Source of the DNA: a virus
Reading direction: 5' to 3' (one strand)
Length of the DNA stretch: 30,306 bases
IMG/VR virus record: IMGVR_UViG_3300042923_000513
Location: 1 to 30,306 of that record
Positions within the stretch are counted from its first letter, which is position 1, and each line of letters starts with the position of its first letter. Made by a program: the position numbers and the translations under genes. The notes below the pieces were generated by a model, which was not told the DNA's origin, made no database searches, and saw nothing but the letters and a program-made list of their open reading frames with translations. This document shows positions 1 through 30,306 of this stretch, one piece after another.

Positions 1-63
1 CAGCAGATGGTTAAGAAATTGCTGGATTTAAGGGTTCAGGAGTTAAGAACATTCAGAGGATAG
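1..63 (+). CDS. C-terminal end of an upstream gene (partial)
   Basis: The window opens inside a reading frame that runs without a stop from base 1 to a TAG at 61-63. The visible tail is 20 residues, basic and helical in character, ending ELRTFRG. Nothing more can be said of its function. Genes immediately upstream of a terminase small subunit are often late-transcription regulators or endonucleases, but no motif for either is visible here. The frame could also be accidental, given how little of it lies in the window. Confidence 0.4.
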   Translation, partial: QQMVKKLLDLRVQELRTFRG

Positions 64-189
64 TGCATAAACGATTAGAATTATACACAAAAATGCGATT
101 ATACACCGTCCAGATACTTTGATTTTGTAAGTTTTATACAAAACGTTAATGATATGTAGCATTATAACCAATTGTAAGTAGGTGGTGGT
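64..189 (+). promoter_or_regulatory. AT-rich gap before the late operon with three TTATACA boxes
   Basis: This 126-base gap precedes the packaging genes. It holds an exact direct repeat ATTATACAC at 80-88 and 98-106, and a third partial copy TTATACA at 134-140. A TATAAC at 163-168 could serve as a -10 box, but no good -35 is visible at the usual distance. Repeated boxes upstream of a late operon would fit sites for a phage activator. That role is inferred from position only. Confidence 0.35.
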
Positions 190-843
190 GTGGCAAAATA
201 TGACTGGGACAAATTAAAAGCTAAATATGTCGCAGGCGAATATAAGAGCCTACGTGACTTTGCGGAACGAGAAAAGATCAACTATGATGTTCTTCGGAGG
301 AAGGCCAGTAAGTGGCAAAACGAAAAGTCACAGGCTAGTATTAATAAAGTCACAAAAACTGTGACTAAAACTGTTGAGAAATTATCAACCAAGGAAGCTA
401 ATAGGAATGTGCGGCTATTTAGTTTAGCTGATAAGTTAGCCAATAAGTTGGAGCAAGCCATTGAACAGGTTGATCAATACATTGTGACTAATAAGGTCAA
501 GACCAAGACTATTGAATATGATCACAGTATAGCCAAGCCGAAGAAAGAGGTTGTGGTAGAGGAAGAGGTCAAAGAAATAGTCGGTGGTATCATAGATAAA
601 CAAGGCCTTAAGTTTCTGACTGCTGCGCTTAAAGATATTAAGGATATTCAGTCTGTGTCCGAAGAAAAGCAGAAACTTGAACTAGAGAAGATGAAAGCAG
701 AAATTAAAAAGATCAGCGGCGAAGATACTAAGTTAGAAGCCATTGCAGCGCACAATGCCAAACTTAACACTCTTGCCAGCCTAATAAATAACGCCGTACC
801 AGACAGACCAGCCAGCGACTACGAGGAAGAAGACGATGGCTAA
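190..843 (+). CDS. Terminase small subunit (TerS)-like protein
   Basis: A 217-residue protein directly upstream of, and overlapping by 8 bases, the large terminase gene. The N-terminal ~50 residues (YDWDKLKAKYVAGEYKSLRDFA onset) read as a helix-turn-helix of the kind terminase small subunits use to bind pac/cos DNA. The centre is long charged helix, and the C-terminus is acidic (YEEEDDG), plausible for oligomerisation and contact with TerL. The start is GTG at 190, preceded by AGGTGG at 180-185. Known role of the family: recognition of phage DNA and loading of the packaging motor. The call rests on the HTH plus synteny rather than on a strongly diagnostic motif. Confidence 0.75.
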   Translation: MAKYDWDKLKAKYVAGEYKSLRDFAEREKINYDVLRRKASKWQNEKSQASINKVTKTVTKTVEKLSTKEANRNVRLFSLADKLANKLEQAIEQVDQYIVTNKVKTKTIEYDHSIAKPKKEVVVEEEVKEIVGGIIDKQGLKFLTAALKDIKDIQSVSEEKQKLELEKMKAEIKKISGEDTKLEAIAAHNAKLNTLASLINNAVPDRPASDYEEEDDG

Positions 844-2134
844 TTACGCACCGTTTTGCATTAAGCAAGCAGAGTACCTTAAACGTTGCTACAGTAGTTG
901 GTTTAATTGTGCCGAAGGTGGCAAGCGCGCCGGTAAAAACGTCCTGAACATCATGGCATGGTGCGACATCTTAGAAACGCATCCCGATAAACTACACTTA
1001 GCGGCTGGCGTGTCTGTGGCCTCTGCTAAACTCAATATCATTGACAGTAACGGTTTCGGCGTACTAAGTTGGTTTGCAGGTCGGTGCCGATCCGGTAAGT
1101 ACCAAGAACGCGATGCTTTATACATTCAGACAGCAACCGGTGAAAAGATCATCCTCATTAGTGGCGGCGGTAAAGAGGGTGACGAGCGTTATATCAAAGG
1201 TAATACTTACGGCAGCGCATATATTACTGAGGTAAATGAGTGCTGCCAAACGTTCGTCAAAGAAGTGTTTGACCGTACGCTGTCGAGTAGTAACCGTAAA
1301 CTTTTTTTTGACCTTAACCCAAAGAATCCTAACCACTGGTTTTATTTAGATATCTTAGATTTCCACATGGCTAATGCCAACAAGTACCCGGGGTATGGCC
1401 TAAATTATGAGCATTTTACCCTGCATGATAATCACAGCTTCACTGATGCGAAAATACGTGAGATCATTCGGACTTACAAGAAAAACTCTGTATGGTATAA
1501 CCGTGATATCCTTGGCAAACGAACTAATGCCGAGGGTATTATTTATGATATGTTCGGTCCTGGCAATCAGTATGAAGATGGGCACGGACCGAACTATGGA
1601 CTGTACTATAAGCGATATTATTCAATTGACTATGGTACAACCAATCCTTTCGCATGCCATGAGATTATTGAGCAGACAATTGAACGTAACACCTTGTATT
1701 ATGTAGAAAACGAATACTATTATGATTCGAAAAAATCTGAGTCCAAGATGCAAAAATCTGACTCTGAATATGCCGAAGAAATGACTAAGTTTATAGACGG
1801 TAAAAAGTACATGGCAATGATTGTTGACCCTAGTGCTGCAAGTTTCAAAGTGGAGTTGCACAAAAGGAATTTGAAAGCCAGGGAAACAGATGAGGTCATT
1901 AATGCTGATCATGAAGTATTAAATGGTATTAGACTTGTAGCTACGATGCTGCAGGCCAAAAAACTGCGTGTAAATAAGACAAAATGCCCTAACTTGGTTC
2001 GTGAGTTTTCGGCCTATATATGGGATGCTAAAGCGTCTGAACGTGGAGTTGAACGACCGGTAAAGGAAAGTGACCATGGATTAGACGATATCCGGTATTA
2101 CTGCAAGACGATTGTTAAGAGTTTTAGAATATAG
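836..2134 (+). CDS. terL: Terminase large subunit (TerL), ATPase/nuclease
   Basis: This 432-residue protein is the DNA-packaging motor that drives genome into the prohead and cuts the concatemer. The N-terminal ATPase has a Walker A-like loop EGGKRAGKN at residues 27-35 and a Walker B-like strand with acidic residues (YITEVNE, E132 and E135). The C-terminal RNase H-like nuclease shows its three acidic motifs: SIDYGTTNPF (D265), IVDPSAASF (D331) and HGLDDIRYY (D417/D418). The length is typical for the family. Its ATG overlaps the end of the TerS gene, indicating translational coupling, and a GAGGAAG sits just upstream. The portal gene follows after 14 bases. Confidence 0.95.
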   Translation: MANYAPFCIKQAEYLKRCYSSWFNCAEGGKRAGKNVLNIMAWCDILETHPDKLHLAAGVSVASAKLNIIDSNGFGVLSWFAGRCRSGKYQERDALYIQTATGEKIILISGGGKEGDERYIKGNTYGSAYITEVNECCQTFVKEVFDRTLSSSNRKLFFDLNPKNPNHWFYLDILDFHMANANKYPGYGLNYEHFTLHDNHSFTDAKIREIIRTYKKNSVWYNRDILGKRTNAEGIIYDMFGPGNQYEDGHGPNYGLYYKRYYSIDYGTTNPFACHEIIEQTIERNTLYYVENEYYYDSKKSESKMQKSDSEYAEEMTKFIDGKKYMAMIVDPSAASFKVELHKRNLKARETDEVINADHEVLNGIRLVATMLQAKKLRVNKTKCPNLVREFSAYIWDAKASERGVERPVKESDHGLDDIRYYCKTIVKSFRI

Positions 2135-2148
2135 GAGGCCTGCTGCAT

Positions 2149-3591
2149 ATGAGCAAAAAAAACAAAGCTGTGAAAAAGCAGCAACCTAAACAAGTCGATA
2201 AAACAGTAAAGAAAGCTGCACAGGATTCGTTCAGTAATGTCCTGGGCCGACTGGGAATGGATCAGCCGGGAATGATGGGTGCCACTGATTATAAGCTAAC
2301 CAGGTTAACCCGCGACTATAACCTCATGAACGCGCTATATCGCAACTCCTGGATAGCCAAGAAGATCATCGATACCATACCGGAAGACATGTGTAAGAAC
2401 TGGTTTTCCATCACGGCCGATCTTGAACCTGAATATACAGACCGCTACAACGCCTTAGAGCAGAGAACATTAGTCAGAGATAAGATACTCGAAGGTATAT
2501 GCTGGGGTAGGCTATACGGCGGCGCAGGGGCTATCATGATGATTAACGGCCATCAGGACAAACTAGATGAACCGCTGGACTATGACGACATTATGCCAAA
2601 CTCATTCTGTGGTTTAATGGTGCTTGATAGATGGTCAGGTATATTCCCTGGAACCGAGTTAATTACCGATATCACTGATCCTGAATTTGGACTTGCTAAG
2701 TATTATGAGGTCAGAGACATAGAGAAGGACAATGTTCTATCTATTGTTCATCATAGCCGGGTTATACGATTCACTGGCCGGAAGTTGCCGTTTTGGGAGA
2801 ATCAAGCTGAAATAGGCTGGGGAGCGGCAGAATTGGAGCATGTCTTTGATGAACTGGCCAAGAGGGATAATACTAGCTGGAATATCGCTTCTCTTGTCTT
2901 CCAGGCTAATTTGCTGGTTAATAAGATTGATGGTCTTGACCAGTTATCGTCTATGGGTGATCCCGACATGCAGAGAGATCTTTATAATGTCAAATCAGCG
3001 CAGAATCAAATGCGGAATAATAACGGCATGATGCTGATTGGCAAGAATGAAGAAATTACGTCGATGAATTACACTTTTGCTGGTCTTAACGATATTTATG
3101 AATCGCAGATGCTTGATGTTGCCGGGGCTGCTGAAATTCCCGTAACCAAGCTGTTTGGCCGTGCTCCTGCAGGTTTAAATGCCACCGGAGAATCTGACAT
3201 GCAAAACTATTACGATAAGATTGCAAAAGACCAGGAATCTACGCTAAAACCTAAAATTAATAAGCTGTTGCCGGTAATGTTCATGTCGGAGTTTGGATTT
3301 ATCCCTAATGATCTGGGAGTTAAGTTTAATTCCATCCAGACACCTACAGAAGATAAAGTAGCTGAGATAGTCGGCAAGAAGGTTGATAGTATAACTAAGG
3401 TGTATGGTGAAGGCATTATTAATCACAGGATGGCTTTGACAGAGCTTCATGAGATGTCGTATACAACCAATATGTTTACCAGCATCACTGAAAAAGATAT
3501 CGCCAAGGCTGACGACCAATTCAGGCAGGACGATGTTGTGCCTGATATAGAAGGTTTGATTGATCCTTTAGTTGATAAGGCGGTGTCGTAG
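2149..3591 (+). CDS. Portal protein, DUF1073 (PF06381) family
   Basis: A 480-residue protein placed right after TerL, as portals are. The DUF1073 signature is recognisable: an opening around LTRLTRDYNLMNALYRNSW, then IAKKIIDTIPEDMCKNW, a GRLYGGAGAIMMI segment, and later PVTKLFGRAPAGLNATGE. Portals form a dodecameric ring at one capsid vertex through which DNA enters and leaves and on which the neck assembles. The first ~35 residues are Lys/Gln-rich and probably disordered. The ribosome site AGGAGG lies about 11 bases before ATG 2149. The stop codon TAG shares its last base with the GTG of the next gene. DUF1073 has also been linked by name to an anti-CBASS (Acb1-type) domain, but I see no evidence of that activity here. 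Confidence 0.9.
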   Translation: MSKKNKAVKKQQPKQVDKTVKKAAQDSFSNVLGRLGMDQPGMMGATDYKLTRLTRDYNLMNALYRNSWIAKKIIDTIPEDMCKNWFSITADLEPEYTDRYNALEQRTLVRDKILEGICWGRLYGGAGAIMMINGHQDKLDEPLDYDDIMPNSFCGLMVLDRWSGIFPGTELITDITDPEFGLAKYYEVRDIEKDNVLSIVHHSRVIRFTGRKLPFWENQAEIGWGAAELEHVFDELAKRDNTSWNIASLVFQANLLVNKIDGLDQLSSMGDPDMQRDLYNVKSAQNQMRNNNGMMLIGKNEEITSMNYTFAGLNDIYESQMLDVAGAAEIPVTKLFGRAPAGLNATGESDMQNYYDKIAKDQESTLKPKINKLLPVMFMSEFGFIPNDLGVKFNSIQTPTEDKVAEIVGKKVDSITKVYGEGIINHRMALTELHEMSYTTNMFTSITEKDIAKADDQFRQDDVVPDIEGLIDPLVDKAVS

Positions 3592-3800
3592 TGAAAACAA
3601 CAAATCTTATTGAAATAGTCCATAAAAACATGTTAAGACGGGAAGTAATAGAAGGTAGATTGATGGCAAAAGACTATATTCTAACAAGAGCAGATTTTGA
3701 GATTATAGGGTGCATTGAGTTTCCTTGTATAATTAATCGATTTGACGGTAAACGTGTTCGCATAACTATAGAGGAATTGCCCAATGGACAACAAATATAA
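3591..3800 (+). CDS. Small protein of unknown function in the head module
   Basis: A 69-residue protein starting at a GTG that overlaps the portal stop codon (TAGTG), and ending 17 bases inside the MuF gene. This tight packing on both sides supports real, coupled translation. The C-terminal half alternates beta-type residues (FEIIGCIEFPCIINRFDGKR), suggesting a small beta domain. There is no signal peptide or membrane segment. I do not recognise the family; its position suggests a minor head or packaging accessory role, which is inference only. Confidence 0.7.
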   Translation: MKTTNLIEIVHKNMLRREVIEGRLMAKDYILTRADFEIIGCIEFPCIINRFDGKRVRITIEELPNGQQI

Positions 3801-4626
3801 CTGGGAATCACCCCTTAGAATAGAATCAGACTATGACCGCGCAATACGCCGACTAATGCAGCGTTCTTTTCAAGTTGCAGGCGACAATGACATTGACTTA
3901 ATGAATCCATGGGACCTGCTGCGGAGAATAGAACGCATTGCCACCAGCAGCGCATTCAATAGCTTCACAACAATACTTGCCCGAAAAATGGTTAAAAGTA
4001 CACTGGTCAATACTGCCAGAACATGGCGGCATGCGGCTAGAGAGGGTACAAACAGCCGCCGCATATATGAACTACTGCGGAATGAGTTACAAGGGCCTAC
4101 GGGCGCGAAAGTGGCTGAATTAATACACCGCAATGCTGGTATCATCCGAACGCTGCCGAGTGAGATATCTGACCGTGTTACTAAGCATATTCAGGAAGAA
4201 ACATTAAAAGGAAAGAGACCTGAACAGATTGCCAAAGAGATTATGGCGGTGTTCCCTGAAGCGACGACAGCCAAGGCAACACTGATAGCCAGGACTGAAG
4301 CTGCGAAGGCTCACACGGCATTGTTACAGGTTAGGGCTGAGACTTTAGGGCTGTACTGGTATGTTTGGCGCACTAGTAGTGATGGCCGCGTTAGAAAAAG
4401 TCACAATCTTATGGATGGCGTATTGTGTAGTTTCAAAGATCCTCCTTCGCCTGAATCTATGGTTGGCGAAAAGAATGTTGGCCATTATAACCCGGGCGAA
4501 ATTTATAATTGCAGGTGCTTCCCTGAGATATTGACCGACATTGACGATGTTTCATGGCCTAGAAAAGTGCATGTTAACGGTAGGATTGTTATTATGACTA
4601 AGGCGCAGTTTAGGAAGGTGGCGTAA
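3784..4626 (+). CDS. Minor head protein, phage Mu gpF / SPP1 gp7-like (PF04233)
   Basis: A 280-residue protein. Its C-terminal ~110 residues carry the MuF-domain hallmarks: LIARTEAAKAHTALLQ from about residue 166, WRTSSDGRVRKSH, then HYNPGEIYNCRCFPEI near residue 235, with the conserved Asn-Cys-Arg-Cys. Proteins of this family sit inside the capsid near the portal and assist head assembly or DNA ejection. The N-terminal ~150 residues are helical and arginine-rich, without a recognised domain. ATG 3784 overlaps the preceding small gene. Gene order TerL-portal-MuF is standard for this phage type. Confidence 0.88.
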   Translation: MDNKYNWESPLRIESDYDRAIRRLMQRSFQVAGDNDIDLMNPWDLLRRIERIATSSAFNSFTTILARKMVKSTLVNTARTWRHAAREGTNSRRIYELLRNELQGPTGAKVAELIHRNAGIIRTLPSEISDRVTKHIQEETLKGKRPEQIAKEIMAVFPEATTAKATLIARTEAAKAHTALLQVRAETLGLYWYVWRTSSDGRVRKSHNLMDGVLCSFKDPPSPESMVGEKNVGHYNPGEIYNCRCFPEILTDIDDVSWPRKVHVNGRIVIMTKAQFRKVA

Positions 4627-4628
4627 AT

Positions 4629-4895
4629 ATGAATGAAGGATACATTCCCTCCAAGGGAACTCTTAATAAACCACCTCGCATTGATAGAAACCCCAACAGA
4701 CCGCCTGATCCTTTGCCTTTAAGGAAATTTAATATACCAGAACATACAAAAATCGTTTGTGCATTCTGCAATCAAGAAGTAAGTGGGGATAATCATTCTT
4801 GCATTCCTTTTCTCATTAAGGAAATAGCTAAACTTAAAATGCAGATTTACCGACTAGAAACAAGAATTGATCCAAAACCAGGAGGATGGTTTTAG
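4629..4895 (+). CDS. Small putative zinc-binding protein with coiled-coil tail
   Basis: An 88-residue protein two bases after the MuF gene. The N-terminus is Pro/Arg-rich and probably unstructured. A CxxC followed by HxC (IVCAFCNQEVSGDNHSC) looks like a small treble-clef or zinc-ribbon knuckle near residues 41-56. The C-terminal helix (KEIAKLKMQIYRLETRID) has a heptad pattern suited to dimerisation. I do not recognise the family. The metal site is inferred from cysteine/histidine spacing alone. Confidence 0.65.
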   Translation: MNEGYIPSKGTLNKPPRIDRNPNRPPDPLPLRKFNIPEHTKIVCAFCNQEVSGDNHSCIPFLIKEIAKLKMQIYRLETRIDPKPGGWF

Positions 4896-5125
4896 TGATA
4901 GGATATGCCGTAGGTTTATTTGATTTAAGTAGATCAAGAAATCATATAGATGCAAATAAGTTTCTTATAGATGACATTATCTTGAAAGATAGTAAACTTA
5001 GATTGTCTATATTTAATGTCGAATGTCAAAGACAAGAATTTTATTTTGATAGCGAACCGGAAGAACTAATAAAAGTATTTAAACGCAAGGATATTGTTGA
5101 TGTCGATTTTATTAGGATAAGCTAG
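4895..5125 (+). CDS. Small protein of unknown function
   Basis: A 76-residue mixed alpha/beta protein, with no signal peptide or clear membrane segment. I place the start at GTG 4895 rather than at the in-frame ATG 4886. The AGGAGG at 4880-4885 abuts that ATG but lies 9 bases from the GTG, and the GTG forms the same TAGTG stop-start overlap seen after the portal gene. The C-terminus (KVFKRKDIVDVDFIRIS) is basic and beta-like. I assign no function. Confidence 0.6.
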   Translation: MIGYAVGLFDLSRSRNHIDANKFLIDDIILKDSKLRLSIFNVECQRQEFYFDSEPEELIKVFKRKDIVDVDFIRIS

Positions 5126-5136
5126 GGAGGCGCGTC

Positions 5137-5406
5137 ATGTCTGGCTACAATCCCCGCAGAAAAACAGAAAAGCTAGTCAATGGACACTGGCAACCTATCG
5201 CCGGACTAGATATTCTTAAACAAGGTGATGTATTCCGGATGTTTGAATCAAATGGTCAGTTAGTAGTCGATGCTCAAACCGGGGAATCATCCTTCTTGGT
5301 TGCTAGAGGACCGGTGTCCAACAGTAAAAACGTCACAAAGGTTGAGTGTGTGCCACGTAAAGAAGGTAAATTGTTTATCAATAGAACAATGAGCGATATT
5401 AGTTAG
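5137..5406 (+). CDS. Small protein of unknown function
   Basis: An 89-residue protein with a good ribosome site (GGGAGG, 5126-5131) six bases before ATG 5137. The sequence alternates turns and strands (GLDILKQGDVFRMFESNGQ, then VARGPVSNSKNVTKVECVP), which reads as a compact beta domain. A basic N-terminus (NPRRKTEKL) could bind nucleic acid, but no family is recognised. It is the last gene before an internal hairpin terminator, so it closes a sub-cluster of accessory head genes. Confidence 0.65.
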   Translation: MSGYNPRRKTEKLVNGHWQPIAGLDILKQGDVFRMFESNGQLVVDAQTGESSFLVARGPVSNSKNVTKVECVPRKEGKLFINRTMSDIS

Positions 5407-5432
5407 GCGGCTGTTAATCAGTCGCTTTTCTT
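5407..5432 (+). terminator. Rho-independent terminator
   Basis: A 7-bp stem GCGGCTG/CAGTCGC with one G-U pair and loop TTAAT, followed by TTTTCTT. It starts on the base after the stop codon of the preceding gene. It probably attenuates transcription into the tail-side genes. Confidence 0.65.
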
Positions 5433-5456
5433 ATGCGCGAAAGGAGTTGTAAAGAT

Positions 5457-5633
5457 GTGGCGTATGATTTTATAAGCTATCTTATTATCGTAATGGCCTT
5501 TATTACATCAAAAAACAACTATGACATAGCTCCTGTCTTTGTGGTTCTGGTTATTATATTCAGCAAATTATGTGAAATTTGCAAAGTTCTAAAAGCGCAG
5601 GGCAAAGAAAAGGGCCATAGCCAAGGGAGGTGA
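5457..5633 (+). CDS. Small membrane protein (two predicted TM helices)
   Basis: A 58-residue protein with two hydrophobic stretches, FISYLIIVMAFIT and IAPVFVVLVIIFSKLCEI, separated by a short polar turn, and a basic tail. I start it at GTG 5457, ten bases after AAGGAG (5441-5446). The in-frame ATG 5433 lies before that ribosome site and overlaps the terminator tail, so it is unlikely. A two-helix membrane protein inside a head cluster is not a structural protein by appearance. It may be a moron affecting the host envelope. No family recognised. Confidence 0.5.
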   Translation: MAYDFISYLIIVMAFITSKNNYDIAPVFVVLVIIFSKLCEICKVLKAQGKEKGHSQGR

Positions 5634-5644
5634 TCCTATCTACG

Positions 5645-5669
5645 CAGGGCCAATCCCCCTGTAATTTTT
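5645..5669 (+). terminator. Weak hairpin with T-rich tail
   Basis: CAGGG/CCCTG, a 5-bp stem with loop CCAATCC, then TAATTTTT. It lies between the small membrane gene and the beta-helix gene. The stem is short, so it may be only a partial terminator. Confidence 0.3.
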
Positions 5670-5685
5670 AGAGAAAGGAGAAACT

Positions 5686-6786
5686 ATGGCAGGTAACCCA
5701 GGAATAGACAACATACCTCCAATGTCAGGCCGAATGTTGAATAGCAGTGGTGACATAGTAAACATTGCTGATCTACTGGCCTTTATCGTGGGCGGTGCCG
5801 GATATGTCAAGCCGACTAACTTCTTGTACGTTGGCAAAAACGGCAATGACACAACCGGTGATGGCAGCGCAAATCTACCCTTCATTACTGTGCAAAAAGC
5901 AATTGATACCGCAGCATCTGGGACAACGGTTTATATCTGGCCAGGTACATATGCTGAGAGTTTAACGTTTAAAGCAGGGGTTTATCTAGCGTCACCGGTA
6001 CCTTATGGCGTTTACATCACCGGTAATCATACTGCTAACTTCGCAGGAACAGTAATCATTGGCGATATGGTACTTAACTCTACAAGCGGCGATACACTGA
6101 CCTTTAGCGGCACCGGAGCACAAACCCTGCAACTGTTAAGAGCAAGCATAAATGCCACTACTGGTCACGCGGTAAACTGGACGAATACCAATACTGCCAG
6201 CAAGATTATTGCCGAAGATAGTTCGTCTACCGTCACCACAAGCGGCGCAAGTGCAAGGTGTTTTTATAGCTCTTCTGTGGCAAAAGGGATAGTGCTTGCT
6301 AACCGGTATTCGTTCAAAGTGGATAATCCCAATAATGTATGTTTGGCTATAGGCGGCGCGATAAACTTCACACATACTTCTGATCAGGTAATAGGTCAGG
6401 TATCGGTTGCTGACACTGCGGTATATATTGGCGCGTTGGTAGCTTTAACAACTACCTCTATAGCAGCATTTACCACGACATCAAGCGGCGTATCTGTTTT
6501 ATCATCTGTACCTATAACTACTACTGCAAGTCCTGCTATTACGGGCACCGGCGGCTTTGCTTATGTGGCTATTGAATATCTGTCTACAGGCGTAGGCGGT
6601 GTAGCTACTTTAAATGGTGGCTTGGGAGCTCAGCCGTTGACGATGGCACCTATACGATTACGTGCCGCATCACTGTTGCCCTCTGCTGCTGTTTCTGCCG
6701 GCCTTTTAGGTGGAACATTTGAATATGACGGCACCAACCTGTATTTCACCACGGGAACAACCAGGAAAACAGTAACACTAACATAA
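5686..6786 (+). CDS. Right-handed beta-helix (pectin-lyase-like) virion protein
   Basis: A 366-residue protein. After a ~45-residue N-terminal segment it shows the entry motif of DUF1565/pectin-lyase-fold proteins: LYVGKNGNDTTGDGSANLPF (residues 47-66), then ITVQKAIDTA and VYIWPGTYAE (82-91). The rest is a run of short, Thr/Ser/Ala-rich beta rungs. The C-terminus (LGGTFEYDGTNLYFTTGTTR) resembles the closing segment of phage fibre proteins. Such folds in virions usually bind or cleave polysaccharide. Its place among head genes rather than with the tail fibres suggests a capsid-attached fibre or decoration, which is inference. AGAAAGGAG precedes ATG 5686. Confidence 0.7.
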   Translation: MAGNPGIDNIPPMSGRMLNSSGDIVNIADLLAFIVGGAGYVKPTNFLYVGKNGNDTTGDGSANLPFITVQKAIDTAASGTTVYIWPGTYAESLTFKAGVYLASPVPYGVYITGNHTANFAGTVIIGDMVLNSTSGDTLTFSGTGAQTLQLLRASINATTGHAVNWTNTNTASKIIAEDSSSTVTTSGASARCFYSSSVAKGIVLANRYSFKVDNPNNVCLAIGGAINFTHTSDQVIGQVSVADTAVYIGALVALTTTSIAAFTTTSSGVSVLSSVPITTTASPAITGTGGFAYVAIEYLSTGVGGVATLNGGLGAQPLTMAPIRLRAASLLPSAAVSAGLLGGTFEYDGTNLYFTTGTTRKTVTLT

Positions 6787-6810
6787 CAAAACAGAAGGAG
6801 TGAAAATTTA

Positions 6811-7380
6811 ATGCCAAATGATTTAAACGTAGCTATAAGCGGCGTTACAAATGACCCCAATAGATCCCTGCAAGTAACAACTGAGGGAACAGTCGCAACA
6901 TATGGAGTTGCCGCAGTAGGAATAACTCCGGCAGCTACACCGACGGATATAGTAATTATTAGTGGATCAGCCACAAAGACTGTCCGCGTTAAACAGGTTA
7001 TCGTATCTGGTGTTGCCACTACTGCCGGCAGCATGGATGTATCCCTGATAAAAAGAACTGCTGCGAATACCGGTGGAACATCTACCGCGCCAAGTATTGC
7101 TAAATTTGATGCTGGCGATGCTGCCGCGTCTGCAGTAGTTACACAATACAGTGCTAATGCCTCTGCTCTAGGGGCTGGTGTAGCCATTGCTACCAAGAAA
7201 CTTAATTTAGGTCTTGCCGGGGATGCTGGCGTGGTTGTATTTGATTTTGCGAATCGTAATGATAAGCCTGTTATCCTTCGCGGCGTTGCACAGGGATTGG
7301 CCATTAACTTTAATGGTGGGGCTGTGCCTGCTGGTGGTAGCATTACTTATTCGGTTGAGTTTGAAGAGGACGCAAGCTGA
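6811..7380 (+). CDS. Probable virion-associated beta-sandwich protein
   Basis: A 189-residue, Ala/Gly/Thr/Val-rich protein with a regular beta pattern and no cysteine. A segment TKTVRVKQVIVSGVATTAGS followed by SLIKRTAANTGG resembles small structural proteins found beside phage capsid genes. The C-terminus (GGSITYSVEFEEDAS) ends a likely beta-sandwich. It lies 24 bases after the beta-helix gene with its own AAGGAG, so the two may form one surface structure, for example a base and a fibre. Function unproven. Confidence 0.6.
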   Translation: MPNDLNVAISGVTNDPNRSLQVTTEGTVATYGVAAVGITPAATPTDIVIISGSATKTVRVKQVIVSGVATTAGSMDVSLIKRTAANTGGTSTAPSIAKFDAGDAAASAVVTQYSANASALGAGVAIATKKLNLGLAGDAGVVVFDFANRNDKPVILRGVAQGLAINFNGGAVPAGGSITYSVEFEEDAS

Positions 7381-7559
7381 TGAAAACGGGAGGTTACTCT
7401 CCTATCCACCGTGAAGAACTGCCACCACCTCCCCGAATCACAAAGCCGGTAGAAGAATCTAAACTGCAGGCCGCGAAGATACTTCTGTCTATTGCAGAAG
7501 ATATCGAAATTCCGATTGACAAACGGATTGACGCTTGCAGAATATTGATGGGTAAATAA
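7380..7559 (+). CDS. 59-residue protein of unknown function
   Basis: A short gene whose ATG shares one base with the stop of the preceding gene (TGATG). It encodes MKTGGYSPIHREELPPPPRI, then a helical segment EESKLQAAKILLSIAEDIEI, and ends at TAA 7557-7559. A proline-rich start followed by an amphipathic helix is seen in small proteins that dock onto larger virion parts. The tight stop-start overlap and an upstream GAAGAGGA support translation. No family recognised. Confidence 0.55.
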   Translation: MKTGGYSPIHREELPPPPRITKPVEESKLQAAKILLSIAEDIEIPIDKRIDACRILMGK

Positions 7560-7632
7560 ATGGAGTCAAGGTATTCAGTAGCCTAACGGAGCGACCAAAA
7601 CCGCCGAAACAGGGACCACCTACACAAAGGAG

Positions 7633-8919
7633 GTGATAAAAATAGCAAAGGCGTACTATGGCGATAAAATATCAGAGAATATGATTGAGACACCAGAAGG
7701 ATATTTGGTCTGCCAGAATGTTCCCATTGGCCGTACTGGCTGGATGGAATATCTGGGACAGGAATTACCTGCTGACTTTAATATCCCATACGGTGCTAAA
7801 GTCAAAGTATATCGAAGCCCTGAAGAACTATTCTCTCCTGAGACAATCGCAAGTTTTGAGGGCAAGGCCGTTACCAATACCCACCCAACAAGCAATTTAA
7901 CACTGGATACAACTGCTATCACCGAGCGTGGACATGCGCAAAATGTTCGCCGCGATGGTGATTTTTTAATTGCTGATTTGTACGTAAAAGACCCGGGCCT
8001 GATTGATGAAATTATGAACAAACGCAAGCGGGAAACATCTAGCGGTTATGATTGCTCATGGGTACAAATTGGCGATGGAAAGTATGAACAAAGGGAAATC
8101 ATTGGCAACCATATTGCTATTGTCCCTAGCGGCAGGGCTGGACCGAAAGTGTCAATCAAAGATAGTAAACCAGACAATAAACAAAGTGGAGGTAAAAACA
8201 TGAAAATTACTCAAAAGTTTTTGGCTGCAATTGGGCTTAAGCATTTCGTCCAAGATGCAGAACCCGAGGATATTGCCAAGGCCATGGATGCCATGAGTGA
8301 ATGCGAAGAGCCGAAAAAAGAAGTAAAACCCGATGAAGCAAAGGCCGAAGCCAAAGATGAAGACCCTGCCATCAATGCCGATCTTAAAGAAATGAAAGAT
8401 CAGATTGCCAAGCTTACCGGGATCATTGAGGCCCTTGTCCAGTCGGATAAGGATGTTCATAAAGAACTTGGTGCCCAAGAGTCTATGGATGCCCTTGAAG
8501 CTGATTTGGATAAAGAAGTAAAAGACGAGAAACCGGAAGATAAGGAAACCTTGGAAGATGAAGCCAAAGAATCTGCCGCCGAGCAGAAGAAAGAAAAAGA
8601 GGAAGACACCGAAAAGCACAAGTTTGCTGCCGACGCCGCTATCAAGCAGTTCGTCAAGGATATGAAGCCGGTAATCATGGCTATTCCTGATGAGAAAACC
8701 AGGAATGAAGTTGCCAAAAAGTTTGTTGCATCCGTACAGGATAGCCGCACTGTAGCCGCTCAAAACGGTTATGCCGACATTCTGGCAGCTGCGGCAAAGA
8801 ATAAGAAAGCTGCAATGGATAAGGCCAACAACAAGCAAATGTCTACGTCTGAAGCGGCTGGTAAAGCTTGCGATGCATGGAAAGCAGCCGGAGAAAAACT
8901 AAAAGGGGGTAACAAATAA
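7633..8919 (+). CDS. Prohead protease-scaffold fusion (DUF2213)
   Basis: A 428-residue protein. Residues 1-180 match the DUF2213 pattern: AYYGDKISENMIETPEGYLV, GRTGWMEYLGQEL, NTHPTSNL (H84), SSGYDCSW (S136/S137) and NHIAIVPSGRAGP (H160). Two His and a Ser fit a herpes-type capsid protease; this catalytic assignment is inferred. Residues ~190-428 are charged, Lys/Glu/Ala-rich coiled coil typical of an internal scaffold that is removed before DNA filling. Major capsid and cement genes follow directly. The start is odd: GTG 7633 lies inside the ribosome site AAAGGAGGTGAT (7626-7637), while the codon at ideal distance is ATA 7642, so translation may begin there. Confidence 0.85.
   Translation: MIKIAKAYYGDKISENMIETPEGYLVCQNVPIGRTGWMEYLGQELPADFNIPYGAKVKVYRSPEELFSPETIASFEGKAVTNTHPTSNLTLDTTAITERGHAQNVRRDGDFLIADLYVKDPGLIDEIMNKRKRETSSGYDCSWVQIGDGKYEQREIIGNHIAIVPSGRAGPKVSIKDSKPDNKQSGGKNMKITQKFLAAIGLKHFVQDAEPEDIAKAMDAMSECEEPKKEVKPDEAKAEAKDEDPAINADLKEMKDQIAKLTGIIEALVQSDKDVHKELGAQESMDALEADLDKEVKDEKPEDKETLEDEAKESAAEQKKEKEEDTEKHKFAADAAIKQFVKDMKPVIMAIPDEKTRNEVAKKFVASVQDSRTVAAQNGYADILAAAAKNKKAAMDKANNKQMSTSEAAGKACDAWKAAGEKLKGGNK
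8200..8919 (+). CDS. Nested scaffold protein from an internal in-frame start
   Basis: Inside the protease gene an ATG at 8200 (residue 190) is preceded by TGGAGG at 8187-8192 with a 7-base gap, an excellent ribosome site in the middle of a coding region. The resulting 239-residue product begins MKITQKFLAAIGLKHFVQDA, which reads as a natural N-terminus, and consists of the charged helical scaffold alone. Many phages make the scaffold separately in this way (lambda C/Nu3 is the classic case), giving excess scaffold over protease. The product is predicted from sequence, not shown. Confidence 0.65.
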   Translation: MKITQKFLAAIGLKHFVQDAEPEDIAKAMDAMSECEEPKKEVKPDEAKAEAKDEDPAINADLKEMKDQIAKLTGIIEALVQSDKDVHKELGAQESMDALEADLDKEVKDEKPEDKETLEDEAKESAAEQKKEKEEDTEKHKFAADAAIKQFVKDMKPVIMAIPDEKTRNEVAKKFVASVQDSRTVAAQNGYADILAAAAKNKKAAMDKANNKQMSTSEAAGKACDAWKAAGEKLKGGNK

Positions 8920-9488
8920 TGCCAGGAACAGCAATTGGTAAAAGTTTAAATCTGGGTTATGCAGGTAAGGTTTCGCGTAATCCGTTCAATAAAATTACCT
9001 CTCGTATGGTCAAATCAATCCTTGACGGTAATGGCGCCGACACTCAATATCCTATTCCTTTCGGTGCTGCCGTTGTAGTAAATACGGATAACACAGTATC
9101 TCTATTTGGCGAGAGTGGTAGCGGTGTTTCTACCGCTACTATGGCTAACTTTGGCGGCATTGCCGTTGCTGAAGTAAAACAGGCGTTGACCTATGGTTAC
9201 GGCTCAAACAACTCTGCCGGTCAGTTTGAACCTAATACTCCTTGCGATGTGCTGCAGATTGGTACTACTACCATCGTCTGCAGTTCCGGTACACCAACTG
9301 CTAACGGCAAGGTGTATATCGTCACTGTTGCAGGCAGCAGCCTTGCAGTAGGTAACTTTACTGCTGAATCTGCGCCGACTGACGGAGCGACTTCGATCGA
9401 AGTAACCAATGCCCGTTTCATCACTGGTAAGAAAGATTCGGCAACCGGTATCACTGAGGTTGTATTACTAAATCAGGTTAATGCATAA
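8919..9488 (+). CDS. Capsid cement/decoration-like protein
   Basis: A 189-residue protein between the scaffold and major capsid genes. The pattern GYAGKVSRNPFNKITSRMV, then PIPFGAAVVVNTDNTVSLFG, and a Gly/Thr-rich beta C-terminal half resembles small phage proteins that cement capsomers (Gp24-like or DUF2190-like). The start ATG overlaps the previous stop (TAATG), with AGGGGG just upstream. A head-stabilising role is supported by position plus a plausible family resemblance. I am not certain which cement family it belongs to. Confidence 0.65.
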   Translation: MPGTAIGKSLNLGYAGKVSRNPFNKITSRMVKSILDGNGADTQYPIPFGAAVVVNTDNTVSLFGESGSGVSTATMANFGGIAVAEVKQALTYGYGSNNSAGQFEPNTPCDVLQIGTTTIVCSSGTPTANGKVYIVTVAGSSLAVGNFTAESAPTDGATSIEVTNARFITGKKDSATGITEVVLLNQVNA

Positions 9489-9500
9489 GGAGGGTACAAA

Positions 9501-10550
9501 ATGAATCAAGCATATAAACAAGCAATGGATGCCATTATGAATTCTGGGCAGCGTGGCGTAGTGATGCCACACGCTCCCGGAGCTGCGTATGGACCTGGTA
9601 TGGATGCTGGCGGCACGGCAACCGGCATGGCCTTTCTGGTGGCCGAACTCGAAAAACAAGATCCGCGTATTCTAGAACCTCTCACAAGCTTAACCGCTCC
9701 CCGGGACATCGACATGAAACCAGGCGGCGGTTGGGTATCGGTAACTAGTAACGTATTTGTTGATTATGCCACTACCGGCAACGATGAAGATTCTATCATT
9801 GGCAGCGAAACTACTAATATACCGGTATCTCAGGCCAACATCAGTAAAGATGTATTCAAAGTGTTCACGTTCTCTGAAATCCTCAGAGCTCCATTGTTTG
9901 ACGATTTAAAGCTGCAGCAGATTGGCCGTAGCCTGACACAAATCCTTGATGATGGTCTGCGTTTGAATCACAGTAAGATGATTGACAGGAATACCTATGT
10001 AGGAATTAGCAAAACCGGTACTTATGGCTTGGTAAACAATCCCGCCATTACTGCTGCAAACGTTGCGCTTAATGCTGCCGCCACTAGCCGCCTTTGGGTT
10101 AATAAGACTCCGGTTGAAATCATGCTTGATATTAACAGCCTGATTACCGCAACGTGGGAAGCGTCTGAATTTGATCTTTCTGGCATGGCTACACATATCC
10201 TGATTGATCCGGCAAACTATTCGTACATTGCCAATACGCCGGTAACTGTCGCCGGAACTCAAAGTATCCTTGAATATCTGCTGAAAAACAACATCGCTGT
10301 AAATCAAGGCTTGAGCCTTGAGATTTATCCTTCGCGGTGGTGCATCGGCGCAGGTGTAGGCGTTACTCAAAGAATTGTTGCCTATGTCAAAGCTGAAAAC
10401 CGGGTTAACATGGACCTTACCGTCCCGCTTAGCCGTGTAATGACTGCTCCGGTTGTGCAAAGTGCATCTTACGAGACCCTTTTCGCCTCTCAGTTCAGCC
10501 AAGTTAAATTCCTGTACACACAATGCGCCCAATATGCAGACGGAATTTAA
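9501..10550 (+). CDS. Major capsid protein, DUF2184 family
   Basis: This 349-residue protein forms the icosahedral shell. It follows the protease, scaffold and cement genes and matches the DUF2184 capsid pattern: MAFLVAELEKQDPRILEPLT, GGGWVSVTSNVFVDYATTG, FTFSEILRAPLFDDLKLQQI, ATHILIDPANYSYI, and a C-terminus with RVMTAPVVQSASYETLFASQ. An HK97-type fold is expected. The first ~40 residues, rich in Gly/Ala/Met, may be a cleavable or flexible arm. The AAGGAGG before ATG 9501 and an own terminator downstream are consistent with very high expression. Confidence 0.88.
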   Translation: MNQAYKQAMDAIMNSGQRGVVMPHAPGAAYGPGMDAGGTATGMAFLVAELEKQDPRILEPLTSLTAPRDIDMKPGGGWVSVTSNVFVDYATTGNDEDSIIGSETTNIPVSQANISKDVFKVFTFSEILRAPLFDDLKLQQIGRSLTQILDDGLRLNHSKMIDRNTYVGISKTGTYGLVNNPAITAANVALNAAATSRLWVNKTPVEIMLDINSLITATWEASEFDLSGMATHILIDPANYSYIANTPVTVAGTQSILEYLLKNNIAVNQGLSLEIYPSRWCIGAGVGVTQRIVAYVKAENRVNMDLTVPLSRVMTAPVVQSASYETLFASQFSQVKFLYTQCAQYADGI

Positions 10551-10581
10551 TTTCCGCAACCCCATAATGTATATCAATAAA

Positions 10582-10613
10582 AATACAGCAGCCTAACCGG
10601 TTGCTGTATTTTT
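10582..10613 (+). terminator. Strong rho-independent terminator after the major capsid gene
   Basis: A 12-bp stem AATACAGCAGCC/GGTTGCTGTATT with one G-U pair and a 5-base loop, running directly into TTTTT. It would make capsid transcripts more abundant than the downstream tail transcripts. Confidence 0.85.
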
Positions 10614-10638
10614 ATATCCTAATTTATTGGAGGAATTT

Positions 10639-10971
10639 ATGAGTATTAAAGTATTAGCAGATAAATGCCTGGCGTTTGACCGGGGAGAAAAAGATGGACA
10701 AGGGAAACTCGTCAGAGCAATTACTAAGATTGGTTTCAATGAATTACCTGACTGGGTGGAAGGAACTGATTACTATAAAGCTGCTGTTAATGAAGGTAGT
10801 TTAAAACCTTTTGGCAGTTCCGGTGAATCAGAAACCGTTCAAAAGGAGCAGGAGAAGTTACAAGCGTTGAAAGATGAAATCAAAGCTCTCGAAGAAAAGC
10901 GCGATCTGCTTAATTCAGTAGCTGAAGTTGCTGCCGTCCCTGCCGATACCGGTAATAGGAAAACAAAATAA
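10639..10971 (+). CDS. Small head-module protein with C-terminal coiled coil
   Basis: A 110-residue protein. Residues 1-60 contain a compact region with AFDRGEKDGQGKLVRAITKI and LPDWVEGTDYYKAAVNEGSL, and residues ~68-90 form a charged helix with heptads (QEKLQALKDEIKALEEKRDL). I use ATG 10639, which has GGAGG seven bases upstream. A TTG at 10627 in the same frame overlaps that site and is unlikely. Similar small proteins often lie between capsid and connector genes, but the function is unknown. Confidence 0.65.
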   Translation: MSIKVLADKCLAFDRGEKDGQGKLVRAITKIGFNELPDWVEGTDYYKAAVNEGSLKPFGSSGESETVQKEQEKLQALKDEIKALEEKRDLLNSVAEVAAVPADTGNRKTK

Positions 10972-10985
10972 AAGTAGGTGACTAC

Positions 10986-11489
10986 ATGACCTACGTTAGC
11001 GATACTGTTAATTTTAATATCATTGCCACTGCTGGCAACGTGGTAGACGGCGTTAATCCTGCATATACGCTGAGCGATTTTTACACTGCCTATCCCGCGT
11101 TTGCCGGCAGGACTGTTGATGCAGCAACTACTTATTTAGTAGATCCGGTAATTATCCAAATGTACATTGATCTTGCTTCCGCGTGCATTAAACAAGCGCG
11201 ATGGCATTCATATTGGAAGGTTGCGATAGGATGGTTTGTTGCTCACTTTGTCACACTTGACCTGCAAAGCATGGCTGATGCTAATAGTTCTGCCGCTAAA
11301 GTTATTGCCAATGCTCAATCAAGAGGACTAATGACCTCTAAAAGCGTTGGTGATGTATCGGTAAGTTATGATTTTAATTCTATCTCTACCGATCTTGACG
11401 GATGGGCCGCATGGAAACTTACTTCATATGGGCAACGACTGGCGACAGTAGGAAAGTTAGCCGGCAAAGGTGGCATGTACGTATGGTAA
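10986..11489 (+). CDS. Head-tail connector protein, DUF4054 family
   Basis: A 167-residue protein with the DUF4054 pattern: TLSDFYTAYPAFAGRTVDAA, a helical YIDLASACIKQARWHSYWKV segment, AIGWFVAHFVTLDL, then SVGDVSVSYDF and a C-terminal YGQRLATVGKLAGKGGMYVW. Proteins of this type form the adaptor ring below the portal, like HK97 gp6 or SPP1 gp15. It is the first of a run of neck genes with coupled starts; the next gene begins inside its last codons. Confidence 0.82.
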   Translation: MTYVSDTVNFNIIATAGNVVDGVNPAYTLSDFYTAYPAFAGRTVDAATTYLVDPVIIQMYIDLASACIKQARWHSYWKVAIGWFVAHFVTLDLQSMADANSSAAKVIANAQSRGLMTSKSVGDVSVSYDFNSISTDLDGWAAWKLTSYGQRLATVGKLAGKGGMYVW

Positions 11490-12061
11490 TGACCGGCACT
11501 GCCAAAGCAACTAGCCAGGGCGACCCCAACATATTAAAGAAGATCATTGCTGACCTTGCTAGGCTTGAGGTATACGTCGGTATCCCAGAAGAACAGTCAA
11601 GCCGTAGTGGTGAAGAAATAACCAATGCCGAACTGGCTTATATCCATACTCACGGTGTCAGAGAGCATTCCATGCGCGAAGAAATGCAGCCTAATATTGA
11701 AAACGAAGGTTACTCTAAGGCCTACCAGATGTATGTACAGGAACATGGTTCCCCGCTATGGCACTCACCACCCAGGCCAATTATCGAACCAGCTATAGAT
11801 AAGAATCAAGAGGCTATAGCGGATAAACTCAAGATTGCCATGCAGGCTGGTCTAAATGGCGACAAGCAAGGCGCAATAGACGGTCTTAATAAGGCCGGAA
11901 TATTCGCCGTCAATAAGATTAAAGCCTATTTCATCGACCCTGAAAATGGATGGGACCCCAATAGCGAATCAACCGTCAATAGCAAGGGAAGCGATAAACC
12001 TCTTATCAATACCGGCGCGCTCCGGCAGTCCATGACATGGGTAGTAGGTGAAAAGAAATGA
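11483..12061 (+). CDS. Head-tail completion protein (HK97 gp10/minor tail Z-like)
   Basis: About 192 residues. The arrangement is typical of neck/tail completion proteins: an early VYVGIPEEQS strand, then a HSPPRPIIEPAIDKNQEAIA motif, a helix, and a C-terminal TGALRQSMTWVV. The central RPI.P and terminal TG-L-S are shared with HK97 gp10-like and lambda gpZ-like families. The start could be ATG 11483 (AGGTGG nine bases upstream) or ATG 11489, which overlaps the previous stop. An insert at residues ~40-80 (AYIHTHGVREHSM onwards) is His-rich. Confident as a neck protein, less so as to exact family. Confidence 0.7.
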   Translation: MVMTGTAKATSQGDPNILKKIIADLARLEVYVGIPEEQSSRSGEEITNAELAYIHTHGVREHSMREEMQPNIENEGYSKAYQMYVQEHGSPLWHSPPRPIIEPAIDKNQEAIADKLKIAMQAGLNGDKQGAIDGLNKAGIFAVNKIKAYFIDPENGWDPNSESTVNSKGSDKPLINTGALRQSMTWVVGEKK

Positions 12062-12420
12062 TCAACGTTTCGGAAATCATCAATGATCCTGATTTTGCGC
12101 AGGACATACCCGTTTGGCGTAAAACCGGCCAATGGGTTGCTGGTAAATTCGTGCAGACGGAAGTAAAGATAAATCTTTACGGTGTTGTTACTGCCTGCAA
12201 TACAAAAGACCTTGAGCAAGTTCCCGAAGGCGACAGAGTAATCGGAATGATGTGTTTTTATACTACTGATCCCATTTATACTACACATAACGATTTAGAA
12301 AATAAAGGCACCTCAGACGAGCCGGAATGGCGCGGAGAGCGATATAAGATTGTTCAGATATTACCGGAAGAAGATTGGGGCTATTATAAGGGATTTGGTG
12401 CCAGGAAGGCGGGTGATTAA
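12058..12420 (+). CDS. Head-completion/neck protein
   Basis: A 120-residue protein starting at an ATGA overlap with the preceding gene. The sequence is mostly beta (WRKTGQWVAGKFVQTEVKIN, then VIGMMCFYTTDPIY) and ends with RYKIVQILPEEDWGYYKGFG, the ending seen in small head-closure proteins that recall SPP1 gp16-type stoppers. Position between gp10-like and tail-terminator-like genes supports that role. The family assignment is by pattern and synteny only. Confidence 0.65.
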   Translation: MINVSEIINDPDFAQDIPVWRKTGQWVAGKFVQTEVKINLYGVVTACNTKDLEQVPEGDRVIGMMCFYTTDPIYTTHNDLENKGTSDEPEWRGERYKIVQILPEEDWGYYKGFGARKAGD

Positions 12421-13011
12421 TTGGCAGACCTATATTTAACAAGAGAACAGCTAGAAGATTTATTCTGGCGGTTGACTACTCAAATACTTGGCTTTGACCC
12501 TGATCTGCCGACTAATGCCAGCAAGGTCCGCATATCCTGGCCGACCGATGGTGCCCCAACATGGAAAATAACCGAAGATGTAACTTTTATCCGGATTGGT
12601 GAACAAGACGATCCAATTAACATCTTACGCGATACATTAACAGAATCGAATGGGCCGTCTACCGGCATACAGTCAACCGGACAAACGAGAGTTATCCGCG
12701 TACACTGGCTCTGCTATGGTCCCAGTAGTTTTGATAATGCCTTTAAAATTAGAAATTTACTGTTTGCTCAGCAATACCGTGAACCTTTATCCGTAAATCA
12801 AATCTATCTCATCCCGGAGATAGACACCCCCCGGCGCTTGCCTGAATTGCGGTCGGGGCAATGGTGGGAACGGACAGACTTAGCGGCTAATTTCAATGAA
12901 TTAATCCGCTTTGAAACTACGGTACCGCTCATTGAATCCGTCGAAGTAACAATAAAAAACAACGACAACCAGAATGAGTTAACCATAGATGAAAGTACAA
13001 AAACACATTGA
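12421..13011 (+). CDS. Phage neck/tail terminator protein
   Basis: A 196-residue protein with TTG start at 12421, immediately after the previous TAA and with AGGCGGG upstream. The C-terminal part LPELRSGQWWERTDLAANFN, then LIRFETTVPLIESVEVTI, is characteristic of a neck-terminator family that caps the tail tube in myoviruses (LIC12-type gp12-like). The middle RVIRVHWLCYGPSSFDNAFK fits the same family. It lies directly before the sheath gene, as expected for the protein joining the tail to the head. Confidence 0.72.
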   Translation: MADLYLTREQLEDLFWRLTTQILGFDPDLPTNASKVRISWPTDGAPTWKITEDVTFIRIGEQDDPINILRDTLTESNGPSTGIQSTGQTRVIRVHWLCYGPSSFDNAFKIRNLLFAQQYREPLSVNQIYLIPEIDTPRRLPELRSGQWWERTDLAANFNELIRFETTVPLIESVEVTIKNNDNQNELTIDESTKTH

Positions 13012-13024
13012 AAGGAGTCTTTGA

Positions 13025-14365
13025 ATGGCTACTTTAAGTTTAAGCCCCGTTATTGATGTAGTGGTTGAAGTATCGCCACTAGCAGTAACGCGCAGGGCTT
13101 TTGATCTATGCCTAATCGTAGGCGACAGCACTGTTATTCCTGCCTCCGAGAGAATGAGGCAATACACCAATACCGACGATATGCTGACTGATGGTTTCCT
13201 GGCCGAAGATCCAGAATACATTGCCGCTTTATTGCACTTCCAGCAGGTTCCCAAACCAAGGAAAATACTAGTAGGTAGAAAGGTGTCTACTAGTATCAAA
13301 ACCTTTGCTGTAAATGCAGCTGGTACAGGATATTCCGTCGGTGATCTGCTGACGGTTGATGGTGGAACAGCAGGAATATTGAGAGTAACGACGATTGGCA
13401 GTAATGGCACGGTAACAGCGGCAGTTTTAGTTGACGGCGGCGAAGAATACGCAACAGCCACTGGCTCTGCAACCACTGTTTCCCCAAGCGGCGGCACAGG
13501 CTGCACAATCAACATTACTGCAGTAGGCGAAGCCTTTGTTGACGCTATTCGCGCATGCAGGAGTAAAAATACTGAATGGTACGCTGTATCTGCCCTTGAT
13601 GCTGTCAAAGCTGATCATTTAGCTGTTGCAGCCTATATTGAAACTGCGGTGCCAACCAGCACGTATTTTTATACCACTTGGGATGGCGATATCCCAACCA
13701 ATACTGCCAGTAATATCTTTGCGCAGATTAAGGCATTGAAATATAGTCGGTCATTTGGTCAATATTCAACTCAAAACCATTATGCCGCAGTGTCAATTAT
13801 GGGATACGCCATGAGAGCCAACACAGGCATTGCAAACTCTGCTTATACCTTAAAATTTAAGCAAGAACCCGGGGTTGTCGTTGAGCCAATCAATGAAACA
13901 TATGCCAGTAACATTAAGTCAGTAAACGGCAACATCTACGTCAATCGCGGTTATTACTATGACATGCTGGAAGAAGGAGTTATGGCTAACGGCCAATTTT
14001 TTGATGAGATTATTAATCTTGACATGTTGGTTAACGATATTCAACTTAATGTCATGGATAAGCTTGTTTCTTCGCCTAAGGTACCGCAAACTGATGCCGG
14101 CGTGACTCAATTAATTAGCGGTTGTAATTCGGCGTGTGATGCTGCTGTTACCCGGGGATTTCTAGCGCCTGGCACATGGACCGGCGAACCTGTCCTAAAC
14201 CTAAATACAGGCGATACTATCCCTGGATATGTAGTACAGGCAGAAACCGTTGCAAGTCAGTCTCAGGCCGACAGAGAAGCGCGGAAAGCGCCGCCTATAT
14301 ATGTAAGCATCAAAGAGGCTGGGGCGATACACAGCGTCACAATCGGCGTATTTGTGAATAGGTAG
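13025..14365 (+). CDS. Contractile tail sheath protein, DUF3383 family, with inserted beta domain
   Basis: A 446-residue protein that polymerises around the tube and contracts on infection. The N-terminal MATLSLSPVIDVVVEVSPLA and the C-terminal half (AAVSIMGYAMRANTGIANSA, ANGQFFDEIINLDMLVNDIQ, IYVSIKEAGAIHSVTIGVFV) match DUF3383 sheaths. Residues ~94-167 are an insertion: VNAAGTGYSVGDLLTVDGGT, then a Thr/Gly/Val-rich stretch resuming sheath sequence at GEAFVDAIRACRS. This GTGY-VGD repeat-like module is widespread in virion proteins and probably decorates the tail surface. AAAGGAG precedes ATG 13025. Confidence 0.88.
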   Translation: MATLSLSPVIDVVVEVSPLAVTRRAFDLCLIVGDSTVIPASERMRQYTNTDDMLTDGFLAEDPEYIAALLHFQQVPKPRKILVGRKVSTSIKTFAVNAAGTGYSVGDLLTVDGGTAGILRVTTIGSNGTVTAAVLVDGGEEYATATGSATTVSPSGGTGCTINITAVGEAFVDAIRACRSKNTEWYAVSALDAVKADHLAVAAYIETAVPTSTYFYTTWDGDIPTNTASNIFAQIKALKYSRSFGQYSTQNHYAAVSIMGYAMRANTGIANSAYTLKFKQEPGVVVEPINETYASNIKSVNGNIYVNRGYYYDMLEEGVMANGQFFDEIINLDMLVNDIQLNVMDKLVSSPKVPQTDAGVTQLISGCNSACDAAVTRGFLAPGTWTGEPVLNLNTGDTIPGYVVQAETVASQSQADREARKAPPIYVSIKEAGAIHSVTIGVFVNR

Positions 14366-14377
14366 GGAGGTACAACC

Positions 14378-14815
14378 ATGGGACAAACAACATACAGCTT
14401 TCTTGACCTTGCCGGGGCTATTGCGCATCCAAATCGAGGCGCTTACACATTCACCGGCGAAGGTGTTGGCGAAGTAACCGTTACAATGTCTACTGACCAC
14501 ACAGCGCACGATGTCGCTTCAGATGGTTCAATTATGGTTAGTAAAATATCGGGTAATAATGGCAGTGTTACGATATCTTGTCAGCAAACTAGCCCGGTCC
14601 ATAAGTGGCTGCTTGCTTGGCACAATTATTTACTGAATGCCCCTACTGACCAGTGGGCTCAAACTACGGCCTTGTTACGAAATACGACCGATGGATCTAG
14701 CCATGTAGTGACCGGTGTGAGTCCTCAAAAGATGCCCGATAAACAGTACCAGGCTCAAGGCCAACGGGTAAGTTGGACACTGATGGCTGCAAATATCGAA
14801 AACTTAACTGTATAA
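14378..14815 (+). CDS. Tail tube protein, DUF3277 family
   Basis: A 145-residue protein directly downstream of the sheath, the standard position of the tube. The sequence MGQTTYSFLDLAGAIAHPNR, then GEVTVTMSTDHTAHDVASDG, GNNGSVTISCQQTSPVHKWL and a closing QRVSWTLMAANIENLTV match DUF3277, a beta-barrel tube family of Bacillota and proteobacterial myophages. Hexamers stack into the inner tube. Ribosome site GGGAGG before ATG 14378. Confidence 0.85.
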   Translation: MGQTTYSFLDLAGAIAHPNRGAYTFTGEGVGEVTVTMSTDHTAHDVASDGSIMVSKISGNNGSVTISCQQTSPVHKWLLAWHNYLLNAPTDQWAQTTALLRNTTDGSSHVVTGVSPQKMPDKQYQAQGQRVSWTLMAANIENLTV

Positions 14816-14825
14816 GGAGAATGTC

Positions 14826-15260
14826 ATGAAACGAGAATCAATAAAGGACATTGAATTGGCCGGCAGACGGTGGCGAATCAAAAAGTTCGACGCACTCACC
14901 GGCTCTTATATTTCATACAAACTCTTATCTCAGATGCTGCCGGGTGGAGTGGATAAGCAACTGGGCAACATGCCTGAAGGTAGGCAGGTAATGTGTAAGG
15001 AAGATTTTATTTCTCTGCAAAAAGATTGCCTGTCTGTCGTGTATGAGCTTAAAGAAGCTGGCGCAAATCAATTTCCTATGCAAATTATGATGCCGAATGG
15101 ATCTTGGGGCGTGGAAGGTTTAGACGATGATACCGCTACGGTATTGGCGCTGACTATCCATGCTCTAATTTTTAATGTGTCGGGTTTTTTCGACGGAAAC
15201 ACATTGAAGGAGTTGACCGGCAGCTTAACGGGCCTCAACTTTGTCGGTGTGAAAATCTAG
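14826..15260 (+). CDS. Tail assembly chaperone, short form (gpG-like)
   Basis: A 144-residue protein between the tube and tape measure genes, the usual slot of the tail assembly chaperone. It opens MKRESIKDIELAGRRWRIKK, continues with a helical domain, and reaches ATVLALTIHALIFNVSGFFD before its TAG at 15258-15260. Chaperones of this type coat the tape measure protein and recruit tube subunits. Near its end lies a TTTTTTC heptamer in the correct phase for a -1 frameshift, giving the long form described separately. AAGGAGA lies before ATG 14826. Confidence 0.8.
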   Translation: MKRESIKDIELAGRRWRIKKFDALTGSYISYKLLSQMLPGGVDKQLGNMPEGRQVMCKEDFISLQKDCLSVVYELKEAGANQFPMQIMMPNGSWGVEGLDDDTATVLALTIHALIFNVSGFFDGNTLKELTGSLTGLNFVGVKI

Positions 15261-15433
15261 ATGAATGGGCCTATGCGCCGGTTATTGCCGGATGCTGGCA
15301 ACAACACCAAGTATTTGATGGCACCTACTGCCTGGACGATCTTCTTGACTGGCATGAGTTTACCACTGTAAAGAACGAGAATAAGCGCCGATTTGAAGCA
15401 TGGGCAGAGAATAACCGGAAAGGAGGGATGTAA
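14826..15433 (+). CDS. Tail assembly chaperone, -1 frameshift long form (gpGT-like)
   Basis: A slip at T-TTT-TTC (15185-15191) would join the first 122 residues to 80 residues read in the -1 frame from 15191, ending at TAA 15431-15433 and giving a ~202-residue product. The -1 frame is open from 15176 (after TAA 15173-15175) to 15430. It contains no ATG, GTG or TTG before its penultimate codon position, so it cannot be a separate gene. Its protein looks genuine: DEWAYAPVIAGCWQQHQVFD, then GTYCLDDLLDWHEFTTV. The stop overlaps the tape measure ATG (TAATG). This matches the lambda G/GT principle. Confidence 0.82.
15185..15191 (+). promoter_or_regulatory. Programmed -1 ribosomal frameshift site (TTTTTTC)
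   Basis: The heptamer fits X-XXY-YYZ in the reading phase of the chaperone gene (G GGT TTT TTC becomes TTT TTT C). A possible stimulating hairpin follows: GTTGACCG at 15212-15219 can pair with CGG and TCAAC around 15229-15240. The hairpin is inferred by eye. Confidence 0.78.
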
Positions 15434-17415
15434 TGGGACTAGATATCATAAAAAGCTACTTAGTCGCACTTGGTTTTCAAGTCAATAACTCTGAATTTGA
15501 CAAAGCCAATAAAGCTGTTGACGATCTAGGGAAAACCGTTCAATCTGTAACTTCCGGAATGACCAGAAGCTTTGTCGGCGCTGCCGGTGCTATCGTTGGC
15601 GCTATTGCAGCAGTAACTACGGCAACCGCTGGCATGATTGATGCCGTGTCCAAGGCCGATCTGCAATATGAAAAGTTAGCTTTGCACATGTACACTACCA
15701 AACAAGTAGCCAAAGAGTTAAAAACTGTGTTGGATACCATGGGCGAAAGCATGGATGATGTTGCATGGATACCGGAGCTAAGACAGAAATACTTTGAACT
15801 GTTAGGACAGGCGCGGCAGATGGAAACACCTGCCGATGCCGCCGGGCAATTAAAGGATATCCGCAGTATCACTTTTGAATTTCAGCGCATGAAACTCGAA
15901 GCGACCTATGCTATGCAATGGATTGCTTACTATCTGACTAAATACCTATCAGGACCGTTAGGAAGCCTCAAAGGCGGCTTAAAAGGCTTTAACGATTGGA
16001 TTGTAAAAGAAATGCCGACATGGACTAATAAAGTCGCTCAATGGCTTGTTATGATTATTAATTTGGGCAAGGCGGGGATTAGGTTTGTCGGTGACTTCTA
16101 TTCCATGCTAAAAAGTGTGTTTGACATGCTGCCACAAGGAGTAAAGCTATTTGTATCGGCTATGGCTATCCTGGGGGCCGCAGTAATGACCGGTCCTTTC
16201 GGTTGGTTTGTATTGACGCTTGGAACAATTCTTATCCTATTAGAAGACTTCTATGGATACATGGAAGGACGGCGTTCGTCAAAGACTCTTGCGCCTATGT
16301 GGGATAAGTTAATCAGCCTTGGCGGCAGTATGAAGGAGTGGAAAGACAAGGTACTGCCGGACCTACTCAGAAGGATTAATGACCTTGTGTTGAGCCTGGG
16401 AGAGTTAAATGCCAACGGGTTAAAGACTACCTATACCTGGCTTAGCTCTATCATCGGGATATTGACTGACTCCATGAAGAAAAACGGGGTTTGGTATTCT
16501 TTCCAAGTGATGTTAAGCGACATTAGCGACTCTCTCAACAGTGTGTTTAAGGGGTTAATCAACATTGGCAAGCAGATGGATATTATCCCGAAGAATACAT
16601 CGTTTAAGACCTTTTGGCAATGGTTCGGTGATGAACTAGCCAGAGAGTTGAAAGTTCTATCTGCTTTTGGCCGGGCCGTGGCCGGGATTGTTGATATGAT
16701 TGGATTGGTTATGCAGGGAAACTATGCGGCAGCGGCGGCAAGAGGTGCCAGTATATTCCCTAATCTCAAAAGGGATTTAGCAAATTCGAGTGCAGGCGGT
16801 AATGGACATGGAACATCCTGGAGTTGGGGAGGGTCAGACGGCAGTGATATAAGCAAATTCATGGAAGCTATCGGACAGAAAGAAAGTGGCGGCAACTATG
16901 ATTCCCCAGAACACATGGATGCCGGGCATTGGAATAAAGGCGGTAAATATCAAATACTTGCTGAAAACTGGCCGCAATGGACGGTCGAGGCAGGGCTTCC
17001 TTCCAATGCTCCGTATACTGCTGAAAACCAGGAAATAGTCGCTAAAAACAAAATGCAGCAACTGTATCAACAGTACGGTGACTGGAGTTTAGTTGCTGCG
17101 GCTTGGAATGGTGGCGGCAGGGGAGTAGATAGTTATTCAAAGTATGGTCAAGATTCCTATATGAATGGCTATGTTTCATCTGTAATGGGTAATTTCCGGT
17201 CAAATGCTGCTTACGCGCAGCAACAAATGTCCGCTCCTTATGCGACAGGGGGCTCTAATTCCGTAAATGTAAATATAAGTGGCGGCGTTAATGTGCAGGT
17301 TATGCCTGGTGATGATCCACAAAAGTATTATGCGAAGACTATGCAAGCTTTGGAAGATAAATTTGGAATAAAAACTTCAATGGAAATAGCTGATATGAGA
17401 GGTGTTACGGGATGA
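15433..17415 (+). CDS. Tape measure protein with C-terminal lytic transglycosylase domain
   Basis: A 660-residue protein that sets tail length and is ejected first. The N-terminus (GLDIIKSYLVALGFQVNNSE) and long helical body are typical. Hydrophobic stretches lie at ~47-69 (FVGAAGAIVGAIAAVTTATA) and ~237-272 (LFVSAMAILGAAVMTGPFGW onwards), likely membrane-active. Residues ~470-585 form a soluble lytic transglycosylase/lysozyme-like domain: EAIGQKESGGNY with candidate catalytic E484, GKYQILAENWPQW, and VAAAWNGGGRG. This would open peptidoglycan for DNA entry. At 660 residues it is short, implying a short tail. The ATG overlaps the frameshift product's stop. Confidence 0.9.
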   Translation: MGLDIIKSYLVALGFQVNNSEFDKANKAVDDLGKTVQSVTSGMTRSFVGAAGAIVGAIAAVTTATAGMIDAVSKADLQYEKLALHMYTTKQVAKELKTVLDTMGESMDDVAWIPELRQKYFELLGQARQMETPADAAGQLKDIRSITFEFQRMKLEATYAMQWIAYYLTKYLSGPLGSLKGGLKGFNDWIVKEMPTWTNKVAQWLVMIINLGKAGIRFVGDFYSMLKSVFDMLPQGVKLFVSAMAILGAAVMTGPFGWFVLTLGTILILLEDFYGYMEGRRSSKTLAPMWDKLISLGGSMKEWKDKVLPDLLRRINDLVLSLGELNANGLKTTYTWLSSIIGILTDSMKKNGVWYSFQVMLSDISDSLNSVFKGLINIGKQMDIIPKNTSFKTFWQWFGDELARELKVLSAFGRAVAGIVDMIGLVMQGNYAAAAARGASIFPNLKRDLANSSAGGNGHGTSWSWGGSDGSDISKFMEAIGQKESGGNYDSPEHMDAGHWNKGGKYQILAENWPQWTVEAGLPSNAPYTAENQEIVAKNKMQQLYQQYGDWSLVAAAWNGGGRGVDSYSKYGQDSYMNGYVSSVMGNFRSNAAYAQQQMSAPYATGGSNSVNVNISGGVNVQVMPGDDPQKYYAKTMQALEDKFGIKTSMEIADMRGVTG

Positions 17416-18131
17416 ATATTTCAAACATATGGGCAGGGTACAATCTAATCCGAGTCCTAACAATGCAAAAGCAATATCCTAATATAATGCCTCTAAATGC
17501 TGTTCCTTGGCGACCTCCCGAGTGGAAAGGGTTGCCGTCAAGCGAAGAAGAATTCACCGGACAAAACGCCAATGGTACAAGTACTGGTAAACCCGTTGGA
17601 CAAATACTCTATCTTAAGACGAATATTGGCGGGTACTTCTTTGATGCCTTTTTGCGAGTGGAACACAGTTCAAGTTTAAAAATAACCAGCCATCCTGTAC
17701 AATCAGGAGCAAATATTTCCGATCACGCGTACATGGAACCGGTAACGCTAGTCATGGAAGTTGGTATGTCCGATGCCATGGATAGTTTAATACCAAATCA
17801 ATTTAAGGGGTTCGACACTAAATCAGTGACCGCGTACAATGTTTTAACCGACTTGCAAGAAAGCCGCGTACCCTTTGAGGTTCATACGCGGCTTAAACAT
17901 TACACGAATATGCTGATTGAAAACATCTCGACTGCTGATGATTTTAAAACTATGAACGGGTTACGGTGTACGGTGACAATGAAGCAAATTCTATTGGTGG
18001 ATGTGGCAAAAACTACTGTTAGTGCAAGAAACCAAGCAACAGGTTCTACTCAACAGGGAATTGTGCAGTCAACTCCGGTGCCGCCAACGATCGCTGCGCT
18101 AATCGAAGAAAGATATGGATCAATCGGTTAA
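17412..18131 (+). CDS. Dit-like baseplate protein
   Basis: A 239-residue protein overlapping the tape measure stop by four bases (ATGA). The segment FDAFLRVEHSSSLKITSHPV, then GANISDHAYMEPVTLVMEVG and YNVLTDLQESRVPFEVHTRL, leading to a beta domain with CTVTMKQILLVDV, is the pattern of the Dit-like N-terminal family in contractile baseplates, which joins the tube end to the hub. In related phages the plug and hub genes come next. Here a 3.1-kb island separates them. Its TAA overlaps by four bases the end of a gene on the other strand. Confidence 0.8.
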   Translation: MNISNIWAGYNLIRVLTMQKQYPNIMPLNAVPWRPPEWKGLPSSEEEFTGQNANGTSTGKPVGQILYLKTNIGGYFFDAFLRVEHSSSLKITSHPVQSGANISDHAYMEPVTLVMEVGMSDAMDSLIPNQFKGFDTKSVTAYNVLTDLQESRVPFEVHTRLKHYTNMLIENISTADDFKTMNGLRCTVTMKQILLVDVAKTTVSARNQATGSTQQGIVQSTPVPPTIAALIEERYGSIG

Positions 18132-18769
18132 TTATTAAATTTTTTATTCTTATAAGCCAGATCCTTTGAAAAATATAGATCTAAATCCATTTCACCGATC
18201 ATTCCGCTTGCCCCAAAGCTATAAGTAAATACTAGCCATGTCGGTTTTTTACCCGGAACATTTACCTGATACATTTTACGACCTTCACTAAAACCTTTGC
18301 TTTTGTCATCAATAATTTTAATCTCGTCCGCATGGAATATTGTTGAAAAATAACTATCAGGTGTAAATATCTTCATAGTTGGAAATGTGATAACACTTTT
18401 AACTAAATTAATATTTACGCAGGATATTCCGCGATCATAATAACGGCCAAGTAGAGAAATACCCCATTCCTGATTAGTTGTATATTTTTTTAATATTTTT
18501 AGTGGCTCATTATTTATAGTGACAACGGTTTTCCCTACGCGATATCCCACGTTGTTGTAAAATTGAACACCATCTGTCTCCCAAGCAATCGGGCTCTGCT
18601 CCGGAGATTCAGACAAAACATCCCAAGGAATAACATTTTTATCTGAAGTTTCGTTAATAGAGAGTTCCTTGATGAGATCGTATAGTTCTATAGTCTTGGG
18701 TTGTTCGGCAAAGCTTGTCCCGGTTACTAAAACCAGTAGCAAGCACACTAAAATAATGATCCTTCTCAC
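18128..18769 (-). CDS. Exported protein of unknown function (moron)
   Basis: A 213-residue protein on the opposite strand to the tail operon. The start is GTG 18769, seven bases after AAGGAG. It gives a clean signal peptide (VRRIIILVCLLLVLVTGTSFA, likely cleaved at SFA/EQ, so mature from about residue 22). In-frame codons further upstream lack a ribosome site. The mature part (~190 residues) is mixed beta with Trp/Tyr-rich strands (WETDGVQFYNNVGYRVGKTV, and KKPTWLVFTYSFGASGMIGE). No family recognised. A secreted product within a prophage late region suggests lysogenic conversion, i.e. expression in the dormant prophage. Confidence 0.72.
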   Translation of the reverse strand: MRRIIILVCLLLVLVTGTSFAEQPKTIELYDLIKELSINETSDKNVIPWDVLSESPEQSPIAWETDGVQFYNNVGYRVGKTVVTINNEPLKILKKYTTNQEWGISLLGRYYDRGISCVNINLVKSVITFPTMKIFTPDSYFSTIFHADEIKIIDDKSKGFSEGRKMYQVNVPGKKPTWLVFTYSFGASGMIGEMDLDLYFSKDLAYKNKKFNN

Positions 18770-18849
18770 GTTATCACTCCTTAATATCTTTTTAATATGA
18801 TTTTCAATAGTAAGACAATTTATTCCTGTAGAAAGGGAGGTGTACCAAT

Positions 18850-19224
18850 ATGAACTCTTTTTATCTAAGTAAAAAAAATCTGGAAGAAATGATTGATTCA
18901 AAGCAGTATGTAATTACCGGTGTACTCAAAACTGGTGAAATCACGGTTGCCGTTATAAGCCATGCTGAAAGAGATATACTCGATAAATTGCTGTTGTTAT
19001 ATTCAGAACCTGCCACGCCGTCAGAATGTGAAGATAAAGCGATTAGTTCGTTGTACAAATTATCGGAACTTCACGGCAATAACTCAAGAGAACTCGTAAA
19101 GGCTTGGGAGCAATTAGAAATTAATAAAAGAATTAATGATAAGTCTAAAATAGATTTTACATGGAAACCAGTTGAAGTATGTTCTAAAAACGGACTACAG
19201 ATTAAGAAATTTAGAGACTATTGA
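18850..19224 (+). CDS. Hypothetical protein in the accessory island
   Basis: A 124-residue protein divergent from the exported-protein gene across an 80-base AT-rich gap. AGGGAGG lies about nine bases before ATG 18850. It is helical and charged, with a central VISHAERDILDKLLLLYSEP segment; no signal peptide, membrane helix or catalytic motif is seen. The last 30 bases overlap tail-to-tail with the DUF2513 gene on the other strand. Function unknown. Confidence 0.6.
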   Translation: MNSFYLSKKNLEEMIDSKQYVITGVLKTGEITVAVISHAERDILDKLLLLYSEPATPSECEDKAISSLYKLSELHGNNSRELVKAWEQLEINKRINDKSKIDFTWKPVEVCSKNGLQIKKFRDY

Positions 19225-19542
19225 TGACGCGACATTTGCTATAACGTCAAGAGCGGCAGACCCTAAGGGTTTAATGGTCTCTTTAGTTCGATTCCATACA
19301 TCCTGGTTGCGAATGTTGTTTAAAAAAGCGTGTCCCTTCGGCGTTAAATCGAATATGTAGCCATCGTTAAAGATAATCAGGCTGGCATCAGCCAAGTAAG
19401 CAATATGATATTTTATTATAGAGTATTCATGATTAGGGTAACGCTTATCATGAACATAATCAACGGGATAATTACGGTTTCTGTCACAAATAGTTTCCAA
19501 TGTTAACAGTAAATCTCGGATTAAATCATAATCCAATTTCAC
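19195..19542 (-). CDS. DUF2513 protein (winged-helix-like)
   Basis: A 115-residue protein beginning MKLDYDLIRDLLLTLETICD with GTG start at 19542 and AAGGAGGGG upstream on the minus strand. The signature KYHIAYLADASLIIFNDGYI, then LTPKGHAFLNNIRNQDVWNR, matches DUF2513, a small family common on prophages and plasmids and predicted to fold as a winged helix. It may be a DNA-binding regulator, but no function is established that I know of. Full length for the family. It converges with the neighbouring plus-strand gene. Confidence 0.8.
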   Translation of the reverse strand: MKLDYDLIRDLLLTLETICDRNRNYPVDYVHDKRYPNHEYSIIKYHIAYLADASLIIFNDGYIFDLTPKGHAFLNNIRNQDVWNRTKETIKPLGSAALDVIANVASSIVSKFLNL

Positions 19543-19583
19543 TTACAACCCCTCCTTTTTTCTTGATATTCTTCGACAAAAGG

Positions 19584-19614
19584 AAACATTTACCTGTACA
19601 GCGATAAAATGTTT
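19584..19614. promoter_or_regulatory. Inverted repeat, candidate operator
   Basis: AAACATTT at 19584-19591 is mirrored exactly by AAATGTTT at 19607-19614, with the smaller palindrome CTGTACAG at 19594-19601 between them. The right arm touches the -35 of the following plus-strand promoter, so a repressor bound here could silence it. Inferred from symmetry. Confidence 0.4.
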
Positions 19615-19640
19615 TACAAACCGCATAAATAGGTTATAAT
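19613..19640 (+). promoter_or_regulatory. Sigma-70/A-type promoter
   Basis: TTTACA at 19613-19618, 16-base spacer, TATAAT at 19635-19640. Expected start near 19647. No plus-strand open frame follows for over 200 bases, so its likely product is an RNA antisense to the small peptide gene. Confidence 0.65.
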
Positions 19641-19648
19641 AAGCATAG

Positions 19649-19684
19649 AACTAAAGAACGCCCCTACTGCTAATAGGGGCGTTC
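19649..19684 (-). terminator. Terminator of the small-peptide gene
   Basis: Perfect 11-bp stem with 7-base loop (19656-19684), followed on the minus strand by TTTAGTT. It lies 16 bases past the peptide stop codon. Confidence 0.6.
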
Positions 19685-19699
19685 GATGGATACCGGAGG

Positions 19700-19789
19700 C
19701 TAACGGTACACTTCGCGGATAATCTGATAAATTATCCACAAAGCGCCGCTTGAAACGGTTAGTTGGAACCATTTCGTTCTCAAGCGCAT
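19700..19789 (-). CDS. 29-residue hydrophobic basic peptide, candidate type I toxin
   Basis: ATG 19789 follows GGGAGGT (19797-19803 on the minus strand) with seven bases between, and the frame ends at TAG 19700-19702. The peptide starts MRLRTKWFQL, has a hydrophobic stretch at residues ~8-24 centred on ALWIIYQII, and ends REVYR, so basic ends flank a likely membrane segment. It has its own extended -10 promoter, a leader hairpin and a terminator, and an oppositely directed promoter fires across it. This architecture is that of type I toxins such as TxpA or BsrG. No sequence family is recognised; toxicity is inference. Confidence 0.55.
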   Translation of the reverse strand: MRLRTKWFQLTVSSGALWIIYQIIREVYR

Positions 19790-19814
19790 AACATTCACCT
19801 CCCGTATTCAGTTT

Positions 19815-19837
19815 GGAGCAGGCTGCAATCCTGCTCC
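19815..19837 (-). other. Leader hairpin at the 5' end of the small-peptide mRNA
   Basis: Perfect 8-bp stem GGAGCAGG/CCTGCTCC with a 7-base loop, starting at or within a base or two of the predicted transcription start. A stem at the very 5' end commonly protects toxin mRNAs from decay. As a palindrome it would also form in the antisense RNA. Confidence 0.5.
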
Positions 19838-19843
19838 TTCCAT

Positions 19844-19852
19844 ATTATAGCA
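19844..19852 (-). promoter_or_regulatory. Extended -10 promoter of the small-peptide gene
   Basis: TGCTATAAT on the minus strand is a perfect extended -10 element; no -35 is evident. Expected start near 19837, just at the leader hairpin. Confidence 0.6.
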
Positions 19853-19855
19853 TAG

Positions 19856-19879
19856 CCGTCCTTTATAGGGCGGTTTTTT
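19856..19879 (+). terminator. Rho-independent terminator
   Basis: CCGTCC/GGGCGG 6-bp stem (one G-U) with loop TTTATA, followed by six T. It would end the plus-strand antisense transcript. Confidence 0.7.
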
Positions 19880-19880
19880 C

Positions 19881-20010
19881 ATGCCTCGAAAATCTCATAG
19901 CGACTTCCAATTATTTTTGGATAAAAGTAAAAATAGCCCTTGAAGGTAAGACCCTTAAGGACTATGTTATCGAGCTTATAAAGGCAGACCTGGAAAAGTC
20001 CCAAAAGTAA
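19881..20010 (+). pseudogene. Frameshifted ribbon-helix-helix-like fragment
   Basis: The frame from ATG 19881 (MPRKSHSDFQLFLDKSK) stops at TGA 19941-19943, while the overlapping +1 frame carries IALEGKTLKDYVIELIKADL and ends at TAA 20008-20010. That second part is the helix-turn-helix half of an Arc/MetJ-type antitoxin or repressor. Removing one A from the A-rich run near 19926-19936 joins the two into a 42-residue protein. It may be a decayed antitoxin, a sequencing slip or a shifted gene. The first helix looks shorter than usual, so more may have been lost. A TTG-started reading from 19813 gives an unlikely N-terminus. Confidence 0.4.
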
Positions 20011-20080
20011 AAGGAAGCCCGCATCAAGTTTGGCCACCTGACGGACTTCCTAACCGCAAACCTCAGAAGAGGCTTACATG
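20005..20080 (-). ncRNA. Possible short minus-strand RNA with terminator
   Basis: Another TGCTATAAT extended -10 reads leftward at 20087-20095. About 65 bases downstream is a hairpin GGAAG-CCG/CGG-CTTCC (20013-20050, one mismatch, large loop) followed on the minus strand by TTTTACTTTT. No ribosome site or convincing ORF lies between, so a small RNA of 70-80 bases is possible. Weak evidence. Confidence 0.3.
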
Positions 20081-20120
20081 CCATGATTATAGCATGTTTT
20101 AGCCTCTATCTGCAAGGTTT
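20058..20120. repeat. Three-part inverted repeat around a -10 box
   Basis: Nested arms AAACCT/AGGTTT (20058, 20115), AGAGGCT/AGCCTCT (20068, 20101) and CATGC/GCATG (20077, 20092) surround the TGCTATAAT box. It could be an operator, or on a plus-strand transcript a long hairpin before the two small genes that follow. Confidence 0.5.
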
Positions 20121-20141
20121 AGCACGGATAGGAGTATTTTT

Positions 20142-20252
20142 ATGTCCAAAAAAGTTCAAGAAGTAGACATGGATCTCGTTAAAATAGTTGCCCGTATGTG
20201 GTTACAAGTGGTTATAGAAGAAATGGAAGAGAATGGGGAGGTTAAATCATGA
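20142..20252 (+). CDS. 36-residue helical protein
   Basis: ATG 20142 has ATAGGAG seven bases upstream. The product MSKKVQEVDMDLVKIVARMW, then LQVVIEEMEENGEVKS, reads as a single amphipathic helix. Its TGA overlaps the next ATG (ATGA), so the pair is coupled. Function unknown; proteins like this can be small regulators of a neighbouring repressor or antirepressor. Confidence 0.5.
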   Translation: MSKKVQEVDMDLVKIVARMWLQVVIEEMEENGEVKS

Positions 20253-20380
20253 TTGATGTCCCTAAAAATGTTTTAGATATATCCCCGTCAGACTTAACTG
20301 ATGAGCAAATGGATAATATCGTAATTATTGTCCATAGTGTTTTAGCTGAATACATTAATGAAATAGGATTAAATATTTAG
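20249..20380 (+). CDS. 43-residue protein of unknown function
   Basis: It starts inside the previous stop (ATGA) with GGGGAGG eight bases upstream and ends one base before an ATG in the antirepressor leader. The sequence MIDVPKNVLDISPSDLTDEQ, then MDNIVIIVHSVLAEYINEIG, is acidic and helical with no known motif. The tight chain of overlaps (20142, 20249, 20399) suggests one small operon expressed with the antirepressor. Confidence 0.5.
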   Translation: MIDVPKNVLDISPSDLTDEQMDNIVIIVHSVLAEYINEIGLNI

Positions 20381-20398
20381 ATGAGTGGAGGGAAGCAA

Positions 20399-21205
20399 AT
20401 GAGTGATTTAACTAAAATATTTAACTACAATGGGAAACAGGTCAGAACGGTGCAGTTGCCCAATAGTAAAATCGGTTTTGTTGCAAAGGACGTTTGCGAG
20501 TCTCTTGATATTGTATGGAAGGGCAGTCAGGTTTTAGCTAACATTAAGGACGCTCACAAGGGGGTAACGCGATTAGTTACCCCCGGTGGAGATCAAGAAA
20601 TTTGGTATGTAGATGAGCCAGGTCTATACAAACTTGTCTCTCGCAGTAATAAAGAAGAGGCCGAAAAATTTCAAGACTGGATTTACGAGGATGTACTGCC
20701 GGCCATTCGTAAACATGGCATGTACGCCACAGACGATTTACTGAATGATCCTGATCTGGCAATTAAGGCATTCACTGCCCTTAAGGAAGAACGGGCCCGG
20801 AATCAACAATTGGCACTTGAAAATGCCCAGAAAACTCAAATAATCCATGAGCTTCAACCAAAGGCTACATACTACGATTTTATTTTGCAAACTAAAGCTG
20901 CTATATCAGTAAATCAAATTGCAAAAGACTATGGAATGTCTGCAAGGCAATTAAATAACCTGTTACATGATTTTAAAGTACAATATAAAGAAGGGGGAAT
21001 ATGGTTATTGTATCGAGACCATGCGCCAATGGGGTATACTTCATCCAAAACCCATAATTACACTAACAGCAGGAACGAGCAATGCAGTAAGCTTCATACC
21101 TATTGGACACAAAAAGGCCGACTGTTTATCTATGACCTGCTAAAACAGCACAGTATTCTTCCGATGATTGAGCGCGAAGGGTTAAGATTGGTTTCAAATA
21201 AATAG
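20399..21205 (+). CDS. Phage antirepressor, BRO-N plus KilAC domains
   Basis: 268 residues from ATG 20399, which has GGAGG seven bases upstream; the in-frame ATG 20381 lacks a site. Residues ~8-105 are a BRO-N domain (FVAKDVCESLDI, EIWYVDEPGLYKLVSRSNKE, FQDWIYEDVLPAIRKHGMY). Residues ~140-255 are a KilAC domain (SVNQIAKDYGMSARQLNNLL, THNYTNSRNEQ, FIYDLLKQHSIL). Such proteins bind DNA and counter phage repressors in induction. Finding one amid baseplate genes is unusual; it may regulate a co-resident element or this phage's own repressor. A terminator follows. Confidence 0.88.
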   Translation: MSDLTKIFNYNGKQVRTVQLPNSKIGFVAKDVCESLDIVWKGSQVLANIKDAHKGVTRLVTPGGDQEIWYVDEPGLYKLVSRSNKEEAEKFQDWIYEDVLPAIRKHGMYATDDLLNDPDLAIKAFTALKEERARNQQLALENAQKTQIIHELQPKATYYDFILQTKAAISVNQIAKDYGMSARQLNNLLHDFKVQYKEGGIWLLYRDHAPMGYTSSKTHNYTNSRNEQCSKLHTYWTQKGRLFIYDLLKQHSILPMIEREGLRLVSNK

Positions 21206-21214
21206 TGATGGTCC

Positions 21215-21239
21215 AAGAGAGGCTAACAACCTCTCTTTT
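21215..21239 (+). terminator. Rho-independent terminator closing the island
   Basis: Perfect 8-bp stem AAGAGAGG/CCTCTCTT with 7-base loop and a TTTTC tail, just after the antirepressor. It insulates the resumed baseplate operon. Confidence 0.75.
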
Positions 21240-21257
21240 CTTGTGCCACGAAAGGAG

Positions 21258-21605
21258 GTGATAAAAATCAGCACACAGATTATTCCTTTAACGCCGGACC
21301 CCTATCAAAAAATGCAAACCGTAGTAAACATTGATAATCAAAATTTAACTCTAAACGTTACCTTAAATTATAACGAGATAGCCGGTTATTGGGTATTGGG
21401 AATAGCGGATTCGGCAGGAAACGTATTACTTAGCTCAATACCGGTAGTTACCGGTAAAGTACCCTCCGGAAACTTACTAGAACAATATTCCTATCTCAAT
21501 ATTGGTAGTTGGATTGTGGTAAAAACAAGCAGTATTAGCATGGATTATCCCGATGATAAGAACCTTGGAACGGACTTTGTTTTAATAGTGAGTGATACAT
21601 TATGA
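21258..21605 (+). CDS. Baseplate plug protein (cyanophage Pam3 gp18-like)
   Basis: About 115 residues. STQIIPLTPDPYQKMQTVVN, then LTLNVTLNYNEIAGYWVLGI, followed by ADSAGNVLLSSIPVVTGK and a closing DDKNLGTDFVLIVSDTL match a small beta-protein family that plugs the centre of simple myovirus baseplates. It lies just before the hub gene, as expected. GTG 21258 lies inside the ribosome site AAAGGAGGTGAT (21251-21262). The codon at ideal spacing is ATC 21267, as with the ATA of the DUF2213 gene, so a non-standard start is possible. A GTG at 21243 has no site. Confidence 0.75.
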   Translation: MIKISTQIIPLTPDPYQKMQTVVNIDNQNLTLNVTLNYNEIAGYWVLGIADSAGNVLLSSIPVVTGKVPSGNLLEQYSYLNIGSWIVVKTSSISMDYPDDKNLGTDFVLIVSDTL

Positions 21606-22519
21606 AAAATTTTATTCGCAAATATCAAATATTGGTAGCTGACGGTGACAATACTGCCCTTGATGTATCTGATTTGCGTTGTACCTTTAAAATAGAAAAA
21701 GGATACCAGGCTATAAACTTTGCCCAGATATCCATTTACAACTTGTCGGCAAAAACAGACGAGCAGATAATAAAACGCGGAATGCGGGTTATAGTCAACG
21801 CGGGATATCAAAATGGCAGCTATGGAAAGATTTTTGACGGGGATATCTTTCAGCCAATTCGAGAACGTGAGGAAAACGTTGATTACAAACTGACCTTACA
21901 TTGCATGGATGGACTGTCTTTGCTGAGCAATAAGATTGTTAAAGTTACTGTAAACGCTGGGATAAACCAGAGACAGATTATTGAGCAAATCGGCAAAGAG
22001 TCGTACGATGCTACTCAGATGGGATTTATTACGCCCGACATTGACAATAAGACCCTGCCACGCGGGAAGGTGTTTTTCGGAGAACCTAAAAAATACCTTC
22101 GCCAGATTGCTCTTGATAATAATGCCCAGTTTTATGCTTGTGATGGCCAAGTTCATATTTCTAAGCTTACCGATGTGTCAACCGACGAAGCGCTTGTTAT
22201 ATCTCCACAAAATGGCCTAATAGGCACACCACAACAGACTGATGACGGCATTACCTTTCGCTGTTTATTGAATCCTAATATTAAAGTAATAAATCCAGCA
22301 ATGTCGATAAAAATCGATAACTCATATATAAGGCAACAGGCAATACGTTATGGACAAGAGTACCCCAAAATATTGTCCAGGGACGGAATATACCGAGTTG
22401 CAAAAGTTACTTTTATTGGCGATACGCGTGGCGAAGACTGGTATTCAGAGGTTTTAGGAGTTACTCTGGCCGGTAAAACGCCGACTATGATGGACACAGT
22501 ATTCCAAACCCCAAATTGA
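21602..22519 (+). CDS. Baseplate hub protein (gp27/gpD-like)
   Basis: A 305-residue protein overlapping the plug gene by four bases. The opening RKYQILVADGDNTALDVSDL, then CTFKIEKGYQAINFAQISIY and RVIVNAGYQNGSYGKIFDGD, is the classic start of hub (late control gpD/gp27-like) proteins. Later GKVFFGEPKKYLRQIALDNN and the C-terminal DGIYRVAKVTFIGDTRGEDW fit the same fold. A trimer of it connects the tube to the spike encoded next. Confidence 0.82.
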   Translation: MKNFIRKYQILVADGDNTALDVSDLRCTFKIEKGYQAINFAQISIYNLSAKTDEQIIKRGMRVIVNAGYQNGSYGKIFDGDIFQPIREREENVDYKLTLHCMDGLSLLSNKIVKVTVNAGINQRQIIEQIGKESYDATQMGFITPDIDNKTLPRGKVFFGEPKKYLRQIALDNNAQFYACDGQVHISKLTDVSTDEALVISPQNGLIGTPQQTDDGITFRCLLNPNIKVINPAMSIKIDNSYIRQQAIRYGQEYPKILSRDGIYRVAKVTFIGDTRGEDWYSEVLGVTLAGKTPTMMDTVFQTPN

Positions 22520-22528
22520 GGTGATAAC

Positions 22529-23206
22529 TTGCTTACTCTTTCTGAAAGAATGCAGTCACAGCCCGAAGTATATAGAAAAATGTTAGAGCAATTCGGGTCT
22601 GACCTGCGAGTATCCATCCCCGGTATAGTGCAGAGCTTTGATGCCGCAAAACAAACCGCAACGATCCAAATAGCTATCAGGGAAAAGATCAATATTAACG
22701 GTGAATTGAGTTGGGTTGATATACCGCTTTTAGTTGACTCAATGCTAGTGGTGCCGCGCGGCGGCGGGTGGTTGGTTGCGCCGGCCATTAAACCTGACGA
22801 TGAAGTATTAGTAATCTTCGCTGATTTTTGCGTTGATGCGTGGTATCAGAGCGGAGGAACTCAAAACAACCAAATAGATAAGAGACGGCATGATTTGTCT
22901 GACTCTTTTTTTATTCCCGGGTGTTGGAGCCAGCCGCGAAAAATTGATAATTATCCTATTGAAGGAATCCAAATCCGTAATGAAGCAGGTACTGTGAAAG
23001 TAGAGCTCGTTGATACAACTATAAATATTGTTGGTGGCGATGTTGCTGTAAATGCCGACAGCGCCAGTGTAACTGCAGACAATATTGAAATTAGTGGCAG
23101 TAATGTGACTATAGGAAGCAATACCACCATTGACGGCAAAAGCTTCCTGGCGCACACTCATACAGGCGTAGAGACCGGCGGCGGTAATACCGGAGGTGTT
23201 GCATGA
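22529..23206 (+). CDS. Baseplate spike protein, Gp138 N-terminal family
   Basis: A 225-residue protein with TTG start at 22529 and GAGGTGAT upstream. Residues ~25-130 form an OB-fold-like domain (VSIPGIVQSFDAAKQTATIQ, GGGWLVAPAIKPDDEVLVIF) seen in Gp138/gpV-like spikes. Residues ~150-205 are a repetitive beta prism (VNADSASVTADNIEISGSNV). The tip sequence KSFLAHTHTGVETGGGNTGG carries the HxH pair that in other spikes binds a metal ion at the apex. It pierces the envelope on contraction. Confidence 0.88.
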   Translation: MLTLSERMQSQPEVYRKMLEQFGSDLRVSIPGIVQSFDAAKQTATIQIAIREKININGELSWVDIPLLVDSMLVVPRGGGWLVAPAIKPDDEVLVIFADFCVDAWYQSGGTQNNQIDKRRHDLSDSFFIPGCWSQPRKIDNYPIEGIQIRNEAGTVKVELVDTTINIVGGDVAVNADSASVTADNIEISGSNVTIGSNTTIDGKSFLAHTHTGVETGGGNTGGVA

Positions 23207-23574
23207 AATACCGCAGATTATCCAGTTCTGGCGATTACCTATTTGGTGGTAACAAGCAAAACTTTGTCAGTGACCTTGACGCAGTAGCGCAGGCCATTAT
23301 GACCAGGTTAAAACTATTCCTTGCTGAGTGGTGGGAAAACACCGCTGATGGGTTGCCTCTTTGGCAACAGATTGTAGGTACTAACGGTAAAAATGTTAGT
23401 GCTATAGATATTTTAATCAGGCAGCGAATCGTCGGTACGGAGAATGTAACAGGCATTGCGTCCTACACTAGCGCTTTTGATTCTACTACGAGAAACTACT
23501 CGTTTGTTGCCGTTGTAAATACTTCCTATGGTCAAGTAACAGTAACAAATTCACCCGCAATGGAGGTGACTTAA
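23203..23574 (+). CDS. Baseplate wedge protein, gp25-like
   Basis: A 123-residue protein overlapping the spike gene by four bases and the gpJ-like gene by one. The pattern MKYRRLSSSGDYLFGGNKQN, then VAQAIMTRLKLFLAEWWENT, ILIRQRIVGTENVTGIASYT and VVNTSYGQVTV is that of the short gp25/XkdS-type wedge proteins of Bacillota phages. It starts sheath polymerisation on the baseplate. Placed between spike and gpJ, as is standard. Confidence 0.8.
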   Translation: MKYRRLSSSGDYLFGGNKQNFVSDLDAVAQAIMTRLKLFLAEWWENTADGLPLWQQIVGTNGKNVSAIDILIRQRIVGTENVTGIASYTSAFDSTTRNYSFVAVVNTSYGQVTVTNSPAMEVT

Positions 23575-24749
23575 TGGCCTATGTTGCGCCCTATGTTGAT
23601 TCAACAGGGCTTACAATTCCATCATACAATGACATTCGCGATGATCTTATCGCACAAGTAAAAACTATCTATGGAAACGATGTTTACATTGAAAATGATA
23701 GCGCTGATTACCAGTATATTTCGGCTGTCGCTCTTAAAATTCACGACACATTGCAATCTGTGCAACTCGCATACAACAGCCGGTCCCCGCTAACAGCGAT
23801 CGGTAGCGGCCTTGATGCAATCGTAAAACTGAACGGCATTAAACGCAAATCAGCTTCTTATTCTACTTGTCAGGTAACACTTGCCGGCACTAATGGCACT
23901 GCTATTACTAATGGCGTTGTAACCGATGTAAGTGGCTATAAATGGTCCTTACCGGCGAATGTGACAATAGTATCTGGCGGCACAGTAACAGTATCTGCCG
24001 TTTGTCAAACCATCGGTGCTATAACGGCTCAGATTGGCGATATAAATCAGATTGGTACACCTACCAGGGGCTGGGTTAGTGTCACAAACGCTAGTGCTGC
24101 TATACCCGGTCAGCCAATAGAAGAAGATAGTGAATTGCGGTCCAGGCAGGCCATTAGCGTAAGACTGCCGACACAAACATTATTAGCCGGTACAAAGGCT
24201 GGCATTGCTGCAGTAGACGGAGTTACACGGTATGTAATATTAGAAAATGACACTAATCTGACTGATGTAAACGGCCTATTGAGCCATAGTATAGCTGCAA
24301 TTGTCGAGGGTGGAACCGATGAAGATATTGCCAATCAAATCTATCTTCGAAAAGGAATTGGCTGCTATACCAATGGTGATACCGAAATCGAAATATTTGA
24401 CGAGTATGGAATACCAACAAAAATTCGTTTCTATCGCCCTGTTTATGATGATATTTTCACCACAATAACACTCAAGCAACTAAATGGCTATACCCTGGCA
24501 ATTACCGATAATATCAAAACCGCAGTTGCTGAATATCTTGATAATCTTGATATTGGTGAAGATGTAACAATATCAAGTATCTGGGGTGCCGCACTGTCGG
24601 TTATGCCAAGCTTAAAACAGCCGATATTCTCCATTCAGAGTGTTGTTGCCGGTACCGAGGAAGACAACCAACTTGTAAACGATATAATAATCTTGTTTAA
24701 CCATGTAGCGAGAGGAAACAAAGACAATATAGCACTTGTTTTTGTGTGA
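23574..24749 (+). CDS. Baseplate J-like wedge protein
   Basis: A 391-residue baseplate wedge component of the Baseplate_J family (P2 gpJ, T4 gp6 relatives). The N-terminus VDSTGLTIPSYNDIRDDLIA, then IYGNDVYIENDSADYQYISA, and the signature RSRQAISVRLPTQTLLAGTK are diagnostic. The C-terminus has LDNLDIGEDVTISSIWGAAL. It starts in TAATG with the gp25-like gene, showing coupling. Wedges surround the hub and carry the fibre attachment. Confidence 0.92.
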   Translation: MAYVAPYVDSTGLTIPSYNDIRDDLIAQVKTIYGNDVYIENDSADYQYISAVALKIHDTLQSVQLAYNSRSPLTAIGSGLDAIVKLNGIKRKSASYSTCQVTLAGTNGTAITNGVVTDVSGYKWSLPANVTIVSGGTVTVSAVCQTIGAITAQIGDINQIGTPTRGWVSVTNASAAIPGQPIEEDSELRSRQAISVRLPTQTLLAGTKAGIAAVDGVTRYVILENDTNLTDVNGLLSHSIAAIVEGGTDEDIANQIYLRKGIGCYTNGDTEIEIFDEYGIPTKIRFYRPVYDDIFTTITLKQLNGYTLAITDNIKTAVAEYLDNLDIGEDVTISSIWGAALSVMPSLKQPIFSIQSVVAGTEEDNQLVNDIIILFNHVARGNKDNIALVFV

Positions 24750-24757
24750 GGTGCCAA

Positions 24758-25402
24758 ATGAGCCGTGACGTTCTTTACTACAAAGATTTAATTACCTCTC
24801 AATACCGCGATAAACCTAAGTTTATGGTTTGGCTAGAAACCGCAATACAAAGATTGCACGATGGTAGCACGACTGCTGATGATTTAAATTCAGTATTTAA
24901 TATAGACCAAGCTATAGGCGAACAACTTGATATCGTCGGCTTACTTCTTGGCCGGGCTCGAACAGTAGAGTTTAATCCAATACAGGGATATAGTCCGGTA
25001 TTAGATGATGAAACATACCGCCTATTGCTCAAGTCAACCATTGCGCAAAATAACTGGAAAGGACAGATAACCGAATTAACCGAGATATGGTCAGCAATAT
25101 TTCCGGATGGCGCTATCCTTGTTTTAGATAATCAGGATATGTCCATGAGGGTAATAGTTGCTGGCTTTTTAACTAGTTTGCAAAGAGACTTAGTAAGGTA
25201 TGGATATATAATTCCCAAACCACAGGGAGTTAGAATGACTGTTAATTATGGTGCCGTCCCTTTGTTCGGTTATGGTCTTGATAATCAGTTTATTACCGGA
25301 TATCAGGGATTTTGGGTTCATGAAGACGAAATTTCACGCTTTGGCTATGACTTGGACACCGATTCAGTTAAAGGGTATGATGTCGGCTACATTGATAGCT
25401 GA
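24758..25402 (+). CDS. Baseplate protein, DUF2612 family
   Basis: A 214-residue protein starting at ATG 24758 with GAGG six bases upstream. The in-frame GTG 24746 lies before that site. MSRDVLYYKDLITSQYRDKP, then FNIDQAIGEQLDIVGLLLGR and TYRLLLKSTIAQNNWKGQIT, match DUF2612, which occupies the gpI/gp48-type position next to gpJ in many myophages. The C-terminus is a Gly/Tyr-rich stretch (FGYGLDNQFITGYQGFWVHE) repeated in FGYDLDTDSVKGYDVGY. Probably links the wedge to the fibres. Confidence 0.85.
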   Translation: MSRDVLYYKDLITSQYRDKPKFMVWLETAIQRLHDGSTTADDLNSVFNIDQAIGEQLDIVGLLLGRARTVEFNPIQGYSPVLDDETYRLLLKSTIAQNNWKGQITELTEIWSAIFPDGAILVLDNQDMSMRVIVAGFLTSLQRDLVRYGYIIPKPQGVRMTVNYGAVPLFGYGLDNQFITGYQGFWVHEDEISRFGYDLDTDSVKGYDVGYIDS

Positions 25403-25413
25403 AAGGAGCTTAT

Positions 25414-26268
25414 ATGCCAGGAACAAACAACTTTAAAATATTTAATCAGAACAAGCAAAATATTGTTGATGATGCTACGTATCAAAATAGCGACTATAGA
25501 ATAAACGGAGCTCGCCAAGGTATTGCGCCATCCAATATACACAATAAATTATTTTATCAAGCTTCAATTATGGCAGCTGCTTTGGCGCAAGCGATGGCAA
25601 ATAAAAATTTCAATGTCAGTGACGCCAATTTTAACAACCTAGTCGCTGTTCTTGAAAATTTATCTATAGCAGAAGATTTTAATGATTACTTACCTCTTGA
25701 TGGTGGAGAATTAACGGGACCACTGATACTTTCTAGAGATCCGGTGGAAAACATGGAAGCCGTTACAAAGAGATATGTATCAAATCTTATACCTCCGGGA
25801 ACAAAACTAGAGAGTTTTTCTCCTGTTGTACCAGTTGGTTATTTATTTTGCGATGGATCAGCTATATCGCGAGCGACTTACGCTACTCTTTTTGCAGCTA
25901 TTGGCACCATTTATGGACCCGGCGATGGTTCAACAACTTTCAATATACCGGATCATCGCGAAAGAGTAAGTATTTGCAAAGGGCAAAACTTTAATACGCT
26001 TGGAGCAAGAGGTGGGGAAGTAAACCATGAATTAACATCATCTGAAATCCCTCCTCATCTGCATTATAACGGAGTCGCTAACGATGTAGTGTCTCCGTTT
26101 GTCTATGGAGGAACATCAACCGACATGCCCGGAAGTTCATCGGCTACACTGCGAGATGAAACCGGATTTAATAGATCATATCAAGGATTAACATCAAACA
26201 CAGGCGGTGGGCAAGCGCATAACAATATGCAGCCTTACATCGTAGTAAATACCTATATTAAATATTAA
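25414..26268 (+). CDS. Short tail fibre with phage collar domain
   Basis: A 284-residue protein. Residues 1-85 form an adaptor shared with the next fibre (GARQGIAPSNIHNKLFYQAS, NVSDANFNNL). Then comes LPLDGGELTGPLILSRDPVE with AVTKRYVSN, the common fibre shaft repeat, and a tail collar domain (PF07484): VPVGYLFCDGSAISRATYAT, GPGDGSTTFNIPDHRERVSI. The C-terminus (GGGQAHNNMQPYIVVNTYIK) is the typical end of such fibres. It probably binds host surface. AAAGGAG precedes ATG 25414. Confidence 0.88.
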   Translation: MPGTNNFKIFNQNKQNIVDDATYQNSDYRINGARQGIAPSNIHNKLFYQASIMAAALAQAMANKNFNVSDANFNNLVAVLENLSIAEDFNDYLPLDGGELTGPLILSRDPVENMEAVTKRYVSNLIPPGTKLESFSPVVPVGYLFCDGSAISRATYATLFAAIGTIYGPGDGSTTFNIPDHRERVSICKGQNFNTLGARGGEVNHELTSSEIPPHLHYNGVANDVVSPFVYGGTSTDMPGSSSATLRDETGFNRSYQGLTSNTGGGQAHNNMQPYIVVNTYIKY

Positions 26269-26277
26269 GGAGGATAT

Positions 26278-29200
26278 ATGGCTACAACAAATTTTGTGCA
26301 GTTTAACCCGAATAAAACTCTAGCTGCTACCGATGCTGAGTATTTAGATAGTTCGTATCGCGCAAATGGCGTTGGTGTTGGGATAGCTGATGTGCGTATC
26401 CACAACAAAATGTATTATCAGTTTACGACGATGGCCGCAGCTATTGCTAAAATGTTAGTTGGTCGTGGATATGATGTTAGTGACGCTAATCTAGATGATC
26501 TGGCTGAAATATTAGCTAATCTAGGTGGAGTATCTTGGCAGGGAGAATGGGACGTAACAAAAATATATACTATTAATCAGGGTGTAACATTTGATTCTGC
26601 AAATTATGTATGTAACGAAACAACAGTTGCCGGAGAAAGCCCTTCAATGAATCCTGAAAAGTGGACACTTTATGTAGGATCAACCGAGGCTTCGGCCAGT
26701 GCGGCAGAAGCGGAGGCATATAAAATAGCCGCAGAGACTGCACAAGCAGGTGCGGTAACTGCTAAGAATAATGCGGTAACTGCACAGAATGGTGCTATTG
26801 CGGCTCAGACGACAACAGAAGGATTGCGGAATGAAACAGAAGTCCTTAAAAATAATACGGAAACCAATGCCACAGAAGCAGCCGGAAACGCCACTGCGGC
26901 ACTGAGCTATAAAACTGCGGCTGAGACTGCGGCAAATAACGCAGCAATCAGCGAAGCAGCAGCGGCACTTAATGCAAATGTGGTATTTTTTGACACCAAG
27001 GCTGCTATGGATGCTAACCTTCTTTACGTAGAGGGTGTTCGGGCTAGAGTCAGGAAGGATTCTACTGCCGCTAACAACACCTATTATAAAAAGCTAGGGG
27101 CATCGGGCAGCGGCAGTTGGGAGGCAGATGCAGTATCGTATATTCCCCCTAATACAGTAAGTTTAACTGAGTTGACTTTCCCATCGGTTGTGGGTGTAAA
27201 TTCCGTTAATCTCTTCAATAAAAACACTGTTGTTGTAGGAAAATACGTTAATTATCTAACAGGCGCTTTGGTAACGGCAGCAGGGTACAACGCAAGCGAT
27301 TATATTCCGGTTAGTCCAAGTACTGTATATGTTATTAGTGCACAAGGATATTCTAAAGAGCAGTTCGCGTTTTATACTTCCAGCAAGGTTTATATAAGTG
27401 GAGTAGTGGGGGGAAATGGTGCAGCTATTACTTATACAACGCCTTCAACGGCAGCTTATGTAATCCACTCCGTAAAAGATGCAGACCTAGATACATTTCA
27501 ATTAGAACTTGGCGGAAATGCAACAAATTATCAGACATATGGGTTAAACTACGTTAACGTTGCCGCTATCCCTACAAATGGAATTGATAGTAAACAGTTG
27601 GCTTTCTCGGCTTTAGATGGTATTCCTAGCAAGAATCTCTTTGATAAAACTACTGTAACTAGCGGTTATTACATTAACTATACCACTGGTCTTATAGCCG
27701 CAAATGCTAGTTATAGCGCAAGCGATTACATTCCTGTAAATCCTAGTACTCAATATTACGCCACATATCCAGGACAATTTGCGTTTTATACCGCTAACAA
27801 AGTATTTATATCTGGAATTAACGGTACTCCAAATCCCTTTACAACTCCTTCTAGCGCTGCTTATGTCCGCTTAAGCATGTTAACCACAAATGTATCAACA
27901 ATGCAACTCGAACTAGGTTCAACAGCAACGTCGTATTCATCTTTTGGCGCTAAATTGGATACCAGTACGGTTGAAGACGGATTTCCATCCAGCAAGTTAG
28001 ATATTACAGTAGTTGGGGGAGTTCCAAGTAAAAATCTATTTAATTTAATAACAATTACATCTGGTTTTTACGTTAATTATCTAACAGGCGCTTTGGTAAC
28101 GGCAGCAGGGTACAACGCAAGCGATTATATTCCGGTTAGTCCAAGTACTGTATATGTTGTTAATTCCGACATTGCTGGCATCGAGCAATTCGCGTTTTAT
28201 ACCTCAGATAAGGTATTTATTAGTGGTCTAATTAACGTAAATGGTGTTTCATCTTTAAAATATACAACTCCACCCACTGCGGCTTATGTGAGGCATACGG
28301 TCAGAAACGCCCAAATTGCATCATATCAGGTGAATTTAGGCCATAAAGTAAACTATCAAACTTATGGAACAAAAGTTCCTGACGGAACCACGACGATTAT
28401 TAATTACATTACTGTAAAAACGGATGATACTGGTAACTTTTCGACAATAAAATCTGCAGTTGATTCAATTGCGGATGCAACAGTATTTAATAGATATCAG
28501 GTTATCGTTTACCCAGGAACTTATACAGATGTCAATTGGGATATGAAAGATTATGTTGATATTATTGGTATTAATAAGTCAACTTGTATTTTGCAAGGAT
28601 ATCTGCCGCCTGATAGTTCAGATGCTGATATAACGGCAAAATCTACGTTTAACTGGAATACTACAGGTAAGGTTGCGAACCTTACGATCACTTGCCAAAA
28701 TATGAGATACCCAATTCACAGTGATTCTAACGGCTCGCGTCAAAATATAATCCAAGTAATTGAAAACTGTATCATTGAACATTTAGGGAATGACGAAGCT
28801 AGAGCAAACAGAGTGGCTAATAGCCTTGATCCTAATACTGTTTGGAGTTCCGAAAATGCCTGGGGGGGTGGGACGGCGAGTGGTATGCAGATTAACGCTA
28901 AGTACACTGAGTTTAAAGCCCCTGTTATGCCTTTCTCATCTCATAATAATGCTAACTTTGAAAAGCCAAGCTGTATTGAGTTAGATACATGCAGACTATT
29001 GCAATCCAAGGAGATCGGGAGTACTCGCTGTTCACTACGTTTACAAAGTCTCGGTTCTGGTCAGCAAGATAAAATTGTACTTAAAAACTGTGAACTAAAC
29101 GGTAAAATAATTCACAATGACACTACTTGGATGGGAACAGCAAATCCGACTACGCATTCAGAATGGGAAGTCACTATGGTTGGCACTACGCCCGCACTAT

Positions 29201-29586
29201 ACGATACGTCAACAGCTATACCTGCTGATAGTTATTTAAGGCCATACGTCTTAGATCAAGAGGTAGAACTATTTGCGTCCGAAGATATTGAGCGTGGTAT
29301 GGCTGTAACATATAATTCGTCATGGCTCAATGTACGCAAAATGACCAATACTGATGCCGCAGAAGATTTTATCGGGATTGCAATAACTGATATTGCAATA
29401 GGGGCAAGAGGTAGGATTAAAACGAAAGGATTTGAAAAGGATACTTTTATTGCTCAAGATAGTTATAGTGCAGCATCGTTTGGGAGTAAGTATGGCATTG
29501 GGGCAACTGCTGGTAAGTTTACGCTTGGTGCCACGCCAACACTACTAAAAGGCATGGGAACCAATATCATAAAATTTAATCTATAA
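26278..29586 (+). CDS. Long tail fibre/receptor-binding protein with pectin-lyase-like domain
   Basis: A 1102-residue modular protein. 1-85: adaptor related to the preceding fibre (GVGIADVRIHNKMYYQFTTM). ~88-138: a chitin-binding-like module (WQGEWDVTKIYTINQGVTFD). ~140-235: Ala-rich coiled coil. ~300-700: three repeats of ~125 residues, each with a SxNLF start, ASDYIPV and QFAFYT. ~705-950: beta-helix like pectinesterases (GNFSTIKSAVDSIADA, VIVYPGTYTD, VDIIGI). ~1000-1102: closing domain with DIERGMAVTYNSSW. It probably recognises or trims a surface polysaccharide. I see no certain catalytic residues. Confidence 0.85.
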   Translation: MATTNFVQFNPNKTLAATDAEYLDSSYRANGVGVGIADVRIHNKMYYQFTTMAAAIAKMLVGRGYDVSDANLDDLAEILANLGGVSWQGEWDVTKIYTINQGVTFDSANYVCNETTVAGESPSMNPEKWTLYVGSTEASASAAEAEAYKIAAETAQAGAVTAKNNAVTAQNGAIAAQTTTEGLRNETEVLKNNTETNATEAAGNATAALSYKTAAETAANNAAISEAAAALNANVVFFDTKAAMDANLLYVEGVRARVRKDSTAANNTYYKKLGASGSGSWEADAVSYIPPNTVSLTELTFPSVVGVNSVNLFNKNTVVVGKYVNYLTGALVTAAGYNASDYIPVSPSTVYVISAQGYSKEQFAFYTSSKVYISGVVGGNGAAITYTTPSTAAYVIHSVKDADLDTFQLELGGNATNYQTYGLNYVNVAAIPTNGIDSKQLAFSALDGIPSKNLFDKTTVTSGYYINYTTGLIAANASYSASDYIPVNPSTQYYATYPGQFAFYTANKVFISGINGTPNPFTTPSSAAYVRLSMLTTNVSTMQLELGSTATSYSSFGAKLDTSTVEDGFPSSKLDITVVGGVPSKNLFNLITITSGFYVNYLTGALVTAAGYNASDYIPVSPSTVYVVNSDIAGIEQFAFYTSDKVFISGLINVNGVSSLKYTTPPTAAYVRHTVRNAQIASYQVNLGHKVNYQTYGTKVPDGTTTIINYITVKTDDTGNFSTIKSAVDSIADATVFNRYQVIVYPGTYTDVNWDMKDYVDIIGINKSTCILQGYLPPDSSDADITAKSTFNWNTTGKVANLTITCQNMRYPIHSDSNGSRQNIIQVIENCIIEHLGNDEARANRVANSLDPNTVWSSENAWGGGTASGMQINAKYTEFKAPVMPFSSHNNANFEKPSCIELDTCRLLQSKEIGSTRCSLRLQSLGSGQQDKIVLKNCELNGKIIHNDTTWMGTANPTTHSEWEVTMVGTTPALYDTSTAIPADSYLRPYVLDQEVELFASEDIERGMAVTYNSSWLNVRKMTNTDAAEDFIGIAITDIAIGARGRIKTKGFEKDTFIAQDSYSAASFGSKYGIGATAGKFTLGATPTLLKGMGTNIIKFNL
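27244..27333 (+). repeat. 90-bp perfect direct repeat, copy 1 (within fibre gene)
   Basis: Identical base for base to 28069-28158, 825 bases downstream and in frame. It encodes YVNYLTGALVTAAGYNASDY and ten further residues (323-352). Confidence 0.95.
28069..28158 (+). repeat. 90-bp perfect direct repeat, copy 2 (within fibre gene)
   Basis: Second copy of the 27244-27333 block, at residues 598-627. The flanks diverge at once on both sides, and the middle repeat of the protein (around 27673) is clearly different at the DNA level. Confidence 0.95.
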
Positions 29587-29598
29587 GATGTGGGAACC

Positions 29599-29622
29599 AT
29601 GCCGCCGATAGCGGTTATTTTT
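29599..29622 (+). terminator. Weak hairpin terminator after the fibre gene
   Basis: CCGC/GCGG with loop CGATA and an ATTTTTAT tail. AACC/GGTT around it offers an alternative pairing. It separates the fibre from the lysis genes, probably with partial read-through. Confidence 0.4.
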
Positions 29623-29647
29623 ATGTAATTTTATTGGGGGTGGGGTA

Positions 29648-29899
29648 TTGGGGGAAAAGGATTTCCAACAGGAGGTTATAGATAGACTGGCCAGGATTGA
29701 AACCAAGCAAGATTCCACAGCAGAAACAGTAAAACAGAACACCGCTACGATAAATCAGCACAGCATTGAAATAACTGAGAACCGGCAGAGTACACGGTCG
29801 GCTCACCATCGGATAAATGGCATTTATGCCAGTGCGGGGGTTGTTGGCGGTGCAGTAAGCTTTGTTATTCAGTGGCTATGGCCGGGAAAGGGGCATTAA
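29648..29899 (+). CDS. XhlA-like small lysis protein (PF10779-type)
   Basis: An 83-residue protein with TTG start at 29648 and a G-rich ribosome site (GGGGG, about seven bases upstream). Residues 1-55 are a polar coiled coil with the XhlA pattern (VIDRLARIETKQDSTAETVK, QHSIEITENRQSTR), and residues ~58-78 form one membrane helix (IYASAGVVGGAVSFVIQWLW). XhlA-type proteins of PBSX-like phages act with a holin in host lysis; similar gene products occur widely ahead of endolysins. The family call is by architecture. Confidence 0.72.
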   Translation: MGEKDFQQEVIDRLARIETKQDSTAETVKQNTATINQHSIEITENRQSTRSAHHRINGIYASAGVVGGAVSFVIQWLWPGKGH

Positions 29900-29900
29900 T

Positions 29901-30242
29901 ATGCTAGAAATAACTGAATCCCAGATATTTATCGGAACCGCTGGGGGAGTTCTGGCGGTTAATTTATTGGCCTATGGCCTGCATGTGGTCAGGAAAGGCC
30001 TACCGGAAGGTAAGGCAAAGGATGCATTACAAAAAGTCGTCTATGAGCTTGACCGGGCAGCTGATAACATGTCAAATCCGGAGAAACGGCGAGCCGCCAT
30101 TCAGCAGATCAGCGATGTACTGGGCTGGCGCCGTATTCTGGTGCCAACTGCTCTAATAGGATGGATCATTGATGCCGAGGTGGCGGCAATACGAAAAATG
30201 CAGGCGGCGACTGATACGCCGGACCTGCACAAGGAGGAATGA
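29901..30242 (+). CDS. Holin-like protein (phage holin, LLH-type)
   Basis: A 113-residue protein from ATG 29901, which has AAAGGGG about seven bases upstream. The N-terminus contains a membrane helix (IFIGTAGGVLAVNLLAYGLH). A charged amphipathic region follows (EGKAKDALQKVVYELDRAAD), then a second hydrophobic stretch (ILVPTALIGWIIDAEVAAIR) and a charged tail. The arrangement and position fit a holin that lets endolysin reach the wall. The exact family is uncertain. The stop lies within a ribosome site and start region for the next gene. Confidence 0.6.
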   Translation: MLEITESQIFIGTAGGVLAVNLLAYGLHVVRKGLPEGKAKDALQKVVYELDRAADNMSNPEKRRAAIQQISDVLGWRRILVPTALIGWIIDAEVAAIRKMQAATDTPDLHKEE

Positions 30243-30247
30243 ATAGT

Positions 30248-30306
30248 ATGGGTAGTGGTGGTTGGACTACTCCAAAATGGTATCAGTGGCCCACATTAAT
30301 ACTGTG
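30248..30306 (+). CDS. Start of next lysis-module gene (partial)
   Basis: ATG 30248 lies ten bases after AAGGAGG (30231-30237). An in-frame ATG 30239 overlaps the previous stop (ATGA) but sits too close to the site. Only about 19 residues are visible (MGSGGWTTPKWYQWPTLIL). By position it is a lysis gene, such as endolysin or a second membrane protein, but the fragment is too short to decide. Confidence 0.5.
   Translation, partial: MGSGGWTTPKWYQWPTLIL

Follow-up and report, generated by a model that had tools for sequence, protein, structure and literature searches.

The window analyzed here, a stretch of viral DNA of 30,306 nt (IMG/VR record IMGVR_UViG_3300042923_000513), contains a gap of 172 nt (15261–15432) between the gene of a tail assembly chaperone (TAC) and the tape measure gene. 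The question is whether this gap is empty or is the distal part of an overlapping frame that is reached by a programmed -1 frameshift, as the original prediction proposed.

The chaperone gene and its -1 reading frame

The chaperone gene (14826–15260, plus strand) encodes a short form (TAC-N) of 144 aa and 16.0 kDa and is closed by a 0-frame TAG codon at 15258–15260 (plus strand). Its product matched Phage_TAC_15 (PF21822; E 3.7e-7, 31.1 bits against a Pfam cut-off of 22 bits, residues 13–123) and phrog_1688, 'tail assembly chaperone' (E 4.6e-9). As in lambda G/GT-type loci, the gene is located between the genes of the tail tube protein (14378–14815, plus strand; KPP10_Orf10/DUF3277 type, PF11681, E 5.8e-47) and the tape measure protein (15433–17415, plus strand). 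The latter was assigned by its position, its length, a weak SLT domain match and matches to tape-measure phrogs.

A check of the sequence agreed with the original prediction on the geometry of the region. The stop-free stretch of the -1 frame extends over 15176–15430 and overlaps the 0 frame of the chaperone gene; it contains no ATG, GTG or TTG before the ATG at 15428, which is its final sense codon. The heptamer TTTTTTC (15185–15191, plus strand) reads GGT TTT TTC in the chaperone frame, i.e., it stands as T_TTT_TTC in the slippery X_XXY_YYZ phase. The extension (15191–15433, plus strand) consists of 80 codons and a TAA codon (15431–15433), which overlaps the ATG of the tape measure gene (15433) in TAATG. 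A frameshift at the heptamer would join chaperone residues 1–122 to these 80 residues in a predicted fusion (TAC-NC) of 202 aa and 23.2 kDa.

The -1 frame matched DUF6889 (PF21829; E 7.2e-9, 35.7 bits against a cut-off of 23.9 bits) over all 40 model positions, as well as phrog_4364 (E 1.2e-10), and the DUF6889 match is readable solely in this frame. Since the -1 frame matches a known domain, the 172-base gap is coding, and the earlier impression that the extension looks like real protein was borne out. An NCBIfam search gave no matches. Modeling of the extension from its single sequence resulted in a pLDDT of 38.8, and modeling from 39 sequences in a pLDDT of 82.6, with 49 residues at a pLDDT of at least 90. 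In this confident model the conserved residues of the extension are predicted to form a helical domain. No significant match to the model was found among PDB and BFVD structures, and no solved relative of the extension was found with sequence profiles.

Substitutions in related loci were counted past the 0-frame stop, where constraint on the -1 frame had been expected to continue beyond 15260. In 78 locus pairs, the changes at the three -1-frame codon positions numbered 837/614/1707, and the -1 frame had a median dN/dS of 0.14, defined for 55 of the pairs, versus medians of 1.3 and 1.7 for the other two frames; the pairs are not independent, and the direction is clear. A comparison of the window with 13 relatives gave 220/187/429. 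Judging by these patterns, the overlapping -1 ORF, which has no start of its own, is under protein-level purifying selection.

Conservation of the slip site in relatives

The heptamer was also evaluated against chance. When the chaperone gene was resampled with synonymous codons, 20% of the trials produced an in-phase T6 at some position of the gene, and codon resampling of the same gene yielded some in-phase XXXYYYZ within its last 60 codons in 48% of the trials. Three more in-phase T6 runs are located within other ORFs of the window (1303, 7962 and 22906). With a chance level of about 20% and these other runs, the heptamer alone is weak evidence, and it is conservation in relatives together with the match of the -1 frame to a known protein domain that lifts the case above chance. 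The proposal of a programmed -1 frameshift in the TAC gene is thus upheld through relatives, selection and the domain match, and not through the heptamer by itself.

Relatives were collected in two ways. A search that used the tube protein, independently of the chaperone, gave 21 viral contigs, and all 20 of those that reached far enough carried an in-phase T6 along with the -1 extension. Scanning with a profile of this extension, with patterns taken from its distal part, gave at least 80 viral loci and 45 genome loci; the latter were mostly from Bacillota (Sporomusa, Anaerovibrio, Clostridium, Paenibacillus, Brevibacillus and Alicyclobacillus). After removal of loci with more than 85% nucleotide identity, 103 nonredundant loci remained among the matches listed, including the window and omitting one truncated contig and the loci whose extension scored below 80 bits. 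The closest organism-named relative among the matches listed was Sporomusa sp. KB1, whose chaperone and extension are 51% and 63% identical to those of the window, respectively. No relatives were retrieved when protein patterns of only the chaperone were scanned, and a search of plasmids gave no match.

The conservation of the heptamer and of the -1 frame that would be expected from a functional site was found in these loci. The heptamer was TTTTTTC in 81 of the 103 loci and TTTTTTT in 21, so that T_TTT_TT stands in phase in 102 loci, with one exception. In the same 102 loci, the X position is T after codons of eight amino acids (Gly, Ser, Asp, Pro, Ala, Val, Thr and Asn), for which the background frequency of a third-base T is 19–62%. 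This synonymous T is accounted for by slippage and not by the protein sequence of the chaperone. No stop interrupts the -1 frame between the slip site and the end of the extension in any relative whose two-frame locus is readable.

The only locus of the 103 without T6 belongs to Paenibacillus algorifonticola (2400–2520), where the sequence reads CTT TTT CAA. It was considered as a possible counter-example; CTT TTT CAA still permits a single-codon slip, and it may represent a natural variant of the slip site, similar to the GTT TTT C type known from the literature and to GTT TTT CAA of KPP10. In another locus, from the unverified metagenomic record MT840050.1 (455–1050), the chaperone is apparently frame-disrupted and the distal two-frame overlap is kept.

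Two other explanations of the -1 frame can be weighed against these data. It could be an independent downstream gene that has a start codon of its own and is translated by itself or through re-initiation, and the stretch is indeed annotated as a separate hypothetical CDS in GenBank records of Klebsiella GZ7, Hafnia yong1, BgManors32 and KPP10. However, conservation of the extension begins at the slip site itself (FFRRK...), 5' of most annotated starts, and a start codon with a Shine–Dalgarno-like motif is absent within 35 codons of the slip in 101 of the 103 loci. Together with the lack of ATG, GTG and TTG before 15428 in the window, this makes a separate gene very improbable. The heptamer and the open frame could also have arisen by chance, with the 172 nt left untranslated. 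The resampling rate of about 20% for an in-phase T6 agrees with such a coincidence, which is contradicted by the known domain, the purifying selection and the conservation in more than 100 loci, and its probability is negligible.

Downstream RNA structure and the probable mode of slippage

A stem-loop was predicted at 15200–15251 (plus strand) on the basis of fold z, enrichment in the family and covariation; it begins 8 nt past the heptamer and has a fold z of -2.56. Stimulatory RNA structures downstream of the slip site are common, not universal, in lambda G/GT-type frameshifts. Neither this stem-loop nor the known type of event was mentioned in the original prediction. In the 103 loci, the mean fold z of the 70 nt past the heptamer was -1.17, compared with values between -0.4 and 0 for seven control windows, and stems of at least 8 bp that start 4–13 nt past the heptamer were present in 51 of the 103 loci versus 77 of 715 control windows. 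The stem length was 7.76 with the true halves and 6.15 (sd 0.13) when the 3' halves were swapped between loci. In fixed-length alignments, by most measures few or none of the shuffles matched the two-sided changes in the outer helix, and the covariation score also exceeded that of slid versions; the loci are related, which means that the shuffle tests overstate the significance of the stem. The first of the alignments, with all loci of equal spacing, is the fairer one, because the members of the second were chosen partly by their arms. At least two layouts were distinguished, namely a long stem with arms about 35 nt apart, to which the window belongs, and a short hairpin near the heptamer, and a strong stem is present in only about half of the loci. 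The predicted stem is a probable frameshift stimulator.

Nearly the same product would appear if RNA polymerase inserted a U on the T6/T7 run and the ribosomes did not slip. The slip run is homopolymeric and conserved in length, as this explanation would have it, and poly-T/A runs cause transcriptional slippage in other genes (review PMC5009743). However, six or seven Ts make a short run for efficient slippage of the polymerase, and a stem 8 nt 3' of the heptamer is the classic layout of a ribosomal frameshift. Efficient transcriptional slippage usually takes about nine Ts. Distant relatives, i.e., phages of Proteobacteria and Elizabethkingia, are also informative: they share the two-ORF layout, and their in-phase heptamers are GGGAAATTTTTTG, AAATTTT (AbTJ), GGGAAAT (IFTN9) or CCCTTTT (Magia and BgManors32), the last three being tandem-slip heptamers that lack a T6/T7 run. 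Since the heptamer varies and yet stays tandem-slippery, ribosomal re-pairing fits these data and polymerase slippage does not; we regard the latter as unlikely.

The locus anatomy, the coding -1 frame, the conserved slip site and the family-wide excess of stems are observed; that slippage takes place, that it is made by the ribosome rather than RNA polymerase, its rate and the binding roles of the products are what we infer. All these characteristics allow us to assume with high confidence that this is a two-isoform TAC gene, which would produce a 144-aa short form and, by a stem-aided -1 ribosomal frameshift, a 202-aa fusion, presumably with roles like those in lambda. The majority of ribosomes would translate 14826–15260 into the short chaperone. 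A minority would move back one base at U_UUU_UUC, where two tRNA-Phe could re-pair on UUU UUU, aided by the RNA stem-loop 8 nt 3' of the heptamer, and would then translate 80 codons in the -1 frame, as far as 15433, which would place the DUF6889 domain at the end of the fusion. If the roles are as in lambda gpG/gpGT, the N-terminal part common to both forms may coat the tape measure protein and the extension may recruit tail tube subunits, so that a few fusion molecules per complex would initiate assembly of the tube.

A wider reading, to which we would give slightly less than an even chance, is that contractile-tail phages and prophages centred on Bacillota share one cassette of T_TTT_TT and a stem, which would preserve the chaperone ratio through deep divergence. 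It is a joint claim, in which the stem would start roughly 6–8 nt past the heptamer, its two or more layouts being interchangeable, and DUF6889 would be the frameshift-made tube-binding half throughout the lineage.

Comparison with known systems and the surrounding genes

The order of tube, chaperone and tape measure genes, the overlapping -1 ORF, the tandem heptamer and the short and fused forms (the latter predicted here) are shared with lambda gpG/gpGT, whose slip site is G_GGA_AAG. In contrast, the window combines TAC_15 with DUF6889, slips at a putative U_UUU_UUC and has a contractile tail. The lambda type of -1 frameshift in tail assembly genes was described by Xu, Hendrix and Duda in 2004, as cited in PMC5009743 and PMC3711429, and gpGT connects the tape measure and the tube protein (PMC5009743). 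Frameshifting in tail chaperones is textbook knowledge from lambda and many other phages (PMC5009743, PMC3711429; tool PRFect, PMC10885494). For phages that have a TAC_15 chaperone or a similar layout, it has already been annotated in Magia and Mulock and argued for in Vandenendeviridae (PMC12846349).

In Pseudomonas phage Adele and other Vandenendeviridae, a conserved -1 frameshift at GTTTTT in the TAC locus was argued from 56 alleles (PMC12846349). Phage KPP10 was provisionally placed with this group by its gene order and TAC. Like the window, it combines, within 7660–8288, a TAC_15 chaperone (E 9e-25) with a -1 ORF that precedes the tape measure gene; the kind of locus is the same. However, this ORF (ORF14) has no DUF6889 match and the slip site is GTT TTT C (GTT TTT CAA), so that, with KPP10 as the representative of the group, the Vandenendeviridae-type TAC_15 chaperone was found without the shared extension. 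It seems from this comparison that the frameshift-encoded domain was replaced or has diverged within the TAC_15 chaperone family.

Burkholderia phage Magia and Klebsiella phage Mulock have the same sheath, tube and chaperone layout, and their depositors annotated a joined 'tape measure chaperone frameshift product'; unlike the window, they are distant in sequence (tube about 28% identical), with the heptamer CCCTTTT in Magia. The nearest named phage records are those of the Agathobaculum phages AB434P2/P3 (TAC 34% and extension 44% identical, in-phase TTTTTTC), in which the extension is unannotated.

The locus leaves the understanding of tail assembly and recoding unchanged; what it offers is mainly a correction of annotation. 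Gene-finding programs miss the frameshifted extension, and in several GenBank records the stretch is empty or a separate hypothetical gene. About 80 residues per genome in more than 100 loci look non-coding or stand as such a hypothetical gene. None of the papers listed in the literature search was found to name DUF6889; by analogy with lambda, a likely role of the domain is to recruit the tube as the C-terminal half of a tail chaperone. As a conserved set, the loci also form a natural series for how the slip site and the stem set the frameshift ratio.

The assignment to a contractile tail is based on the neighbouring genes. These encode a DUF3383 protein, which is annotated as the sheath in relatives, a Dit-like protein and a baseplate hub, and by sequence similarity they form, with the KPP10-type tube gene, a contractile tail module. 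Within this module, about 3 kb of cargo-like DNA (18128–21205), partly on the minus strand, separates the Dit-like gene from that of the baseplate hub and carries a 257-aa ORF that has no Pfam match, a DUF2513 protein (19195–19542) and a Bro-N/KilAC antirepressor (20381–21205). Terminase-like, portal and major capsid genes are located elsewhere in the window. Two ORFs (5686–6783 and 6811–7380) lie between the portal gene and a DUF2213 (protease/scaffold-like) gene, and one of them matches DUF1565, which is an unusual location for such a protein.

Follow-up and report, generated by a model that had tools for sequence, protein, structure and literature searches.

Is a 29-codon gene in the tail cluster of a phage the toxin gene of an RNA-controlled (type I) toxin-antitoxin module, and, if so, does it belong to a family already described? 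The gene came to light only through reading of the raw sequence of a virus record, IMGVR_UViG_3300042923_000513 of IMG/VR, which was analyzed in its entirety (30,306 bases; referred to below as the window). From the parts of the locus, their conservation, the predicted RNA folds, and the selection acting on the peptide, we consider it probable that the locus is a phage-carried type I module of a new sequence family, with a candidate toxin and a candidate antitoxin. The basis for this reading is sequence and its comparison, and both transcripts are predicted ones.

Genomic setting of the peptide locus

The open reading frames (ORFs) of the window lie mainly on the plus strand and include those for a terminase and a DUF3383-family protein. 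Within the tail cluster, the genes for a Dit-like protein (17412 to 18131) and a baseplate plug protein (Pam3_gp18; 21243 to 21605) are separated by approximately 3.1 kb of accessory sequence (18128 to 21242), which contains a 257-amino-acid minus-strand ORF, a 124-amino-acid ORF, a minus-strand DUF2513 gene, the peptide locus, and a BRO/KilAC antirepressor-like gene. The 257-amino-acid product has a hydrophobic stretch at its N terminus. In a related record (L004), whose DUF3383 protein is 62% identical to that of the window, the homologs of the Dit-like and baseplate plug genes (46% and 52% identical; 15002 to 15685 and 15704 to 16045) are 18 bases apart, and the accessory block is missing from this matching junction. 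Thus, the accessory stretch represents either an insertion in the lineage of the window or a loss in that of L004.

Predicted elements of the peptide mRNA and the antisense RNA

The candidate toxin, MRLRTKWFQLTVSSGALWIIYQIIREVYR, is encoded on the minus strand by a 29-codon ORF at 19700 to 19789. An extended −10 element, TGCTATAAT (19845 to 19853), precedes it; no recognizable −35 was seen by eye, and the promoter scan did not list the element. At the predicted mRNA start is a perfect 8-bp hairpin (19815 to 19822 paired with 19830 to 19837), followed by a Shine-Dalgarno (SD) sequence, GGAGG (19798 to 19802), located 8 nt 5′ of the ATG at 19789. Immediately 3′ of the stop codon is an anti-SD arm, CCTCCGGTATCC (19688 to 19699), predicted to form a long-range helix with the 5′ arm GAATACGGGAGG (19798 to 19809) that buries the SD. 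A terminator hairpin of 11 perfect pairs (19656 to 19666 with 19674 to 19684) comes next and is followed by TTTAGTTCT, a modest T-run. Taking its ends from this promoter and terminator, the peptide mRNA is predicted to be ∼190 nt long (about 19840 to 19650, minus strand). The original prediction had named the extended −10, the 5′ hairpin, the ribosome site, the 29-residue frame, and the 11-bp terminator on this strand, and all are present in the sequence, as is the opposing promoter that it described.

That promoter, TTTACA-16-TATAAT (plus strand, 19613 to 19640), agrees with the consensus at 11 of 12 positions and faces its own terminator, a hairpin at 19854 to 19875 that reaches 19878 with its T-run. 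The promoter was the best of six promoter-like matches in 1.5 kb; since shuffled sequences yielded a similar number (4.9 ± 2.6), a single match is in itself unremarkable. Terminator-like matches numbered three in the scanned region versus 1.1 ± 1.1 in shuffles. With its ends placed from these elements, the candidate antitoxin RNA would extend from 19647 to 19878 on the plus strand and span the entire peptide mRNA, and the predicted overlap of ∼190 nt, the full mRNA length, agrees with the complementarity of roughly 190 bases expected at the outset. Just past the antisense terminator, at 19881 to 20010, are two plus-strand frames, possibly one decayed gene, which we take to resemble pieces of a single small ribbon-helix-helix type DNA-binding protein.

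Homologous loci in two other phages

Viral contigs were scanned with a DNA pattern for the peptide core (53 stretches) and, independently, with a promoter-SD-ATG pattern (6 stretches). Exactly one locus, L088, was common to both scans, and the peptide-core scan additionally yielded L077; because the scans demand exact matches, these two IMG/VR homologs are a lower bound. The L088 and L077 peptides, MRFKTKWFKISVSSGFLWMIYLIIQELRR and MHLKTKWFTLTVSSGALWVIYQIIHEATK, are 62% and 72% identical, respectively, to the window peptide, and all three are 29 residues long and align without gaps, with 16 of the 29 positions invariant. The 29-codon frame, extended −10, 5′ hairpin, SD, anti-SD, terminator hairpin, and opposing promoter are common to the three loci. 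The 9-mer of the extended −10 is the same in each, and GGAGGTGA is kept at the SD in each. Measured from its end, the −10 lies 55 to 56 bases ahead of the ATG, and the end of the terminator hairpin lies 16 to 19 bases from that of the antisense −10. The antisense promoter reads TTTACA-16-TATAAT in L088 and TTTAAA-16-TATAAT, with a weaker −35, in L077, followed by CATAG in the same register. The comparative search suggested by the original prediction recovered the peptide together with its hairpins, and the 29-codon frame is intact in both homologs, the opposite of the broken frame beside surviving hairpins that had been regarded as counterevidence.

On the antisense strand of L077, the 5′ hairpin precedes TTTCC, and this copy of it scored as a terminator; transcription of the antisense RNA may thus stop near the mRNA start, at ∼190 nt, and not at a terminator farther on. 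Antisense-side hairpins with a flanking T-run were also seen by eye upstream of the peptide promoter, adjoining it in L088 and ∼55 to 85 nt from it in L077; neither was flagged by the scan.

Outside this shared unit, conservation was not found for a palindrome at 19584 to 19614 (8-bp arms, 15-nt spacing) that touches the antisense −35 and had been proposed to regulate the antisense promoter. The palindrome exists and adjoins that promoter, and arms of 8 bp were reached in 5/500 mononucleotide shuffles, but L077 has a different 8-bp repeat (0/500 shuffles) ending 8 nt 5′ of the antisense −35, and L088 has no inverted repeat above 6 bp there (61/500 shuffles). The palindrome could be an operator for DUF2513 or for the antisense promoter; a role as a regulator is unsupported.

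In L077 and L088, the unit is located between the end of a presumed tape measure gene, so named from its position and likeness, and a pair of homologous genes (64% identical). Neither the presumed tape measure gene nor the gene pair has a Pfam match, and we presume that these flanking genes are tail genes. A 163-amino-acid ORF beside the peptide locus of L077 (490 to 981) has a signal-peptide-like start and no Pfam match.

This context bears on the possibility that the peptide is a leader peptide or attenuator of the DUF2513 gene of the window (19542 to 19195), which lies on the same strand, 3′ of the peptide ORF, with 157 nt and a terminator between the two ORFs. Such a role is very unlikely. 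In both L088 and L077, the unit is kept even though the next substantial downstream gene is on the opposite strand, and the sole same-strand ORF (921 to 1112 of L077) is a mechanically called frame of 63 codons that overlaps both the opposite gene, at the end of that gene, and the terminator. Neither homolog thus has a convincing co-directional downstream gene, and DUF2513 has a good ribosome site of its own, as judged by eye.

Predicted folding and burial of the ribosome site

The predicted mRNA folds have energies of −91.3 (window), −86.1 (L088), and −97.4 (L077) kcal/mol, corresponding to z scores of −8.97, −7.98, and −10.87, and in each case none of 200 shuffles was equally low. In every predicted fold, the SD and the bases preceding it are paired with the stretch immediately 3′ of the stop codon, and the probability that the SD is unpaired in the full-length RNA is 0.00 in the window, 0.20 in L088, and 0.00 in L077. 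The start codon is unpaired with a probability of 0.67 to 0.99 in the three full-length folds. When growing transcripts were folded, the SD was unpaired at 0.23 to 0.82 (window) and 0.51 to 0.81 (L077) before the anti-SD and at ≤0.06 after it. In L088, the SD is unpaired at 0.20 to 0.38 from 55 bases on, owing to nearer partners, and at 0.20 in the final transcript; because it is largely paired before the anti-SD is made, no switch is visible in this locus.

The 5′ hairpin has 8/8 pairs in each of the three sequences, and five of the eight positions differ on both sides. Since the shorter loop of L088 is misaligned by MAFFT, the arms were positioned manually; as placed, the changes are compensatory. 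In the consensus structure from the uncorrected alignment, 90.7% of cells are paired and 13 pairs show two-sided change. On four of five measures, none of 500 shuffles was as good, and slid versions were 38 to 48% paired; on the fifth covariation measure, that of further pair types, the alignment was no better than shuffles (136/500 as good). Because there are only three sequences and the structure comes from the very alignment being tested, these controls lend support but are not proof, and covariation says little about the SD/anti-SD helix, which is mostly invariant.

Could promoter-like and hairpin sequences simply have piled up by chance in an AT-rich spacer? The abundance of single consensus matches noted above would be in keeping with this explanation, which is nevertheless hardly credible, as the whole arrangement is conserved in two other phages with compensatory changes. 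The fold z score in the window and the core elements kept at the two homologous loci indicate that the locus is more than chance, and a conserved RNA-controlled peptide locus appears to be real.

Selection on the peptide and its chemistry

Among the three peptide genes, a small sample, dN is 0.20 to 0.28 and dS is 0.80 to 1.84, giving a dN/dS of about 0.15 to 0.25, and third codon positions vary most (14/28, 10/21, and 11/26 differences in the three pairs). The peptide is under purifying selection. Compared with random synonymous recodings, the real frames fold better, with z scores of −4.8 (window), −2.6 (L088), and −4.0 (L077); recodings as low as the real frame numbered 0/300, 4/300, and 0/300, respectively. 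Together with the dN/dS, these worse-folding recodings suggest that the frame is selected for both the peptide and the mRNA fold.

The same data bear on whether the functional product is the plus-strand RNA, acting in trans as a structured phage small RNA, with the ORF being incidental. The good promoter and strong predicted fold of the antisense RNA (z = −5.73 in the window) are what such an RNA would have. However, the frame is exactly 29 codons in all three loci, its substitutions show the third-position excess and low dN/dS given above, and in the window the mRNA fold is stronger than the antisense fold (−8.97 versus −5.73), so we regard this explanation as very improbable.

The three peptides carry a net charge of +2 to +5. 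Their GRAVY values are 0.14 to 0.30, and their best 19-residue Kyte-Doolittle means are 0.95 to 1.26. These values are low for a toxin that spans the membrane; typical membrane toxins are more hydrophobic than this peptide. This low overall hydrophobicity, and the position of the window locus among accessory genes of a tail cluster, could also be accommodated by a small membrane-active phage peptide that serves superinfection exclusion, lysis timing, or host modulation and is controlled by antisense RNA and SD sequestration without being addictive, given that the anatomy of the locus reveals how expression is controlled and not what the peptide does. Against such a peptide, a nontranslatable primary transcript with a sequestered SD has been described as a major hallmark of loci for type I toxins (PMC6733600), and here it is combined with a predicted full-length antisense RNA. 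We therefore consider the nonaddictive peptide improbable, though less so than the other alternatives, and favor a type I module.

Searches for related peptides and RNAs

Pfam, NCBIfam, and PHROGs include models of the TxpA/BsrG, Fst/Ldr, and Hok families, and solved AapA entries are present in the PDB sequence set. At E values of up to 10, none of the three peptides matched a Pfam or NCBIfam family, these toxin families included, and the three-peptide profile matched nothing in the PDB sequence set; PHROGs gave no match for the window peptide, again including those families. The original prediction had seen no resemblance to a recognized peptide, and this toxin-like family is recognized by no family library searched. 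Nor was there a match for the three peptides in 50,697 phage records or for the window and L088 peptides in 72,556 plasmids (the window peptide by tblastn in both), and the family therefore looks rare in those collections. No account of the peptide locus was found in the titles and abstracts of the openly accessible literature.

Other candidates from the pattern scans were rejected. A first exact peptide pattern had no match, and the two stretches found with a C-terminal pattern (L035 and L036) were both rejected by eye, on the grounds of a reading inside another frame and of a missing ribosome site. The remaining 51 of the 53 peptide-core stretches were judged, on the basis of their stop-to-stop frames and BLAST scores, to be readings that arose by chance; L071 (E = 0.003; 54.5% identity across 22 residues) and L072 (E = 0.02) came closest. 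The L072 record also appeared in the profile search, with a 16-position match (E = 6e−4) that lies within an open frame of 52 codons. Among the promoter-SD-ATG stretches, L096 and L097 look by eye like helix-turn-helix regulator genes, and L093 to L095 like unrelated frames.

The three-peptide profile matched 5 of 18 records at E ≤ 10, of which only L077 and L088 were deemed credible. In 100 genomes from the phylum to which G001 belongs, sampled via L003 (a metagenome bin), the sole genome-contig match to a neighboring gene, it gave six weak matches at E ≤ 0.1, the best of them at E = 0.008. When 50 sources (the window plus 49 loci out of 109) were searched with a covariance model of the mRNA, 10 matches were obtained at E ≤ 10: the three known mRNAs (178 to 202 bits), six smaller or opposite-strand matches in the same loci, and L045 (E = 0.38). 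The peptide and the fold together provide a search model for further such loci. In Rfam, no match reached its gathering score; RefA9 (RF02844, an Enterococcus antisense small RNA) scored 31.8 bits at 19623 to 19685 of the window, below its gathering score of 49, with the similarity strongest in the terminator-hairpin part, and neither L077 nor L088 matched it at E up to 1.

Comparison with known type I systems

At the level of sequence and prediction, the locus has the layout features of type I systems, namely, a small selected peptide, an antisense promoter, and a sequestered SD. The original prediction had compared this layout with TxpA/RatA and BsrG/SR4; the type I layout itself is borne out by the elements kept in L077 and L088, but the closest models are AapA/IsoA and hok. 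AapA peptides, at ∼30 residues, are similar in length to the window peptide. Hok is longer than 29 residues, and the hok mRNA carries the mok frame and has its antisense RNA placed differently. The txpA and RatA RNAs overlap only partially.

In aapA/IsoA of Helicobacter, a 5′-3′ long-distance interaction keeps the stable primary transcript from being translated until its 3′ end is trimmed, and the antisense RNA overlaps this transcript in cis; the final hok mRNA is so stable that processing of its 3′ end is needed (PMC6733600). The window locus resembles AapA/IsoA in the predicted burial of the SD by a far-downstream anti-SD and in its cis-overlapping antisense RNA; it differs in having no peptide match in the family and PDB searches, in being phage borne, and in a predicted antisense RNA that covers the whole mRNA. 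It shares with hokW-sokW, which is located in a prophage and helps phage release (PMC8621323), the presence of a type I-like unit in a phage, but, unlike Hok, its three peptides lack a Pfam or NCBIfam match.

Phage-borne peptide genes with an antisense RNA also include TxpA/RatA and YonT/SR6 of Bacillus subtilis prophages (PMC3531473, PMC5848175), from which the present peptides are set apart by the family scans. There, RNase III cleaves the duplex that txpA mRNA forms with RatA, and silencing depends on this enzyme (PMC3531473), and the YonT/SR6 RNAs overlap only in part (PMC5848175). In Clostridioides difficile, type I modules consist, as predicted for the present locus, of convergent, overlapping small toxin and antisense RNAs, several of them in prophages (PMC6563280, PMC7699646), where they aid prophage maintenance (PMC7699646). 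The described toxins are 34 to 59 residues long (homologs, 30 to 56), have a hydrophobic N terminus and a lysine-rich C terminus, and are encoded at prophage extremities (PMC6563280, PMC7699646); by these descriptions, the window locus differs from them. According to a 2025 report, prediction of type I loci is difficult, and before its cyanobacterial case they had been known only from Proteobacteria, Firmicutes, and Tenericutes (PMC12390103).

The locus is not categorically new. Its predicted fold suggests that it works like AapA/IsoA and hok, sharing the deeply locked mRNA design described for Helicobacter aapA and for hok, although the searches do not support membership by sequence in either. 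Since the same design is kept in two other phages, it very probably represents a new family of RNA-controlled toxin-antitoxin loci.

A model for control of the candidate toxin

Under the proposed model, the minus-strand mRNA would encode a basic amphipathic or membrane-seeking peptide of 29 residues, and the finished mRNA, closed by hairpins at both ends, would probably be stable. Because the SD is buried by the stretch 3′ of the stop codon, the primary transcript should be inert, and translation would have to await slow trimming of the 3′ part or some other event that opens the fold. The antisense RNA, made from its near-consensus promoter and complementary to the whole mRNA, would allow the mRNA to be removed as a duplex, presumably by RNase III as in known systems. 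A stable mRNA and a labile antisense RNA would then lead to the death or growth arrest of cells from which the prophage has been lost, a step in which half-lives, toxicity, and prophage maintenance are all assumed.

In all three phages, the peptide gene is oriented opposite to the phage genes on either side (those of the tail in the window and presumed tail genes in L077 and L088), so the antisense RNA is co-directional with them. Late transcription would consequently add antitoxin and overrun the toxin promoter, and the orientation shared by the three phages suggests a link between late transcription and antitoxin supply; that late transcription feeds the antisense RNA is a guess. A more speculative extension, which we think doubtful although not far-fetched, is that this new type I family is wired to the lytic cycle, with the toxin silent during phage replication and acting after prophage loss or after shutdown of host transcription by another phage. 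The L077 record carries an S24-type repressor, and that phage is therefore probably temperate. Beside this repressor, near the end of the record, is a gene for an Mrr-type restriction endonuclease domain protein (L110, 100 to 1821), a possible defense gene.
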